Under the pieces are notes generated by a model. That model saw only the letters and a list, made by a program, of their open reading frames with translations, was not told the DNA's origin and ran no database searches. Position numbers and translations under genes: made by a program. A DNA stretch of 64,000 bases from Oceaniradius stylonematis (GTDB taxonomy: Bacteria > Pseudomonadota > Alphaproteobacteria > Rhizobiales > Rhizobiaceae). The DNA lies in NCBI RefSeq assembly GCF_003149475.2, contig NZ_QFWV02000006.1, positions 105,982-169,981 of the forward strand, written 5' to 3'. How positions within the stretch are numbered: position 1 is the stretch's first letter; every line of letters begins with the position of its first letter. Of the stretch, positions 1 to 64,000 are shown piece after piece.

Positions 1-1
1 C

Positions 2-770
<769 letters not shown>

Positions 771-793
<23 letters not shown>

Positions 794-1691
794 CATGGAT
801 GATCGTGACAGTGTGCTCGGCGAGCTGACGCACGGGCTGTGGCGCCTTGCCGTCCGGAATCGTCGGCCTGTTCTTGCCGGGCTCGGCGTTTTCGGCGTGG
901 TCTCCTACGCCAGCATCAATGCGCTTTATCTGCAGGACGGCGCGCATCCCTCGGCTTTTTTCGAGACCCGCGATACGCTGACGGACAGACGCCACGCGCT
1001 TCGCAGTGACGAACGCACCACGGACGGCGGATCGCCGGAGCCATCGTCGGTCACCCGCATCGTTTTCAATGAAGATCCCACCGACACGTCGGTGCCCGGC
1101 GCCGTTCCGCTGGCACGGCCGAGCGAGCGGGTGGCCGATTCCGCGACTGTCGAGCAGGTCGTGGCCGCACCACAAATCACGTCCACACAGCAGGACCCGA
1201 CGGCCGAACTCCAGCAGATGCTGGCAGAGCTTGGCTTTTACGACGCAGCCGTCGATGGCATTGCCGGACCACGCACGCAAGCCGCCATCGAGGCCTACAA
1301 GACGAGCGTCGGCCTGCGCGGCATCGACCTGTCGGCCGACGAATTGCTGACCAGCCTGCGCAACAACATGATGGTCACCGCTGCGATCCCGCGTCCGCGG
1401 CCGGCCGCGCCGGCTCCGCAGATCGGAACCCCACCGGTGAGCGCGCCGGCGGCGCAGGAGCACAACAGGGTGCAGGACGCCGCGCTGGCGCCCGTCGCCG
1501 ATCCGGACGTTTTGCGGGTCCAGGCGGGACTGAAGGCATTCGGCAACGACGATATCCGCGTCGATGGCGTCGCCGGAGAGCAGACCCGCATGGCGGTTCG
1601 CGAGTTCCAGGCTTTGTTTCGGATGCCGGTCACGGGCGAAATCGACACCGCGCTGCTCGACAAGATGGTCGCGGTCGGCCTGATCGATTAA
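771..1691 (+). CDS. Membrane-anchored protein with two peptidoglycan-binding domains
   Basis: The product is 306 residues. I chose the ATG at 771 because AAGGAG lies 7 bases upstream; an ATG 18 bases earlier has no such site. A single membrane segment at about residues 32-54 (PVLAGLGVFGVVSYASINAL) gives a type II topology, with a periplasmic body of low-complexity linkers around two PG_binding_1 domains, at about 145-180 (LGFYDAAVDGIAGPRTQAAI) and 246-300. These domains bind murein in other proteins. No catalytic domain is seen, so it is probably a murein sensor or anchor. It overlaps the upstream kinase gene and precedes a DUF1491 gene, so a cell-envelope or cell-cycle role is a reasonable guess. 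Confidence 0.85.
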
Positions 1692-1701
1692 AGGCCGGTC
1701 G

Positions 1702-2064
1702 ATGGCACCGCGCGTCACATCGGAAATCTTCGTCGGTGCGCTTTTGCGCACGGCCCGCGCCGGTGGCGCGTTCGGCTATGTGGCACGGCGCGGCAACGCC
1801 CAGGCAGGCGCTGTCGTAATCGTGCTGGCCGATCATGCAAGCGGTTCCTATGACGTTTACCAGAGTGCGCCGCCCGGCCCGGACACGCCCGATTTGGCGG
1901 ATGAAGGGCGCCGGTTCGTGCTGTCCCGCAAGCTCGAAGGCGACGAGGCCCTGCGTCAGTTCTCCGAAAGCGAAGCCCGCTTCGATCCCGATTTCTGGCT
2001 TGTCGAGATCGAGAACTGGAACAGGCCGGTGGACGGCCTGATCGCGCTTGCGGTTGAGGGCTAG
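1702..2064 (+). CDS. DUF1491 family protein
   Basis: This 120-residue soluble protein starts at an ATG 10 bases after the previous stop, with AAAGG just upstream. It reads as a complete DUF1491 protein: an N-terminal TSEIFVGALLRTARAGG block, a central tyrosine (YDVYQSAPP), and a C-terminal RFDPDFWLVEIEN block. The family is small, alphaproteobacterial and of unknown function. The tight spacing points to one transcript with the kinase and peptidoglycan-binding genes. No membrane segment or catalytic motif is visible. Confidence 0.85.
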   Translation: MAPRVTSEIFVGALLRTARAGGAFGYVARRGNAQAGAVVIVLADHASGSYDVYQSAPPGPDTPDLADEGRRFVLSRKLEGDEALRQFSESEARFDPDFWLVEIENWNRPVDGLIALAVEG

Positions 2065-2073
2065 CCTGCGCTG

Positions 2074-2943
2074 TCAGGCGGCGCCCTTGTCCGCAACCGG
2101 AGCCGGTTCGATCTGCGAATTGGCCGCCTGTTGCCCCGCCACAAGCGATTTCAGTTCTTCGAGTTGCCACCGCCGGACACGGTCGGCCGCATCATGAAGG
2201 CCGACTGCGTCGTAGGCGGAGCGGAACCTGCGTTGTACGCCGGTATCGTTGGCCAAATCCGGTGCGAGACCCTGAAAGACGGACATGGCCTGCTCGCCAT
2301 CGAAGCCCATGAAACGCAAGGCAAAAAGCAGATTGCGCGACGTCGGATCGTCGCACAGGATGCGCGCGCTGGTCATGGAAAGCCCGGTACAGTCCGCCAG
2401 AGCGGTTTCGAACAGCGACCGCGATTGTTCGCCGGCCAGAACCGCGATCTGGCTGAGCGCGCCGGCGTCCAGACGCTGGGTCGGACCGCTGCGCTCATGC
2501 CCATTGGCGGAGCGTTGAGCCGTTTGCGGGGTTTGGCGCAATTCAAGCGCGCGATCGACGGCCGGATCGTCAAGCCCGCGCAGCGCGGCGCGCACGGGAC
2601 CCGACAGGTCTGGCCGGCGCGCGATGGCGCGTACGCGCGGACCGGCACGGTAGCTGCCGATCATCGTCAACAACATGCGATCGTCGACCGCCGGCGTCCT
2701 GGCAACGAAAGGTGCCGCGATCGCTTCGTCGCTGTCGCAGAAGAAGTGCACGATCTCCAGCGGAGTTGTGGCCAATGGTGCGAAAATCGCGGCGATCGCG
2801 CGTCGGTCGTCCGCGGAGACCAGATCGATGTTCTCCAGAATGTGCTTCTGGATGCGCATGCAATCTTCGGTGGAAGGATTGCTCAGCCGCGCGAACTGTT
2901 CGGCGTTCTCGATGAGCATCCTGGCTAGGCGTTGGTTCTGCAT
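2074..2943 (-). CDS. DUF2336 domain-containing protein
   Basis: The ATG at 2943 gives 289 residues; a TTG at 2964 would add seven. No clear Shine-Dalgarno is seen for either, so the start is uncertain. The N-terminal 200 residues are helical and resemble the DUF2336 repeat region (MLIENAEQFARLSNP, then RRAIAAIFAPLA and HFFCDSDEAIAAPFVA), which is known from alphaproteobacterial proteins of unknown role. The C-terminal part has a second helical block ending LVAGQQAAN. It converges on the DUF1491 gene with a 9-base gap. A TTAG-N7-TTAA sequence 25 bases upstream of the start resembles a CtrA box. Confidence 0.75.
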   Translation of the reverse strand: MQNQRLARMLIENAEQFARLSNPSTEDCMRIQKHILENIDLVSADDRRAIAAIFAPLATTPLEIVHFFCDSDEAIAAPFVARTPAVDDRMLLTMIGSYRAGPRVRAIARRPDLSGPVRAALRGLDDPAVDRALELRQTPQTAQRSANGHERSGPTQRLDAGALSQIAVLAGEQSRSLFETALADCTGLSMTSARILCDDPTSRNLLFALRFMGFDGEQAMSVFQGLAPDLANDTGVQRRFRSAYDAVGLHDAADRVRRWQLEELKSLVAGQQAANSQIEPAPVADKGAA

Positions 2944-2967
2944 GCAAGCAAAGCTAGCGCGCAAGCG

Positions 2968-2982
2968 TTAGCAATGCGTTAA
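2968..2982. promoter_or_regulatory. CtrA-box-like sequence upstream of the DUF2336 gene
   Basis: The sequence is TTAG, seven bases (CAATGCG), then TTAA, one mismatch from the TTAA-N7-TTAA consensus of the cell-cycle regulator CtrA. It lies between the divergent genes starting at 2943 and 3036, close enough to the former to overlap its promoter. One mismatch in a short motif can occur by chance, so this is only a candidate. Confidence 0.3.
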
Positions 2983-3035
2983 CCATAAGCACGCAACCTT
3001 GGGTTACTCGCCATCGGACACGAAAAGGGGTTCCC

Positions 3036-3251
3036 ATGGCCGACATCGTTGCAATGGCCTCCTACCGGGCGGCGTATGAACGGCTGCAATCGAAGCGCCG
3101 GTCCGATCTTCTGGCGAAAACCGGCCCGGCAACACTGCTGCTGTTCACGGGCGTTCGTCGCGAGCCGATCGGCGGCAAGGCCTCGTCCGGCGCCAAAGGC
3201 AAAGACCGATCTGCCCGCCGTCGCGCAAAGGCGCCCGCAACCGATCACTGA
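3036..3251 (+). CDS. Small hypothetical basic protein
   Basis: This 71-residue protein starts at an ATG preceded by AAAAGGGG with about 6 bases of spacing, a good ribosome-binding site. The N-terminal half (MADIVAMASYRAAYERLQSK) looks helical. The C-terminal half is rich in Lys, Arg and Ala (GKDRSARRRAKAP) and could bind nucleic acid or be disordered. There is no membrane segment and I do not recognise a family. It is divergent from the DUF2336 gene and convergent with the DUF1254 gene 19 bases downstream. Confidence 0.55.
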   Translation: MADIVAMASYRAAYERLQSKRRSDLLAKTGPATLLLFTGVRREPIGGKASSGAKGKDRSARRRAKAPATDH

Positions 3252-3270
3252 GATTGCCGGGCCAGCGGCG

Positions 3271-3828
3271 TCAGAACTCCAGCGATCGGCATTCCAACGC
3301 ATCGGCAAAGCGCGCGCTGATGCCGGTCCACGTCTCGTCCGGCACAAACACCCGCACCACCGCAAATCCGCGCGGATCGTCTGCGGACGCTATGATCGCG
3401 CCGGCCAGTTCGGTGGGCGTGCTCTGTCGGACAAAGCGCAACTGCGAGGCGTTCAGAACCGCCAGATCCAGGCGCTGACCGGCCGCCAGCCGGTCGTTGG
3501 CGGAAAAAAAGCCGGTCCCCAAACTGTCGTAGAGATTGACCGTCCAAAGCGGAACACGCCCGGTTGACCGCAGGTGCGCGGCGCCATCGGCCAGATCGTA
3601 CCGGCAAACGATCGTTTCAAAAAAGGGGTCGGTTCCGTGCACCCCGCTTCCGAACGCGGCATCGGCCGTTCTGGTCGGCAACCGATATGGACGGTTTTCC
3701 TCGGTTTGTCCGGCAATCTGGTTCCAGGGCGTGTTTGCGGACACAAGCGGCAGCAGGAAAACGATGACCAGGTGCACAACAGCCGCCCCGACCAGACCGA
3801 CCAGGGTTGCATAAAGGAACCGCGTCAA
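3271..3828 (-). CDS. DUF1254 domain-containing envelope protein
   Basis: The likely start is the TTG at 3828, which shares bases with the stop of the DUF1214 gene and has GAGG about 8 bases upstream. A GTG at 3837 is the alternative. The product of about 185 residues has an N-terminal membrane segment (FLYATLVGLVGAAVVHLVIV), then a short DUF1254-like body with PYRLP, DPFFETIVCRYDL and GFAVVRVFVPDETW. Short DUF1254 proteins paired with a DUF1214 protein are common in Rhizobiales; their function is unknown. The overlap indicates co-translation with the upstream gene. Confidence 0.8.
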   Translation of the reverse strand: MTRFLYATLVGLVGAAVVHLVIVFLLPLVSANTPWNQIAGQTEENRPYRLPTRTADAAFGSGVHGTDPFFETIVCRYDLADGAAHLRSTGRVPLWTVNLYDSLGTGFFSANDRLAAGQRLDLAVLNASQLRFVRQSTPTELAGAIIASADDPRGFAVVRVFVPDETWTGISARFADALECRSLEF

Positions 3829-4409
3829 GACTGGCACCTCACACGCCGCACGTCCGGCATCGAGAAATCGATCAGGCCCGTGCTTGTCGCGATGGCCGTA
3901 TCGTAGAGCGCCAGGACGAACCGAACCGGTCCTTCGTGATCCAGATGTAACCAGTTGCCGGGTTCCGCCTCGTCGGACACCAAAATGCGGATGCTGCCAT
4001 CGGGATCGTGCAGGATTGCCCGGTTGTGGGTTCGGGCCGACAATCCTTCGGGGGCCTCCAGTGTCCGACCGTTCTGGTCGACGGTCCGAAGCGTCCAAAG
4101 CCGGCTGGCGGGCAGACGGCCTTCTATGACATAGCTGCAGGTACCCACGATCATTGCACCTTCTGAATCGCGGGCTGCGCTGAACGCCAGACCTTCGGCC
4201 GCACCGAGCGCAATTCCCCCATTGCGGGCGGCATGAGCGCGCGCGTAGGGATCGGCGTCTTGCGAGCCGGCGCGCGGATAACCCGTCCACTGGCCTATGG
4301 ACAGGGCGGAAAAACCGGCGAACCGATCGGTGATCGCCCACGCGCTGTAGCTGCCCAAGGCGAATGCAAGGCCCAGCACATAGGCGACGGTCAGGATTGT
4401 GCGCATCAT
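3825..4409 (-). CDS. DUF1214 domain-containing exported protein
   Basis: The product has 194 residues and starts MMRTILTVAYVLGLAFALGSY, a signal peptide or N-terminal anchor. The body carries the DUF1214 pattern near the C-terminus: a Trp-rich LWTLRTVDQNGRTL stretch, then HNRAILHDPDGSIRILVS and GNWLHLDHEGPVRFVLALYD. The family is linked with DUF1254 and has no established activity. It is the first gene of a two-gene unit. Two in-frame ATG codons (4409 and 4406) are both possible and no strong ribosome-binding site separates them. Confidence 0.82.
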   Translation of the reverse strand: MMRTILTVAYVLGLAFALGSYSAWAITDRFAGFSALSIGQWTGYPRAGSQDADPYARAHAARNGGIALGAAEGLAFSAARDSEGAMIVGTCSYVIEGRLPASRLWTLRTVDQNGRTLEAPEGLSARTHNRAILHDPDGSIRILVSDEAEPGNWLHLDHEGPVRFVLALYDTAIATSTGLIDFSMPDVRRVRCQS

Positions 4410-4523
4410 TGGACGGACGTCGGGAGTCTGGCGGGAGCTGCGGGCTGTGTCGGAACGAAAAAGCCCATCCTGGCGCGCGTTGTTGCGCCGCGCCCGCGCT
4501 GTGCATCGGCCCGTCGCTGCATG

Positions 4524-6686
4524 TCAACGCGACCGCGCGGCAAGCTGCTGCGGATCAGAGGACAGCGGTGCCACGCTGCCCAGCCTGTCCTCCAGCGCGA
4601 TCAGGAACCGGACGGCTTCTTCGGACAAGGCCAGCCGTCGCAATGGCAGAGACTCAACACCCTCTTCGGTTGCGATTGCCGGTTCTTCCTCGGCCACCGG
4701 ACGGATCGAGTCCTCGACGCCGGGAAGCGGCACAAGGTCCACATCGCGGTGTGCATAGGACATGATGCGCTGCCATGTCATGGCGGGAAGACGGCCGCCG
4801 GTCAGCCGGTTGGTCGGCGTATAATCGTCATTGCCGTACCATACCGCCGCGGTGAAATTGCCGGTGTAGCCGACAAACCAGGCGTCGCGGTAGGCTTGCG
4901 TCGTTCCCGTTTTGCCGGCGACCTTGATCCCGTCGAGCGCCGCACGTCGTCCGGTGCCCCACTCGGTCACATTGACCAGCATCCGGTTCAGCATCTCGGC
5001 TTTGTCGGCGTCGAGGACGCGCGTTCCCTCGATGGTTGTGCGCCGGCGGTCATAGATGATTTCGCCCGACACGCTCTTGATTTGGGTGAAGGCGTGGCGG
5101 GTACCGGCAATGCCGCCGCTGGCCAGCGTCAGATAACCCGTCGCCTGGTCCATGACCGTCATCCCCGCCGTGCCCAGCACCATTGTGTGATGGCTGATGA
5201 TGTTCGATTCGACGCCCATCTTCGCCGCCATGTCCACGATCGGTTTGGTTCCGCCCAGATGGTCGCGCGCGATACGGACCGGAACCGTGTTGATCGAGCG
5301 GGCCAGGGCGGTCGCCAGTGTGACCCGTCCGGCAAAGGAGCGGTTGTAGTTCTGCGGCGACCATCCGCGCCAGGTTATCGGCTGGTCGGCGATGACGGTG
5401 GCGTCGGTAAGTCCCGCGTCGATGGCCGCCGCGTAGACATAGGTCTTGAACGACGAGCCGGCTTGACGCTCCGCCGCAGTCGCCCGGTTGAACTGGCTCA
5501 CCCCGTAGTCGCGTCCGCCGACAAGGGCGCGGACCGCGCCATTGGCCTCGATCAGCACCACCGCGGCTTCGCCGACATTGTAATCCTGCCCATGCTTGCG
5601 CAGAAAGAATTGCACGGACTCTTCCGAAGCTCGCTGCAACTCCGAATCGATCGTCGTCCGCACCACCACGGACCGGGACGGCAGGTTCTCGGCGATGATG
5701 AAGTTCTTGACCTCCTCGAATGCCCAATCGAGGAAGTAATCCGGGCTTTCGGCATTGTTGCGCAGCACGACGTCGGCCGGCTCGCGCCGTGCGCCGGTGA
5801 CCTGGCCTTCGGTCATGAAATCGGCCTGGACGATGTTGGTCAGCACCTCGTTCGCCCGGCCGCGTGCAGCCGGCAGGTTGATGTGCGGTGCAAAGCGCGC
5901 CGGCGCCTTGAACAGGCCCGCGAGCATCGCCGCCTCGGCCAGATTGACGTCACGCACATCCTTGTCGAAGTAGAACTTCGCCGCAGCGCCCACGCCAAAC
6001 GTGCCGCCGCCCATATAGGCGCGGTCGAGATAGAGCTTGAGGATCTCCTCCTTGCTCAGATTGGCCTCCAGCCACAGCGCAAGGAACGCCTCCTTTATCT
6101 TGCGTTCCAGCGTCCGCTCATTGCTCAGGAACAGGTTTTTGGCGAGCTGCTGGGTGATCGTCGAACCGCCCTGCACGACAGAGTTGGCGCGTACGTTTTC
6201 CGTCATCGCGCGCACAAGCCCCATCGCATCGATGCCGAAATGATCGAAGAAGCGCCGGTCCTCCGTGGCCAGAACCGCCTTCACCAGATGATCGGGCAGA
6301 TCCTCCACCGGCACCGCATCGGTGTGCAGAATACCGCGCTGGCCGATCTCGCGGCCGTACCGGTCAAGGAAGGTGACGGCGAACTGGTCCTGGTTGCGCC
6401 AGTCCTGCGCCACTTCGCGCGAGGACGGGATGGCCAAAGCCAGAAGCGCGATCAGGCCGAGCATGCCCAGCGTCATCGCATCTCCGGCCGCCTCGAAGAA
6501 CACACGGCGAAACCCGCGCGGGCGGAACCTGCGGAAGAAGATCGTGATGTCTTCCCAGGTCTGGGCCGCCCTGAAACCGGAATTGTAGATGGCCGAATCG
6601 ATCCACGCGTCAATTTCCAGAAGGAATGACGACTTCTTGTGCGGCCTCTTGTTTCGGCCGTCGTCTGGCAGGTTCAGATCATCCAT
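4524..6686 (-). CDS. Class A penicillin-binding protein (PBP1A family), bifunctional murein synthase
   Basis: The ATG at 6686 (MDDLNLPDDG) gives 720 residues, a usual length for rhizobial PBP1 proteins; the frame is open further upstream but that part is not protein-like. A membrane segment lies at about 69-90. The GT51 glycosyltransferase follows, with TEDRRFFDHFG (catalytic Glu 142) and GGSTITQQLAKNLFL. The transpeptidase has the SxxK box SSFK at 411-414 (Ser 411 is the acylated residue), the SxN box SIN at 464-466, and KTGT at 592-595. The enzyme polymerises lipid II and cross-links peptidoglycan in the periplasm. All catalytic residues are present. It stands alone, with 142 bases to the DUF983 gene. 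Confidence 0.93.
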   Translation of the reverse strand: MDDLNLPDDGRNKRPHKKSSFLLEIDAWIDSAIYNSGFRAAQTWEDITIFFRRFRPRGFRRVFFEAAGDAMTLGMLGLIALLALAIPSSREVAQDWRNQDQFAVTFLDRYGREIGQRGILHTDAVPVEDLPDHLVKAVLATEDRRFFDHFGIDAMGLVRAMTENVRANSVVQGGSTITQQLAKNLFLSNERTLERKIKEAFLALWLEANLSKEEILKLYLDRAYMGGGTFGVGAAAKFYFDKDVRDVNLAEAAMLAGLFKAPARFAPHINLPAARGRANEVLTNIVQADFMTEGQVTGARREPADVVLRNNAESPDYFLDWAFEEVKNFIIAENLPSRSVVVRTTIDSELQRASEESVQFFLRKHGQDYNVGEAAVVLIEANGAVRALVGGRDYGVSQFNRATAAERQAGSSFKTYVYAAAIDAGLTDATVIADQPITWRGWSPQNYNRSFAGRVTLATALARSINTVPVRIARDHLGGTKPIVDMAAKMGVESNIISHHTMVLGTAGMTVMDQATGYLTLASGGIAGTRHAFTQIKSVSGEIIYDRRRTTIEGTRVLDADKAEMLNRMLVNVTEWGTGRRAALDGIKVAGKTGTTQAYRDAWFVGYTGNFTAAVWYGNDDYTPTNRLTGGRLPAMTWQRIMSYAHRDVDLVPLPGVEDSIRPVAEEEPAIATEEGVESLPLRRLALSEEAVRFLIALEDRLGSVAPLSSDPQQLAARSR

Positions 6687-6828
6687 GTCGCAAAATGCGC
6701 GCTGCGCTGCCGGCCTTGCCGGCGCCCGGCCCCATTCATGCCAACTCGCAGAGCCCGCACCCCACAGGCTCCTGATCCTGTCTTGCCGCATTTCGCCATG
6801 TCCGGCAATGGCCCGCCCGTGTTTGGCG

Positions 6829-7254
6829 TTAACGACCGGCGCCGGTTCCGGCGTTCCCGGCCGGGTCCAGCGCGCCTTCGCGGGCACCGTGATAGTATTG
6901 CGTTGCAACCATCAGGCCTTTGAGCGGGCGCAGCGGTAGAACGCAGAACGCCAGCAGCAGGGGAAACGTCAAAAGCGCGTTGAGCCAATAGGGCGCGCCG
7001 ACGGCGACCTCCATCCAGATCGCGAACGCGACCACCGGGATGCAGGCGAACGTGATGACGAAGAAGGCGGGCCCGTCCGCCGGATCGGCGAAGTCGTAGT
7101 CGAGACCGCACACCTCACAATGATCGGCCAACGCGAGGAAGCCCGAAAACAATCGGCCCCGGCCGCAGCGCGGGCATTTGCCCACGAGCCCGGTGTGCTG
7201 CGGTTTGATCGGCGGGTAATCGGTGGCAGTGCGCGCGTCGGAAGAGGTCGACAT
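6829..7254 (-). CDS. DUF983 family membrane protein
   Basis: I chose the ATG at 7254 (MSTSSDART), giving 141 residues; the extension upstream of it is not protein-like. The typical DUF983 N-terminus is present: CPRCGRGRLFSGFL, then CEVCGLDYDF with two CxxC pairs, probably a zinc ribbon, and DGPAFFV. Two hydrophobic helices follow (FFVITFACIPVVAFAIWM and WLNALLTFPLLLAFCVLPL). Family function is unknown. It is transcribed away from the GTA cluster, so the 167-base gap to 7422 holds promoters for both. Confidence 0.88.
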   Translation of the reverse strand: MSTSSDARTATDYPPIKPQHTGLVGKCPRCGRGRLFSGFLALADHCEVCGLDYDFADPADGPAFFVITFACIPVVAFAIWMEVAVGAPYWLNALLTFPLLLAFCVLPLRPLKGLMVATQYYHGAREGALDPAGNAGTGAGR

Positions 7255-7297
7255 GGAAGGTCCGTTCAAAAAAATGCTCGATGATAGGAATATTTTC

Positions 7298-7326
7298 TTG
7301 ACACCGTGACGGTGCCGGCGTAGGGT
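7298..7326 (+). promoter_or_regulatory. Candidate promoter of the GTA cluster with a palindrome in the spacer
   Basis: A TTGACA (7298-7303) is followed after 17 bases by TAGGGT (7321-7326), a plausible sigma-70 pair, although the -10 is weak. The bases CACCGT-G-ACGGTG (7302-7314) form a perfect inverted repeat that overlaps the -35 edge and spacer, the position expected for an operator. The first GTA gene starts about 95 bases downstream. No CtrA box (TTAA-N7-TTAA) was seen here. Confidence 0.4.
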
Positions 7327-7421
7327 AGTGGCATAATCACAAAATTGGGTCGACACGGCGCTTCGTCGCATGACGAGGGCTGGATCGTTGGCCCATTGTG
7401 GGTTTTCAAGAGAGGTTTGCG

Positions 7422-7832
7422 ATGGTTTCCGGATCGGGCCGCCAAGGCGCGGCGCCGTACATCGCCCTGCCGTCCCGTGTGTTTGAGGCGCTGGAGGCGC
7501 AGCTTGAGGTGCAGGCCGAGCGCGTGATCGCGCTGGGTGAGCAGAGCGTGGGCGTCGACAGGCCGTTTCTGGATGCCGTTCCGGCTTTGACCAAGGCGGC
7601 CGAGAGGTTTGGCGACCTCAAGGCTTTATGCGGTGACGCGGATGGCGAGACGCCTGAAGACGAACTGGCGGAACTGCGCGCCTTTTTTGAGGCGATCGAC
7701 AAACGGATCGACGAGCTTGCCCATGAACGTGCCGCCGCGATGGTGGCTGACGACACCGTCGCGACATGTCCGGCGTGTGGCGCTCAGATGCGGACTTCTG
7801 GCCCTGCGGGAGGCGCAGACCCCGCCCCGTGA
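7422..7832 (+). CDS. GTA gp1-like protein, probable small terminase subunit
   Basis: The ATG at 7422 with AGAGAGG upstream gives 136 residues; a GTG at 7398 is a weaker alternative. The protein is acidic and helical, with a likely coiled coil at about 80-115 (DELAELRAFFEAIDKRIDEL). It ends in a short CPACGAQM segment that could be half of a zinc knuckle. It is the first cluster gene, directly before the large terminase, where GTA gp1, shown elsewhere to be the small terminase, is found. Sequence similarity in gp1 proteins is low, so position is the main evidence. It overlaps the next gene by about 56 bases. Confidence 0.65.
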   Translation: MVSGSGRQGAAPYIALPSRVFEALEAQLEVQAERVIALGEQSVGVDRPFLDAVPALTKAAERFGDLKALCGDADGETPEDELAELRAFFEAIDKRIDELAHERAAAMVADDTVATCPACGAQMRTSGPAGGADPAP

Positions 7833-9012
7833 CCGCAACTGGTCGACATGGCTTTTGCTGGGCGGGCGCGGATCGGGCAAGACGCGCGCCGGCGCCGAAT
7901 GGGTGCATGGTCTTGCCAGCGCAGCCCGTCCGTTCGGCGACGGCATATCGGCGCCGATCGCCTTGATAGGCGAAACGATCGCCGATGTGCGCGATGTGAT
8001 GATCGAGGGGCCGGCCGGCATTTTGCGTTCGGCGCTCTATAACCGGCCGGTCTACGAGGCAACGCGGCGCCGGCTGGTCTGGCCCACGGGCGCGGTGGCG
8101 CAGGTTTTTTCTGCGCATGATCCGGGCAGTTTGCGCGGGCCGCAATTCGCGGCCGCCTGGTGCGATGAGCTGGTCAAATGGCCCTATCCCGGCGAGTGCT
8201 GGGACATGCTGCAATTCGGCCTGCGCCTGGGCGACTGGCCGCGCCTGGCGGTGACGACAACGCCGAGGCCGCTCAAGCTTCTGGCGCGCATCATGGATGA
8301 TGCCGCAACCGTCACCGTCCGGATGAGAACCGCCGACAATGCCGCCAATCTGGCGCGTGGCTTCCTGAACACGATGCAGGCGCGCTATGGCGGCACGCGG
8401 CTTGGACGGCAGGAACTCGATGCCGAAATCCTCGGCGAACGCGATGGTGCGCTCTGGACACGCGACCTGCTCGAGCGGAGCAGGTCAGCCGGCCGCGACG
8501 ACCATCGGCGGATCGTCGTTGCCGTCGATCCTCCGGCCAGTGCGAAAGCGACTTCGGATGCGTGCGGCATCGTCATTGCCGGCCTCACCGATGAGGGCGT
8601 GGTCGACGTCATCGCCGATCACAGCATTGGCGCGGCGACGCCGCGCCAATGGGCTGGCCGCGCGGTTGCGGCCTACCACGCCGCAGGCGCCGACATCATG
8701 GTCGCCGAAGTCAACCAGGGCGGCGACATGGTCAAGAGCGTGATCGGCATGGTCGATCCGACCGTCAATGTCAGTCCGGTGCGGGCGACGCGCGCCAAAT
8801 GGCTGCGCGCCGAACCGGTGGCCGCGCTCTATGAACAGGGCCGTGTGCGCCATGTGGGCGTGTTGGCAGAACTGGAAGACGAGATGTGCGATTTCGGGCT
8901 GGACGGGCTTTCTTCGGGCCGCTCTCCCGACCGGCTCGACGCGCTGGTCTGGGCGATCGGCGAACTGGTTTCCGGTGCGCGCGGCCGTCCGCGCGTCCGC
9001 GCGATCGTGTGA
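7777..9012 (+). CDS. GTA large terminase subunit (gp2), DNA-packaging ATPase/nuclease
   Basis: No ATG fits. The GTG at 7777 is the best start and gives 411 residues, with a usual N-terminus just before PPRDRNWSTWLLLGGRGSGK. Walker A GGRGSGKT is at 29-36 and Walker B AAAWCDEL at 125-132, with Asp 130 and Glu 131. The C-terminal RNase H-like nuclease shows AVDPPASAKATSDACGIV and the EVNQGGDMV block. The enzyme drives DNA into preformed heads and cuts it; in GTAs it does so with little sequence specificity. The reading frame overlaps the gp1 gene by 56 bases, so the two are probably coupled. Confidence 0.92.
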   Translation: MALRCGLLALREAQTPPRDRNWSTWLLLGGRGSGKTRAGAEWVHGLASAARPFGDGISAPIALIGETIADVRDVMIEGPAGILRSALYNRPVYEATRRRLVWPTGAVAQVFSAHDPGSLRGPQFAAAWCDELVKWPYPGECWDMLQFGLRLGDWPRLAVTTTPRPLKLLARIMDDAATVTVRMRTADNAANLARGFLNTMQARYGGTRLGRQELDAEILGERDGALWTRDLLERSRSAGRDDHRRIVVAVDPPASAKATSDACGIVIAGLTDEGVVDVIADHSIGAATPRQWAGRAVAAYHAAGADIMVAEVNQGGDMVKSVIGMVDPTVNVSPVRATRAKWLRAEPVAALYEQGRVRHVGVLAELEDEMCDFGLDGLSSGRSPDRLDALVWAIGELVSGARGRPRVRAIV

Positions 9013-9027
9013 ACAACGGAAGAACCG

Positions 9028-10248
9028 ATGAACAGGGTCAAGACCATGCTCGGTCGATGGCGGGCACGCGCAAACGCCGCCGACACGCATCCGGCGGGCA
9101 ACACTGTGCCTGAACACAAGTCGGCCATCGCGCAGGGCTTTGTCGCCATGCACACCATGCTCGATGCCGGCTGGACGCATGCCTCCTTCTCCGCCCTGGC
9201 ACGCGAAGGGTTCATGCGCAATCCGATCGTGCACCGGTGTGTGCGGATGGTGTCGGAGGCCGCTGCCGCCGTCCCCTGGAGCGTGCAGGAAGGCGACCGC
9301 GACCTTGCCGAACATCCGCTTGTGGACACGCTCGAACGCCCCAATCTCGGCCAGTCGCGAACCGCATTGGCCGAGACGCTGTTCGGCAACCTGCTTCTGT
9401 CAGGCAATGCCTATCTGGAACGCGTCGAGGCCGCCGACGGCCGGATGCGGCTGCATGCGATCCGGCCCGACCGCGTGCGGATCGAGCATGACGAGCGCGG
9501 ATGGCCGGCCCGCTGCATCATCGAAGGTGCCGACGGAGCGCGCACGATCGGCATGGACGATGACGGCCGCGCGCCGGCTGTCGTGCATCTGTCGCTCTAC
9601 AATCCGCTCAGCGAGACCGATGGATTCGCTCCGCTCGAGGCCGCGCTGATGGCGCTCGACGTCCACAATGCCGCCGCCCAATGGAACAAGGCGCTGCTCG
9701 ACAATGCGGCGCGGCCATCGGGCGCTCTGATCTATGCGCCGGGCGACGGCTCGACATTGACGGCCGAGCAATATGACCAGCTCAAGCGCGAACTTGCCGA
9801 CGGCTATTCGGGCGCGCTCAATGCGGGCCGCCCGCTGCTGCTCGAAGGCGGGCTTGACTGGAAGGCGATGGGCCTGACGCCGCGCGACATGGACTTCATC
9901 GAAGCCAAGAACTCGGCCAGCCGCGACGTCGCGCTCGCCTTCGGCGTGCCGCCGATGCTCCTGGGCATTCCCGGCGACAACACCTATTCCAACTATCAGG
10001 AGGCACAGCGCGCCTTCTACCGCCTGACGGTTCTGCCGCTGGTCCGCCGGACGGTCGAAGCGCTCTCGGGCTGGCTGGCGCCTCTCTATCCGGGGCGCAT
10101 GCGGATTGGCATTGATCTCGACCGGGTCGAAGGGCTGGCGGCCGAGCGCGACGCGCTATGGGCGCGGCTCGAAGCGGCCTCCTTCCTGACGGACACCGAA
10201 AAACGTGAAGCGGTCGGCTATGCGCCGACGCCGACACGGAACGGCTGA
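9028..10248 (+). CDS. GTA portal protein (gp3), HK97-type phage portal
   Basis: The product is 406 residues and starts 15 bases after the terminase stop. It matches the HK97-type portal family: MRNPIVHRCVRMVSEAAAAV near residues 70-90, LLLSGNAYLERV, and the C-terminal SRDVALAFGVPPMLLGIPGD and TYSNYQEAQRAFYRLTV blocks. Twelve copies form the DNA entry vertex of the capsid and bind the terminase. The length is normal and no motif is missing. Confidence 0.93.
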   Translation: MNRVKTMLGRWRARANAADTHPAGNTVPEHKSAIAQGFVAMHTMLDAGWTHASFSALAREGFMRNPIVHRCVRMVSEAAAAVPWSVQEGDRDLAEHPLVDTLERPNLGQSRTALAETLFGNLLLSGNAYLERVEAADGRMRLHAIRPDRVRIEHDERGWPARCIIEGADGARTIGMDDDGRAPAVVHLSLYNPLSETDGFAPLEAALMALDVHNAAAQWNKALLDNAARPSGALIYAPGDGSTLTAEQYDQLKRELADGYSGALNAGRPLLLEGGLDWKAMGLTPRDMDFIEAKNSASRDVALAFGVPPMLLGIPGDNTYSNYQEAQRAFYRLTVLPLVRRTVEALSGWLAPLYPGRMRIGIDLDRVEGLAAERDALWARLEAASFLTDTEKREAVGYAPTPTRNG

Positions 10249-10253
10249 CCATC

Positions 10254-10604
10254 ATGACCGACATCAACCCGGCGGGCACGGTGTGGCTCGCCAAGCTGGC
10301 CGGCGCGATCGCCGGCTCGGCGATCTCGCTCGCCTATCTGTTTCCGCGCTCGCGCCGCGAGGCCGCGTTGCGGTTTATGACCGGCGTGACCGGCGGTGTC
10401 GTCTTCGGCACCACGGCCGGCGTCGCGGTCGCCGAACGCCTGGCGATCGCGGACGTGCTCAGCGAGTTCGAAACCGTACTGATGGGCGCCGCGCTTGCCT
10501 CGGTCAGTATCTGGTGGGCGATGGGTCTGGCGATCCGCTTTGCCGACCGCGGCGGCAGCCCGAAAGGAAAAAACGGCACAAGGAAGCCCGATGATCCCTC
10601 TTGA
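10254..10604 (+). CDS. DUF6107 family GTA-associated membrane protein
   Basis: This 116-residue protein has three hydrophobic segments (LAKLAGAIAGSAISLAYLF; FMTGVTGGVVFGTTAGVAV; ETVLMGAALASVSIWWAMGL) and a charged, Gly-rich tail. It sits between portal and protease genes, where rhizobial GTA clusters carry a DUF6107 gene. A holin-like or head-assembly role is possible but unproven. It starts 6 bases after the portal stop and overlaps the protease gene by 14 bases. Confidence 0.75.
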   Translation: MTDINPAGTVWLAKLAGAIAGSAISLAYLFPRSRREAALRFMTGVTGGVVFGTTAGVAVAERLAIADVLSEFETVLMGAALASVSIWWAMGLAIRFADRGGSPKGKNGTRKPDDPS

Positions 10605-11280
10605 TCGCAAATTCGCCGCGACCGAACTGGGCGATGTCGATGAGACAGGCACGTTCACCGGCTATGCGTCCGTGTTCGGCGCGGTCGATCTGGGTCAGGA
10701 AGTGGTCGCCGCCGGCGCGTTCACGAAATCGCTGGCCGAAAGGGGCGCCGGCGGCATCCGCATGCTGTTCCAGCACAATCCCGACGAGCCGATCGGCCAC
10801 TGGCTGTCGGTCGAGGAGGATGCGCACGGCCTGAAGGTTTGTGGCCGGATCAGCACCGAAGTCGCGCGGGGCCGCGAGGTGCTGGCGCTGATGCAGGCGG
10901 GCGGTCTCGACGGCCTGTCGATCGGCTTCAAGACGGTGCGTGCCAAGACCGATGCAGCCACCGGCGCACGCCACATTCTCGAAGCCGATCTCTGGGAGAT
11001 TTCCGTCGTCACCTTCCCGATGTTGCCCGAGGCACGGGTGGCGGCCGTCAAGGCCGCGCCGACCCTGCCGACGGTTCGGGACTTCGAACGTTGGCTCGTG
11101 CGCGATGCCGGGCTGACCAGACGGCAGGCCCGCACGGTCATCACCAAGGGGTTTGCCGCATTGGATCGCGGGCGGGAAGCCGCGTCCGGAACCGGTGCGC
11201 AGGACGGCCTTGTGCTTGCGAGCACCATCCGCCGTGCCGCCGATCATCTCACACTCAAGACCAAGGAACTGCGATCATGA
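10591..11280 (+). CDS. GTA prohead protease (gp4), HK97 family
   Basis: The ATG at 10591 (MIPLDRKFAA) gives 229 residues and overlaps the upstream gene by 14 bases, with AAGGAAG as ribosome-binding site. The HK97 protease core is complete: GYASVFG, the MLFQHNPDEPIGHW block with catalytic His 62, and DGLSIGF with catalytic Ser 110, followed by ILEADLWEISVVTFP. The enzyme trims the capsid protein during maturation. The C-terminal 80 residues form a basic extension (FERWLVRDAGLTRRQARTV) typical of GTA versions. Its stop overlaps the capsid start in an ATGA. Confidence 0.93.
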   Translation: MIPLDRKFAATELGDVDETGTFTGYASVFGAVDLGQEVVAAGAFTKSLAERGAGGIRMLFQHNPDEPIGHWLSVEEDAHGLKVCGRISTEVARGREVLALMQAGGLDGLSIGFKTVRAKTDAATGARHILEADLWEISVVTFPMLPEARVAAVKAAPTLPTVRDFERWLVRDAGLTRRQARTVITKGFAALDRGREAASGTGAQDGLVLASTIRRAADHLTLKTKELRS

Positions 11281-12578
11281 GCACCCTCCAAACGTGCCGC
11301 ATGGCTCCGGCGCGAAAGGCCGCCTCGGCCGCGCCGGCCATGCCCGCGGCCAAACCCATGCCCGTCTCCCATGCACAGGATGTCGCCGAGGCGTTCGACG
11401 ATTTCATGCGGGCCTTCGACGCGTTCAAGCAGGCCAATGACGAACGTCTGCGCGAGTTGGAGAGCCAGCTCGGCGAGGATCCGGTCTCCGCCGACAAGGT
11501 GGACCGCATCAACCAGGCGGTTGACGAGCAAAAGCGAGTGCTTGAACGGCTGGTCGCCAAGGCCGCGCGGCCGGCAGCCGGCGGCGGCTTCGCCTTTGCT
11601 GGCGCGAGCGAACACAAGGCCGCTTTCGAGCGCTATGTGCGCGGCGGCGACGAAACCGGCCTGCGGCGTCTCGAAGCCAAGGCCATGTCCTATGGTTCGG
11701 GTCCCGACGGCGGTTTTCTCGTGCCGCCCGAGACCGAGACGGCCATCGCAGCCCGCTTGCGCGATTTGTCGCCTGTTCGCGCGCTGGCGACCGTGCGCCA
11801 GGTCACCGGCGCGGTGCTGAAAAAGCCGTTCGCCGTCAGCGGCCCTGCGGTCGGCTGGGTCGGCGAAACCGATGCGCGTCCCGAGACGGCGGCGGGAACG
11901 CTGGCCGAACTGCAGTTTCCAACGATGGAACTCTACGCCATGCCGGCGGCGACCGCGACCCTGCTCGAGGACAGCGCCGTCGACATCGACCAGTGGATTT
12001 CCGCCGAGGTCGAGGCGGCATTCGCAGAGCAGGAAGGAACGGCCTTCGTCAATGGCGACGGCGTCAACAAGCCGCGCGGCCTTCTCGACTACACCATGGT
12101 CGACGAGAGTGCGTGGAGCTGGGGCAATCTCGGCTATGTTCCAACCGGCACGGCCGGCGATCTGCCTGCCGACGACGCGACCGGCGTGCTGCTCGACACG
12201 GTGTTCACGCTCAAGGCCGGCTATCGGCAGAACGCATCCTGGCTGATGAGCCGCAAGACCCAGGCCGCCATCCGCAAGCTCAAGGATGCGGACGGAAACT
12301 ATGTCTGGCAGCCTCCGGCAACGGCGGAGCAGAAGCCTTCCCTGATGGGCTTTTCGGTGCACGAATCCGAAGACATGCCGGCCATCGCCACAGACGCGCC
12401 TGCCATCGCCTTCGGCGATTTCGCGCGCGGCTATCTGGTGGTCGACCGGCGCGGCGTCTCGGTGCTGCGCGATCCCTATTCGGCCAAACCCTACGTGCTC
12501 TTCTACACCACCAAGCGCGTCGGAGGCGGCATCCAGGACTTCGATGCCATCAAGCTGATCCGGTTCGGCGTGAGCTGA
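11277..12578 (+). CDS. GTA major capsid protein (gp5), HK97 fold
   Basis: The product is 433 residues and starts in an ATGA overlap with the protease gene. An N-terminal delta or scaffold region of about 110 residues is predicted coiled coil (QANDERLRELESQLGEDP). It is followed by the capsid core: GPDGGFLVPPETETAIAARL, TMELYAMPAATATLLEDSAV, FVNGDGVNKPRGLL, and KPYVLFYTTKRVGGGIQDF at the C-terminus. These are standard HK97-type landmarks of GTA gp5. The scaffold would be removed by gp4. A strong hairpin follows the gene. Confidence 0.95.
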   Translation: MSTLQTCRMAPARKAASAAPAMPAAKPMPVSHAQDVAEAFDDFMRAFDAFKQANDERLRELESQLGEDPVSADKVDRINQAVDEQKRVLERLVAKAARPAAGGGFAFAGASEHKAAFERYVRGGDETGLRRLEAKAMSYGSGPDGGFLVPPETETAIAARLRDLSPVRALATVRQVTGAVLKKPFAVSGPAVGWVGETDARPETAAGTLAELQFPTMELYAMPAATATLLEDSAVDIDQWISAEVEAAFAEQEGTAFVNGDGVNKPRGLLDYTMVDESAWSWGNLGYVPTGTAGDLPADDATGVLLDTVFTLKAGYRQNASWLMSRKTQAAIRKLKDADGNYVWQPPATAEQKPSLMGFSVHESEDMPAIATDAPAIAFGDFARGYLVVDRRGVSVLRDPYSAKPYVLFYTTKRVGGGIQDFDAIKLIRFGVS

Positions 12579-12613
12579 TAGGCGCGGCCTCGTCCCCCGC
12601 GCTTCACGCCGCA

Positions 12614-12651
12614 GCGGACGGCCCGGTCCGCCTCCCTGCCGGGCCGTCCGC
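12614..12651 (+). terminator. 13-bp perfect hairpin after the capsid gene
   Basis: The arms GCGGACGGCCCGG (12614-12626) and CCGGGCCGTCCGC (12639-12651) pair fully around a 12-base loop. It lies in the only sizeable gap inside the GTA cluster (12579-12674). There is no T-run, so it may be a partial terminator, a transcript-stabilising 3' end for the highly expressed capsid message, or both. Confidence 0.55.
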
Positions 12652-12674
12652 ATCCATTTCGCAAAGGACAAACA

Positions 12675-13238
12675 ATGGTTCTGATGCCCATCGGCACGCC
12701 GGCCGTTCCGCCGGTGACGCTTGCGGACGCCAAGGCGCATCTGCGCGTCACCCATGAAGGAGAAGACACGCTGATCGCCGAACTGGTCGATGCCGCCGCG
12801 CGTTTTATCGCCGACGATACGGGCCTCGCCCTGATCGACCAGACTTGGCGTCTTTCGCTGTCCGAGGCGCCGGCGGCGCCCGTTTCGCTGCCGCGCCATC
12901 CCGTTGCCGCGATCGTTGCGGTCACAGTCTACGACCCGGACGGCGATCCGAACGTTCTGGAGGGCAGCGCCTACCGGCTCGACACCATGCGGCGGCCGGC
13001 CACCTTGACCTTCGAGCCGGGATCCCTGTCGGCCTCCATGACCGGCGTCGAGATCGACTTCCGCGCCGGCTTCGGACCCGCGGGACCCGCTGTGCCCGAC
13101 ACGCTGCGCCGCGCGATCCTGACCCTCGTCGCCCATTGGTACGAATTCCGGGGCAGCTACGGACCGAGCGAGCAGCCCGTTTCGGTTCCGATGGCCTATT
13201 CGCGCCTGGTGCGCGCCTGGCGCCGGATCGGCATCTGA
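12675..13238 (+). CDS. GTA head-tail adaptor (gp6), phiE125 gp8-like connector
   Basis: The product is 187 residues. The ATG at 12675 is preceded by AAAGGA with good spacing. The N-terminal half matches the connector family: VTLADAKAHLRVTHEGEDTL and IAELVDAAARFIADDTGLAL; the C-terminal helix pair ends SRLVRAWRRIGI. In the R. capsulatus GTA the equivalent protein sits below the portal as the adaptor ring. It follows the post-capsid hairpin, so it opens the connector/tail half of the cluster. Confidence 0.88.
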   Translation: MVLMPIGTPAVPPVTLADAKAHLRVTHEGEDTLIAELVDAAARFIADDTGLALIDQTWRLSLSEAPAAPVSLPRHPVAAIVAVTVYDPDGDPNVLEGSAYRLDTMRRPATLTFEPGSLSASMTGVEIDFRAGFGPAGPAVPDTLRRAILTLVAHWYEFRGSYGPSEQPVSVPMAYSRLVRAWRRIGI

Positions 13239-13240
13239 CC

Positions 13241-13579
13241 ATGGCGCCGCAATCAATCGATCCTGGCCGGCTGCGCGTCCGTTTTGCGCTCGAAGAATGG
13301 GCGTCGGCGCCCGACGGGCAGGGCGGCTTCACCGACATGTGGACCCATGTCGCCCACGTCTGGGGCATGGTCGCCTCGTCACGCGCCACCGATCCGCTGC
13401 GCGCCGGCGCCGGAGAGCAGGTGACCGAGCGCACCATCGTGCTGCGCGCCGATCCCCGCGTCCGGCCTGCCATGGGTCTTGTGGCGGGCAGCGACCGTTT
13501 CGTCATCCAGACGGTGCACGACGAAGAAATGGGCGGGCGCCATCTGCGCTGCATCGCGACCAGCGAGGTGCCGCAGTGA
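13241..13579 (+). CDS. GTA head-tail stopper (gp7), phage head-tail joining family
   Basis: The ATG at 13241, 2 bases after the gp6 stop, gives 112 residues. The sequence has the compact beta-barrel pattern of head-tail joining proteins: GRLRVRFALEEW, then GGFTDMWTHVAHVWGMV, the ERTIVLRADPRVRPAMG strand pair, and FVIQTVHDEE. Its counterpart in the R. capsulatus GTA closes the DNA channel below the adaptor. The stop overlaps the next small frame by a GTGA. Confidence 0.85.
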   Translation: MAPQSIDPGRLRVRFALEEWASAPDGQGGFTDMWTHVAHVWGMVASSRATDPLRAGAGEQVTERTIVLRADPRVRPAMGLVAGSDRFVIQTVHDEEMGGRHLRCIATSEVPQ

Positions 13580-13728
13580 AGACCGCCATCAGGACCACGG
13601 TCGACGATCTGGTCGGCGCTCTGCGCAAGGCGGTTCTGGCGCGCGCCGACGAACGCGCCACGCGGCTTGCCGACGAGGCGTCAACCAATGGCCGCGCTCC
13701 AGCCAAGAATGAGGACAAGCGGTCATGA
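13576..13728 (+). CDS. Small conserved-position GTA peptide between gp7 and gp8
   Basis: This 50-residue frame begins with GTG inside a GTGA overlap with gp7 and ends in an ATGA overlap with gp8. Such double coupling strongly suggests that it is translated. The peptide (VKTAIRTTVDDLVGALRKAV, then a charged tail ending NEDKRS) is helical and has no membrane segment. I do not recognise a family. A minor assembly factor is possible; a missed start of gp8 is less likely because gp8 has its own in-phase ATG. Confidence 0.55.
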   Translation: MKTAIRTTVDDLVGALRKAVLARADERATRLADEASTNGRAPAKNEDKRS

Positions 13729-14135
13729 CCGGCGATCTTCACGCCTGGCTCCTCGACCGGCTGTCGAACGATGCCGCGCTCGTGGCCGATCTCGGCGATC
13801 CGCCGCGCGTCTTCGACAGGCCGCCGCCGCGTCGCGCCTTGCCCAGCGTCTATGTCGGCCGGATCGAGGTGGCGGACTGGAGCACCGACGATGCGCGCGG
13901 GCAGGCGGTGTCCGTCGTCATTCACGCCTATGCGCGCGGTCCCGGCCGAACCGATATCGACCGGATCGTTGCCCGCATCGAGAGCACGCTGACCGATGCG
14001 GTCCCGGCGACAGCCCAGTCCACACGGATCGTGCTGGCAATGCCGGTCGCCATATCGACAGCCTATGAGCGCGGACAGGCCGCCTTCCACGCAACGCTGC
14101 GGTTGCGTTTCCTGTGCGCGGCGGCCGGTGCGTGA
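13725..14135 (+). CDS. GTA tail terminator (gp8), DUF3168 family
   Basis: The product is 136 residues and starts in an ATGA overlap. DUF3168 landmarks are an N-terminal helix (LHAWLLDRLSNDAALVADLG), a central PSVYVGRIEVADW strand, VVIHAYARGPGRTDIDRIVA, and a C-terminal beta strand HATLRLRFLCAAA. DUF3168 proteins cap the tail tube at the head interface. It is complete and of normal length. Confidence 0.88.
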   Translation: MTGDLHAWLLDRLSNDAALVADLGDPPRVFDRPPPRRALPSVYVGRIEVADWSTDDARGQAVSVVIHAYARGPGRTDIDRIVARIESTLTDAVPATAQSTRIVLAMPVAISTAYERGQAAFHATLRLRFLCAAAGA

Positions 14136-14171
14136 TCCGGAACAACCCGACATCCGAAACGGAGACCTCCC

Positions 14172-14585
14172 ATGACCGCCCAGCGTGGCAAGGACATCCT
14201 TTTGAAATTCTTCGACGACGGTCAGCAGGCGTTCGTCTCCGTGGCGGGACTGCGCACCAAGCGGATCGCTTTCAATGCGCAGACCGTCGACATCACCGAC
14301 ACGGAGTCGGCCGGCCGGTGGCGCGAGCTTCTGGGCGGTGCGGGCGTGCGGCGCGCCTCCATTTCCGGATCAGGCATCTTCAAGGATGCGGCGTCCGATG
14401 CGCTTGTCCGGCAAGCCTTCTTCGATGGCACGATCGATCAGTGGGAGATCGTGATCCCCGATTTCGGAGCGATCTCGGGCGCGTTCGCGATCACCGCGCT
14501 CGACTATGCCGGAAACCATGATGGTGAGGTGACGTTCGAGACGGCTCTTGAATCCGCCGGCGAACTGACCTTCGGAGCATTGTGA
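14172..14585 (+). CDS. GTA major tail tube protein (gp9), TP901-1 type
   Basis: The product is 137 residues, preceded by GGAGA. It matches the TP901-1 major tail protein family: MTAQRGKDILLKFFDDG at the start, VDITDTESAGRWRELLGG, ISGSGIFKDAASDALVRQAF, and EVTFETALESAGELTFG at the end. Hexamers stack to form the tail tube. It overlaps gp10 by one base (TGATG). Confidence 0.92.
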   Translation: MTAQRGKDILLKFFDDGQQAFVSVAGLRTKRIAFNAQTVDITDTESAGRWRELLGGAGVRRASISGSGIFKDAASDALVRQAFFDGTIDQWEIVIPDFGAISGAFAITALDYAGNHDGEVTFETALESAGELTFGAL

Positions 14586-14908
14586 TGCTGGTCAATCGCA
14601 GACGCGGCGAGATTGTCGCCAATCTGGGCGGCAAGGACCGTTGCCTGTGCCTGACGCTCGGAGCGTTGGCAAAACTCGAAAGCGCCTTTGCCGTCGGAGA
14701 TCTGGGCGCTCTTGGCGAGCGTTTTTCGTCCGGCCGGCTGTCGGCGCGCGACCTGTTGACCATCATCCATGCGGGCCTTGAAGGCGGTGGCCACACATTC
14801 ACGCTCGACGATGTGGCCGAGATGCAGGCCGAAGGCGGGCTGGCCGGATATGCGGCGATCGTCAGCGAATTGCTGGCTGCGACCTTTGGCCCGGCCGAGG
14901 AAAACTGA
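14585..14908 (+). CDS. GTA gp10-like tail assembly chaperone
   Basis: The product is 107 residues from the ATG at 14585; a GTG three bases earlier is possible. The gene transfer agent gp10 pattern is visible: MLVNRRRGEIVANLGGKDRC, LTLGALAKLESAF, SARDLLTIIHAGLEGGGH. Proteins of this type (Phage_TAC_11-like) are thought to chaperone the tape measure protein. It is followed directly by a second small chaperone gene, matching the gp10 / gp10.1 pair of other GTAs. Confidence 0.85.
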   Translation: MLVNRRRGEIVANLGGKDRCLCLTLGALAKLESAFAVGDLGALGERFSSGRLSARDLLTIIHAGLEGGGHTFTLDDVAEMQAEGGLAGYAAIVSELLAATFGPAEEN

Positions 14909-14911
14909 TCG

Positions 14912-15136
14912 ATGCGGCGCGCCTTTCCCTGGAACGACGCCATCGTGTTCGGGCTTGGCATCATGCGGCTTGCGCCGCAGGCGTTCTGGGCGATGACACC
15001 ACGCGAACTTGCGGCGGCCATGTCGGTTGCACACGGCGCCGGGACCTTGGCGCCATCGCGCCGCACACTTGAGGATTTGCTGTCGGCATTTCCCGATAGC
15101 GGCACGTCCGAGCTGGGACCGAACCACCATGGATGA
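14912..15136 (+). CDS. GTA gp10.1-like phage tail assembly chaperone (rcc01693 type)
   Basis: The product is 74 residues and starts 3 bases after gp10. It shows the small conserved core FPWNDAIVFGLGIMRLAPQAFW followed by MTPRELAAAM, typical of the rcc01693 / DUF2376 family. Its 3' end overlaps the tape measure gene by 8 bases. The usual role is as partner of gp10 in tail assembly. Confidence 0.86.
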   Translation: MRRAFPWNDAIVFGLGIMRLAPQAFWAMTPRELAAAMSVAHGAGTLAPSRRTLEDLLSAFPDSGTSELGPNHHG

Positions 15137-15710
15137 AGAACTGATCGTCACTGTCGATGCCGACACGACAGGGCTCGAAACCGCGCTCGCGACGCTCAAG
15201 AACGAAGCCGAGAGCTTCGGCCGGACGATGACCGGCGCATTGAGCGACATCGTCATCAAGGGCAAGTCGGTGGAGGACGTTCTGCGCGGCATCGCCATGA
15301 GCATGTCGCGCAACGCACTCAACCGGGGCCTGGCGCCGCTGCAGTCCATGTTCGACGGTTTCGGCCGATCGGTTCTCGGCGGGTTACTGGGCGCGGCAAA
15401 GCCGTTTGCCGCGGGCGGGGTCGCATCGACCGGTCTTTTTGCAGGCGGAGGCGGGGTTCTGGCTGCACCGGCCTATTTCCCGCACGGCAACGGATTTGGC
15501 GTTGCGGGAGAGGCCGGTGCCGAGGCCATCCTGCCGCTCAGACGCGGTGCGGACGGCCGTCTGGGTGTCGCCGCGCGCGGACCGAGCGAGGCCCCCGCGC
15601 AGGTCGTCGTCAACATTTCGACACCCGACGTAAGGGGCTTCGAGCGCTCCCGGTCCCAGGTCAGCGCGGCGCTCACCCGCGCCGTGATGCGCGGCCGGCG
15701 CAGCGTCTGA
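15129..15710 (+). CDS. GTA tape measure protein (gp11), short form
   Basis: The ATG at 15129, inside the end of gp10.1, gives 193 residues. The N-terminus (MDEELIVTVDADTTGLETAL) and a Gly/Ala-rich hydrophobic middle (GFGRSVLGGLLGAAKPFAAGG) lead to the conserved PHGNGFGVAGEAGAEAILPL block of GTA and lambda-like tape measure proteins. The length is far below that of phage tape measures (often over 600 residues). Since tail length scales with tape length, this predicts a short tail, in line with GTA particles. Confidence 0.88.
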   Translation: MDEELIVTVDADTTGLETALATLKNEAESFGRTMTGALSDIVIKGKSVEDVLRGIAMSMSRNALNRGLAPLQSMFDGFGRSVLGGLLGAAKPFAAGGVASTGLFAGGGGVLAAPAYFPHGNGFGVAGEAGAEAILPLRRGADGRLGVAARGPSEAPAQVVVNISTPDVRGFERSRSQVSAALTRAVMRGRRSV

Positions 15711-15720
15711 GGAGCGGGCC

Positions 15721-16332
15721 ATGGCCGATTTTCACGATGTCGCATTCCTTCCGCGCCTGCCTTTCGGCATCAATGTCGCCAGCCGCCGGCACATCGATGT
15801 CGTCGCCCTGTCTTCGGGTCACGAGATCCGCAACAGCCGGACCGCCGAGACGATGCGGCAATATACGATCCCTGTCGGCACGCGTCCGATGGCCGAAATC
15901 CGCGCCATCCTGACGTTCTTCGAGGCGCGTGGCGGGCCGTTGCATGCCTTCCGGTTCCGCGATCCGGTCGAACCTTCGACCGGACCCGATGGCGGCGTTC
16001 CCGATGCATCGGACGTACATCTGGGCACGGGCGACGGCGCGCTAACGCAATTTCAGCTCACGACCGCGAGCGGCCGCGTCATCCGCAAGCCCGAGCCGTC
16101 AAGCGTGGTCATGGCCCTCGACGGATCCGTCATCGATCCCGGTTCGGTTTCGGTCGATGCGGCGACGGGCATCGTCACTCTTTCGGCCGCTCCGGCCCCC
16201 GGCGTCGCCCTCACCGGCGGCTGCCTGTTCGATGTACCGGTGCGTTTTGAGAACCAATCGCTGCAGATCACGCGCGCCGACCCCGACGCGGGCGCGCTCG
16301 ACGACCTGGTCCTGACCGAGGTGATCGCGTGA
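15721..16332 (+). CDS. GTA distal tail protein (gp12), DUF2460
   Basis: The product is 203 residues with GAGGAGCGG upstream. DUF2460 landmarks are FHDVAFLPRLPFGINVASR, the RNSRTAETMRQYTIPVGTRP strand pair, ILTFFEARGGPLHAFRFRDP, and a C-terminal FDVPVRFENQSLQITRAD. It forms the distal tail ring that holds the hub. The gene overlaps gp13 by 4 bases. Confidence 0.92.
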   Translation: MADFHDVAFLPRLPFGINVASRRHIDVVALSSGHEIRNSRTAETMRQYTIPVGTRPMAEIRAILTFFEARGGPLHAFRFRDPVEPSTGPDGGVPDASDVHLGTGDGALTQFQLTTASGRVIRKPEPSSVVMALDGSVIDPGSVSVDAATGIVTLSAAPAPGVALTGGCLFDVPVRFENQSLQITRADPDAGALDDLVLTEVIA

Positions 16333-17225
16333 GAACCCTGCATCCCGATCTTCAGACCCATCTGGAAAACGATGCCACCACGGTCTGTCTGGCGTGGATC
16401 GTCCGGCGAACCGACGGCGCCTCGCTCGGCTTCACCGACCATGACCGGCCGCTGATGATTGCCGGCACGCTGTGCGAGCCGCAGACGGGGTTCACCGCCG
16501 GCGCGGCCGAGGCGTCGATGGGTCTGGGTGGCGACATCTCGGATGTTTCGGGCGCCTTGTCATCATCGGCAGTCTCGGAAACCGACATCGAACGCGGCGC
16601 ATATGACGGCGCCGATGTCGCGCTCTATCTGGTCAACTGGGAAGCGCCGGAAACGGCAAGCCTGCTGCGCCGTTTCCATGTCGGAGAGATCACGCGCGAG
16701 GGCCGGGCCTTTCGGGTCGAATTGCGCAGTCTGTCGGCGACGCTCGACCAGCCGCGCGGCCGCTTCTTCACCCGCCATTGCGATGCCGGGCTCGGCGATG
16801 CACGCTGCGGTTTTGCACTGTCAGCCACGCCGGGATACAGCGCCTCGGGCACCGTTTCGGGCGGCGACGGCGCCCGCTCGATCGACCTGGCCGGGATCGG
16901 CGTTCACCCGGACCGCTGGTTCGACCATGGCGTGTTGCGGTTCGATGGCGGCGTCCGCGCCGGCGACATGCTTTCCGTCTCAGCGGCCAGCCTGTCCGAT
17001 GCATCGATCATGCGCATTCTGCTGCGCGAACCGGTCGGCGTGTCGCCCGCGACAGGCGACCCGGTGACGCTGTTCGCCGGCTGCGACAAGACGTTCGCGA
17101 CGTGCAAGGCCAAGTTCTCCAACCAGCTCAATTTTCAGGGGTTCCCGCACATGCCCGGCGACGACCGGGCGCTCAGCTATGTTCATTCCGACGCCGTGTT
17201 CGATGGCGGGCCCCTTGTCCCCTGA
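16329..17225 (+). CDS. GTA tail hub protein (gp13), DUF2163, with four-cysteine cluster
   Basis: The product is 298 residues from a GTG in a GTGA overlap with gp12. DUF2163 features are CLAWIVRRTDGASLGFTDHD, the VGEITREGRAFRVELRSLSA block, and a C-terminal KFSNQLNFQGFPHMPGDD. Cysteines at 151, 160, 252 and 259 sit in the HCDAGLGDARCGF and GCDKTFATCKAKF segments. By analogy with siphophage tail-tip proteins they could bind an iron-sulfur cluster. It overlaps the next gene by 23 bases. Confidence 0.92.
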   Translation: MRTLHPDLQTHLENDATTVCLAWIVRRTDGASLGFTDHDRPLMIAGTLCEPQTGFTAGAAEASMGLGGDISDVSGALSSSAVSETDIERGAYDGADVALYLVNWEAPETASLLRRFHVGEITREGRAFRVELRSLSATLDQPRGRFFTRHCDAGLGDARCGFALSATPGYSASGTVSGGDGARSIDLAGIGVHPDRWFDHGVLRFDGGVRAGDMLSVSAASLSDASIMRILLREPVGVSPATGDPVTLFAGCDKTFATCKAKFSNQLNFQGFPHMPGDDRALSYVHSDAVFDGGPLVP

Positions 17226-17676
17226 TCCGCTGCGCATGGCGATCGTTGCGGCCGCGCGCCGCTGGATCGGCACGCCTTATCGCCACCAGGCGGCCCGGCG
17301 CGGCGTCGGCTGCGATTGCCTTGGGCTCGTCGCCGGTGTCTGGGCCGATGTCTATGGTGCGATGCCTGACTACGACCGCTCCTATTCGGCCGATTGGGCT
17401 GAGAGCGCCGGTGCCGGAGAACCGCTGCTCGGCGCCTGCAAGGCCCGCTGCAGCGCTGTCTTTGTCGGGGACGAACAAGCTGGCGATCTTCTCGTCTTCC
17501 GATGGTCGCCCCACGTCGCCGCCAAGCACCTGGCGATTATGGCGGCGCCGGCGATGATGATCCATGCGCGCGAGCGCCACGCGGTTTGCGAGACCGCGCT
17601 TACGCACTGGTGGAAACGGCGTCTGGCGGCGGTGTTCGCATTTCCCTTTCACGGCGATTTTTCGGCAGCGCGCTGA
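17203..17676 (+). CDS. GTA cell-wall peptidase (gp14), NlpC/P60 family
   Basis: The ATG at 17203 gives 157 residues; translation would begin inside gp13. The papain-like triad is visible: Cys 39 in GCDCLGLV, His 109 in AKHLAI, and His 121 in MIHARE as the third position. This is the short phage cell-wall peptidase type of GTAs, which probably opens recipient murein during DNA delivery. It ends in a TGATG overlap with gp15. Confidence 0.92.
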   Translation: MAGPLSPDPLRMAIVAAARRWIGTPYRHQAARRGVGCDCLGLVAGVWADVYGAMPDYDRSYSADWAESAGAGEPLLGACKARCSAVFVGDEQAGDLLVFRWSPHVAAKHLAIMAAPAMMIHARERHAVCETALTHWWKRRLAAVFAFPFHGDFSAAR

Positions 17677-20600
17677 TGGCGACGCTTCTGCTTCAGGCCG
17701 CCGGCGGGTTGCTGGGCGGCGCATTCGGCACGTTCGGCGCCACAGTGGGCACCGCTGCAGGTGCCCTCGCTGGCTACTGGATCGACCAGCGTCTGTTCGG
17801 CGCCAGCCAGCATGCCGAGGGACCGCGCCTGACCGAACAGCGGCCGATGACGGCCGAGGAGGGTGTCCCGGTAGCCCGCGCCTATGGCCATGTGCGGCTC
17901 GCCGGCACGGTCATCTGGGCAACGCGTTTCGAGGAGGAGACGACGACCGAACGCCAGGGCGGCAAGGGCGGTCCGAAGGTCACGACCACCACCTACAGCT
18001 ATTTCGGCAATGTCGCGGTGGCCCTGTGCGAAGGGCCGGTTGCCATGGTCAAGCGCGTCTGGGCGGACGGCCGCGAAATCGACCTGACTGAAATCACCGT
18101 ACGCGTCCACACCGGTGAAGCCGGACAGACGGCCGACCCATTGCTTGAGGTAAAGCAGGGCGCGGACAACACCCCCGCCTACAGGAATATCGCCTATCTG
18201 GTCTTTGAGCGCTTTCCGCTCGAGGATTTCGGCAATCGCATTCCGCAGATCGAAGCCGAAGTGATCCGGCCGGTCGGCGAACTCGAGAAGGGGTTGACCG
18301 CCGTCTCGGTCATTCCCGGCGCGACCGAGCACGGCCTTTCGCCAAGCTCCGCCATCAGCCAGCTTGGCCCGGGCGAAACGGTCGAACACAATCGCCACAT
18401 CCTTTATGCGGGCAATGACTGGTCGGCCTCGATCGATGAATTGCAGGCGATCTGCCCGAACCTGAGGCATGTCTCGCTCATCGTCACATGGTTCGGTGAC
18501 GATCTGCGCGCTGGCGGCTGTTCGCTCAGGCCCGGCGTCACACAACGCCAGATGGGCGAGGAAAGTCCGCCCTGGAAGGTCAGCGGTCTGAGCCGCCAGA
18601 GCGCCGATTCTCGTCTGGTCAGCCGGGTCGAGGGCCGCCCCGCCTATGGCGGAACGCCGACTGACGCCTCCGTCATCGAAGCCATTCGCGATCTGAAGGC
18701 GCGCGGCCTTTCGGTCATGCTGCATCCCTTCATCATGATGGATGTTCCGCAGGACAACGCGCTGCCCGACCCTTATGACGGTGCGGTGCAGGCGCCCTAT
18801 CCCTGGCGCGGGCGGATCACCTGCTTTCCCGGCCCCGCACAGGCGGGCAGCGCGGACGGGACGGCGACGGCGCAAAGCCAGGTTGCAGCATTCGTCGGCG
18901 CCACCCAGCCCGCCGATCTGGCGGTGAGCGGCGAGATGGTGGTTCCCGGCCCCGGCGCCGATTGGGGCTATCGGCGCCTCGTCCTGCACACGGCTCGCCT
19001 CGCACAGATCGCTGGCGGCGTCGATGCCATGCTGATCGGCAGCGAGTTGCGCGGCCTGACATGTCTGCGCAATGCGTCCAACCAGTTTCCGTTCGTCGAT
19101 GCGCTGCGCCAACTGGCAAGTGACGTTCGTGCGATACTCGGGCCGGGCTGCAAGCTGAGCTATGGCGCCGACTGGTCGGAATATTTCGGCTATCATCCGG
19201 CCGACGGCTCGGGCGATGTCTTCTATCATCTCGATCAGCTCTGGGCGGCGCCCGAGATCGATGCGGTGGGCATTGACAATTACATGCCTCTGTCCGACTG
19301 GCGCGCGGCCGATGCGTTTTCCGACCAGGGCAACCCCGATGGCATGCGCGCCGACAATGACGCGGCCGCCATGCAGGCAGCGATCGCCGCTGGCGAAGGA
19401 TTTGACTGGTACTATGCGAGCGATGCCGGCCGTGCGGACCGCATGCGTTCGCCGATTACCGACGGAGCCCATGGCAAGCCATGGGTCTATCGCTACAAGG
19501 ATCTGGTCTCCTGGTGGTCGAACGTTCACGTCGACCGGCGTGGCGGCGCCGAGACCGGGCCGCAATCGCCGTGGGTGCCCTATGGCAAGCCGATCTGGAT
19601 GACCGAGACTGGATGCCCCGCCGTCGATGCGGGCGCCAATCAACCCAATGTCTTCCCCGATCCCAAGTCGAGCGAAAGTGCACGGCCGCACCATTCGGCC
19701 GGCACGCGCGGCGACGGGGTCCAGCGGGCCTTCCTGACGGCGCATCAAAGGCACTGGGTCCAGGTGGGCGCGCCAGCGAACCCCGTCGCCCCCGGCACAT
19801 CGGTGCCGATGGTCGATCCCGAACGGCAGTACATCTGGGCCTGGGACGCCCGGCCCTATCCCGAGTTTCCGCGCAATGGCACCATCTGGGGCGACGGGCC
19901 GAACTGGCTGACCGGACACTGGATCAATGGGCGCCTCGGCTGCGCCCCGCTCGCGGGACTGATCGGCGCCATCTTCGCAGATCACGGCCTGCCGGCGCCC
20001 GATGTCGAGGCCGTCAGGGGCGTTGTGCAGGGCATGACGGTGCTGACGCCCGGCAGCATCCGCCAGACGCTCGAACCGCTTGTCGATGCGTTCGGGCTGG
20101 TTGCAACGGACACGGGCGACGCCCAGGCACCGCTGATCCGGATCGCCGACCCCGACTATCGACCGGTCGCGGTTCCTCGCGCGCAGCTTTGTCTGGGCAA
20201 GGAGCATGGCGACCGCACGCTGATATCGGGGCAAGCCGATGAATTGCCCTCCGAGGTGGTGCTCCGCTATCGCGACGCGCTGACCGACTACCGCACCCAA
20301 TCGGCACGTTCGCGCCGGCGGGATGGGCCGTCCGCCATGCTGATTGACGCCAATCTGCCTTGTACGCTGCATCCCGAAGGCGCGCTCGCCGTCGCGAACG
20401 CGATGCTGGATCGTCTCTGGTTTGGCCGCGACACGCTGAAATTCCATCTGCCGCTGCGCTTTGCGGGCCTTGAACCGGGCGATGTCGTCGCCTTTGACGA
20501 CAATCCGCGCGGCCATTGGCGCATCACCGCGATCGATCTGACGGACCGTCTTGAGATCACGGCACGCTCCATCGTCCGGTCGCTGTCACCGGCAATGCCG

Positions 20601-21599
20601 CCGGCGTTTTCCGTCCACTCCGCGTCACCTGAAGCATCGGGCAGGTTTGGCGGGCCGCCGGAAACGGTTCTGCTCGACTTACCCATGCTCGATCAAACGA
20701 CCGTCGAGAACAATCACCGGATCGCTGTACACGCCGTGCCTGATCGTCCGCACGCGGTGCTGTCATCGCCGGGCGCCGACGGGTTCGAACTGCGCCAGAC
20801 GGTTGCCGGCAACGCGATCATGGGCACGCTGCTGACACCGTTGTCGCCCGGCCCGCCGGGCCGGTATGACCGTGCCAGCACGGTTCATGCCCGCCTGTTC
20901 GGTGGCGAGTTTTCGTCCGTAACCCGGGAACTTTTGCTGGCCGGGCGCAACGCACTGGCGGTCGAGATCACAGGCGGTCTGTTCGAGGTGCTCCAGTTCC
21001 GCTTCGCGGAAGAAGTGGCGCCCGGCGAGTGGCGTCTTTGGGAGCTTCTGCGCGGTCAGGCCGGAACCGACGATGCCGCGGCTGCCGGCGCGCCGGCGGG
21101 CGGCCGGATCGTCTTTCTGGACCGTCGCGTCCCGCCTTCGGGGCTCACCGCCGCAGAGGCCGGCCGAACGCTCAACTGGCGGATCGGCCCCGCCGGCAGG
21201 ACGTTTTCCTCGCGTTACTTCACAGTCTTGACGGCAATCGCCGGAACGCGGGCCTTGCTGCCGCTCTCGCCGGTTCATCCCCGCGCTCATCTTATGCCGG
21301 ACGGCGCGGTCCAATTGTCGTGGATCCGCAGGAGCCGGATCGGCGGCGATGTGGCGATCGGCGGCTCAACTCCGCTCGGCGAGGAGCGCGAGCTTTATCG
21401 CGTCACGCTGTTCGATGGCAGCGGGGCGCCAATCCATACCGCTGAGCCCGACGCGTCTTCACTGACGCTTTCGCCAGCCGGCATCGTCTCGATCTTCGGT
21501 TCCGTACCGGACGCGATCGACGCCGAGATCAGGCAAGTCAGCGCCCGTGTCGGCGACGGCCTGGCGATGCGCACGATCCTGCATTTGACCCCCAATTGA
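17676..21599 (+). CDS. GTA tail-tip megaprotein (gp15), TIM-barrel-like host specificity protein
   Basis: The ATG at 17676 gives 1307 residues, the length of other GTA gp15 proteins. It starts with a Gly/Ala hydrophobic stretch (GGLLGGAFGTFGATVGTAAG) and PRLTEQRPMTAEEGVPVARA. The TIM-barrel-like domain covers about 430-740, with GADWSEYFGYHP and AVGIDNYMPLSDWRAADAF, then IWMTETGCPAVDAGANQPN. A Phage-tail_3 domain follows at about 790-950, and beta-rich C-terminal modules end the protein. It forms the tail spike/tip that contacts recipient cells. It is intact, with no frame break. Confidence 0.94.
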   Translation: MATLLLQAAGGLLGGAFGTFGATVGTAAGALAGYWIDQRLFGASQHAEGPRLTEQRPMTAEEGVPVARAYGHVRLAGTVIWATRFEEETTTERQGGKGGPKVTTTTYSYFGNVAVALCEGPVAMVKRVWADGREIDLTEITVRVHTGEAGQTADPLLEVKQGADNTPAYRNIAYLVFERFPLEDFGNRIPQIEAEVIRPVGELEKGLTAVSVIPGATEHGLSPSSAISQLGPGETVEHNRHILYAGNDWSASIDELQAICPNLRHVSLIVTWFGDDLRAGGCSLRPGVTQRQMGEESPPWKVSGLSRQSADSRLVSRVEGRPAYGGTPTDASVIEAIRDLKARGLSVMLHPFIMMDVPQDNALPDPYDGAVQAPYPWRGRITCFPGPAQAGSADGTATAQSQVAAFVGATQPADLAVSGEMVVPGPGADWGYRRLVLHTARLAQIAGGVDAMLIGSELRGLTCLRNASNQFPFVDALRQLASDVRAILGPGCKLSYGADWSEYFGYHPADGSGDVFYHLDQLWAAPEIDAVGIDNYMPLSDWRAADAFSDQGNPDGMRADNDAAAMQAAIAAGEGFDWYYASDAGRADRMRSPITDGAHGKPWVYRYKDLVSWWSNVHVDRRGGAETGPQSPWVPYGKPIWMTETGCPAVDAGANQPNVFPDPKSSESARPHHSAGTRGDGVQRAFLTAHQRHWVQVGAPANPVAPGTSVPMVDPERQYIWAWDARPYPEFPRNGTIWGDGPNWLTGHWINGRLGCAPLAGLIGAIFADHGLPAPDVEAVRGVVQGMTVLTPGSIRQTLEPLVDAFGLVATDTGDAQAPLIRIADPDYRPVAVPRAQLCLGKEHGDRTLISGQADELPSEVVLRYRDALTDYRTQSARSRRRDGPSAMLIDANLPCTLHPEGALAVANAMLDRLWFGRDTLKFHLPLRFAGLEPGDVVAFDDNPRGHWRITAIDLTDRLEITARSIVRSLSPAMPPAFSVHSASPEASGRFGGPPETVLLDLPMLDQTTVENNHRIAVHAVPDRPHAVLSSPGADGFELRQTVAGNAIMGTLLTPLSPGPPGRYDRASTVHARLFGGEFSSVTRELLLAGRNALAVEITGGLFEVLQFRFAEEVAPGEWRLWELLRGQAGTDDAAAAGAPAGGRIVFLDRRVPPSGLTAAEAGRTLNWRIGPAGRTFSSRYFTVLTAIAGTRALLPLSPVHPRAHLMPDGAVQLSWIRRSRIGGDVAIGGSTPLGEERELYRVTLFDGSGAPIHTAEPDASSLTLSPAGIVSIFGSVPDAIDAEIRQVSARVGDGLAMRTILHLTPN

Positions 21600-21623
21600 T
21601 CATCCCACCTGAAAGGATCCGAC

Positions 21624-21830
21624 ATGACCGGAAGCAAACCCTGGTATCTTTCTCGCACGATCTGGGCGGCGATCGTCTCCATTGCCGCCAGCGGCGGCGC
21701 GGCTCTCGGCCTGCCGGTCGAGGCGGCCGCGCGCGAGGGCCTGACCGACGCGGTGCTGCAATTAGTCTCGGCTGCCGCCGGCGCCGTCGCGATCTTCGGG
21801 CGGATCGGCGCGACCACGCAAATCCGTTAG
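21624..21830 (+). CDS. Small holin-like membrane protein at the GTA 3' end
   Basis: The product is 68 residues with AAAGGA upstream of the ATG. The pattern WYLSRTIWAAIVSIAASGGA, an amphipathic middle, then LQLVSAAAGAVAIFGRIGA gives two membrane segments separated by a short loop. Small phage membrane proteins next to lysis genes begin similarly (W-x-LS-K/R-T-I-W). No endolysin lies beside it. Whether it permeabilises the producer membrane is inference. Confidence 0.6.
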   Translation: MTGSKPWYLSRTIWAAIVSIAASGGAALGLPVEAAAREGLTDAVLQLVSAAAGAVAIFGRIGATTQIR

Positions 21831-21846
21831 CGAAACTGGCCGGTTC

Positions 21847-21880
21847 CATTCAGTTTGCATTCATCTGACACCCCTTATAG
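21847..21880 (+). promoter_or_regulatory. CATTCA direct repeats and -10-like box upstream of feuN
   Basis: CATTCA occurs at 21847-21852 and again at 21858-21863, an 11-base period that fits tandem binding of an OmpR/PhoP-type regulator. A TTATAG at 21875-21880 can serve as -10. No good -35 is present, as usual for activator-dependent promoters. FeuP, encoded 345 bases downstream, is the obvious candidate; this is inference. Confidence 0.45.
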
Positions 21881-21887
21881 AGGGGCC

Positions 21888-22151
21888 ATGATGTTCAGGA
21901 ATGCACTCACATTCGGCGCGCTGATGGTTGGACTGGCACTTGCCGGCCCGGCTCATGCCAGCGACACGGTCGAAGTGGCAAGCGAAAGCTGTTTTGCCCT
22001 CGGCCAGAATCTGGCGGCCCGGCAGGGCGCGACGCTGGTGGGCGCCGAGGCGGCGCAGCAGAACGGCCAGAACGGGTGTCGGGTGGTGCTGCTCTATCAG
22101 GGCCAAGGCGGAGAGCGCCCGCGCCGTGAGGAGATTTTTGTTGCGCAGTGA
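21888..22151 (+). CDS. feuN: FeuN-like small periplasmic regulator of the FeuPQ system
   Basis: The product is 87 residues from an ATG with GAGGGG just upstream; the next codon is also ATG. A signal peptide ends at about residue 24 (ALAGPAHASDT). The mature part is about 63 residues with two Cys (SCFALGQN and GCRVVLLYQ), which may form a disulfide. In Sinorhizobium meliloti a small periplasmic protein encoded just before feuP, FeuN, binds and restrains the FeuQ kinase. Position, size and export signal agree, but similarity could not be measured. Confidence 0.7.
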   Translation: MMFRNALTFGALMVGLALAGPAHASDTVEVASESCFALGQNLAARQGATLVGAEAAQQNGQNGCRVVLLYQGQGGERPRREEIFVAQ

Positions 22152-22224
22152 GTGTCGTGATAAAAGGCACAGCACCGCGCCGTGCCTGACTTAGAGTGGG
22201 CGGCAATCAACGGGAGCCGGTCCG

Positions 22225-22917
22225 ATGCGCATCTTGGTTGTCGAGGACGACGCCGATCTCAATCGCCAGATCAAGGATTCGCTGGAAGACGCCGGCTATG
22301 TGGTCGATAGCGCGGCCGACGGCGAGGAAGGCCATTTCCTGGGCGACACCGAACCCTATGACTGCGTCGTTCTCGACATCGGGCTGCCGCTGATGGACGG
22401 CATTTCGGTGCTCCAGCGCTGGCGTGATGATGGTCGGGCGATGCCGGTCCTGATCCTGACGGCCCGCGATCGCTGGAACGACAAGGTTGCCGGCATCGAT
22501 GCGGGCGCCGACGACTACGTCACCAAGCCGTTCCACATCGAGGAAGTGCTGGCCCGCGTTCGGGCGCTGATCCGCCGCGCGTCCGGACATGCGACGTCCG
22601 AACTGGTGTGCGGGCCGCTGGTCCTCGACACCAAGACATCCAAGGCGATGGTCGACGGCAAGATGCTCAAGCTCACCTCGCACGAGTTCCGGCTTTTGTC
22701 CTACCTTATCCACCACAAGTCTGCGGTCGTCTCCCGCACTGAACTCACCGAGCATCTCTACGATCAGGATTTCGATCGCGATTCCAACACGGTCGAGGTC
22801 TTTGTCGGCCGCCTGCGCCGCAAACTGGGATGCGACCTCATCGAGACCGTGCGCGGGCTCGGATACCGCTTGCGCGATCCTGACGACGAACAGGCCGGAA
22901 CGCCTGCAGCCGGCTGA
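22225..22917 (+). CDS. feuP: Response regulator FeuP, OmpR/PhoP family
   Basis: The product is 230 residues. The receiver has Asp 8 and Asp 9, phospho-acceptor Asp 51 (VVLDIGLPLMDG), the Thr 79 switch (ILTARD) and Lys 101 (YVTKPF). A winged-helix DNA-binding domain covers about 125-222 (KLTSHEFRLLSYLIHHK and DLIETVRGLGYRLRD). In rhizobia FeuP controls osmoadaptation, cyclic glucan export (ndvA) and other envelope genes. It is followed after 5 bases by feuQ. The short upstream gap (22152-22224) has no strong promoter, so feuN-feuP-feuQ is probably one unit. Confidence 0.85.
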   Translation: MRILVVEDDADLNRQIKDSLEDAGYVVDSAADGEEGHFLGDTEPYDCVVLDIGLPLMDGISVLQRWRDDGRAMPVLILTARDRWNDKVAGIDAGADDYVTKPFHIEEVLARVRALIRRASGHATSELVCGPLVLDTKTSKAMVDGKMLKLTSHEFRLLSYLIHHKSAVVSRTELTEHLYDQDFDRDSNTVEVFVGRLRRKLGCDLIETVRGLGYRLRDPDDEQAGTPAAG

Positions 22918-22922
22918 GCGCC

Positions 22923-24290
22923 GTGAAAGGATCGTTGCGCAACCGGGTGATCGCGCTGTCCACTGTATGGACGGTGCTCGCCGTCGCGTTGCTGGGCTGG
23001 CTGCTGGTCACGCAGTATCGGCTCAATGCCGAACGCGGCTTTGCCGACCTGCAACAGGCGCAGTTGTTCAGCCTGATCGCCGCGTTCCGCATCGCCGATG
23101 ACGGTACGCTGACCGGCACGCCCAATCTGGGCGACCGGAGCTTTCGCGAAGCGGCGTCTGGGTGGTACTGGCAGGTGGCCGTGGTCGGCTCGGACGCGCC
23201 GGCACGGCAGTCGGTTTCGCTTGGAGGACAGTTCCTCACCGGCCCTTCGCTGGCCGAAGTTCCCTATGACGAACAATTCACCCGGACGTTCGAAACCGAA
23301 GGTCCGGCGGGCAATCGGCTGCGCGTGTTGGAGGCCGAAGTCCAGATCGGCCCCGCCGGAGAGATCGCCTTCTTCCAGCTTGCCGGCAACCAGAGCGAGT
23401 TCGATGCGGCCATCGCCGCACTGGGGCAGAACATTGCGCTCCTGCTGACGCTGTTCGGAGCCGGGCTCGTGGCGATCAATGGTGCGATCATCGTGTTTGG
23501 CATGCGGCCGCTCAACCGCGTGCGGGAGGCATTGCGCGCCATCCACGCGGGCGAGGAACACGCGCTGGCGGGTCGCTATCCCGACGAGATCCAGCCGATG
23601 GTGGATGAGATGAACATGCTCATCGACAACAATCGCAGGGTCGTCGAGCGCGCGCGGACGCAGGTCGGCAATCTGGCCCATTCGCTGAAGACGCCGGTTT
23701 CGGTTCTGAAAAACGAGGCGGATCGGGGCGAGCCCGTCGATCCGCGTCTGGTTGCCGACCAGGCCGACGCCATGAAGGCTCAGGTGGAGCACTATCTTCA
23801 TCGCGCGCGCATTGCCGCCCAGACCGGAGGCACCGCCTTCCGGACCGATATCGCCGAGACGCTGGGGCGGTTGGTCAAGGTCATGCGCAAGCTCAATCCC
23901 GACAAGTCGATCGCCCTCGAGCTGCCGGCCGCCCCGCCAGCATTCGCCGGCGAGAAGGAGGACTTCGAGGAGATATGCGGGAACCTTCTCGAAAATGCCT
24001 GCAAATGGGCGGATGAACGCATTCGGGTCGGCCTCACCAATACGCCGGGAGATGACCGGTCGTTCACAATCTCCGTCGATGATGACGGGCCGGGCATTGC
24101 CGCCGGGCAGCGCACTCAGGCGCTCAGGCGCGGTCAACGTCTCGACGAAACCAAGCCGGGTACCGGTCTCGGTCTTTCCATCGTCGTCGAAACGGTGGAG
24201 GCCTACAAGGGCCATGTGAGCCTCGGTGAAAGCGAGATGGGCGGCCTGCGCGTCACGCTGATCCTGCCTCGGGCACGTACAGCGCCATGA
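22923..24290 (+). CDS. feuQ: Sensor histidine kinase FeuQ, PhoQ-like
   Basis: The GTG start 5 bases after feuP gives 455 residues. Membrane segments at about 9-31 and 171-193 enclose a periplasmic sensor of 140 residues, the likely FeuN contact region. A HAMP-like linker follows. The H-box LAHSLKTPVSVLKNEA puts the phospho-acceptor at His 253. The ATPase has N-box GNLLENACKWA, G1 DDDGPGIA and G2 GTGLGLSIV. The LAHSLKTP form of the H-box is typical of PhoQ/FeuQ kinases. It should phosphorylate FeuP. Confidence 0.87.
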   Translation: MKGSLRNRVIALSTVWTVLAVALLGWLLVTQYRLNAERGFADLQQAQLFSLIAAFRIADDGTLTGTPNLGDRSFREAASGWYWQVAVVGSDAPARQSVSLGGQFLTGPSLAEVPYDEQFTRTFETEGPAGNRLRVLEAEVQIGPAGEIAFFQLAGNQSEFDAAIAALGQNIALLLTLFGAGLVAINGAIIVFGMRPLNRVREALRAIHAGEEHALAGRYPDEIQPMVDEMNMLIDNNRRVVERARTQVGNLAHSLKTPVSVLKNEADRGEPVDPRLVADQADAMKAQVEHYLHRARIAAQTGGTAFRTDIAETLGRLVKVMRKLNPDKSIALELPAAPPAFAGEKEDFEEICGNLLENACKWADERIRVGLTNTPGDDRSFTISVDDDGPGIAAGQRTQALRRGQRLDETKPGTGLGLSIVVETVEAYKGHVSLGESEMGGLRVTLILPRARTAP

Positions 24291-24363
24291 ATCTGCCTGT
24301 TGCCGCGGCGATCAATGCCCCGTAAATGCGGGCGACCGGAACCAACCGAAGGCGGACAGAACG

Positions 24364-24822
24364 ATGGCCGGCGTGGCGCGCACCCTGACGAGACTTGTCC
24401 TTGTGGGCGGATTGTCGCTGGGCCTCGGCGGATGTGTCAGCCTGGGCGGAAGTCCGGCTCTTCCCTTGACGCCCGGCTCGGGCGGCGGCGGTGCGGCAGT
24501 TCCGGCTGCCAGCCTCCTCGAACCGCTGGCCGGTGGCCTTGTCGGTCGTATCGAGGCTCCGCGCCTGTCCCGCGCCGACCGCATCGCCGCGCTTCAAAGC
24601 GAATATCGCGCGCTTGAATACACCGCGCCCGGCGATCTGGTGACCTGGCAGGGGCGCTCCGGCGGCCTTGCGGGGCAGGTTGTCGCCTCCCAGCCCTACC
24701 GCGTCGGCTCGCAGGATTGCCGGCAATACACCCATACCGTCACGACCGGAGCGGTGACCCCCTCGGTCGTCCGCGGCACCGCCTGTCGCAACCCCGACGG
24801 CAGCTGGACCCTTCTTTCCTGA
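24364..24822 (+). CDS. Outer-membrane lipoprotein, surface-antigen-like
   Basis: The product is 152 residues. A lipobox at LGLGGC (Cys 22) marks a lipoprotein signal. The C-terminal part has the pattern of 17-kDa surface antigen / RT0821-type proteins: VTWQGRSGGLAGQVVASQPY, then DCRQYTHTV and RGTACRNPDGSWTLL. Two Cys in that domain are conserved in such proteins. It lies 73 bases after feuQ and may belong to the FeuP regulon or be independent. Confidence 0.75.
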   Translation: MAGVARTLTRLVLVGGLSLGLGGCVSLGGSPALPLTPGSGGGGAAVPAASLLEPLAGGLVGRIEAPRLSRADRIAALQSEYRALEYTAPGDLVTWQGRSGGLAGQVVASQPYRVGSQDCRQYTHTVTTGAVTPSVVRGTACRNPDGSWTLLS

Positions 24823-24900
24823 CGCAACCGATGTGCCGGTGCACCTTTGTCGCAGCCGGTTTTGCTTGGAAACACCGCGCTCTGGCGATATCTGGTCACC

Positions 24901-26100
24901 ATGGTTTTCTGGCTGACAGTGCTGGCGCTCACCGCCGCGGCAATCGTGATCGGCTTCCGGCCGATGCTGCGCGGCAGTGGATCGGCCGACCTCAATCGCG
25001 CCGAGGACCATGAGCACGACATTGCCGTCTACCGCCACCAACTCGAAGAACTGGCCGGCGAGGAAGCGCGCGGTTCGATCTCGCCGGTCGAGGCGGCGCA
25101 GGCGCGCAACGAGATATCGCGGCGCATCCTCGCCGTCGAGGACCGGATGTCACCGGTCGGAACGGCGGGCAAACCGGCGCGCGCGCCGCGCTCTGGCCTG
25201 GCGATGCTGGGTCTGTTCGCGCTGGTCTTTGTCCCCGGCCTGACGCTGATCATCTATACCGGCATCGGTTCGCCGGGGTATGAGTCGCAACCCTTGGCGA
25301 TGCGGCTCGAAGCGATGCGCGATGTTGCGGCCATGCGCAGCCAGACCCAAGACCAGTTGCGGGACCTTGTCGTGCGCGCCGAGGATCATCTGCGCGACAA
25401 TCCCGATGACGGCCGCGGATGGGACGTGCTGGCGCCGGTCTATTTCCGCCTCGGCGAGGTGGGAAAATCCGAAACCGCCTATCGCAACGCGATCCGCCTT
25501 CTGGGTGAAACGCCACAGCGGCTTTCGGGCCTTGGAGAAACGATGGTCACTGCCGCTGGCGGCATCGTCACCGCCGACGCGTCGGCGCTTTTCGAGCGGG
25601 CACTGGACACCAATCCCGCTGACGCCCGCGCCCGATTCTTCGTCGGATTGGCCGACGTGCAGATCGGCCAATATGAGGACGCTCGCGCGGCATGGACGTC
25701 GCTGGCCGCCGATGAGGGCGCCGACATGGCCTGGCGAGCCGTCGCGCAACAGAGCCTTGGGCGGCTCGACGAGACGGCGCCTGTCGCGGAGACTTCAGGC
25801 CGTCCGCCGGTGCTCGACGAAGCGACGATCGAGCAGATGCAGAATATGAGCGCCGATGAGCGCGGCTCGGTGATCGAAGCCATGGTGGCCTCGCTCGACG
25901 AGCGGCTGCGTGCCCAGCCCGACGATCTGGAGGGTTGGAAGCGCCTCATTCGCGCCCGGATTGTCCTTGATCAAGACGATGGCCTGCGTGACGCGCTAGA
26001 ACGTGCCCGCAGCGCTTATGATGGCCGGCCCGAGGAGCTCGAGAGCCTGCGCGCTTTCGCCCAGGGCCTTGGGGTGGACTTGGAGGAATACTGGCCGTGA
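24901..26100 (+). CDS. ccmI: Cytochrome c maturation protein CcmI (CycH)
   Basis: I chose the ATG at 24901 (MVFWLTVLALTAAAIVIGF), giving 399 residues; the frame is open upstream but only from a TTG. Two membrane segments (1-20 and about 99-119) enclose a cytoplasmic coiled-coil loop (YRHQLEELAGEEARGSIS). A TPR-bearing periplasmic domain follows (ADARARFFVGLADVQIGQYE). CcmI binds apocytochrome c and hands it to the heme ligation complex. It opens the ccmI-ccmE-ccmF-ccmH operon; its stop overlaps ccmE in a GTGA. Confidence 0.93.
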   Translation: MVFWLTVLALTAAAIVIGFRPMLRGSGSADLNRAEDHEHDIAVYRHQLEELAGEEARGSISPVEAAQARNEISRRILAVEDRMSPVGTAGKPARAPRSGLAMLGLFALVFVPGLTLIIYTGIGSPGYESQPLAMRLEAMRDVAAMRSQTQDQLRDLVVRAEDHLRDNPDDGRGWDVLAPVYFRLGEVGKSETAYRNAIRLLGETPQRLSGLGETMVTAAGGIVTADASALFERALDTNPADARARFFVGLADVQIGQYEDARAAWTSLAADEGADMAWRAVAQQSLGRLDETAPVAETSGRPPVLDEATIEQMQNMSADERGSVIEAMVASLDERLRAQPDDLEGWKRLIRARIVLDQDDGLRDALERARSAYDGRPEELESLRAFAQGLGVDLEEYWP

Positions 26101-26570
26101 CCCGCAAGCAGAAGCGCTTTGCCGTCATCTTCTCCGCGCTCGCCGTTCTGGGCGGTGCGGTGGCCTTGGTCCTGACCGGGCTCAGCGAGCAGGTCACCTT
26201 TTTCCGCACGCCGACGGACATCGTCTCGACGGCGAGCGCATCCGAAAACGAGGGCCGGCTGCGGCTCGGCGGGCTCGTCGTGATGGGCTCGGTGGAGACG
26301 CTCGACGATGCCGCGGTTCGCTTCGCCATCGAAGACGCAAATCACGCGGTAACGGTGCGTTATGCCGGCATTCTGCCGGACCTGTTCCGGGAAGGACAGG
26401 GAATCGTCGCCGAAGGCACGCTTCAACCGGACGGCACGTTCCGGGCCGACACGGTGCTTGCCAAACATGACGAAACCTACATGCCGCGCGAAGTCGCCGA
26501 CGCGCTCAAGGAACAGGGCGTCTGGAAGGGCGAAGCGTCCGGTGAAACCCCGGCAAGCAGCGATTATTAG
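26097..26570 (+). CDS. ccmE: Cytochrome c heme chaperone CcmE (CycJ)
   Basis: The GTG start in a GTGA overlap gives 157 residues. An N-terminal membrane anchor covers about 7-28. The OB-fold domain ends with AKHDETYMP, where His 124 covalently binds heme and Tyr 128 is the axial partner. HAVTVRYAGILPDLF and GQGIVAEG are the usual core strands. It carries heme from CcmC to CcmF in the periplasm. Confidence 0.95.
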   Translation: MTRKQKRFAVIFSALAVLGGAVALVLTGLSEQVTFFRTPTDIVSTASASENEGRLRLGGLVVMGSVETLDDAAVRFAIEDANHAVTVRYAGILPDLFREGQGIVAEGTLQPDGTFRADTVLAKHDETYMPREVADALKEQGVWKGEASGETPASSDY

Positions 26571-26582
26571 GGAGTGACGGAC

Positions 26583-28592
26583 ATGATCGTCGAACTGGGC
26601 CATTACGCGCTCGTTCTGGGACTGGCGCTGTCGCTGGCTCAGATGATCGTGCCGATGATCGGCCTGCGCACCAACAATGCGCGCATGCTTGCCGTCGCGC
26701 CGTCGCTGACGGTGGCCACCTTCCTCGTCGTCGCGGTCTCGTTTGCAGCGCTGACCTGGGCCTATGTTACGTCCGACTTCTCGGTTCGCAACGTCTGGGC
26801 CAACTCGTTCTCCGACAAACCGTTGCTTTTCAAGATAACCGGCGTCTGGGGCAATCACGAAGGCTCGATGCTCCTGTGGATACTGACGCTGGCGCTGTTC
26901 GGCGCGCTGGTCGCCTTCTTCGGCGGCAATCTTCCCTCGCGCCTCAAGGCGGCGGTGCTCTCCGTGCAGGGCTCGGTGACGGTCGCTTTCGCGCTGTTCA
27001 TCCTGTTGACGTCCAACCCGTTCGAGCGTCTGTCGCCGCCGCCGCTCGAAGGGCGCGATCTCAACCCGATCCTTCAGGACATTGGCCTGGCGATCCATCC
27101 GCCGCTCCTTTATCTCGGATATGTCGGCTTTTCCATCTGCTTCTCCTTTGCCGTTGCGGCGTTGATCGAAGGCCGCATCGACGCGGCCTGGGCGCGCTGG
27201 GTGCGGCCGTGGACGCTTGTGTCCTGGGTGTTCCTGACCGCAGGCATTTCGATGGGCTCCTACTGGGCCTATTACGAACTGGGCTGGGGCGGCTGGTGGT
27301 TCTGGGATCCGGTCGAAAACGCCTCCTTCATGCCGTGGCTGATCGGCACCGCGCTGCTCCATTCCGCGCTGGTGATGGAAAAGCGCGAGGCGATGAAGGT
27401 CTGGACCATCCTGCTCGCCATCCTCGCCTTTTCCTTCTCCCTTCTCGGCACGTTCCTCGTCCGCTCGGGCGTTCTGACCTCGGTGCATTCGTTCGCCACC
27501 GATCCTCAGCGCGGCCTGTTCATCCTGATGATTCTGGTCTTCTTCATCGGAGGATCGCTGATCCTGTTCGCGCTGCGCGCCGGAACCCTGCGCAATGGCG
27601 GCATGTTCCATCCCGTCAGCCGCGAAGGGGCGCTGGTTCTCAACAACCTCTTCCTGACGACGGCGACCGCGACCGTGCTTGTCGGCACGCTCTATCCGCT
27701 TCTGGTGGAAGCGGTCTCCGGCGAGAAGATCTCGGTCGGCGCGCCCTATTTCAACTACACCTTTATCCCCTTGATGATCCCGCTCCTGATGGCCGTGCCG
27801 TTCGGACCGCTTCTGGCATGGAAGCGCGGCAATCTGGCCGCCGCCGCCGAACGGCTCTGGCTGACCGCCGCCATATCCCTGGTGGCCGCGCTCGCCATCG
27901 CATGGCTGATCTATGACGCGCCGGTCCTGTCCGCCTTTGCCTACGCGCTCGCCTTCTGGCTGATTGTCGGCTCGTTCGCCGATGTCTGGCAGAAGGCCGG
28001 GTTCGTCAAGAATGGCTGGTCGACCGGCTGGGCACGCCTCAAGGGCCTGCCGCGCGCCAGTTGGGGAACCGCGCTCGCACATGCCGGGCTCGGTATCACG
28101 ACGCTCGGCATTGTCGGCGTGACCACGCTCGAGGACGAGACCGTGCTGCGCATGACGCCGGGCGAGACGACGAGCTTTGCCGGGTATGATGTCGAGTTCA
28201 ATTCGCTGACGCCGGGCAAGGGTCCCAATTTCACCTATGACAAGGGCATCTTCACGATCAGCCGCGACGGCCGCGTGATCGGAACGGTCGAGCCGGAAAA
28301 GCGTGTCTATGTCGCAAGCCGGATGCCGACGACCGAAGCGGGCATTCAGACTGTCGGCCTGTTCAGCCAGTATTATCTGGCGCTGGGCGATGCCGTCGAA
28401 GGGTCCGAGGACATCGTGGTGCGCATCTGGTGGAAACCGTGGGTGACGCTGATCTGGTACGGCACGGTCGTCATGGTCGCTGCGGGCCTTATCTCTCTTT
28501 CCGACCGGCGCCTTCGGATCGGTGCACCGGTTGCCGCCCGCCGCAGGCGTCAAGAGGCGTTGGCCGCCGCAAGGGCGGAGCCGGCCGAATGA
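26583..28592 (+). CDS. ccmF: Heme lyase CcmF (CycK)
   Basis: The ATG at 26583, with GGAG 8 bases upstream, gives 669 residues; a GTG at 26574 overlaps the ribosome-binding site and is less likely. About 14 membrane helices are visible. The heme-handling WWD domain reads WGGWWFWDPVENASFMPW, and His ligands lie in NHEGSMLLW and the AIHPPLLYLGY loop. CcmF transfers heme from CcmE to apocytochrome. Length and motifs are normal. Its stop overlaps ccmH in an ATGA. Confidence 0.95.
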   Translation: MIVELGHYALVLGLALSLAQMIVPMIGLRTNNARMLAVAPSLTVATFLVVAVSFAALTWAYVTSDFSVRNVWANSFSDKPLLFKITGVWGNHEGSMLLWILTLALFGALVAFFGGNLPSRLKAAVLSVQGSVTVAFALFILLTSNPFERLSPPPLEGRDLNPILQDIGLAIHPPLLYLGYVGFSICFSFAVAALIEGRIDAAWARWVRPWTLVSWVFLTAGISMGSYWAYYELGWGGWWFWDPVENASFMPWLIGTALLHSALVMEKREAMKVWTILLAILAFSFSLLGTFLVRSGVLTSVHSFATDPQRGLFILMILVFFIGGSLILFALRAGTLRNGGMFHPVSREGALVLNNLFLTTATATVLVGTLYPLLVEAVSGEKISVGAPYFNYTFIPLMIPLLMAVPFGPLLAWKRGNLAAAAERLWLTAAISLVAALAIAWLIYDAPVLSAFAYALAFWLIVGSFADVWQKAGFVKNGWSTGWARLKGLPRASWGTALAHAGLGITTLGIVGVTTLEDETVLRMTPGETTSFAGYDVEFNSLTPGKGPNFTYDKGIFTISRDGRVIGTVEPEKRVYVASRMPTTEAGIQTVGLFSQYYLALGDAVEGSEDIVVRIWWKPWVTLIWYGTVVMVAAGLISLSDRRLRIGAPVAARRRRQEALAAARAEPAE

Positions 28593-29065
28593 GGCGTCTT
28601 GTTGCAACGCTCGCGCTGATCGCGGCCTTGGGCGCGGCGCCGGCCCATGCCGTCAATCCCGACGAGATCCTCGACGATCCGGCGCTTGAGGACCGCGCAC
28701 GCGATATCTCGGCCGGCCTGCGCTGCATGGTCTGTCAGAACCAGTCGATCGATGATTCCGACGCCGAGTTGGCGCGCGATCTGCGGGTTCTGGTCCGCGA
28801 CCGTCTCGTCGCCGGCGACACCAACGACGAGGTGGTCGCCTATGTGGTCGATCGCTATGGCGAGTTCGTTCTGCTCCGGCCGACCTTTTCGGCCCGCAAC
28901 GCGCTCCTTTGGGGCACGCCGATCATCATGTTGCTGCTGGGCGGCACCGCCGCCTTCCTGTTCGGGCGCCGGCACAGCCGGTCACGCGCCGGTGAGGCGC
29001 TGACCGCCGAGGAACGAGCCCGTGTCGCAAAGATTTTAGATGAAGGTGAGCGCAACGACGGCTAG
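28589..29065 (+). CDS. ccmH: Cytochrome c maturation thiol reductase CcmH (CycL)
   Basis: The ATG at 28589 gives 158 residues. A signal peptide ends near residue 22. The redox motif LRCMVCQNQSI has Cys 46 and Cys 49, which keep the apocytochrome CxxCH reduced. A C-terminal membrane helix covers about 105-128 (LLWGTPIIMLLLGGTAAFLF). It is the last gene of the operon and of the usual short alphaproteobacterial length. Confidence 0.94.
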   Translation: MRRLVATLALIAALGAAPAHAVNPDEILDDPALEDRARDISAGLRCMVCQNQSIDDSDAELARDLRVLVRDRLVAGDTNDEVVAYVVDRYGEFVLLRPTFSARNALLWGTPIIMLLLGGTAAFLFGRRHSRSRAGEALTAEERARVAKILDEGERNDG

Positions 29066-29094
29066 GTAGTCCCCAACCATGAGGGGAAGTCGCC

Positions 29095-30327
29095 ATGCCT
29101 GTCGAAAAACGCACCTTTAGGTCCCGTGACGGGCACATGCTTGCCGCGCGGTTCGACAGACCCGAGGGGCCGGTGCGCGGCAACGCTCTGTTCGCCCACT
29201 GCTTCACCTGCACCAAGGACATCGTCGCCGCCCGCCGCATCGCGGCCAACCTGGCGCGGCTCGGGGTGGCGGTGTTGCGCTTCGACTTCACCGGCCTCGG
29301 CTCCTCCGAAGGCGAGTTCGCCAACACCTCCTTTGTTTCCAACGTGGACGACCTCATCGCCGCCGCCGATCATCTGCGCGAAAGCGGCGAAGCGCCCATG
29401 CTGTTGATCGGCCATTCGCTTGGCGGCGCGGCCGTTCTGGCCGCGGCGGGCGACATTCCCGAGGTCAAGGGCGTGGTGACCATCGGCGCCCCGGCCGATG
29501 CCGAACATGTCCTTCACAATTTCGAAGCCAGCATCGAGGAAATCGAGCGCGAAGGGTCCGCCGAGGTCACGCTGGCCGGGCGCAAGTTCCGCATCGGCAA
29601 GGGGTTTGTCGATGCCGCGCGCGAAACCGCCCTGACCGACCGGATCGCCACGCTGCGCGCGTCGCTGCTTGTCATGCATTCGCCGATCGACGAGACGGTC
29701 GGCATCGACAATGCCACGCGCATCTTCACGGCGGCCAAACACCCAAAAAGTTTCGTGTCTCTGGACAAGGCCGACCATCTGCTGTCGGGCGCGGACGACG
29801 CGGAGTTCGCCGCCGAAGTCATTGCCGGTTGGGCGTCGCGCCTTCTTCCCAGGGACGAGCCTCAGGGCATCGAGGCGATCGAGCATGTCCGCGTCACCGA
29901 AACCCGCGCCAGCAAATTCCAGAACATTGTCCAGGCCGGCACGCACCGCTTCTTCGCCGACGAGCCGCCATCCGTGGGCGGTACCGACACCGGGCCAACC
30001 CCTTACGATTTCCTGTCGGCCGCACTCGGCGCCTGCACGTCGATGACGCTGCGCATGTATGCCAGCTTCAAGAAGCTCGATCTGGGCACCGTGACCGTCG
30101 ATGTCAGTCACGCCAAGGTGCATGCCGACGATTGCGCCGATTGCACCGAGGAATCGCGCGCCAATGGCGGCAAGATCGACCGGTTCGAGCGGGTGATCAC
30201 GGTCGATGGCAACGTCCCGGAAGAACTGGCCGGTAAGCTTGAGGAAATCGCCAACAAATGCCCGGTGCACAAGACGCTGGAAGGCAACGCGACGGTCGTG
30301 ACCAGGGTGGAGGCGGGGCGGGGCTGA
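29095..30327 (+). CDS. Fusion of alpha/beta hydrolase and OsmC-like peroxidase domain
   Basis: The product is 410 residues, with GAGGGGAAG upstream. Residues 1-255 are an alpha/beta hydrolase with nucleophile Ser 108 in GHSLGG, and HSPIDE and ADHLL as the later acid and His regions. Residues 262-410 are an OsmC domain with Cys 314 (LGACTSMTL) and Cys 389 (NKCPVH), the pair that reduces organic hydroperoxides. This bifunctional fusion is widespread in proteobacteria; its substrate is unknown. Confidence 0.9.
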   Translation: MPVEKRTFRSRDGHMLAARFDRPEGPVRGNALFAHCFTCTKDIVAARRIAANLARLGVAVLRFDFTGLGSSEGEFANTSFVSNVDDLIAAADHLRESGEAPMLLIGHSLGGAAVLAAAGDIPEVKGVVTIGAPADAEHVLHNFEASIEEIEREGSAEVTLAGRKFRIGKGFVDAARETALTDRIATLRASLLVMHSPIDETVGIDNATRIFTAAKHPKSFVSLDKADHLLSGADDAEFAAEVIAGWASRLLPRDEPQGIEAIEHVRVTETRASKFQNIVQAGTHRFFADEPPSVGGTDTGPTPYDFLSAALGACTSMTLRMYASFKKLDLGTVTVDVSHAKVHADDCADCTEESRANGGKIDRFERVITVDGNVPEELAGKLEEIANKCPVHKTLEGNATVVTRVEAGRG

Positions 30328-30477
30328 CATCCCGTCCGCCGACACGGTGCTCACACGCCCGTGACCCAACCTTACCGATTTTTCATCTGACGGACATGTT
30401 TGCGCAATCTTCGGCTTCCTAGATTGGGTCCCAAGGCGCCGTCGCGCCATGCTGGAATTCAAGAGGATGGAAAACCG

Positions 30478-32001
30478 ATGAAGAAGTCCCGTTTTGCCAC
30501 CGTCATCGTCGCTGCTGCCGTTGTTGGCGCCGGCTTTGCCGGATACGGCACCGCCCAGTTCGCAAACCCCGCTTATGCCGAGGCCGTTCGGCTGGAGGCA
30601 CCCGTCGCCGCGCCCGGTTTTGCAGATGTGGTCGATGCCGTCTCGCCGGCCGTCGTCTCGGTGCGCGTGCGCAGCCGCATCGACAATGTGTCCGACCGTT
30701 CGCCGCGCGGTTTCGACTATCGCGGCAGCCCCTTCGAGGACCTGCCCGAAAGCCATCCCTTCCGCCGGTTCTTCGACCGCGAATTCGGTGGCCGCGATTT
30801 CGAGAACCGCCGGTTCGGCGAGCGCCAGCCCGAACGCCCGCGCCGCGCCCGTCCTGTCAGCCAGGGTTCGGGTTTCTTCATCTCCGGCGACGGTTTCATC
30901 GTCACCAACAATCACGTCATTGAAAACGGCGAAGAGTTCACCGTCATCATGAATGACGGCACCGAGCTGGACGCCGAACTGATCGGCGCCGATCCGCGCA
31001 CGGATCTGGCCGTCCTGAAGGTCGATGACGACCGCGACTTCACCTATGTCACCTTTGGCGACGACAATGCGACGCGCGTTGGCGACTGGGTGGTCGCGGT
31101 CGGCAATCCGTTCGGCCTTGGCGGCACGGTCACCGCGGGAATTGTCTCCGCTCGCGGCCGCGACATCGGCGCCGGCCCCTATGACGACTTCCTGCAGATC
31201 GATGCGGCCGTCAACCGCGGCAACTCCGGCGGGCCGACCTTCAATCTTGCCGGCGAAGTGGTCGGCGTTAACACGGCGATCTTTTCGCCGTCGGGCGGCA
31301 ACGTCGGCATAGCGTTTGCCGTGCCTGCCTCGGTCGCAAGCGACGTGGTTGCCGAACTGATGGAGGATGGCGATGTCGAGCGCGGCTGGCTCGGTGTGCG
31401 CATTCAGCCGGTGACCGACGAGATCGCAGAGTCGCTCGGTCTGGCCGACGCGTCGGGCGCCATCGTCGCCGATCCCGAAGAAGGCGCGCCGGCTGATCGC
31501 GCCGGTATCCGTGCCGGTGACGTAATCACCGCGGTCAATGGCGATGCCATCGACGGGCCGCGCGATCTGTCGCGCGCCATTGCCGGCTTCGATCCGGGCA
31601 CCGAGGTGACGATCACCGTCCAGCGCAACGGCGACAGCCGCGACTTGGCGGTCGAACTGGGCGAACTGCCTTCGCTCCAGACCTTCGCCGCCGCCCGCTC
31701 AGACACAACGCCCGACGAGGTCGAGCCGTCCTCGATGGACGATCTCGGCCTGACGGTGGTGCCGGCCGATGACGGCGAAGGCGTGCTGATCACCTCCGTC
31801 GAGCCCGACAGCCCGGCCTTCCAGTCCGGCATCCGCCCCGGTGACATCATCCGTGAGGTCAACAACCAGCCAGTGGCATCGGCTGCCGACATCGAGCAGC
31901 GCGTCGCTGAAATCGCCGAACGCGGCCGCGCGGCCGCGCTTCTGCGCCTTGAAGGCGAAGACGCCAGCCGGTTCGTCGCCGTGCCGCTGCCCCGCGGCTG
32001 A
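30478..32001 (+). CDS. degP: Periplasmic serine protease, DegP/HtrA (Do) family
   Basis: The ATG at 30478 with AAGAGG upstream gives 507 residues. A signal peptide ends near residue 34 (NPAYAEA). The trypsin-like triad is His 146 (NNHVIENG), Asp 176 (RTDLAVLK) and Ser 250 (NRGNSGGP). Two PDZ domains follow at about 285-375 and 410-500, the usual Do layout. An Arg/Phe-rich loop (RRFFDREFGGRDFENRRFGE) precedes the protease domain, as in the LA loop of DegP. It degrades or refolds misfolded envelope proteins. The neighbouring two-component genes may respond to envelope stress. Confidence 0.93.
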   Translation: MKKSRFATVIVAAAVVGAGFAGYGTAQFANPAYAEAVRLEAPVAAPGFADVVDAVSPAVVSVRVRSRIDNVSDRSPRGFDYRGSPFEDLPESHPFRRFFDREFGGRDFENRRFGERQPERPRRARPVSQGSGFFISGDGFIVTNNHVIENGEEFTVIMNDGTELDAELIGADPRTDLAVLKVDDDRDFTYVTFGDDNATRVGDWVVAVGNPFGLGGTVTAGIVSARGRDIGAGPYDDFLQIDAAVNRGNSGGPTFNLAGEVVGVNTAIFSPSGGNVGIAFAVPASVASDVVAELMEDGDVERGWLGVRIQPVTDEIAESLGLADASGAIVADPEEGAPADRAGIRAGDVITAVNGDAIDGPRDLSRAIAGFDPGTEVTITVQRNGDSRDLAVELGELPSLQTFAAARSDTTPDEVEPSSMDDLGLTVVPADDGEGVLITSVEPDSPAFQSGIRPGDIIREVNNQPVASAADIEQRVAEIAERGRAAALLRLEGEDASRFVAVPLPRG

Positions 32002-32058
32002 CCGGTCAACCAGTTCCTGTCCGGGCCCTCCATGTCATCCCCTCCGGACGGGTCAAAC

Positions 32059-32099
32059 GGCGGCGGGCCTTCCCCCCTCGCGCCCGCCGCCGCCCTTTT
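32059..32099 (+). terminator. Rho-independent terminator after degP
   Basis: GGCGGCGGGC (32059-32068) and GCCCGCCGCC (32082-32091) form a 10-bp GC-only stem with a 13-base loop, followed by GCCCTTTT. It separates degP from the downstream response regulator gene, although read-through is possible. Confidence 0.7.
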
Positions 32100-32110
32100 A
32101 GGATTACGCC

Positions 32111-32803
32111 GTGCCTGCTAAGACCCAGCCCATGAAAGTGCTGATCATCGAGGACGACCGGCAGGCCGCATCCTATCTGAAGAAAGCGCTGACCGAGGCC
32201 GGCCATACCGCCGATGTCGCCCATGACGGCGACGATGGATACGCCATGGCCAATGGCGGTGCCTATGATGCGCTGATCGTCGACCGGATGCTGCCGAAAC
32301 GCGACGGCTTGTCGATCGTCTCGCAATTGCGCACCGAAGAAGACCGCACGCCCGCGCTGATCCTGTCCGCCTTGGGCGAGGTCGACGACCGGGTCACGGG
32401 TCTGCGCGCCGGCGGTGATGATTATCTGACCAAGCCCTACGCCTTCTCCGAGCTGCTGGCCCGTCTTGAAGTGTTGCAGAGACGCTCGCAGAATGGCGAC
32501 GGCGACACCGGCTACAAGGTGGCCGATCTCGAACTCGACCGCTTGTCGCGCCGCGTGTCGCGTGCCGGTCAGGAAATCACCCTGCAACCGCGCGAATTCC
32601 GCCTGCTCGAATATCTCATGCGCAATGCCGGTCGCGTGGTAACCCGCACGATGCTGCTCGAACATGTCTGGGACTATCATTTCGACCCCCAGACCAATGT
32701 GATCGACGTGCACGTCTCGCGGCTGCGCAGCAAGATCGAGAAGGGTTTTGACAAGCCGCTGCTGCACACGGTGCGCGGTGCGGGCTACGTCATGCGCGAC
32801 TGA
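32111..32803 (+). CDS. Response regulator, OmpR family
   Basis: The GTG at 32111 has TTAGGA in place and gives 230 residues; the ATG at 32132 (MKVLIIEDD) gives the more usual N-terminus but no ribosome-binding site. The receiver carries phospho-acceptor Asp 58 (LIVDRMLPKRDG) and Lys in DDYLTKPYAF. The winged-helix output domain ends LLHTVRGAGYVMRD. It overlaps its kinase gene by one base. Position after degP suggests an envelope-stress system, by inference only. Confidence 0.88.
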   Translation: MPAKTQPMKVLIIEDDRQAASYLKKALTEAGHTADVAHDGDDGYAMANGGAYDALIVDRMLPKRDGLSIVSQLRTEEDRTPALILSALGEVDDRVTGLRAGGDDYLTKPYAFSELLARLEVLQRRSQNGDGDTGYKVADLELDRLSRRVSRAGQEITLQPREFRLLEYLMRNAGRVVTRTMLLEHVWDYHFDPQTNVIDVHVSRLRSKIEKGFDKPLLHTVRGAGYVMRD

Positions 32804-34218
32804 TGTCCGAGGTGCGCACCCGCCGGCGCTTTGGCGCCGTTTTCCAGACCACGGCGGTGCGCCTTTCGGCGCTCTATCTGCTGCTGTTCAGTGTCTGCGC
32901 GATTGTCCTGATCTTCTACATGACGTCGCTCGCCGCAGGCTTCTTCATGAGCGAGACGCGGCAGGCGATCGAGCAGGAGGTCCGCAGTCTCGACCGGGTC
33001 TACCAGCGCGGCGGCATGCGCGGGCTCGTCGTCGCGATCGACCGGCGCTCGCGCGCGCCGGGCGCCTTCGTCTATCTGGTGGCCGACCAGACCGGCCGCA
33101 TCCTCGCCGGCAATGTGCGGTCGCTCGAACCGGGTGTTTTGGGCAATCAGGGCTGGACCCCGCGCCCGTTTGCCTATGAAAAGTTCCGCGCACGCGCAGA
33201 CGAGGACCGCAGCCCGCACGCCATCGCCAATATCTTCCGTTTCGATAACGGCATGAGCGTTTTGGTCGGCCGCGATCTGGGTGAGCCCGAACGGTTTCGC
33301 GTCATCGTCCAGCGCTCCCTGATGTTCGCTCTCAGCCTGATGGCGCTGGGCGGCTTCCTGATCTGGTTCTTTATCGGGCGCCGTGCGTTAAAGCGCATCG
33401 ATGCCGTGTCGGCAGCCAGTGCCGGCATCGTGGCCGGCGATCTCAGCCGAAGGCTGCCGGTCTCGCGCGCAAATGACGAGTTCGACCGCCTCGCTGGCAG
33501 CCTCAACGCGATGCTGGGACGGATCGAGACGCTCAATGACGGACTGCGCGAGGTGTCCGATTCGATCGCCCATGATCTGAAGACGCCGCTCACCCGGCTG
33601 CGCAACCGTGCCGAGGACGCGCTGCGCAAGAAGCCGACCGAGACCGGCTATCGCGATGCGCTTGAGGACATGATCGGCGAGGCGGACCAGCTGATCCGTG
33701 TCTTCAATGCCATGCTGCAGATCTCGCGCGTCGAGGCCGGCTACACCAAATTCGCACCCGAACCGGTCGATCTCGCCGCTGTCGCCGACGAATTGGCCGA
33801 ACTCTACGAGCCGCTGGTCGAGGATGCGGGCGGGCATCTCGAAAACACCGTCACCGGTCCGCTGGTCGCCGCGGGCAGCCGCGAACTGGTCGGCCAGGCG
33901 GTGACCAACCTTCTCGACAACGCGATCAAGTATGGGCTGACCGAAGCGGGCGGAACCGTCGTCCTGAAGGGGCGGGCGGACAAGGCCGCCGGCCGGGTCG
34001 AACTGCTGGTCTGTGACGGCGGCAAGGGAATTGCGCCGGACGACCGCGAACGCGCCGTGCGCCGTTTCGAGCGGCTCGACGAGAGCCGCACCGAACCCGG
34101 CTCGGGGCTCGGTCTGTCTCTGGTCGATGCAATCATGCGCCAGCATGGCGGCGCCTTGCGGCTCGAGGACAATGGGCCTGGCCTCTGTGCCGTCCTGTCC
34201 TTTCCCGCTTCGGGCTGA
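32803..34218 (+). CDS. Sensor histidine kinase partner of the OmpR-type regulator
   Basis: The product is 471 residues, with its start in TGATG after the regulator. Membrane segments at about 20-48 and 171-192 flank a periplasmic sensor of about 120 residues. A HAMP domain follows (RIDAVSAASAGIVAGDLSRR). The H-box SIAHDLKTPLTRLRNRAE puts the acceptor at His 257. The ATPase shows LLDNAIKYG, CDGGKGIAPDD and GSGLGLSLVD. All kinase motifs are intact. The stimulus cannot be read from the sequence. Confidence 0.9.
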   Translation: MSEVRTRRRFGAVFQTTAVRLSALYLLLFSVCAIVLIFYMTSLAAGFFMSETRQAIEQEVRSLDRVYQRGGMRGLVVAIDRRSRAPGAFVYLVADQTGRILAGNVRSLEPGVLGNQGWTPRPFAYEKFRARADEDRSPHAIANIFRFDNGMSVLVGRDLGEPERFRVIVQRSLMFALSLMALGGFLIWFFIGRRALKRIDAVSAASAGIVAGDLSRRLPVSRANDEFDRLAGSLNAMLGRIETLNDGLREVSDSIAHDLKTPLTRLRNRAEDALRKKPTETGYRDALEDMIGEADQLIRVFNAMLQISRVEAGYTKFAPEPVDLAAVADELAELYEPLVEDAGGHLENTVTGPLVAAGSRELVGQAVTNLLDNAIKYGLTEAGGTVVLKGRADKAAGRVELLVCDGGKGIAPDDRERAVRRFERLDESRTEPGSGLGLSLVDAIMRQHGGALRLEDNGPGLCAVLSFPASG

Positions 34219-34294
34219 CACACGCCATCTGACGACCGCTTTGCCTCGCTGCCCGGACGCGTTAGGTGTGTGCCGTCAATGACCGGAGAAGCGC

Positions 34295-37267
34295 GTGTCG
34301 ACGGCACCGGAAAACCAGACTGACGAGAACCACCCGCGCACCATCGCGATCGTCGACGATGCGGTGGCCGACACGTGCCGCCGATCGCTGATCGAAGCGG
34401 CCGAACGCGCCGGCGCGGACAAACTGCGCGGCGCGCTCGAAGGCGACGATCCGTGGGGCGGATTTCTGGTTGCCACGGCCAGCCACGCGCCGTTTCTCGC
34501 CGCCGCCATGGCGCGGAACGCCGCGACGCTGGACGCGCTCGATCCGTACCGGCTCGACAAGGCGATCGGCGAAACGGTCGCCGCGCTCGATGAACTCGCC
34601 CGGTCGGCATCGCCGCCGGACCTGTCCGAACAGGAGCTCTCGCGCCAGTTGCGTGATCTGAAGAGCCGGGCACACCTTCTGATCGCGCTCGGCGACCTTT
34701 GCGGTGTGCATACGGTCGAGCAGACGACCGGCCATCTGTCTGCGCTTGCCGAGGCGGCGCTGAACGCGGCGCTCAATTGGCTGCTTCGCGATCTGGCCCG
34801 CCAGAACAAGCTGGAACTGGCCGACCCAGGCGATCCGGGCAGGGGCTCGGGCGTGATCGTGCTCGGCATGGGCAAGTTGGGCGCCGGCGAACTCAACTAT
34901 TCCTCCGACATCGATCTGATCGTCTTCTTCGAGCATGAGCCCGAGGGTCTGACCTGGGTCGATCCCTATGAGGCCGGAGCCAATCTCTCCAAGATGCTGC
35001 GGCGGCTGATCCGCATCATGCAGGAACGCACCGGCGACGGCTACGTCTTCCGGACGGACTTGCGTCTGCGGCCCGATCCCGGCGCGATGCCGCTGGCCAT
35101 CTCCGTCGATGCCGCGCTCACCTATTATGAGGGCAGAGGCCAGAACTGGGAGCGCGCGGCGCTGATCAAGGCGCGGCCCGTCGCCGGCGACAGGGCTGCG
35201 GGCGAGGCGTTCCTTGCCCAGCTCACTCCCTTCATCTGGCGCAAATATCTCGATTATGCGGCTATCGCCGATGTCCAGTCGATCAAGCGCCAGATCCATG
35301 CTCACAAGGGCCACGGCGCCATCGCCATCGAGGGCCATAACGTCAAGCTCGGACGCGGCGGCATCCGCGAGATCGAGTTTTTCGTCCAGACCCAGCAACT
35401 GATCGCCGGCGGCCGCGCGCCGCACCTGCGCGACCGGCGCACGCTCGAAATGCTGCGGCGCTTTGCCGATGATGGCTGGATCACCGCCGACGCGCGCGAT
35501 GAGCTGACCGATGCCTATCGCTTCCTGCGCCGCGTCGAGCATGTCGTCCAGATGATCGGCGACGAGCAGACCCACACGTTGCCTGTCATCCATGAGGGCA
35601 TGGCTGCGGTCGCCGCCCTGATGGGCTTTGAGGAGACCGACGCATTCCGTCTTGCGCTGCGCGAGCGTCTGGTGACCGTCGAGCGCCATTTCGGCGATCT
35701 ATTCCAGGAAGGCGAAACGCTGGCTGCGGCGGCGGGCAATCTTTCCTTCACCGGCGAAGACCCCGATCCGGACACGCTCACGACCCTGTCGCAGCTCGGC
35801 TTCACCCGCCCGGCGGACATGTGGTCGGTGATCAGAAGCTGGCATTTCGGCCGCTATGGCGCGGTCCAGTCGCAAAAGGCGCGCGAGCGGCTGACCGGGA
35901 TCACGCCCGCCCTGCTGGAGGCCTTCGCCGCCACCGGCCAGCCGGATGACGCGTTGTTGCGTTTTGACGCGTTTCTCAAGGGGCTTCCCACGGGCATTCA
36001 ACTCTTCTCGATGCTGCATTCCAACCGCCACCTTCTGTCGCTGCTGTTGACCATCCTGTCGGCGGCCCCGCGGCTGTCGGAAATCATCACCAAGCGCCCG
36101 CTGGTGTTCGACGGCATGCTGGACCCCGCCTTTTACGAGGGCTTGCCCGACCGCGAGGAGCTGGCTTCGAGCCTCGGCGACTTCCTCGGCGACGCCCGGC
36201 ACTATGAGGACCGCCTCGACCGGCTGCGCATCTTCGCCGCCGAGCAACGCTTCCTTGTCGGCGTACGATTTTTGACCGGTGCGGCCAAAGCCGAGCAGAT
36301 GGGCGAGGCGCTGACCAACATCGCCGATCTCGCCATCGCCGAAGCGTTGGATGCGGCACGCCGCGAAGTGGCGCGGCGGCACGGTCATGTACCGGGCGGC
36401 GAGTGCTGCGTTCTGGCGCTCGGCCGGCTGGGGTCCCACGAGATGACGGCCGGCAGCGATGTCGATCTCATCCTGCTCTACGACCATCCCGAGGGGATCG
36501 ACGCCAGCGACGGCGACAAGGAACTCGCGCCGACGCAGTACTACGCCCGGCTCACCCAGCGCCTGATTGCGGCCCTTTCCGCCCCGACCAGCGAAGGCGT
36601 CCTCTATGAGGTCGACTTCCGGCTGCGGCCGTCGGGCAACAAGGGACCTCTGGCCACCTCGCTGCGTGCGTTCTCGCACTATCAGCGATCCGAGGCCTGG
36701 ACGTGGGAGCATATGGCACTGACGCGCGCCCGCGTCGTGACGGGAGACGAGGGGTTGAGTGCGCGGGTCCAAGAGGAGTTGCACGCCATCCTGGCCCTTC
36801 CGAGCGATGCCGACGCGGTTCGCGCGGACGTTCTTGCCATGCGCGCAAGGCTTTTGCGGGACAAGCCGCCGCGCGGCGAATGGGACCTCAAACGCGTCTC
36901 CGGCGGCATCACCGACATCGATTTTCTGGCCCAGTACTGGCGGCTGACGGCCTTACCAAAGCTTAATTTGAAGGGCGCCCGCGCGACCGCTATTTTCAGT
37001 GTGCTTGACGATGCGGTGATCGGCGGGCGGCAAAGAGAGGATCTGGTGTCCGCCGCCCATGATTACGCAACGGTCGGCCACATGCTGCGGCTGTGCACGT
37101 CCGAGGCCTTCGACCCCGAACAGGCACCCCGTGGTCTCGTGGAGGCCCTGTGCTCGAAGTTCCATGTGCCGGCGATCGGCCATGTCGAGGCGCGTCTGAA
37201 AAGCCATCGCGAGCGGGTGGAAGCCATTTTCCACGACGTGATCGGTGAACCGGTGCCGGAGGCGTGA
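34295..37267 (+). CDS. glnE: Bifunctional glutamine synthetase adenylyltransferase/adenylyl-removing enzyme
   Basis: The GTG start with CGGAGAAG upstream gives 990 residues, the family length. Two nucleotidyltransferase domains are present. The N-terminal deadenylylase has LGMGKLGAGELNYSSDIDLI (Asp 205 and Asp 207); the C-terminal adenylylase has LGRLGSHEMTAGSDVDLILL near residue 710. Each is followed by an FRTDLRLRP or YEVDFRLRP block. The enzyme adjusts glutamine synthetase activity to nitrogen status through PII proteins. The order degP, two-component pair, glnE is common in Rhizobiales. Confidence 0.95.
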   Translation: MSTAPENQTDENHPRTIAIVDDAVADTCRRSLIEAAERAGADKLRGALEGDDPWGGFLVATASHAPFLAAAMARNAATLDALDPYRLDKAIGETVAALDELARSASPPDLSEQELSRQLRDLKSRAHLLIALGDLCGVHTVEQTTGHLSALAEAALNAALNWLLRDLARQNKLELADPGDPGRGSGVIVLGMGKLGAGELNYSSDIDLIVFFEHEPEGLTWVDPYEAGANLSKMLRRLIRIMQERTGDGYVFRTDLRLRPDPGAMPLAISVDAALTYYEGRGQNWERAALIKARPVAGDRAAGEAFLAQLTPFIWRKYLDYAAIADVQSIKRQIHAHKGHGAIAIEGHNVKLGRGGIREIEFFVQTQQLIAGGRAPHLRDRRTLEMLRRFADDGWITADARDELTDAYRFLRRVEHVVQMIGDEQTHTLPVIHEGMAAVAALMGFEETDAFRLALRERLVTVERHFGDLFQEGETLAAAAGNLSFTGEDPDPDTLTTLSQLGFTRPADMWSVIRSWHFGRYGAVQSQKARERLTGITPALLEAFAATGQPDDALLRFDAFLKGLPTGIQLFSMLHSNRHLLSLLLTILSAAPRLSEIITKRPLVFDGMLDPAFYEGLPDREELASSLGDFLGDARHYEDRLDRLRIFAAEQRFLVGVRFLTGAAKAEQMGEALTNIADLAIAEALDAARREVARRHGHVPGGECCVLALGRLGSHEMTAGSDVDLILLYDHPEGIDASDGDKELAPTQYYARLTQRLIAALSAPTSEGVLYEVDFRLRPSGNKGPLATSLRAFSHYQRSEAWTWEHMALTRARVVTGDEGLSARVQEELHAILALPSDADAVRADVLAMRARLLRDKPPRGEWDLKRVSGGITDIDFLAQYWRLTALPKLNLKGARATAIFSVLDDAVIGGRQREDLVSAAHDYATVGHMLRLCTSEAFDPEQAPRGLVEALCSKFHVPAIGHVEARLKSHRERVEAIFHDVIGEPVPEA

Positions 37268-37327
37268 CGGGAAGCATGCCGGCGGCCTTGCATCGCGGGA
37301 TGACGAACGATGCAAAGGTATACGTCA

Positions 37328-37771
37328 ATGACTCTCTTCAGAAAAATCAACATTGCCCTTCTCGCAGCCGTGGTGACCGTCACCGGGGCAGGTATCGCCC
37401 TTGCTGACGATCGCGGCGGCAAACGCGGTGAAATGCGCTTCGAGCGGCTCGACGCCGACAGCGACGGTTCGGTCACGTTTGCGGAGTTCTCCCGCCCGAT
37501 GATGGAGCGCTTCAACGAAGCCGATGCCGACGGCGACGGGACGATCAGTGCCACCGAACTGGAAGAGGCGCTTGAAAGCCGCCGCGCCGAGCGTCGCGCC
37601 AGCCACATGATCGAACGGTTCGACATTGACGGCGACGAGCGCGTCTCGGCCGACGAGATCGTCAACCGCCAGGAAAAGATGTTCGCGCTGATGGATCGCG
37701 ACGATTCGGGCGTCATTACCGAAGACGAACTGCCGCGCCGCTTTGCCGGCGGCAAGCGCCGCGGCAACTGA
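37328..37771 (+). CDS. Exported EF-hand calcium-binding protein
   Basis: I chose the ATG at 37328 because AAAGG lies about 9 bases upstream; it gives 147 residues. A signal peptide ends at about residue 26 (GIALADD). Four EF-hand loops follow: DADSDGSVTFAE, DADGDGTISATE, DIDGDERVSADE and DRDDSGVITEDE. All keep Asp at positions 1, 3 and 5 and Glu at 12. A basic tail (GGKRRGN) ends the protein. It probably binds calcium in the periplasm. It converges on the PAS kinase gene 8 bases away. Confidence 0.85.
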   Translation: MTLFRKINIALLAAVVTVTGAGIALADDRGGKRGEMRFERLDADSDGSVTFAEFSRPMMERFNEADADGDGTISATELEEALESRRAERRASHMIERFDIDGDERVSADEIVNRQEKMFALMDRDDSGVITEDELPRRFAGGKRRGN

Positions 37772-37779
37772 TCGGCGGA

Positions 37780-40095
37780 TCAGGCCTGACCGGGCGCGGC
37801 ATCGTGCGCGTCCGGTTGCCCGTCTTCATCGACCGGCAGACGGACCACAACGATCGTCCCGTGACCCGGCCGCGACCGGATGGTCACCGTGCCGCCATGC
37901 AGCTCGACCAGCGACTTGGAGATCGCCAGGCCAAGGCCTGACCCGCCATGGTTCTTGGAGAACTGGTTGGCGACCTGCTCGAACGGCCGCCCCAGCCGCT
38001 TGAGCGCATCGGGCGGAATGCCGCAGCCATCGTCGGCAATGAGAATCCGTGCCCTTGCGCCGTCGACTTTCGCCCGAATGCGGATGCTGCCGTCCTGATC
38101 GGTGAACTTGACCGCATTGGTCAGAAGATTGATCAGAATCTGCTTCATTGCCCGCCGGTCGGCATGGATGTGCATTGCCGGCGCCACGCCTTCCTCGATC
38201 GTGATCGACTTCGCCTTGGCCTGCAGTGACACCATCTGCACGACCTCGCCGATCAGCGGCGCCAGATCGGTGTCCTGCCGGTCGAGAATGACACGGCCCG
38301 CCTCAATCTTCGACATTTCCAGAATGTCGTCGATGACGTTGAGCAGGAACGCGCCGCTGTCGTGGATGTCGGCGATGTATTCGTCATACCGTTCCGAACC
38401 CAGCGGACCGAACATGCGTTGCTGCATCATCTCCGAAAAGCCGATGATCGCGTTGAGCGGCGTGCGCAATTCGTGGCTGACATTGGCCAGGAACTCGGTC
38501 TTGGCCTGATTGGCCGCTTCCGCCCGGTCCTTGGCGTCGAGGAACTTGTGGTTGATCTCCTCGAGCGCGTGCGCCTTTTCCTGCTCGGCCTGGCGGGCGA
38601 TCGACAGGTCCTGAATGGTTGCCATCAGCCGTCGCTCGGAATCGGTCAGTCGTTCTTCCTGCAGCTTGAGCTGGGTGATGTCCGCACCGACCGAAATTGT
38701 CCCACCGGCCGGGGTCGGCCGCTCGTTGATCTGCAGCCAGCGTCCGTCCTCGATCTGGCGTTCGAGCGTTACGGCGCCGTCGCCCGCCTGCGGAATGCGC
38801 CGCTCGGTCACCGGCTCGCGCATCAGCGCCCGGATTTCCGCCCGCTTCATGCCGGTGCGGATCGAGCCCTCGCCCAGTCCGTTGATTTCCATGAACTTTC
38901 GGTTGCAAAGGACGAGCCTGTCCTGCTTGTCCCACAGAGCGAAGCTCTCCGATGTGCTCTCGATGGCGGCCTTCAGGTTCTGGCTGGCGATCTGCGACAG
39001 TTCCGTCAGGCGGTGCTGCTCGGTCATGTCGACGGCGATGCCGATCAGATGATTGCCATGGCCGGGATGTTCGGCCAGTTCGGTGCGGATGCGCAGGCGT
39101 ACATAATGGCCTTCGGCGTGCCGCATGCGCAGGATGCGATCGACGCCCTTGATCTCCATCGCCGCGGCCCGTTCGGCGAGATCGAACAGGTCCGCATCCT
39201 CGGGGTGCACGAGCTTGGACACCTCGCCAAACGACAGGACGTCGTTGACGGGCGCATAGCCCAGAAGATCGAACATGGATCGCGACCAGTAGATGCGGCC
39301 GCGCGCCAGATCCCAATCCCACAGGCCGCAATGGCCGCGCGACAGCGCCAGATCCATGCGCTTGTGGGTTTCGCAATAGACCTGGTCGGCCTCGTGTGCA
39401 CGCGCCACCTGCCCGAAATAGGCATAGAGCAGGATGAGAAGGATCGACGACATGGCGACGAAAAGCGCCACGTTCATCGAAGCGCGCTGCCGCCACGGCG
39501 TGTAGATCGCGCCGGTCGGCTGCAGGGCGAGGATGACGAAACCGTCGGCGTCCGAGACTTTCGACGCGGCGGCGAGGCAAGGCTTGTCGCCGAGCATGAC
39601 AGTCTGCACGCCTGCATCCTGACCGAACATCGTCAGCGGCTGCACCCCGTCGAGCCGACTCGCAAGACGGTCGCCGATCATGTCGGTCGTTCCGCCGCGC
39701 TGGCTGATCACCGTGCCGCCGGCGTCCGCGACGATGAACATGCGGCCGGTGGAGAGTGCCTCGGCCGGCAAGGCGCGCGACAGGATGCGGTCGAAATCGG
39801 CCGCGCCATGTGGCGCAAACCCGTTACGCTCGGCTTCGCGCACCGCAGCGGCGCCGGTGTCGGCCAGCAGCGACAGCATGATCCGGGCCGACTGGCCTGC
39901 CTGTTCGCGGTCGTTCATCAGAGCCATCGCGCGGGCGCTGAAGACAATCGCAAGGAAGACGAGGATCAGGACCGGGATCGAGCGCTTCAGCCATGGTTCG
40001 AGCGCGAGGAGGCGCTGAAAGGCCGGTTCAGCGAGAAACCGCGCGAGGCCGGTCATGCCCCCCGGTTCTGCCTTGCTGGTCTCGCTGACTGCCAC
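37780..40095 (-). CDS. PAS-domain sensor histidine kinase, DivJ/PleC/PdhS group
   Basis: The GTG at 40095 has a strong GGAGGGAG site 6 bases upstream and gives 771 residues. Membrane segments lie at about 39-60 and 207-228, with a periplasmic domain of about 145 residues between them. Two PAS domains follow (about 245-360 and 375-475), then a coiled coil to 530. The H-box FLANVSHELRTPLNAIIGFS has acceptor His 541. The ATPase has LLTNAVKFT, DDGCGIPPD, F-box LGRPFEQ and GGSGLGLAIS. The F-box resembles kinases that act on DivK. CbrA- or PdhS-like function is possible; the exact orthologue is unclear. Confidence 0.88.
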   Translation of the reverse strand: MAVSETSKAEPGGMTGLARFLAEPAFQRLLALEPWLKRSIPVLILVFLAIVFSARAMALMNDREQAGQSARIMLSLLADTGAAAVREAERNGFAPHGAADFDRILSRALPAEALSTGRMFIVADAGGTVISQRGGTTDMIGDRLASRLDGVQPLTMFGQDAGVQTVMLGDKPCLAAASKVSDADGFVILALQPTGAIYTPWRQRASMNVALFVAMSSILLILLYAYFGQVARAHEADQVYCETHKRMDLALSRGHCGLWDWDLARGRIYWSRSMFDLLGYAPVNDVLSFGEVSKLVHPEDADLFDLAERAAAMEIKGVDRILRMRHAEGHYVRLRIRTELAEHPGHGNHLIGIAVDMTEQHRLTELSQIASQNLKAAIESTSESFALWDKQDRLVLCNRKFMEINGLGEGSIRTGMKRAEIRALMREPVTERRIPQAGDGAVTLERQIEDGRWLQINERPTPAGGTISVGADITQLKLQEERLTDSERRLMATIQDLSIARQAEQEKAHALEEINHKFLDAKDRAEAANQAKTEFLANVSHELRTPLNAIIGFSEMMQQRMFGPLGSERYDEYIADIHDSGAFLLNVIDDILEMSKIEAGRVILDRQDTDLAPLIGEVVQMVSLQAKAKSITIEEGVAPAMHIHADRRAMKQILINLLTNAVKFTDQDGSIRIRAKVDGARARILIADDGCGIPPDALKRLGRPFEQVANQFSKNHGGSGLGLAISKSLVELHGGTVTIRSRPGHGTIVVVRLPVDEDGQPDAHDAAPGQA

Positions 40096-40230
40096 GTGCT
40101 CTCCCTCCGACAGCTCGACACTGCCGGCCCCCGACGGATTCTTGCCGATTGTTCCTGAAACGCGACACGCCCACTCGAACTGCCGAATCGCAGACAATGA
40201 ATCAAAACCGATTCGGCCTGTCCACAGCCG

Positions 40231-40245
40231 TTAACGATTTTTTTA
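40231..40245. promoter_or_regulatory. CtrA-box-like sequence in the PAS kinase/pepN gap
   Basis: TTAA, seven bases (CGATTTT), then TTTA is one mismatch from TTAA-N7-TTAA. It lies about 135 bases upstream of the PAS kinase start and just beyond the pepN stop. The T-run inside makes chance matches more likely. Confidence 0.2.
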
Positions 40246-40262
40246 CCCCGCCATTTCGGGGG

Positions 40263-42923
40263 TCAGGCCAGCGTGCGGTCGATAATGTCGGCCAGATCGC
40301 GTGAGACGCGGTCGCCTCGTCGCAGCGACTCGATGGCCGTTTTTGCGCGCTGGCGCCGGCCCGGCTCGAGGTTTCGCCAGGCCCGCATCGCCGTCATCAG
40401 GCGCGCGGCAACCTGCGGGTTCTTCGCATCGATCCGCCTGATCGCCGCGCACAAGAGCTCGTAGCCCTTGCCGTCGGCGCGGTTGAAGGCGACCGGATTG
40501 CCGGTGGCGAACGCGCCGATCAGCGAGCGCAGCCGGTTGGGATTGTCCCAGGAAAAGCCGGGCGCTTTGGTCAGCGCCTGCACGGTTTCCACCGTCTCGG
40601 CGCGCGGAACCGTCGCCTGGATGGTGAACCATTTGTCGAGCACGATCGGCTCGGCGCGGAACGCGGTCCGAAACGCTTCGAGCGCCTGCGCGGCGGCTTC
40701 GCTTTCGGGTGCAAGATGGGTCAGCACCATCAGCGCATGGGCGCGATCGGTCATGTTGTCGGCTTCGGCGAGAGCCTGTTCGGCCAGATCGGTGCTGCGC
40801 GCGGCATGGCACAGCATGGTCAGGGCCACATTGCGCAATGCGCGGCGGCCGGCCCCCTCGGCGCCCGGGTCATAGGCGTTGCGCGGCTGCAGTTCGTGAT
40901 AGATGCGGGCAAACACGCGCTCGCAGGCCTTTGCCAGGTGCTCGGTGACGCCGCGCCGCGCCTTGTTGATCGCATCCGGATCGATGTCGCGGCCGATCTC
41001 GCGGGCAATGTCGGTTTCGGCCGGCAGCGTCAGGCAAAGAGCGCGGTAGGCATTGTCGAACGTCCCATCGCCGGCAACGGCCGAAAAGATATCGACAAGC
41101 GCATCGCTCGCCGCGGCCGGATCCCCCGCCGAGACGGCCCGCGTCGCCTTGATCAGGTCTTCCATCGCCAGGCTGTTGAGCGCTTCCCAGCGTGAGAACG
41201 GATCGCTGTCATGGCGTGCGAGAAAAAACCGGTCGCGCGTGGGCGCCTGCGGCACCCGCGTCACCGGCGCGGAAAATCCGCGCAGCACCGACAGGACCGG
41301 TTCCTCGGCGATGCCGGTAAAGACGATTTCGTGCTTCGGTTCGGTGATCACCAGAACTCCGTCCTCGCCCTCGTGCTGCATCGTCCGGGCGCCGCTCACC
41401 GCGTCATGGTCGAGTGTCGAGCCGTTCTTGCCTGCGAGCGCGAAGGCGATCGGGATGACCATCGGTGCGTTCGGCGTGCCGGCAACCGGCGGCTTCAGGC
41501 TCTGGTTGACGGTTACCGCGAATGTCCGCGCCGTCCGGTCGTAGCGCGTCGTGATCGCCAGATTGGGCGTGCCGGGCTGATCGTACCAGAGCGCGAACTG
41601 CGTCAGGTCCGTCTGCGCCGCTTCGGCAAAGCAGGCCAGGAACTGTTCGATGGTCGCCGCCTCTCCGTCATGGCGCTGGAAATAGAGATCCATGCCGGCG
41701 GCAAAGCCCTTGGCGCCCAGCAGCGTGCGCAGCATTCGCACGATCTCGGCGCCCTTCTCGTAGACGGTTGCCGTGTAGAAATTGTTGATCTCGCGATAGG
41801 TGCGCGGCCGCACGGGATGCGCAAGCGGGCCCGAATCCTCGGGAAACTGATGCGCCCGCAAGAGCCGCACATCGCCGATCCGCTTGACCGGACGCGAACG
41901 CATGTCGGCGGAGAACTCCTGGTCGCGATAGACCGTCAGTCCTTCCTTCAGGCAAAGCTGGAACCAGTCGCGGCAGGTGATGCGGTTGCCCGTCCAGTTG
42001 TGGAAATACTCATGCGCGATGATCGCCTCGATCGACGCATAGTCCTGGTCGGTCGCTGTACGCGGATCGGCCAGCACATATTTGTCGTTGAAGATGTTGA
42101 GGCCCTTGTTCTCCATCGCGCCCATGTTGAAATCGGACACGGCGACGATCTGGAAGATGTCGAGATCATATTCGAGACCGAAACGCTCTTCGTCCCAGCG
42201 CATCGACCGCTTGAGCGCATCCATCGCATAAGCGGCACGCGGCTCCTTGCCGTGTTCGACATAGATCTTCAGCGTGACCAGACGTCCCGATGCCGTCGTG
42301 AATTCGTCCTCCACCACGCCAAGATTGCCGGCAAAAAGCGCGAACAGGTAGGACGGCTTGGGGTGCGGGTCGTGCCAGACCGCATAGTGGCGGCCATCGC
42401 CCAGATCGCCGTTCTCGACGGGATTGCCGTTCGACAGGAGCAATGGCACGTCCTTGCGGTCCGCTTCGATCCGCACCGCGTAGACCGACAGGACGTCCGG
42501 CCGGTCGAGGAAATAGGTGATGCGGCGGAAACCTTCGGCCTCGCATTGCGTGCAGTAATTGCCGCCGGTGCGGTAGAGCCCCATCAACTGGGTGTTCGCG
42601 GTCGGATCGACGACCGTCTCGATCTCCAGCGTGAACGTCTCGGACGCCGGGGGCGCGTTGACGACGAGCGCGTCAGCGGTTGCGCTGACGGCATTGTCGC
42701 CCGCGTCTGCGCCGTCGATCCGCGCGCCGACGAATGTCAGCCCGTCGCCGTCCAGTGTCAGCGGCGTGCCGGGCGCGACGCCGGCCCGCCGCCGCATCTG
42801 CAGCTTCGCCGTGACGCGCGTCCGGGTCGGGTCGAGGCGGAACACCAGGTCGGTCTTGTCGATCAGATAGTCGCTTGGCCGATAATCGCCCAGCCTGATG
42901 ACCTGTCCGGTTTCGGTTCGCAT
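40263..42923 (-). CDS. pepN: Aminopeptidase N (M1 family zinc metallopeptidase)
   Basis: The product is 886 residues, typical of the proteobacterial PepN group. The exopeptidase motif GAMEN is at 268-272, and the zinc site HEYFH at 304-308 with Glu 305 as base and the third ligand Glu 327 in CLKEGLTVYRD. The C-terminal DUF3458-like helical region ends RDLADIIDRTLA. It removes N-terminal residues from peptides in the cytoplasm. The gene is single, 167 bases from the PAS kinase, and transcribed in the same direction. Confidence 0.95.
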   Translation of the reverse strand: MRTETGQVIRLGDYRPSDYLIDKTDLVFRLDPTRTRVTAKLQMRRRAGVAPGTPLTLDGDGLTFVGARIDGADAGDNAVSATADALVVNAPPASETFTLEIETVVDPTANTQLMGLYRTGGNYCTQCEAEGFRRITYFLDRPDVLSVYAVRIEADRKDVPLLLSNGNPVENGDLGDGRHYAVWHDPHPKPSYLFALFAGNLGVVEDEFTTASGRLVTLKIYVEHGKEPRAAYAMDALKRSMRWDEERFGLEYDLDIFQIVAVSDFNMGAMENKGLNIFNDKYVLADPRTATDQDYASIEAIIAHEYFHNWTGNRITCRDWFQLCLKEGLTVYRDQEFSADMRSRPVKRIGDVRLLRAHQFPEDSGPLAHPVRPRTYREINNFYTATVYEKGAEIVRMLRTLLGAKGFAAGMDLYFQRHDGEAATIEQFLACFAEAAQTDLTQFALWYDQPGTPNLAITTRYDRTARTFAVTVNQSLKPPVAGTPNAPMVIPIAFALAGKNGSTLDHDAVSGARTMQHEGEDGVLVITEPKHEIVFTGIAEEPVLSVLRGFSAPVTRVPQAPTRDRFFLARHDSDPFSRWEALNSLAMEDLIKATRAVSAGDPAAASDALVDIFSAVAGDGTFDNAYRALCLTLPAETDIAREIGRDIDPDAINKARRGVTEHLAKACERVFARIYHELQPRNAYDPGAEGAGRRALRNVALTMLCHAARSTDLAEQALAEADNMTDRAHALMVLTHLAPESEAAAQALEAFRTAFRAEPIVLDKWFTIQATVPRAETVETVQALTKAPGFSWDNPNRLRSLIGAFATGNPVAFNRADGKGYELLCAAIRRIDAKNPQVAARLMTAMRAWRNLEPGRRQRAKTAIESLRRGDRVSRDLADIIDRTLA

Positions 42924-43056
42924 CGCCTCTTGCCCTTCGTTACCATCCCGACCGCCAAAGCGCCCGTTTACACGATCGCATCCGGGCCGTCATGGGCAAT
43001 TGCGCGCGGGTGCGGTGGCCTTGCATTCGTCTGCCGGCGGGTTCATTGAAGCCCAT

Positions 43057-44007
43057 GTGACCGGCCCGGCAGCATCTCCCGCACCCGAACAGAACCCGCT
43101 CCTCGGCATCGCCCTGAAGGTGGCCTCGGTCTGCGCCTTCATGGCGATGGCGACCGCCATCAAAATCGCCGGGCAGTTGCCGCCCGGCCAGATCGTCTTC
43201 TTTCGATCCTTCTTCGCCATCCTGCCGATCGTCGCCTATCTGCTGGTCACGCGGCAGTTCACGGATGCCTGGTACACGGACCGCCCGTTGAGCCATGTGC
43301 TGCGCGGTCTGGTCGGGGTGAGCGCGATGGGCCTTGGATTTTTTGGCCTGACCCGCCTGCCGCTGCCCGATGCCATCGCGATCGGCTATGCGCGGCCGCT
43401 GCTCACGGTCGTGCTCGGCGCCCTGATTCTCGGCGAGGTCGTCCGCCGCTATCGCTGGAGCGCCGTCATCATCGGGCTGGTCGGCGTCATGATCATCTCC
43501 TGGCCCAATCTGCAACTGCTGCGCGGCGGCGGCGATGCCGGCCAGGCCGCCGGGGCGCTTGCCACTTTCCTGTCGGCCTGCCTTGCCGCCTTCGCTTTCG
43601 TACTCGTGCGCCGGCTGGTCGATACCGAGAAGACCGCGACGATCGTGCTGTACTTCTCGATCACGGCCAGCGTACTCGCGCTGTTCTCGATCCCGTTCGG
43701 CTGGAGCGCGCTCACCGCAGTCCAGACGTCGGCTCTGGTCGCCGCCGGCTTCTGTGGGGGGCTGGGGCAGATCCTCCTCACTCAGAGCTATCGCTACGCG
43801 GAAACATCGACGATCGCGCCCTTCGAATACACGTCGGTCGTGCTGTCGATCGTCATCGGAATCGCGCTGTTCGCCGAATATCCGACGGCCGCCACACTGG
43901 TCGGCTCGGCCATCGTCGTCGCCTCGGGCATTTTCATCATCTATCGCGAGCACCGCCTGGGGCTCGAGCGCGGCAAGGCGCGGCCGGTAACCCCGCCGCA
44001 CGGCTGA
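43057..44007 (+). CDS. DMT-superfamily transporter (EamA domains)
   Basis: The frame is open far upstream, but protein-like sequence begins near the GTG at 43057 (VTGPAASPAPEQNPLLG), giving about 316 residues; other upstream GTG codons are possible and the ribosome-binding site is weak. Ten membrane helices form two EamA repeats, with FFRSFFAILPIVAYLLVT in the first and FEYTSVVLSIVIGIALFAEY in the second. The substrate is unknown; exporters of amino acids or metabolites are common in this group. It is divergent from pepN. Confidence 0.82.
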   Translation: MTGPAASPAPEQNPLLGIALKVASVCAFMAMATAIKIAGQLPPGQIVFFRSFFAILPIVAYLLVTRQFTDAWYTDRPLSHVLRGLVGVSAMGLGFFGLTRLPLPDAIAIGYARPLLTVVLGALILGEVVRRYRWSAVIIGLVGVMIISWPNLQLLRGGGDAGQAAGALATFLSACLAAFAFVLVRRLVDTEKTATIVLYFSITASVLALFSIPFGWSALTAVQTSALVAAGFCGGLGQILLTQSYRYAETSTIAPFEYTSVVLSIVIGIALFAEYPTAATLVGSAIVVASGIFIIYREHRLGLERGKARPVTPPHG

Positions 44008-44059
44008 GCAAAAAAACCTCCTCCTGGGATGTCAGCGTCGAAGGACGTGGCCGTGTTGT

Positions 44060-45301
44060 TCACTCCTCGTCCGAGCGCGGATCGAGCGTGAACATCTCGG
44101 GCGTCTGGCTGCGGGTCACCGGCACGTAGGTGTAGTCGGTCATCTCGTCGGCCGGCACCGCTTCGCGCTGGGTGATGCGCCAGGCCGCGTATCCGCCGAA
44201 GATGGCGAATGCGACCGCCAGCGAGAGAAAAAAGCCGCCCGGCCCGAGGCCGACGATCAGAAAGCCCGACAGGACCGGCCCGATCATCGCGCCGGCCCCG
44301 TTGACCACCAGAAGCCCCGACGAGATTTCAACGAACTCGCTGGGTTCGGCATAATCGTTGGCATGGGCGACGACCAGCGAATAGATCGGAAACAGAACCG
44401 CTCCGAGGATGAACACGGTGATGAAAATGCCCGGTGCCGACGCGGCGCCCGGTACGATCTGGTAGGCGATGGCGCAGCCGACACCGACAATGCCGGCGAA
44501 GATCATCACATAGCGCCGGTCCATGCGGTCCGACGCGCGGCCCAGCGGCAACTGGAAGACCGCGCCGGAAATCATCGCCAGCGCAAGCATCAGCGGGATC
44601 TGGTTGCCCGACAAGCCGGTCTGTTCGGCGAACACCGGCGCCTGGAAGTTCCATATGCCGGCGATGATGCCGGTCATCAGCATGCCGACCATCGCGGCGG
44701 GCGAATTGCGGTAGAGCTTGCGCAGATCCAGCGTCACCTGCGTCAGCGGCTGCGGCGAAACGGCGTTGGAAAGTCCGGTGGGGATCACCGCCATGGCGTA
44801 AAGAAGGGCGGCGATGATGAACAGCGTCGTCGTCGCCGGATCGCCGAGCAACACCATGAACTGGCCGGCCATCATGCCGACCATGTTCATGATCATGTAG
44901 AATGAGAAGATTTGGCCGCGCGACTCGTTGGTGGCTTTTTCGTTCAGCCAGCTTTCCACCACCATGTAGGCTCCGGCGAGCGCAAAGCCCGCCACGCCGC
45001 GAAACGCGATCCACGCCAGCGGATGGACGATCAGCGCATGGAACAGGAGCGACATGGCGAGCAGCGTCGCCAGCACCGCATAGACGCGCACATGGCCGAC
45101 CCGGCGCACCATGCGCGGCACGACCACGCAGCCGGCGGTAAAGCACAGCGCGTAGCCAAAGCCGATCCAGCCGATGATGACCGGGCTCCAGCCCTCCAGC
45201 CCCGCGCGCAGCGGCAGCGTGATGCCGGTCAGCCCGCTGCCGGCGAGCAGGAAGAATGTCGAGAGCATCAGCCCCGTGACCGGAACGATGTTACGCAGCA
45301 T
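44060..45301 (-). CDS. MFS transporter, YcaD-like (paralogue 1)
   Basis: The product is 413 residues with 12 membrane helices. The A-motif-like loop VVVPRMVRRVGHVRVYAVL and the FALAGAYMVVESWLNEKATNE segment identify the YcaD-like MFS group of alphaproteobacteria. A cytoplasmic tail ends PEMFTLDPRSDEE. A second copy of the same type is at 53904-55157 and shares the VESWLNE / MESWLNER, KLYRNSP / KLWRNSP and tail patterns. Substrate unknown. Confidence 0.87.
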   Translation of the reverse strand: MLRNIVPVTGLMLSTFFLLAGSGLTGITLPLRAGLEGWSPVIIGWIGFGYALCFTAGCVVVPRMVRRVGHVRVYAVLATLLAMSLLFHALIVHPLAWIAFRGVAGFALAGAYMVVESWLNEKATNESRGQIFSFYMIMNMVGMMAGQFMVLLGDPATTTLFIIAALLYAMAVIPTGLSNAVSPQPLTQVTLDLRKLYRNSPAAMVGMLMTGIIAGIWNFQAPVFAEQTGLSGNQIPLMLALAMISGAVFQLPLGRASDRMDRRYVMIFAGIVGVGCAIAYQIVPGAASAPGIFITVFILGAVLFPIYSLVVAHANDYAEPSEFVEISSGLLVVNGAGAMIGPVLSGFLIVGLGPGGFFLSLAVAFAIFGGYAAWRITQREAVPADEMTDYTYVPVTRSQTPEMFTLDPRSDEE

Positions 45302-45403
45302 GGATGGCTCCCAGGGCTTCCGGCCGGACTGACATATTCAAGGTAATCGAGCGCGATGCCGAAGGCGCGTCCGCCGGCGACACGGTTTTGCGAAGGGGCG
45401 CCG

Positions 45404-46249
45404 TTAGGCCGTGTTGCCGTCTCCTGTCAAACGCTTTTTCAGCGCCAGGAGATCGAGCCATGCCATGCGCTTGAAGCGCGGTTGCTCGCGCAGGAAGGCG
45501 GGGTCGAACAGCGCCGTCACCGGAACAGCGCCGGCACCGAAATCGGTCTCGGCCCACGTGCCGCGCAACTGCATGATCGTCTTTTTCGAGCCGTGCAGTT
45601 GCTGGCTGGCCGCGTTGCCGAGCGCGACGATCAGGCGCGGCCTCGCGAGGGCGATCTGCCGATGCAAGAGCGGCGCGCAGATCTTCATGTGCAGCGGCGT
45701 CGGCCGCTCGCCGCCCGGCACGGTCCAGGGCACGCAAAAGCCGGCATAGATGTCGGCCTTGCTGTCGAGCCCGATCGCCGCCAGCATCTTGCCCAGAAGG
45801 ATGCCGTCGATCCCGGAAAAGGCCTCGGCGTTCTTGTCGTCGTCGCGAGACGGCGCCGCGCCGACCAGCATCACGTGAGCGCCGCGTGTGCCGCCCTCAA
45901 AGATGGTGCTGCGCGCGCTGCGCTTGAGATTGCAGCCTTCGAAGGCCTCGACCGCGGCTCGCAGCGCGTCCAGATCGGCTGCGCCGGCGGCCGTTTGCTG
46001 CGCAAGGCCGACCGCCTGATCGTCGGGGATGCGCGCCGGCTGTGCGAGGTTCGCCGCCGGCCGGCCTGCCGCCGGTTCCTGATTTGGTGCGGATGGCGCC
46101 GGCCTGGCTACTGCGGGTTGGGCCGGCGGCGCTGGTGCCTCGAACCTGTCGCCCGGCTCCGCATCCAGCGCGAAATCCAGCCCGCTGTCGGCGTAAAAGC
46201 GCAGCAACTGTTCGAATTCGGCGCGGCTGGGATCTGCGGTCGCGGTCAT
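45404..46249 (-). CDS. Uracil-DNA glycosylase family 4-like protein with altered motifs
   Basis: The product is 281 residues. A Pro/Ala-rich N-terminal 90 residues precede a family 4 UDG fold: [51 protein letters not shown] and [17 protein letters not shown]. Key sites differ from what I know of the family. Motif 1 GEAPG is GAAPS (130-134), the His of the HP motif is Asp 249 (LFDPAFLR), and only three of the four iron-sulfur Cys remain (106, 172, 191). It may have lost classical activity or changed specificity. No ortholog check was possible. Confidence 0.75.
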
Positions 46250-46285
46250 GGTTCTATCTCGCAGACCGCGGGGCGCGGCGCAATC

Positions 46286-46909
46286 TCAGGATGCGGGAAT
46301 GCGCGGGTCGAACTTGATGTAGAACAGGTTCGCCGGTGTCAGGTCGGTAATCAGGAAGCGGAACCGCACCGTTTCGCCCGGATCGACGAACCCGTCATGA
46401 AACAGGATCCGGTCAAACGGCTCGAAATCCAGACGGCTGTCGGCGAAGCGGTCCGACACGACGCTGTAATTGCCGGTGCGGCGCTGGTCGAACGACAGCC
46501 CGTCGCCATAGACGCTGGCCTGGCCCAGCATCTCCTGCAGCTCGAACTCCGCGCCGATCCACGGCAGGCCCGAAATGTTCTGTGCAGTGATGTCGAAATG
46601 CAGCGTTCCGGTCGCGTGGGTTTTGGGATGGGCGAACGGGTTGATCGGCTTGGTGGCGCGGATGACGAGCGTCGAAGCCGTTGCGGCGAAGACCTGCTGG
46701 TCGATGCGGATCGGATCGGTCCGGGTGCCGAGCCCGGACAGGGCGATGATGCGAAAGCCGCCCAGCGTATCGGAAAAATCGTAGCCTGCCGTCAGCTCCG
46801 GCGGTTCGGCACGGACAGCGATATCCTGTCCGGATGCGGCGCCGCCCGTCGCGATGAACAGCGCCGCCGCCATTCCCGCCTTTGCAATCATCGATCCGCT
46901 TGCCGCCAT
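46286..46909 (-). CDS. Exported protein of unknown function
   Basis: The product is 207 residues. A signal peptide ends near residue 27 (GGAASGQD). The mature part is beta-rich with no Cys pairs: [57 protein letters not shown], and [20 protein letters not shown] at the C-terminus. I recognise no family. The pattern fits a small periplasmic beta-sandwich. The UDG-like gene starts 36 bases downstream on the same strand, so they may be co-transcribed. Confidence 0.7.
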
Positions 46910-47020
46910 GCGGACAAGATAGCGCGGTTGGCCGGGCCCGCAACGGCGAAGCCCGATTTGAACTTGCGCCGGCGAGCCTATCCATGCCTAATCGGACAAA
47001 AACGGCGGGAGGATCGGGCC

Positions 47021-48126
<1,106 letters not shown>

Positions 48127-48127
<1 letters not shown>

Positions 48128-48963
48128 TGCAGGAGGCGCTGCGCCACAAATCGTTCGGCGGCTTTCTGACGGTCCACGATCACGACAGCGCGGTCACCAA
48201 CTGCACCATGCGTTTTGCGGTCTATACGCCGCCGCAGGCCGCCGACGGCCCGGTGCCGGTCTTGTGGTATCTGTCGGGGCTGACCTGCACCTGGCAGAAC
48301 GTCAACGAAAAGTCCGGCATCCATCGCCATGCGGCCGAACACGGCATGATGGTGGTGTTTCCGGACACCTCGCCGCGCGGCGAGGGAGTGGCCGACGACG
48401 ATGCCTACGATCTGGGGCAGGGCGCCGGCTTCTACCTGACGGCGACCGAGGACCCTTGGGCGCGGCATTTCCGCATGGACCGCTACATCGCCGAGGAACT
48501 GCCGGCGCTTGTTGCCGATCGTTTTCCGGCAGCCGACATGAACCGGCAGGGCATTTTCGGCCATTCCATGGGCGGGCACGGCGCGCTGACGCTGCATCTG
48601 AAGCATCCCGAACGCTATCGGTCCGTGTCCGCCTTCGCGCCGATCGTGGCGCCGAGCAAGGTGCCATGGGGGCAAAAGGCGTTTGCGGCCTATCTGGGCG
48701 CCGACCGGTCGGCATGGCAGGCTTATGACGCCACCGAACTGGTCGCCCGACAACGGTCAAAGGCGCACATCCTGATCGACCAGGGCGCCGCCGACCAGTT
48801 CCTGGCCGAGCAGTTGCGGCCCGAACTCTTCGCAGAAGCCTGCCGCCATGCCGGCCAGCAACTGACGCTCAACATGCGCGACGGCTACGACCATTCCTAC
48901 TATTTCGTCGGCACTTTCCTCGGCGAGCACTTCGCCCATCATGCGGGGACGCTTGACCGCTAG
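48127..48963 (+). CDS. fghA: S-formylglutathione hydrolase
   Basis: The ATG at 48127 in TGATG gives 278 residues. The serine hydrolase triad is Ser 147 (GHSMGGHG), Asp 223 (GAADQF) and His 256 (YDHSYYF). LWYLSGLTCTWQNVNEKSG is a family hallmark. It releases formate and glutathione. The stop lies in a CTAG shared with the stop of the small gene on the other strand. Confidence 0.95.
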
Positions 48964-49154
48964 GTCTTTCCCCTCGTCGGGCGCTTGACGAACACCCTGC
49001 CAAGAAAGCCGATCGTGGCGCCGATGCCGACACACACAACGACCAGCAGCGCCCATCCTCCTGTTGTCGCCGGGTCGACCCAAGTTGCGAGCAAGACCCC
49101 GGCCAGAAAGCCGATAACGCCGCCGATGCCGAGCCCATAAGCCAGTTCGATCAC
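48960..49154 (-). CDS. Small two-helix membrane protein, hypothetical
   Basis: The GTG at 49154, 3 bases after the stop of the upstream gene, gives 64 residues. Two hydrophobic segments (YGLGIGGVIGFLAGVLLATW and ALLVVVCVGIGATIGFLG) are Gly-rich and may span the membrane; a basic tail follows. GGAGG lies about 11 bases before the GTG. I do not recognise a family. It is probably the second gene of a unit with the 402-residue protein. Confidence 0.5.
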   Translation of the reverse strand: MIELAYGLGIGGVIGFLAGVLLATWVDPATTGGWALLVVVCVGIGATIGFLGRVFVKRPTRGKT

Positions 49155-49157
49155 GAC

Positions 49158-50366
49158 CTAGAATGCCTCCAAAAAGCCAGGGCCGTACTTGTCGGCCCAT
49201 CGCCGCAGCGTCACCTGCAACCGTGCAAGCGTGAAGCCCCTAAGGTCGGCAAAGTCGGTCTCCACATCATTGCGCCATTCCTGCATCATGGCGTGGGCCA
49301 GATCGTAGTTGGACACGCGGGAAAGATCGAGGGACAGGACGAATGTGTCCTCCTTGCCAAACTCCGTCGCCGGCGACCAAGCGAGCAGGAATGGGCCTGT
49401 ACCCGAGCCGGCGAAGCCCGCTTTTTCCGCCTCTTGGATTGCGTAGCGGGCGGTCTCGGTATCGAAGTGCCTGATGGCGTCTTGGCAGACGGTCAGATCG
49501 CGGTCACGCATGCTCTGGTTGAGCGCGTCGGCAACATCGTCCGTCTCGACCGGCCATACGGTGAGGAACTGGTCCGTGACGGCCGTGTTGGACTGGGTTG
49601 CCGTGGGGCGGAATGCGGCCACATAGGCCGCACAGATCTGCTGGTGTTTTTCGATGTCATAGGATGTCGCGATTGCCTTGAAGGCGATGATTCCGTATCC
49701 GCGGAACCCCTCGGGCGGATAGCGATCGGGAGAGCTGAACGCACGCGTTGGAACGGGCCGAACGGACGCGGCGGCAACTCGGCCGGTCTCGTCAGCGGGC
49801 GTCGCTGTTGTCTGCCGCTCGCGCGACTGGCTTTCGACAGCGCTGGCCGGCGCACGATCGACCGCTCTCATTTGTCTCGAAGCGGTCGTAATCGACGGAC
49901 CCGCATTGTCTAGCGTCGAGGTGTCCAGACGGCCAACGATCCGGCCGATCGGCGCCCCGTCGCCGGAGAGTTGCCTTGTAAGCTGCTGTGCGGCTATCTC
50001 GGCGAGATAGGACGGATCGTCGAAATTCAACGTTCCAGCCGATATCTCCCTGTCGCGAAGAAGCCTGAAAGAGGCGGCGAAATCTCCCTCCGTCGGTGCA
50101 TTGTTGGTCACCGATTCAAGCGCCGCCGCACGCCGAAGTTCAAGAAGGGCCGCGCGTGTCAATGGCCCCACGGCGCCGTCAATCGCGCCGTCATAGTAGC
50201 CGAGCCGGTTCAGATTGGTCTGCAAGGCCCTTATGTCGTCGCCACCGGTGAGGTTTCGGCTCGCGAAATCCGGCGGTGGCCGAAGCGGCAAACCCTCGGC
50301 GGCGGCTGACACGACCAGAGCCAAAACCGCCAAGGCAGCGGTGAGCGACCGACAAAGTATAGTCAT
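49158..50366 (-). CDS. Exported peptidoglycan-binding protein with uncharacterised C-terminal domain
   Basis: The product is 402 residues. A signal peptide ends near residue 23 (VVSAAAEG). A PG_binding_1 domain at about 43-80 has DDIRALQTNLNRLGYYDGAI and DGAVGPLTRAALLELR. A low-complexity Ser/Thr/Arg linker covers about 125-210. The C-terminal 190 residues, from YGIIAFKAIATSYDIEKHQQ to LQVTLRRWADKYGPGFLEAF, are well structured and contain two Cys (CAAYVAAF and CQDAIRHF) but match no family I know. The protein presumably attaches to murein. Confidence 0.78.
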   Translation of the reverse strand: MTILCRSLTAALAVLALVVSAAAEGLPLRPPPDFASRNLTGGDDIRALQTNLNRLGYYDGAIDGAVGPLTRAALLELRRAAALESVTNNAPTEGDFAASFRLLRDREISAGTLNFDDPSYLAEIAAQQLTRQLSGDGAPIGRIVGRLDTSTLDNAGPSITTASRQMRAVDRAPASAVESQSRERQTTATPADETGRVAAASVRPVPTRAFSSPDRYPPEGFRGYGIIAFKAIATSYDIEKHQQICAAYVAAFRPTATQSNTAVTDQFLTVWPVETDDVADALNQSMRDRDLTVCQDAIRHFDTETARYAIQEAEKAGFAGSGTGPFLLAWSPATEFGKEDTFVLSLDLSRVSNYDLAHAMMQEWRNDVETDFADLRGFTLARLQVTLRRWADKYGPGFLEAF

Positions 50367-50522
50367 GATGCATTCACCCGGCCAACATCGGTTTAAGCAG
50401 AGTGATAAAAGAGCTATCGTGTGTCAAATGCAAGACTTTCACAGACTGGCATCAATTCAGTTCCGCTAGCTGCTTGTCGGTTTTATCATAATGCCGTCTT
50501 TGCCCAAGACCGCTCATCATTC

Positions 50523-52250
50523 CTACATGTTCGGATAAACCGGGCCTTCGCCGCCCTGCGGCACCGTCCAGTTGATGTTCTGGTTGGGGTCCTTGATGTC
50601 GCAGGTCTTGCAGTGCACGCAGTTCTGCGCGTTGATCTGGAACCGCACCGCATCGTCCGGCTGGCGCTCGGCACCATCGCCGATCGTGTCGCCATCGGCA
50701 TTGAGCCACTCATAGACGCCGGCGGGGCAATAACGCCAGGACGGGCCGGCATAATCGGCATATTCGGAACGCTTCTGCAGCCCGTCGTCGATGACCTTGA
50801 GATGGATCGGCTGGTCTTCCTCGTGATTGGTGTTGGACAGGAACACCGACGACAGGCGGTCGAACGTGATCTCGCCGTCGGGCTTGGGATAGGCGATCGG
50901 CGCGTGCTTGGAAGCCGGCTCGAGCGCCTCATGGTCGGCCTTGCCGTGACCAAGCGTTCCAAGCGGCGACCAGCCGCCGGTCAGTTGGTTGATCCACATG
51001 TCGATGCCGCCAATGCCGACGCCGACCATGGTGCCGAAGCGCGACCAGAGGGGCTTGACGTTCCGCACCTTCTTCAGATCCTGGCCGATCGGGCTGCCGC
51101 GCCAGTCGGCCTCATAGGCATCGAGCGCATCGTCGTTGGCGCGGCCTTTGGACAGCGCCTCGGCGGTTTTGTCGGCCGCCAGCATGCCCGACAGCATCGC
51201 ATTGTGGCTGCCCTTGATACGCGGCACGTTGACGAAGCCGGCCGAGCAGCCGATCAGCGCGCCGCCCGGGAACGAGACCTTGGGCACCGATTGCCAGCCG
51301 CCCTCGGTGATGGCGCGCGCCCCGTAGGAGATGCGCTTGGCGCCGCCGAACGTCTCGCGGATCATCGGGTGCGTCTTGAAGCGCTGGAACTCCTCGAACG
51401 GCTTGAGAAAGGGGTTCTTGTAGTTCAGGTGGACGACGAAGCCGACGGCCACCAGATTGTCTTCGAGATGGTAGAGGAACGAGCCGCCCCCCGTCCGGTT
51501 GCCGAGCGGCCAGCCGAACGAATGCTGGACGAGGCCGGGCCGGTGCTTGGCCGGATCGACCTGCCAGAGCTCTTTCAGGCCGATGCCGTACTTGCCGGGC
51601 TGCTTGCCCTCATCAAGCGAGAACTTCGCGATCAGCTGCTTGGCGAGCGAACCGCGCACGCCTTCGCCGATCAGGACATATTTGCCGTGCAGTTCCATGC
51701 CGCGCGCGAACATCGCCGTCGGCTCGCCGTCGCGGCCGATGCCCATGTCGCCGGTGGCGACGCCCTTGACCGCGCCATTGCCGTCGAAGATCAGCTCGGC
51801 GGCGGCAAAGCCTGGATAGATTTCAACGCCGAGCGCCTCGGCGCGGCCGGCCAGCCAGCGGCACACATTGCCCAGAGAAGCGATGTAGTTGCAATGGTTG
51901 TTCATCAGCGGCGGCATCATGAAGTTGGGCAGGCGCATGCCGCCCGCCGGCCCCAGATAGAGGAAATGGTCGTCGGTGACCGGCGTCTTGAGCGGCTGGT
52001 CCGGATCGTCGCGCCAGTCGGGGATCAGCGTGTCGAGGCCGACCGGATCGATCACCGCGCCCGACAATATGTGCGCGCCCACTTCGGCGCCCTTTTCGAG
52101 GACGACGACGGAAATGTTCTCGTCGATCTGCTTGAGCCGGATCGCGGCCGCAAGCCCCGCGGGCCCCGCGCCGACGATGACGACATCGAACTCCATCGAC
52201 TCCCGCGGTTCGTTCCTGGGATCGTCCGCCCCGTTGGCTTCGCTCATCAT
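50523..52250 (-). CDS. Electron transfer flavoprotein-ubiquinone oxidoreductase
   Basis: I placed the start at the ATG at 52250 (next codon also ATG), with GGAGG a few bases upstream, for 575 residues. The FAD-binding VVIVGAGPAGLAAAIRLK is near the N-terminus. The ubiquinone-binding middle has IGEGVRGSLAKQLIAKF and GCSAGFVNVPRIKGSHNAML. The C-terminal 4Fe-4S part has CPAGVYEW and CVHCKTCDIKDPNQNINWTV. It passes electrons from ETF, reduced by acyl-CoA dehydrogenases, into the quinone pool. An inverted repeat 150 bases upstream may be its operator. Confidence 0.94.
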   Translation of the reverse strand: MMSEANGADDPRNEPRESMEFDVVIVGAGPAGLAAAIRLKQIDENISVVVLEKGAEVGAHILSGAVIDPVGLDTLIPDWRDDPDQPLKTPVTDDHFLYLGPAGGMRLPNFMMPPLMNNHCNYIASLGNVCRWLAGRAEALGVEIYPGFAAAELIFDGNGAVKGVATGDMGIGRDGEPTAMFARGMELHGKYVLIGEGVRGSLAKQLIAKFSLDEGKQPGKYGIGLKELWQVDPAKHRPGLVQHSFGWPLGNRTGGGSFLYHLEDNLVAVGFVVHLNYKNPFLKPFEEFQRFKTHPMIRETFGGAKRISYGARAITEGGWQSVPKVSFPGGALIGCSAGFVNVPRIKGSHNAMLSGMLAADKTAEALSKGRANDDALDAYEADWRGSPIGQDLKKVRNVKPLWSRFGTMVGVGIGGIDMWINQLTGGWSPLGTLGHGKADHEALEPASKHAPIAYPKPDGEITFDRLSSVFLSNTNHEEDQPIHLKVIDDGLQKRSEYADYAGPSWRYCPAGVYEWLNADGDTIGDGAERQPDDAVRFQINAQNCVHCKTCDIKDPNQNINWTVPQGGEGPVYPNM

Positions 52251-52587
52251 TGTCCTCCGGTGACGCGTGCCGTCCCGCATCGGCTGCGGGCCGCGTCCTG
52301 TTGTTGTCAGTCCGCCGGCAGTTAGCCCGCGCGCGCCCGACCTATCAAGATGCGTCGACGCCGCAACGCTTCGGCGCAGTGCCTTTCCCGTAATTTACTT
52401 TGACGTAAACGTCAATAATTCGGCATTCGACAACCGTGCCTTGTCGGTCGCAGCGGAAGCCTCAAGGCGCCGCATGCCGAGATGCGGGCGCCAATCCCAT
52501 GACCCTTCCAGGCACCGTTTCGGCAAGCTCGGCATCGCACCTCAGGATGATGGGAACTGGCGGCGAGCCTCGAAAGGGGCAAGCCCA
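52251..52587. other. Non-coding stretch upstream of ETF-QO
   Basis: Besides the palindrome at 52400-52415, I see no reading frame with protein-like sequence and no RNA gene. The stretch presumably holds the ETF-QO promoter and decayed sequence downstream of the DUF1428 remnant. Confidence 0.5.
52400..52415. promoter_or_regulatory. Inverted repeat TTGACG-TAAA-CGTCAA upstream of ETF-QO
   Basis: TTGACGT (52400-52406) and ACGTCAA (52409-52415) are perfect inverted arms with two bases between. It is 150 bases upstream of the ETF-QO start. The form is close to sites I remember for the MerR-type regulator LiuR of branched-chain amino acid and fatty acid degradation, whose regulon includes ETF-QO. 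That assignment is inference. A related copy is at 59438-59453. Confidence 0.5.
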
Positions 52588-52691
52588 TGCGCCATGGTTG
52601 TTGAAGACGCGGCCGGTTGCCTTGGCGTGGTCGACAAAGGCCCGCGTTTGTCATTGGGCACGGCGGCGACAAATCCGTGGACATAGGCCAT
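52588..52691 (-). pseudogene. Truncated, frameshifted DUF1428 (YbaA-like) gene remnant
   Basis: From the ATG at 52691 the frame reads MAYVHGFVAAVPNDK, matching the start of DUF1428 proteins (MxYVDGFVVAVPADK). The match then continues only in another frame, as AFVDHAKATGRVFNNHGA (about 52641-52591), corresponding to the next conserved block. The frame change falls near 52648. Sequence after about 52588 shows no more of the family (normally about 115 residues), so the gene is both frameshifted and truncated. Confidence 0.7.
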
Positions 52692-52787
52692 GGCGCGTCG
52701 TCCCGATGCGATCTCTTTCCGAAACAGCCTATGCGTCGTGCATAATGGCCACAAGACCAGCGGCAAAACCGAGCGGCCAGCAGACGC

Positions 52788-53240
52788 TCACGCCCGCTCG
52801 TCCTTGGGCGAGCCCATCACCACATAGGTCGTGATCGAGCGGACCTGCGGAATTGCGCCGAGCACATCGGCGTGGAACCGCTTGTAGGCGGCGATGTCGG
52901 CCACCTCGACGCGCAGCAGATATTCGATCAGCCCCGTCACATTGTGGCATTCGCGCACCTCGGGCACATGCGCCACCGCGCGCTCGAACGCGTCCTGGGC
53001 GGCCTTGGAATGGTCGGCCAGCCCGATGCCGACATAGGCGGTGAACGCCTGGCCCAGCTTCGACCGGTCGATCACCGCCCGGTATCCGCCGATCACGCCG
53101 GACCTTTCGAGCTCCTGGACGCGGCGCAGGCAGGCCGAGGGCGACAGATTCACCCGCGCAGCCAGATCGATGTTGCTGATCCGCCCGTCCGCCGAAAGAA
53201 CGCGCAATATTTCTTCGCTTTTTGCGTCGACTGCCTTCAT
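52788..53240 (-). CDS. Lrp/AsnC family transcriptional regulator
   Basis: The ATG at 53240 gives 150 residues, the standard length. The N-terminal helix-turn-helix is SNIDLAARVNLSPSACLRRV. The C-terminal RAM domain has VTGLIEYLLRVEVADIAAYK and RSITTYVVM. Such regulators sense amino acids. It is divergent from a LysE-type exporter gene 73 bases away, the classical arrangement in which the regulator controls an amino acid exporter. Confidence 0.92.
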   Translation of the reverse strand: MKAVDAKSEEILRVLSADGRISNIDLAARVNLSPSACLRRVQELERSGVIGGYRAVIDRSKLGQAFTAYVGIGLADHSKAAQDAFERAVAHVPEVRECHNVTGLIEYLLRVEVADIAAYKRFHADVLGAIPQVRSITTYVVMGSPKDERA

Positions 53241-53313
53241 CGATTGCGCATATAGCCGGAAATGGCTCAATAAAGAAAGCACATTGCGCGCCAACTGGGC
53301 GCATGATTGTGCG
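53241..53313. promoter_or_regulatory. Divergent Lrp/LysE control region
   Basis: This 73-base gap separates two divergent starts. ATTGCGC occurs at 53243-53249 and 53283-53289, 40 bases apart, about four helical turns. GCGCA...TGTGCG near 53300-53313 forms a short imperfect inverted repeat. These are candidate Lrp-type operator sites. No strong -35/-10 pair stands out. Confidence 0.4.
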
Positions 53314-53907
53314 ATGAACGCCGAACTGCTCGCCGCCTTTGCCACCTTCGCCTTCGTCTCGTCGGTCACGCCGGGGCCCAACAATCTGATGCTTCTGGCG
53401 TCGGGCGCCAATTTCGGGCTGGTGCGGACCATCCCGCACATGCTGGGCATCGGCATCGGCTTCACCGTGATGATCGTTCTTGTCGGCGTCGGGCTGATGC
53501 AGGTCTTCGATGCCGTGCCGGCCAGCTACACGATCCTCAAGATTGTCTCGGTCGCCTATCTGCTCTGGCTGGCCTTCAAGATCGCCAATGCCGGTGCGCC
53601 GCAAGGGGGCGAGACGCAGGGCGCACCGATGACGTTCCTGCAGGCTGCCGCTTTCCAGTGGGTCAACCCCAAGGCCTGGACGATGGCGCTGACGGCGATC
53701 ACGATCTACGCGCCGGACCGCAGCCTGTCGGCGATCGTGCTGGTCGCGCTGGTCTTCGGCGTGATCAACCTGCCGACCGTCAGCACCTGGACGCTGATCG
53801 GCCAGCAGATGCAGCGCTTCCTGACCGATGCGCGGCGCCTGCGCGCCTTCAACTGGACCATGGCGGCACTGCTGGTGGCTTCGCTCTGGCCGGTGCTTGC
53901 CGGTTAG
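53314..53907 (+). CDS. LysE/RhtB family amino acid exporter
   Basis: The ATG at 53314 gives 197 residues. The LysE signature VTPGPNNLMLLASGANFG is at about 18-35, followed by QWVNPKAWTMALTAI. Six membrane helices are visible. The substrate cannot be assigned; homologues export lysine, homoserine, threonine or related compounds. Its stop TAG overlaps the stop of the convergent MFS gene within TTAG. Confidence 0.9.
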   Translation: MNAELLAAFATFAFVSSVTPGPNNLMLLASGANFGLVRTIPHMLGIGIGFTVMIVLVGVGLMQVFDAVPASYTILKIVSVAYLLWLAFKIANAGAPQGGETQGAPMTFLQAAAFQWVNPKAWTMALTAITIYAPDRSLSAIVLVALVFGVINLPTVSTWTLIGQQMQRFLTDARRLRAFNWTMAALLVASLWPVLAG

Positions 53908-55157
53908 CGGTCGTCGTCCGCTTGATCGTCTTCGTCGGCGCGCGGGTTCATCGCGAGCGTTTCGGGCGTCGAGAAGCGCGCGGTCGGCATGCGCACATAG
54001 GCTCTGCGGATGGCGGCGGCCGCGCGCTGACGGATGCGCCAGATCGTAAAGCCGATAAGCATCGTGTGGGCCGCCGCGATCGTCATGAAAAGACCCTCGG
54101 GTCCGGCAAAGCCCATCACGCCGCCCGCGATCAGCGGCCCCGCGATCGAACCGATGCCGAACAGCAGCAGCAGCCCGCCCGACGTGCGCAGGAAGTCGTC
54201 CGCCGCCGCATGGTCGTTGGCGTGGCTGACCAGCAGCGGATACATGGTGTGGATGAACGCACCGAACAGGCCGGCTCCGATCAGGATCGGCATGGCGTCC
54301 CGGGGCGCCGCGACGATGAAATAGACAGAGGTCGCAACGGCCAGAACGCCCACGGCGATGAGCACATGGCGGCGGTCGGTCTTGTCGGACGCATAGCCGA
54401 CCGGCACCTGCGCCACCGCGCCAGCAATCAGGGTCGCCGACAGGAAGATGGCGATGGCGGTCACGCTCATGCCGATCGCGTTGCCATAGACGGCGGCCAG
54501 CGTGCCGAACGCCGAGTTGGCCATGCCGACGAGCACGATGCCGACGACGGCGACCGGCGAATTGCGCCACAATTTGGGAATATCGAGTGACACTTCGGTC
54601 AGCGGCTTTGGCTGCTGCGAGGCGTAAAGCGCCGTTGGGATCATCGCGAGCGCATAGAAGACGGCGCCGAGCACGAAGAATGTCTCCGCACCGGTGTCGC
54701 CGAGCGGCAGCACCATCTGGCCGATGGTGGTCGCGGTCAGGTTGACCATCGCATAGATGCCGAAAACGCGGCCGCGGCTGTCGGGGCCGGAACGCTCGTT
54801 CAGCCAGCTCTCCATGATCTGCTGGGCGCCGGCAAAGCAGAAGCCCGACAGCGCCCTGAGAGGAATCCATGCGGCCGGATGCATCAGCAACAGGGAAAGC
54901 AGGATCGCCACGCTTGCCAGCGCCGTCATCGCGCCGAACGAGCGGATATGGCCGACGCGCTTGACCGTGCGCGGCACGATCAGGCAGCCGAGCACGAAGC
55001 CGACCGCCCATCCCGTGCCCAGAAGCCCGAGCGAAAACGCCGAGAACCCTTCCTGAGCGCCGCGCACCGGCAGGATCAGCCCGTTGACGCCGCCGGCGAA
55101 CATCAGCGCCGATGCGCCGATCAGGAGCGGAGCGGTGGATTTGGGCAGGAGTGGCAT
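53904..55157 (-). CDS. MFS transporter, YcaD-like (paralogue 2)
   Basis: The ATG at 55157, with AAAGGAAATTG directly upstream, gives 417 residues and 12 membrane helices. LIVPRTVKRVGHIRSFGAM and FCFAGAQQIMESWLNERSG parallel the 44060-45301 protein, as do KLWRNSPVAVVGIVLVGMAN and the tail STPETLAMNPRADEDD. The two paralogues lie about 9 kb apart in the same orientation. Substrate unknown. Confidence 0.88.
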   Translation of the reverse strand: MPLLPKSTAPLLIGASALMFAGGVNGLILPVRGAQEGFSAFSLGLLGTGWAVGFVLGCLIVPRTVKRVGHIRSFGAMTALASVAILLSLLLMHPAAWIPLRALSGFCFAGAQQIMESWLNERSGPDSRGRVFGIYAMVNLTATTIGQMVLPLGDTGAETFFVLGAVFYALAMIPTALYASQQPKPLTEVSLDIPKLWRNSPVAVVGIVLVGMANSAFGTLAAVYGNAIGMSVTAIAIFLSATLIAGAVAQVPVGYASDKTDRRHVLIAVGVLAVATSVYFIVAAPRDAMPILIGAGLFGAFIHTMYPLLVSHANDHAAADDFLRTSGGLLLLFGIGSIAGPLIAGGVMGFAGPEGLFMTIAAAHTMLIGFTIWRIRQRAAAAIRRAYVRMPTARFSTPETLAMNPRADEDDQADDDR

Positions 55158-55533
55158 CAATTTCCTTTTGCCATCGTCTTGCCAGAACAGGGTGGACGAA
55201 AAACCAAGATCCCGTCGATGACGGGCTATGGTGCGGTGGCGCTGCATTGGCCGGCACGACAGACACCATAACCAAGAGATTTGCCAGATCTACCGCTTGT
55301 TTTGACTGCTCGCGCCACCTGTCGGCCGAATTCCCAAGGCCGAACGGGGCTCGCCCGACAGTCGATTGGCAGTCGGAATTCGATGACAATAAAAACGAAT
55401 CAACGGACAAGTTTTGGTCGAATTTTTGGTTGTCATATCTGCTTAATTTTAGGGATAATCATCGATCAATTTGCCAATCGATCAATTTTGTATATCATAT
55501 TCATTTCGTTTATTTCTATCCGGGAGGGTGCCG
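55158..55533. other. Gene-free stretch with an AT-rich half
   Basis: The first half has normal composition and should contain the MFS promoter. From about 55375 to 55520 the sequence becomes strongly AT-rich, with runs such as AATTTTTGGTTGTCATATCT, unlike the rest of the window. It leads into the orphan gene at 55534 and carries a 12-base direct repeat. No coding frame is supported. Confidence 0.6.
55461..55488. repeat. Direct repeat ATCGATCAATTT, two copies, 16-base period
   Basis: Identical 12-mers lie at 55461-55472 and 55477-55488, in the AT-rich leader 46 bases before the orphan gene start. Each contains the palindrome ATCGAT. They may be tandem regulator sites, but nothing identifies the regulator. 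Confidence 0.55.
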
Positions 55534-56103
55534 ATGTCTGAAGAGAATATCAAGAGAGTGCTCGGTGTAGCGGATTATGACGCCTACTGGATAGGCAAGT
55601 CATTATTGGTTCGGCTGACAGCGCGCGGTTTGCTGCCCTGCTTCAACTACACCGCACAATTGGAGCAGCGCCCCGAACGCGTCTCACCGCCCAACTGGAA
55701 CATGGTCTTCTATACGCCGGATGTTTGCATGACGGCCCTTCGTCCCTTCGAGGTAAGCGTGGTGATGTCCAATGTCGGTGGTGCCTCTTCACTGAGGGTT
55801 TTTGATGCAACGGGCGAGAACGAAGTGAAAATCCGCCACGAGTCCGACCGGGAGCAGACGACCAATCTGCAATCCGCGTTGGAGAAGGACCAGTTCGTGG
55901 TCCATGCCAGAGTGCCGAAGGGGGCTTCAGGCCACCATGGGTGCATCGTGGTTCCGGCCGACATGGTTGTATCCGCCATCTACTATCGGGCATACGGGCC
56001 GGCATCGAAAGCCGACTGCGATGCGTTCGTGGCCAAGAACTGTGATGTATCGATCACCGCCGGTGGGGAAATCCCTTGGCCGATGCTGACCGACGAACAG
56101 TGA
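55534..56103 (+). CDS. Orphan hypothetical protein
   Basis: The ATG at 55534 has CGGGAGGG upstream and gives 189 residues. It has no signal peptide or membrane segment. Visible stretches are NIKRVLGVADYDAYWIGKSL, RPERVSPPNWNMVFYTPDVC, RPFEVSVVMSNVGGASSLRV, and VPADMVVSAIYYRAYG near the end. A beta-rich fold is likely. Codon use is less GC-biased than that of its neighbours, and the leader is AT-rich; both fit recent acquisition. I do not recognise the family. Confidence 0.7.
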   Translation: MSEENIKRVLGVADYDAYWIGKSLLVRLTARGLLPCFNYTAQLEQRPERVSPPNWNMVFYTPDVCMTALRPFEVSVVMSNVGGASSLRVFDATGENEVKIRHESDREQTTNLQSALEKDQFVVHARVPKGASGHHGCIVVPADMVVSAIYYRAYGPASKADCDAFVAKNCDVSITAGGEIPWPMLTDEQ

Positions 56104-56178
56104 GGTGCTTGCTTCAAACGGCCGCTGGCGCCAGTTCGGGTCCGTGAAAAGCCGTTTCGGATCAGATACCAAAACCCC

Positions 56179-57699
56179 CTACTGAAACGCCGTCTCCGAG
56201 AAGCTTCTGAGTTTCCGCGAATGCAGCCGTTCGGGCGGCATCTGCGCCAGCTTCTCCATCGCCTTGATGCCGATGATCAGATGCTGGTTGACCTGCGTCC
56301 TGTAGAATTCGGTCGCCATGCCCGGCAGCTTGAGTTCGCCATGCAGCGGCTTGTCGGAGACGCACAAAAGCGTGCCGTAGGGCACGCGGAAGCGGAAGCC
56401 GTTGGCGGCGATCGTCGCCGATTCCATGTCGAGTGCAATCGAGCGTGACTGCGACAGCCGTTTGACCGGCCCGCGCTGGTCGCGCAGCTCCCAGTTGCGG
56501 TTGTCGATCGTGGCGACCGTGCCCGTGCGCATGATGCGTTTGAGATCGTAGCCCGAAAGGCCTGTCACCTCCGCCACCGCCTGTTCCAGCGCGACCTGAA
56601 CCTCGGCCAGCGGCGGCACCGGCACGGACAGCGGCAGATCGTCGTCGAGCACCGAATCCTCGCGCACATAGGCATGCGCCAGCACATAATCGCCCAGCTG
56701 CTGCGTGTTGCGCAGGCCCGCGCAATGGCCGAGCATCAGCCAGGCATGCGGGCGCAGCACCGCGATATGGTCGGTGATCGTCTTGGCGTTGGACGGGCCG
56801 ACGCCGATATTGACCATGGTGATGCCGGTGCGGTCCGGCCGCGTCAAATGATAGGTCGGCATTTGCGGCAGGCGCGATGGCGGTGCGCCGCTCTCCGGCT
56901 CGGCCGCGCCGGCGCGCGTCACCACATTGCCCGGCTCGACGAAACTCTGATAACCGGAATTGGTGTCGGCGATCTGCTCGCGCGCAAAGGCGCAGAACTC
57001 GTCGATGTAGAACTGGTAGTTGGTAAAAAGGACGAAGTTCTGGAAATGCCACGGGCTTGTCGCGGTGTAATGCGACAACCGGTGCAGCGAATAATCGACG
57101 CGCTGGGCGGTGAACGGGGCAAGCGGCGAGGGCTGGCCGGGCGCCGGTTCGAAGTCGCCGTTGGCGATGTCGTCATTGGTCACGTTCAGGTCCGGTACGT
57201 CGAACACGTCGCGCAGCGGACGCGCCAGCTGGTCGGCCTTGGCGCCATCGACATGGGTGCCTTCCAGGAACGCGAAGTGCAGCGGGATCGGCGTGCCCGA
57301 CTCCGACACCTCGACCGCCACACTATGGTTCTTCAGCAAGAGCCCGATCTGCGTTTCCAGATAGCTGCCGAACAGGTCGGGTCGGGTCACGGTGGTCGCG
57401 TAATGGCCCGGCTGGGCCAGATGGCCGTAGGCGAGCCGCGAATCCACCTGATTGTAGCTGGCCGTCCTGACCGAGAGCTGCGGATAATAGGCGCGCACGC
57501 GCCCCTCCAGATCGCCCTTGTCGGTCATCTCGGAAAACGCGTCGCGGATAAAGGCCGTGTTGCGCTCGTAAAGCGCGCGCAAGGCGGCAACCGCCTCGGC
57601 GGGATCGGTGTAGAAGGTGGGGCGCTCGGGCGGCGGGGTCAGAAACCCGGCACTGTCCTGGCCGGCCATGGGGTGTGATTCGTCTGTTCTCTTGTCCAT
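56179..57699 (-). CDS. amn: AMP nucleosidase
   Basis: The ATG at 57699 gives 506 residues, the family length; an ATG 10 codons later is possible. The N-terminal regulatory domain begins about residue 24. The C-terminal nucleoside phosphorylase-like domain has TGITMVNIGVGPSNAKTITD, PHAWLMLGHCAGLRNTQQLG, and a late VATIDNRNWELRDQRGPVKR, then LDMESATIAANGF, which carries the conserved Met-Glu-Ser of the ribose site. It splits AMP into adenine and ribose 5-phosphate. Confidence 0.93.
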   Translation of the reverse strand: MDKRTDESHPMAGQDSAGFLTPPPERPTFYTDPAEAVAALRALYERNTAFIRDAFSEMTDKGDLEGRVRAYYPQLSVRTASYNQVDSRLAYGHLAQPGHYATTVTRPDLFGSYLETQIGLLLKNHSVAVEVSESGTPIPLHFAFLEGTHVDGAKADQLARPLRDVFDVPDLNVTNDDIANGDFEPAPGQPSPLAPFTAQRVDYSLHRLSHYTATSPWHFQNFVLFTNYQFYIDEFCAFAREQIADTNSGYQSFVEPGNVVTRAGAAEPESGAPPSRLPQMPTYHLTRPDRTGITMVNIGVGPSNAKTITDHIAVLRPHAWLMLGHCAGLRNTQQLGDYVLAHAYVREDSVLDDDLPLSVPVPPLAEVQVALEQAVAEVTGLSGYDLKRIMRTGTVATIDNRNWELRDQRGPVKRLSQSRSIALDMESATIAANGFRFRVPYGTLLCVSDKPLHGELKLPGMATEFYRTQVNQHLIIGIKAMEKLAQMPPERLHSRKLRSFSETAFQ

Positions 57700-57767
57700 G
57701 CACAATCATATACGGCCAGATCATTGCGCGCAAAAGACGCAACGCGGCGATCTCTGGCCCGGTCGCG

Positions 57768-57950
57768 TCACGGCCGCATCAGGCTGACATAGAGGACGAA
57801 ACCCACGCCGTTTCCCTTGCGGGCGCCTTCGTCCGCCTGGGCGGCGGCGAAGCCGGCCAGCGGGCCGATGAACAAGGTGGCCAGAAGCGCGGCGCGTCCG
57901 AAGGCGCGAACAGTCTGAAAACGGCGGCGGTTTGTTGTGTGCATGGTCAT
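57768..57950 (-). CDS. Small exported hypothetical protein
   Basis: The ATG at 57950 (MTMHTTNRRRFQTVRAFGRA) gives 60 residues with a clear signal peptide (ALLATLFIGPLAGFAAAQAD). The mature peptide is only about 24 residues (GNGVGFVLYVSLMRP at its end). No family is recognised. It lies 17 bases downstream of another small membrane-protein gene on the same strand. Confidence 0.45.
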   Translation of the reverse strand: MTMHTTNRRRFQTVRAFGRAALLATLFIGPLAGFAAAQADEGARKGNGVGFVLYVSLMRP

Positions 57951-57967
57951 GGTCGGCCCCTGACGAG

Positions 57968-58135
57968 TTACTGGCGCGGGATGGCGCACACGCGCGGGCG
58001 CTCGAAGACGCACGGCACGGTCGATTGAATTTTCCAGGAATAGGCCGGCCCGCTGCTCTGCTCGATCAGGCTGATCAGCGCGAACGCGAAGATCATGGCG
58101 ATCAGGCAGATGATGATGAAGCGTCGTGCGAGCAT
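57968..58135 (-). CDS. Small single-pass membrane protein, hypothetical
   Basis: The ATG at 58135 with AGGGA upstream gives 55 residues. One membrane helix (FIIICLIAMIFAFALISLIE) is followed by a short tail with two Cys (STVPCVFERPRVCAI) that could form a disulfide outside the membrane. No family is recognised. It probably shares a transcript with the downstream 60-residue gene. Confidence 0.5.
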   Translation of the reverse strand: MLARRFIIICLIAMIFAFALISLIEQSSGPAYSWKIQSTVPCVFERPRVCAIPRQ

Positions 58136-58285
58136 CGGCTGTGTCCCTTTCCTGCCGCACACATTAGACAGGGGGCACTGAACCGGTGCTGAGGTCGCCA
58201 TTCATATGGCGTTCAGGGTCGTTAACGCGGCTTGCGCTTGGCGCGCGGCCGCCTATGTGCGTAGGCGACAGCACCGGAGGGACCC

Positions 58286-58993
58286 ATGCCGCAACAGACC
58301 GCACCGATCGAGCTATACTATTGGCCGACGCCCAATGGCTGGAAGATATCGATCATGCTGGAGGAACTGGGCGTGCCCTATCAGGTGCGCTACATCGACA
58401 TCGGCAAGGGCGAGCAGTTCGCGCCCGATTTCCTGAAGATCGCGCCCAACAACCGCATGCCCGCCATCATCGACCCGGAAGGCCCGGGCGGCGAGCCGAT
58501 CTCGGTGTTCGAGTCCGGCGCGATCCTGCAATATCTGGGCCGCAAGTTCGACCGCTTTTATCCCGCAGATCCGCGCGCGCGGACCGCCGTCGACGAGTGG
58601 CTGTTCTGGCAGATGGGCGGGCTGGGTCCGATGGCCGGCCAGGCGCATCATTTCCGCCAATATGCGCCCGAACAGGTGCCCTATGCGATCGACCGCTACA
58701 CCAATGAGGTCAACAGGCTCTATGGCGTGATGAACAGGCGCCTTGCCGACCGCGACTTCCTCGCCGGCGACTATTCGATCGCCGACATGGCGTGCATCGG
58801 CTGGGTCCTGCCCTACGAACGGCAGGGCCAGGATCTGGACGACTTCCCCAACCTCAAGCGCTGGTTCGACACGATGAATGCGCGGCCGGCGGTCGAGCGC
58901 GGCCTGGCGGTCGGACGCGAAAAGCGCGAGCAAACCAATCTGCGCGACGACAAGGAGGCGCAGAAGGTGCTGTTCGGCCAGCGCGCGCGCTGA
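58286..58993 (+). CDS. Glutathione S-transferase-like protein (YfcG/YghU group)
   Basis: The product is 235 residues with CCGGAGGGA before the ATG. The thioredoxin-like N-domain has LYYWPTPNGWKISIMLEELG, with Asn in the usual active-site position of the YfcG group, and the ESGAILQYL motif that binds the glutathione gamma-Glu. The helical C-domain has FLAGDYSIADMACIGWV. Homologues reduce disulfides with glutathione. It converges on the DUF2147 gene across a bidirectional hairpin. Confidence 0.88.
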   Translation: MPQQTAPIELYYWPTPNGWKISIMLEELGVPYQVRYIDIGKGEQFAPDFLKIAPNNRMPAIIDPEGPGGEPISVFESGAILQYLGRKFDRFYPADPRARTAVDEWLFWQMGGLGPMAGQAHHFRQYAPEQVPYAIDRYTNEVNRLYGVMNRRLADRDFLAGDYSIADMACIGWVLPYERQGQDLDDFPNLKRWFDTMNARPAVERGLAVGREKREQTNLRDDKEAQKVLFGQRAR

Positions 58994-58999
58994 CCATGG

Positions 59000-59026
59000 G
59001 GCCTCCCCGTCCGGTTCGGGGAGGCC
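59000..59026. terminator. Bidirectional hairpin between GST and DUF2147 genes
   Basis: GGCCTCCCC (59000-59008) and GGGGAGGCC (59018-59026) form a perfect 9-bp stem with a 9-base loop. It starts 7 bases after the GST stop, between convergent genes. No long T-run follows. Confidence 0.6.
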
Positions 59027-59038
59027 GATCGGGTCCGG

Positions 59039-59386
59039 TTACTGGCGTTTCCACGCCTCGGTCCGGCTTGTGATGGGAGTGCAAACACCAAAGCAACCTG
59101 TCATGTTGAGCGTGTTACCCGAAAGGCGGGCACGTCCCTTGTATTGGCGCCCTTCTGCCGGGTCGGTGATGTTGCCGACGTAGCGGTTGCCGCTGAGGGA
59201 GACGCGGCCAATCTGCTGGCCTGCATAGGTTCCGGTCTGAAGGGTGATGCAGAATGCACTCCCGCACTCCGCGATTCGCGCGGTTTCGCCGCTTCCTGTG
59301 CGCCAGGTGCCGACAATGGCGTCGGCAAGAGCGGGCGTTGCGGTCATGGTGACGGCGACCGCCAGCGCAAGCAGAGATGTCTTCAT
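59039..59386 (-). CDS. DUF2147 family exported protein
   Basis: The ATG at 59386 with GGGAGGAA upstream gives 115 residues. A signal peptide ends at about residue 22 (ATPALADA). The DUF2147 core is visible: IVGTWRTGSGETARIAECGS, FCITLQTG, the short YVGNITDPAEGRQYKGRARL version, and TLNMTGCFGVC. Four Cys are present. Family function is unknown. A LiuR-like inverted repeat lies 52-67 bases upstream. Confidence 0.85.
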   Translation of the reverse strand: MKTSLLALAVAVTMTATPALADAIVGTWRTGSGETARIAECGSAFCITLQTGTYAGQQIGRVSLSGNRYVGNITDPAEGRQYKGRARLSGNTLNMTGCFGVCTPITSRTEAWKRQ

Positions 59387-59437
59387 GAGGTTCCTCCCAA
59401 TCATGCACGGTTCAAGGACCGTTCGCGTGCACTATTA

Positions 59438-59453
59438 TTGACGCACACGTAAA
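59438..59453. promoter_or_regulatory. Inverted repeat TTGACG-CACA-CGTAAA upstream of DUF2147
   Basis: The arms TTGACG and CGTAAA differ from a perfect palindrome at one position. The site is like the one upstream of ETF-QO (TTGACG-TAAA-CGTCAA), with the same arm length and spacing. Its distance from the DUF2147 start suits a core-promoter operator. A shared regulator is inferred, not shown. Confidence 0.4.
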
Positions 59454-59629
59454 AGTAAACGGGTTTTGACGGGAGTCGGTAGCGTTCCGGCGGGCGGATC
59501 GGTCGCTTCATGGACCGGCAAAAACCGCGTCCCTCCCGCATCGACCCGCTGCCACGGTTAGCGATTGCTTTCCGCGCCAACTGTGAACGATGTGTGAAAA
59601 TCCCCGGTTTGCCAAGCAAAATCAGCTAT

Positions 59630-59657
59630 TTGACATGTTAACGCGCGGTTGAATTTA
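59630..59657 (+). promoter_or_regulatory. Candidate promoter with CtrA-like box upstream of the SEL1-like gene
   Basis: TTGACA (59630-59635) could be a -35, but the -10 position (ATTTAC) is weak. Inside the spacer, TTAA-N7-TTGA (59638-59652) is one mismatch from the CtrA consensus. It lies 150 bases upstream of the gene start. Both readings are tentative. Confidence 0.28.
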
Positions 59658-59800
59658 CCCCCTGTTTTTGTTTCGTTTGCGCGCCATTAAGGACACTTGT
59701 TTGCCAGCCGTTGAAGCCTTGCCGGCATCCTCCACCCATCAAAACGCCGGGACGACAAAGGGCTCGGGGACGAAACAGGGACACGCAATAGGGGGTCGAC

Positions 59801-60067
59801 ATGGCACGCCTTGAAATGGAAAACGCCGACTTTGCCGGGATGGGCGCCGGCGCCAACGCAGACATCTTGTTCGAGATGGGCCTGGCTTGCGCGACGGGCC
59901 GCAATGGCGACGCCGATCTGGTTGCCGCGCACAAATGGTTCAACATCGCGGCCATCAAGGGCTCGCCGCGAGCCGGCGCCCTGCGCGCCGAGATCGCCGA
60001 AACCATGAACAAGGCCGAACTGGCCAAGGCGCTGCGCGAAGCGCGTGAGTGGATGACCCGCCATTGA
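59801..60067 (+). CDS. Small SEL1-like repeat protein
   Basis: The product is 88 residues with AGGGGG before the ATG. One SEL1-like helical repeat is seen: LFEMGLACATGRNGDADLVA followed by AHKWFNIAAIKGSPRA, then a second helix pair (TMNKAELAKALREAREWM). Such repeats mediate protein contacts. The protein is cytosolic. A hairpin follows the stop after 8 bases. Confidence 0.75.
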   Translation: MARLEMENADFAGMGAGANADILFEMGLACATGRNGDADLVAAHKWFNIAAIKGSPRAGALRAEIAETMNKAELAKALREAREWMTRH

Positions 60068-60075
60068 GCGGTGGT

Positions 60076-60093
60076 GCCGGCCCGACGGCCGGC
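60076..60093 (+). terminator. Short hairpin after the SEL1-like gene
   Basis: GCCGGCC (60076-60082) and GGCCGGC (60087-60093) pair around a CGAC loop, 8 bases after the stop. TTCG follows, so the T-run is weak. Confidence 0.5.
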
Positions 60094-60169
60094 TTCGAAA
60101 AGACATCGGCGGGTGGGGCACCGGTTTGCGGGGGGCAAGCGACCGGTTGCAACGGGGGTTCCGCTGACA

Positions 60170-60206
60170 GGCCGCGCGCTCTTGGGGTGTGAGCGCGCGG
60201 CCTTCT
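60170..60206 (+). terminator. 12-bp perfect hairpin with T-rich tail
   Basis: GGCCGCGCGCTC (60170-60181) and GAGCGCGCGGCC (60191-60202) pair fully around a 9-base loop and are followed by TTCTT. It lies about 100 bases after the SEL1-like stop, on the edge of the lower-GC orphan gene block. It may insulate the plus-strand transcript from the convergent gene. Confidence 0.65.
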
Positions 60207-60271
60207 TGCTCATAAGGTCTCATAAATTGGCCGCAAGGAAGCGATTGGGTTTGTTTCCGGCGAACACGTGC

Positions 60272-61045
60272 TCAGAGAGCGATGTTCCAGAAATCCAGCA
60301 CGGCTTGCACCTGTTTTCGGGGATAGTGCGGACCGGCCTGTTCCAAGTCTCTCCGGATTGTCGCTTTTCGCTTGTCGGCGGCGTTCTTTATGCGATCTGA
60401 GAAGGGGACCGTCCCAGACGGCAAAGCCGGTTTATCTGGCTTGGGCCAACTGACCGGATAGTCATCCCAGTCGGACCAGCTTGCAATCTGCGCACCGGTG
60501 TTTGAAACGGCCTCGTGCTCGCATAACCAACCGTAAAGGTGAAGCGCGCAAACACGCAGCATCGTCTTTACCTCGATCATGGCATCGGTGAACGCCTTCA
60601 ACGGTGTTGGCAGCAACACCATGTTGGCAACGCAGGAAAAGAATCGATGATCCTGGACGACTTCGTTGGATGACTGATAGCGGTCGTCGTCCAAACCCCA
60701 GATATGGCAACATGACCAGTTTGGCCGCTGCTTTCCACGAAGGCCCAACGCCTTTGTCAGAGCCTTGTTAGCATTAATATTGCCTTCTGACTTATGGACG
60801 CTGAGCCCGGTCTGCCGATTGCGGTTCATCTGCGGCTCAGTCCAGTTTGACTTGTAGAACAGGGCTCGGCGGGCGTGCTCGGGATACCAAACCGGCAGAT
60901 AGGCAAAGGTCGCGGGATCAACCCATCGAGCCGTTTTCTCTATTAGATGCATTACTTCGGCCAGAGTTAACTCCTTGCGAAGAGCTTCAAGGCCGTCGGG
61001 CAAGCATTCAGCGGTTGCGACAGTCTTTCCGGCTCGCCTCGACAT
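60272..61045 (-). CDS. Orphan protein with HNH-like (His-Me finger) core
   Basis: The ATG at 61045, with AGGA 5 bases upstream, gives 257 residues. The middle part reads NWSCCHIWGLDDDRYQSSN, then VVQDHRFFSCVANMVLLPTP and LKAFTD. The order HxI, ~30 residues, N-M-V-L-L-P resembles the beta-beta-alpha metal core of HNH endonucleases (HHI...NLILL), although the last His/Asn is not clear. A helical C-terminal part follows (RKQVQAVLDFWNI). No methylase or immunity gene is adjacent. GC content is visibly lower than that of flanking genes, which suggests acquisition. Function is not established. Confidence 0.65.
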   Translation of the reverse strand: MSRRAGKTVATAECLPDGLEALRKELTLAEVMHLIEKTARWVDPATFAYLPVWYPEHARRALFYKSNWTEPQMNRNRQTGLSVHKSEGNINANKALTKALGLRGKQRPNWSCCHIWGLDDDRYQSSNEVVQDHRFFSCVANMVLLPTPLKAFTDAMIEVKTMLRVCALHLYGWLCEHEAVSNTGAQIASWSDWDDYPVSWPKPDKPALPSGTVPFSDRIKNAADKRKATIRRDLEQAGPHYPRKQVQAVLDFWNIAL

Positions 61046-61153
61046 CGTGATCCTAATCAAGCTTAGATTTGCGAACTGACCGGCCCAAAGAACTCGACTG
61101 CGTCTTCTACGGAAATCATAGCATGAAAGAGCTGAGTTTTATTACCGGTACCG

Positions 61154-61840
61154 TCAGTTCACGCCGACATAGCGGCCCGGCTTGTGGTTGACGCCCAGGA
61201 TCAGGTTGAACATCACCGCGCCGGCCACCGACCACACGATGCCCTGCCATCCGATGACGAGCGCGGCGCCGGCCAGGATCAGCGCGTCAATGCCGAGCTG
61301 GACATAGCCGGCGCGCATGCCGCGCGCCGATTGCAGCCAGTAGACCAGGATGTTGATGCCGCCGAGCCCCGCGCCGTGGCGGAACAGCGCCAGAAGCCCC
61401 AGCCCGATCATGATCCCGCCGATCAGCGCGGCAAACCCCGGCTCCAGCGTCTCGATGGTGATCAGAACCGGGTAGTAGCGTACCAGAACGCTCATCAGCG
61501 CGATGGCGCAGAACGTCTTGATCACGAACCGCCAGCCCATGCCGCGTACGGCCAGCGCGTAAAACGGCAGGTTGAGCGCAAAGAACAGGGCGGAGAAATC
61601 CAGCCCGGTCGCATAGGAGATGGTCAGCGCGATGCCGGCAACGCCGGAAACGACCAGTTCGGCCTGCTGGAACAGAAAGACGCCGAACGAGACCAGCGCC
61701 ACGCCGATCGAAATGGCGAAGATGTCCTCGGGCAGCGTGTGCCGGCTGGGCCGGATCATGATCATCGCCTGGCGGTCGGCTTCATCCGTGCTGTCGCCGT
61801 CCGGCTCCTGATGTGTATCGGTCACGCTGTCAGCATCCAT
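61154..61840 (-). CDS. YitT family membrane protein
   Basis: The product is 228 residues. A charged N-terminus of about 38 residues precedes five or six membrane helices: FAISIGVALVSFGVFLFQQA, SGVAGIALTISYATG, FSALFFALNLPFYALAV, and the HGAGLGGINILVYWLQ loop typical of YitT/DUF161. The usual C-terminal DUF2179 domain is absent. The substrate is unknown. An internal ATG at 61765 is an alternative start. Confidence 0.85.
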   Translation of the reverse strand: MDADSVTDTHQEPDGDSTDEADRQAMIMIRPSRHTLPEDIFAISIGVALVSFGVFLFQQAELVVSGVAGIALTISYATGLDFSALFFALNLPFYALAVRGMGWRFVIKTFCAIALMSVLVRYYPVLITIETLEPGFAALIGGIMIGLGLLALFRHGAGLGGINILVYWLQSARGMRAGYVQLGIDALILAGAALVIGWQGIVWSVAGAVMFNLILGVNHKPGRYVGVN

Positions 61841-61897
61841 GCTCGTGCCCGCCGAAGCCGGCCTTGAACCAAGCCCTCGCCGATTTGCCGTTTGCGA

Positions 61898-63010
61898 TCA
61901 AGCATCGCCGCGCGCTTGGGCAAGCGCTATCGGCAGCGTCGTGGCGAAATGCGCCAGCTCTTCAGGCCGGCCGACGCTGACGCGGATACACCGGTCGAGC
62001 ACCGGCGCCATCGGCTTGCGCACGAAAACCCCGCCGGCCATCAGCCCCTTCAGAACCGCCATGGCATGGTCGCCGTCGCGCCCGCAATCGAGCGTGACGA
62101 AATTGGTTGCCGAGGGCAGGGCGGTGAGCCCGTTGTCGCCCCCGATCCGCGCGATCTCGTCGCGGGCCGCCGCGATCTTGCCCAGCGTGCCGGCCAGCCA
62201 GTCGCGGTCGCCCAGCGAGGCGAGGGCGGCGGCCTGCGCCATCACGTTAACGCCGAAATGATCGCGCACCTTGTCGAACGGGGCGATCAGCGCCTTGGTG
62301 CCGAACGCATAGCCGCAGCGCAGGCCCGCCAGCCCATAGGCCTTTGAAAAAGTGCGCAGCCGGATCAGGTTGGGCCGTGCGGTGTTGATGGGCGGCAGCG
62401 TGCCCGCCGGCGCTGTCTCGCCATAGGCTTCGTCCAAAACGATCAGCGTTCGTTCGGGCACGGCATCGCAGAACGCGTCGATCGCGGCGGCGTCCCACCA
62501 TGTCCCCATCGGATTGTCCGGGTTGGAGACATAGACGATCGCCGCGTTTTCGGCGCGCGCCGTGGCGGCGAGCGCATCGAGGTCTTCCCGGTCGTCGCGA
62601 TAGGGCACGGTCGCCAGCCGACGGCCATAGCCAGCCACATGATAGTTGAAGGTCGGATAGGCGCCGAGCGAGGTGACGATTTTGTCGCCTTCGCGCGCAA
62701 AGATGCGCACGATAAGCCCGAGAAGACCGTCAATGCCCGGCCCGACGACGATCTCCTCCAAGGCGACGCCGAGACGGGTTGCCAGCGCCTCGCGCAGCGC
62801 CCAGCTTTCGGGGTCCGGATAGTTCCGGACCGCCTCGCGCGCCGCCCGGGCCATCGCCGCGGTCGCCGCCGGCGCCGCGCCGAAATTGCCCTCATTGGCG
62901 CCCAGCCGCGCCTCAAATGCCGTGCCGGTCTCGCGCTCGGTGCGCTCGGGCGCAACGAAAGGGATCGTCGCCGGCAGGGCATCGACGAGCGGATTGGGGT
63001 GTGGCGGCAT
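61898..63010 (-). CDS. PLP-dependent aminotransferase, histidinol-phosphate aminotransferase-like
   Basis: The ATG at 63010 with AGGAG upstream gives 370 residues. The fold type I sites are visible: RNYPDPESWALREALA, VYVSNPDNPMGTWW, Asp 193 and Tyr 196 in VLDEAYGE, the PLP lysine Lys 223 in RTFSKAYGLAGLRCGYA, and the C-terminal Arg in RCIRVSVGRPEE. HisC is the closest family; no other his genes are near, so it may be a second HisC-like enzyme or act on aromatic amino acids. Confidence 0.87.
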   Translation of the reverse strand: MPPHPNPLVDALPATIPFVAPERTERETGTAFEARLGANEGNFGAAPAATAAMARAAREAVRNYPDPESWALREALATRLGVALEEIVVGPGIDGLLGLIVRIFAREGDKIVTSLGAYPTFNYHVAGYGRRLATVPYRDDREDLDALAATARAENAAIVYVSNPDNPMGTWWDAAAIDAFCDAVPERTLIVLDEAYGETAPAGTLPPINTARPNLIRLRTFSKAYGLAGLRCGYAFGTKALIAPFDKVRDHFGVNVMAQAAALASLGDRDWLAGTLGKIAAARDEIARIGGDNGLTALPSATNFVTLDCGRDGDHAMAVLKGLMAGGVFVRKPMAPVLDRCIRVSVGRPEELAHFATTLPIALAQARGDA

Positions 63011-63283
63011 GGCTGGCGCTCCTGCGGGTCGGGTGGCGCCGCTGATAGCAGATTTTCGCGCCCCGGTAAGCGGGCGTTGCGCGGCTTGGTAAGCATCGGT
63101 CAGCGCTCCGTCACCACCTGTCCTTTGAGCCTGGAAGGCGGGGCGAGGGCGCCCGACAGAACCGATCGCGTCGGATTTGGCCAGCACCCGCCGGTTTGAT
63201 CCTGCCGCGCGCCGTGGCAGGCCGCACGAAACTGCATCGGGGGCGGTTGCAAAATCGCCGGAAATCCTCGAAAACGCCCGAAC

Positions 63284-63374
63284 GGAGAGGTGGCCGAGTG
63301 GTCGAAGGCGCTCCCCTGCTAAGGGAGTAGGCGGCAAAACCGTCTCGAGGGTTCGAATCCCTTCCTCTCCGCCA
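63284..63374 (+). tRNA. tRNA-Ser (anticodon GCT)
   Basis: The acceptor stem GGAGAGG (63284-63290) pairs with CCTCTCC (63364-63370), with discriminator G and an encoded CCA (63372-63374). The anticodon stem CTCCC/GGGAG encloses CTGCTAA, giving anticodon GCT (63318-63320) for AGC/AGU codons. A long variable arm (about 63326-63346) and the GGTTCGAATCC T-arm confirm a class II serine tRNA. Confidence 0.97.
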
Positions 63375-63987
63375 TTGTTTCGCTCACGCCAAGCTCATTG
63401 CGTTCGCTGGCTCCGCGGAGGCGGCCTGACCGGCCGGCGCACGGTCGTGCGCTTGCGGAGGCCGGGTTCGAAGTTTCTCCCGAACTCTCCGCCTCAGCCG
63501 CAGGCGGCATCGCTGCATCGCGCGAAACGGTGGATCGCGGCGCTTGGCTGCCGCGCAATCCGCTCGACAGTGCAGGCGCGTCCCGCGGCGCGGTCGCGAT
63601 CTTCCGCTTCGCGCCGGCAACCGGGTCCGTCGATCTCCATCAAACGTCCCGGATCGGGGGCTGCGTTGTCTGTGTTGCGTGACGCCGATGTTTGCATGGC
63701 GAAACCGATTGCCAGATTTCGATCCAAGACATATCATACCTTTTAAATACCAGTGAGCGGCGATTGACCGAAGACATGCCTCAAGACGGGTTCCGCGACG
63801 ATGTGACGGGCAGGGATGATCGCCGGCATCGCCGCGGCGCATTTTCCTTCCACTGCAGCCTGTCCGGCGATGCCGGCTCGACAGCCGCCCTCCACAGTTT
63901 CCGCCGCCAGCCGGCGGGCTCCATCTTCCCGCAGCACCTGGCGCCGCCGGCCCAAAGCGCTGCCGCCTGACCAAGGAGACGTCCAAC
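63375..63987. other. Unassigned stretch after tRNA-Ser
   Basis: Frames here are Arg-rich or low-complexity and look like chance openings in GC-rich DNA; none has a good ribosome-binding site with protein-like sequence. A short AT-rich patch (about 63700-63755) may be a promoter for the gene starting at 63988. A degenerate tRNA 3' end lies at 63464-63493. Confidence 0.5.
63464..63493 (+). repeat. Degenerate copy of the tRNA-Ser 3' end
   Basis: GGGTTCGAA (63464-63472) and CTCTCCGCC (63485-63493) repeat exactly two segments of the tRNA T-arm and acceptor end (63349-63357 and 63365-63373). They are 21 bases apart here, against 16 in the tRNA. It could be an old attachment-site remnant left by an element integrated at the tRNA. 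Chance is not excluded. Confidence 0.35.
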
Positions 63988-64000
63988 ATGCAGCCTGCCT
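63988..64000 (+). CDS. Start of a gene cut by the window end
   Basis: An ATG at 63988 has AAGGAG 9 bases upstream, a strong ribosome-binding site. Only four codons (Met-Gln-Pro-Ala) are visible, so no product can be named. Confidence 0.5.

Follow-up and report, generated by a model that had tools for sequence, protein, structure and literature searches.

A 64,000-nucleotide stretch of the Oceaniradius stylonematis genome, hereafter the window, carries a lone gene whose product looks in part like an HNH nuclease, and it raises the question of whether this gene is a working antiviral enzyme, the remnant of a defence system or cargo with some other role. Comparison of the gene with its relatives, their insertion sites and their neighbourhoods leads us to a reading that we regard as evenly balanced between right and wrong: the gene, an intact and horizontally acquired member of an HNH-like family, would act as stand-alone defence cargo, its product being a nuclease directed against foreign DNA. 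The arrival of the gene and the selection acting on its family can be read directly from the alignments; the chemistry of the protein and its target are argued below from residue patterns, predicted structure and genomic context.

A single-gene insert between host genes

The HNH-like gene starts at an ATG at 61045 and runs on the minus strand to 60272 (Table 1), exactly the open reading frame (ORF) proposed in the initial annotation, and it encodes 257 amino acids; an in-frame TTG at 61060 is an alternative start that would add 5 amino acids. The window genome (G000, 3.58 Mb) holds one copy, and a sigma-70-type scan detected no promoter-like site on the strand of the gene. On either side lie ordinary host genes, a small gene at 59801–60067 that is sel1-like by eye and unmatched in Pfam, and a gene of the YitT family at 61154–61840. 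GC content is 0.54–0.55 in the three 500-base intervals centred on the gene, compared with 0.57–0.71 in the remaining intervals from 57000 to 64000. A second low-GC stretch (0.50–0.56) lies at 55000–56000 of the window and includes a 210-amino-acid ORF (55471–56103) without a Pfam match.

Alignment of the flanks to other genomes of the genus defines the insertion. Where the window has 945 bp, the same-genus genomes G001, G003 and G004 have 29–32 bp, and in these three genomes only 164–177 bp separate the matches of the two flanking genes. The site is therefore empty in three of four same-genus genomes; the fourth, G002, has the left flank and an unmatched right flank and was left out of the comparison. 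The 945-bp foreign stretch carries the HNH-like gene alone, and the gene arrived by horizontal transfer as a single-gene insertion. Neither a clear target-site duplication nor a clear mobile-element end was found at the insert boundaries. The initial description of a solitary gene of lower GC is borne out. The strong hairpin said to bound the gene does exist, with perfect arms, but it lies outside the insert: it also occurs in G001 and G004 and, in varied form, in G003, all three of which lack the gene, so it is host DNA.

Table 1. Positions, in the window, of the HNH-like gene, its candidate site residues and the insert
Feature	Position	Strand	Basis
HNH-like gene, 257 aa	60272..61045	-	ORF and relatives
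CHIW, residues 113-116; H114, candidate catalytic His	60698..60709	-	invariant in 40 of 40 rows
N141, Asn of HNH-like motif	60623..60625	-	invariant in alignment, kept in distant rows
K150, N+9 position	60596..60598	-	Lys in 90% or more of rows; distant branch has Ala
D154, Asp at N+13	60584..60586	-	invariant; spacing equals that of TagI metal ligand Asp258
Insert, approximate extent, 945 bp	60205..61149	.	flank alignment to three same-genus genomes
Hairpin, 13-bp perfect arms, host terminator-like, outside insert	60169..60203	.	flank alignment

A conserved and mobile protein family

Relatives of the window protein come from 31 loci of species genomes, from 28 viral contigs and from 3 plasmids, with some DNA counted both as genome locus and as viral contig (L013 and L047, for instance). 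Their identities are 46–75%, apart from one plasmid relative that matches at 36% over the core. Named hosts are mostly Alphaproteobacteria, and one locus (L021) belongs to an Acidobacterium. The family is sparsely distributed among the collections searched: 100 relatives gave no match, 50,697 phage records gave none, and a profile search of 385 genomes of the class matched four, covering most of the length in G000 and G366 and the core only in G360 and G133. The pattern CHIW...N..LLP likewise occurs in 3 of 398 genomes of the phylum, G000 among them, and in 26 viral stretches, every one from a contig already found by similarity. Profile A2 recovered the identical 28 viral contigs; the distant protein P0002, used as a query, had no match among the viral contigs and one extra weak match among plasmids, to a Methylorubrum megaplasmid, without annotation.

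An alignment of 40 rows holds C113, H114, I115, W116, D119, D120, D132, C138, N141, D154, Y171, W173, C175 and H177 invariant and K150 nearly so, and the family also shares a conserved amino-terminal part (about residues 17–100) and carboxy-terminal part (about residues 190–253). In the distant proteins P0002 and L067, CHIW is retained along with both the Asn and the Asp, and Ala replaces K150. Across 28 close pairs of relatives (dS 0.05–0.8) the median dN/dS is 0.09, a value that refers to the relatives, as pairs that include the window copy have dS at or near saturation; selection among the relatives is strong. A decaying remnant, a possibility akin to one that the initial annotation had considered, was rejected given the intact ORF and this dN/dS of about 0.09 in a family that is conserved and mobile. 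Two other origins were also rejected. Flanks that vary between loci argue against a homing endonuclease, and recent capture from the sampled prophages does not agree with a midpoint-rooted tree in which the window protein branches outside them, with support of only 86/48.

A putative HNH-like site with lysine at the helix position

The core that had drawn attention to the protein is present as described, with CHIW at residues 113–116 and VANMVLLP at residues 139–146, and its His and Asn are conserved throughout the homologues. Of the features that mark the HNH superfamily, sequence and model together place the candidate His, H114, at the end of the first predicted strand and N141 before the second, and the third His or Asn expected on the helix at N+9 is replaced by K150. 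The initial annotation was correct that no clear third HNH residue exists, but it overlooked the invariant D154 at N+13. The full-length model has a mean pLDDT of 81.6, with 65–77 over residues 111–140, and predicts a strand at 110–112 directly before H114, a second strand at 143–146 after N141, and a helix at 147–155 that would carry both K150 and D154; this predicted order of elements is in line with a beta-beta-alpha-metal fold. The core-only model disagrees: it is predicted to be helical with strands absent, at a pLDDT of 55, a confidence below use for fold search.

Profile and fold comparisons did not place the protein in a named family. Pfam, PADLOC-DB 2.0.0 and NCBIfam returned no family for the window protein, and Pfam over 40 members returned no HNH model, with nothing above the curated cut-off for HNH_2 (PF13391) or HNH (PF01844) and a single chance-level hit in one member. 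Local hhalign comparison with alignments of HNH_2 and HNH, which a motif filter limited to 15 HNH_2 loci and 29 HNH loci out of 30 each, gave less than 1%. PHROGs had nothing for the window protein, and for two homologues its only matches, both to a single 49-position family, had E values of 0.64 and 0.074. A sequence profile search of the PDB gave no matches, Foldseek against PDB and BFVD gave none at E ≤ 0.001 (two BFVD rows named HNH stood at E values of 6.1 and 8.1), and a second look at the model with VIA gave none with Z ≥ 2. Nor did any of these searches confidently match the protein to a fold other than that of a nuclease.

The closest parallel is in residue spacing. In TagI, an SRA-HNH endonuclease of solved structure (PMC6212794), the HNH site consists of H229, N245, the metal-binding H254 at N+9 and D258 at N+13, and D258 acts as a metal ligand because Ala, a non-acidic residue, precedes the His. 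The residue preceding H114 in the window protein is Cys113, so that the two proteins share a His at a strand end, an Asn, an Asp at N+13 and a non-acidic residue before the His. They differ in that the window protein has no recognised SRA domain and no visible CxxC knuckle, has Lys150 where TagI has His254, and separates its His and Asn by 27 residues instead of 16; the likeness is one of spacing, with no sequence or profile similarity shown. By analogy, D154 may substitute for the helix His as a metal ligand. The order His, Asn, helix also resembles HNH_2 and HNH, and P0002 and L067 have by eye an HNH_2-like layout (HIWP ... NLVLLP ... LTD), whereas the replaced third ligand and the profile results just given set the family apart from both. 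From the invariant His, Asn and Asp we infer nuclease chemistry and a metal site, and overall the window protein is probably an HNH-like nuclease, as first suggested.

Optional cargo upstream of terminase in prophages

Many relatives occupy one position in one family of prophages. The gene order there, with families named from locus L040, is RuvC-like, N6/N4 methyltransferase, often C5 methyltransferase, DUF7220, the HNH-like gene and DUF3489 on the opposite strand, followed by the terminase small and large subunits. In a survey of the DUF7220–DUF3489 slot, 88 loci had both flanks, and the slot was empty (24–79 bp) at 30, held the HNH-like gene at 38 and held other sequence of 312–1067 bp at 20; these counts, like the carrier counts below, are not frequencies, because some contigs are counted twice (L028, L048 and L233, for instance) and loci, among them most of the 38, were selected for having the gene. 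When contigs were instead anchored on terminase, 2 of the 39 that had at least 5 kb upstream, among the best 80 of at least 598, carried the HNH-like gene. Empty and otherwise filled slots identify the gene as optional cargo and not a phage core gene.

The other cargo shares the DUF7220–DUF3489 interval with the HNH-like gene and belongs to different Pfam families or to none. It includes ParE (tested at L265, with L228 and L237 alike by eye and a Phd-like ORF, also by eye, beside it), PF01844 HNH proteins (tested at L245, with L249 and L262 alike by eye), DUF2726 at L211 and DUF3223 at L239. Six tested cargo proteins had no Pfam match, and no convincing gene is visible in three of these 20 slots (L224, L263 and L269; 312–342 bp). 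The interval (L198–L269 and L002–L060) is in its own right a cargo hotspot in alphaproteobacterial prophages. Its Pfam-less proteins of 187–239 amino acids, at L206:4751–5389, L240:4682–5398, L225:4713–5351, L232:4584–5276 and L252:4834–5394, are possibly undescribed accessory or defence genes.

Defence genes near family members

Beyond the terminase-slot prophages, relatives are found beside known defence genes. At L022 a CoiA-like gene lies upstream of the HNH-like gene, and PADLOC matches to Aga_REase, a short-Argonaute partner, and pAgo lie immediately downstream; the annotated order on plasmid L061 is CoiA, HNH-like gene, DUF4365 and a hypothetical gene. DUF4365-type/pAgo pairs such as that at L022 are, we take it, what is named SPARDA. 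Shedu SduA is directly upstream of the HNH-like gene at L020, with an HNH_2 protein farther up. That locus also shows a compact co-directional run (L020:3111–6729) of the HNH_2 protein, an unmatched 194-amino-acid protein, Shedu SduA and the HNH-like gene. Other copies lie near GajA/GajB (Gabija) and a type IIG-like gene (L009), a type III methyltransferase with a helicase of weak similarity (2e-9) to type III restriction enzymes (L017), type I M and S genes (L031), a type IIG enzyme (L021), what contig position suggests is a type I methyltransferase (L032) and a type II-like methyltransferase (L024).

We compared 17 loci outside the terminase-slot prophage family with control regions of arbitrary chromosome. 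L006 (on a short contig, with the gene at its edge), the distant L063, the window, and L023 and L061 (same context as L022) were left out of the test set, and 15 of 17 control regions were used, L292 and L287 (one ORF) being omitted. At least 8 of the 17 loci have defence genes nearby, as does 1 of the 15 control regions (P = 0.014, one-sided Fisher test). L024, which adjoins a terminase-like gene, stayed in the test set; its removal leaves 7 loci (P = 0.030). Neither P value is corrected for our having chosen this test after the first neighbours were seen. Eight is a minimum, because 25 of the 58 PADLOC families matched at the test loci were among the matches listed; the other 9 loci yielded no identified defence gene. 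Islands in general may account for part of the excess, since the controls are arbitrary chromosome and not mobile islands. At an E value of 1e-40, 58 PADLOC families matched among 144 proteins at the test loci and 1 among 139 control proteins, a figure for the loci that is inflated by related PADLOC models; UzuA is among the test-set hits. The suggested link with defence gains support from these contexts of the family; the window copy itself adjoins ordinary host genes and has no methyltransferase beside it. Elsewhere in the window genome, an ORF cluster at L108 (contig C16, 430000–443000) contains a C5 methyltransferase together with ORFs that by eye are Vsr-like, GIY-YIG-like, HSP90-type ATPase-like and DEAD-helicase-like, and is perhaps a defence cluster of this genome.

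Alternative explanations

Four other accounts of the family deserve weighing against stand-alone defence cargo. The protein could be a non-nuclease, either DNA-binding or regulatory cargo or an HNH descendant that no longer cleaves and only binds. K150 and the Ala variant at the helix ligand, the failed profile and fold matches and the predicted helical core-only model all fit this account, which we nevertheless consider rather unlikely, as invariant H114, N141 and D154, with strong selection among relatives, do not resemble a catalytic site in decay. Cleavage of modified-base DNA by a modification-dependent, type IV-like nuclease is unlikely, although solitary loci such as that of the window, without a cognate methyltransferase, would suit it and the N+13 Asp spacing is that of modification-dependent TagI (PMC6212794). 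Pfam recognises no reader domain in 40 members, although a reader of an unrecognised type may be present, and the prophages that harbour the gene have N6/N4 methyltransferases and in most cases C5 ones as well, so that N6/N4 and C5 marks are unlikely triggers unless the nuclease is held back.

The prophage setting invites two further accounts. As a packaging or replication helper, such as an HNH protein that works with terminase, the gene would have solitary chromosomal copies only as by-products. Its position about 1.5–2.4 kb upstream of the large terminase gene agrees with such a role, as does the L024 copy, which adjoins a terminase-like gene of another type, identified by eye; copies on plasmids and near defence genes do not. 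We rejected this account as decidedly improbable because close prophages manage without the gene, which is missing from 37 of the 39 contigs drawn from the best 80 of at least 598. A phage-borne restriction–modification pair, with the protein as restriction endonuclease and a neighbouring methyltransferase as its partner, is very improbable. Among the 28 carriers with sufficient sequence upstream, a count in which some contigs recur, a C5 methyltransferase lies upstream in 21 and an N6/N4 methyltransferase in all 28, but the same enzymes occur at 24 and 34, respectively, of the 34 loci with empty or other slots. A C5 partner is unlikely, being missing from 7 of the 28 carriers and present in 24 of the 34 non-carriers; the window copy has no adjoining methyltransferase, and the sole C5 enzyme found in G000 is on another contig, within a dissimilar cluster. 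With constant C5 pairing not observed and solitary copies in existence, an obligate methyltransferase partner was rejected.

Discussion

Stand-alone defence cargo is the reading that we prefer for the window gene. In this mechanism the gene would act alone, Lys150 would replace the usual helix His of the HNH site, and the amino-terminal (about residues 17–100) and carboxy-terminal (about residues 190–253) parts would determine target choice, with invading DNA as the probable target. From the company that family members keep we infer action against rival phages or plasmids. Replacement of a metal ligand by Lys could also mean that cleavage is lost. More tentatively, and with somewhat less confidence than we place in the defence role, the family may constitute an undescribed group of stand-alone nucleases against mobile elements, with a rewired His-Asn-Lys-Asp site, carried as interchangeable cargo by prophages, plasmids and defence islands and active after single-gene insertion. 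In the portions available of the literature on HNH defence islands, modification-dependent HNH enzymes, SPARDA (cf. PMC10810196) and Rhodobacter/Paracoccus prophage hotspots the family is not described, and the available portions of the prophage literature contained no mention of DUF3489.

If this reading is true, the family would represent a compact one-gene defence effector that is absent from the profile libraries searched, and the DUF7220–DUF3489 slot upstream of terminase would be a source of more cargo genes. The Lys-for-His change would likewise probe how far the HNH metal site tolerates substitution under strong, family-wide selection.
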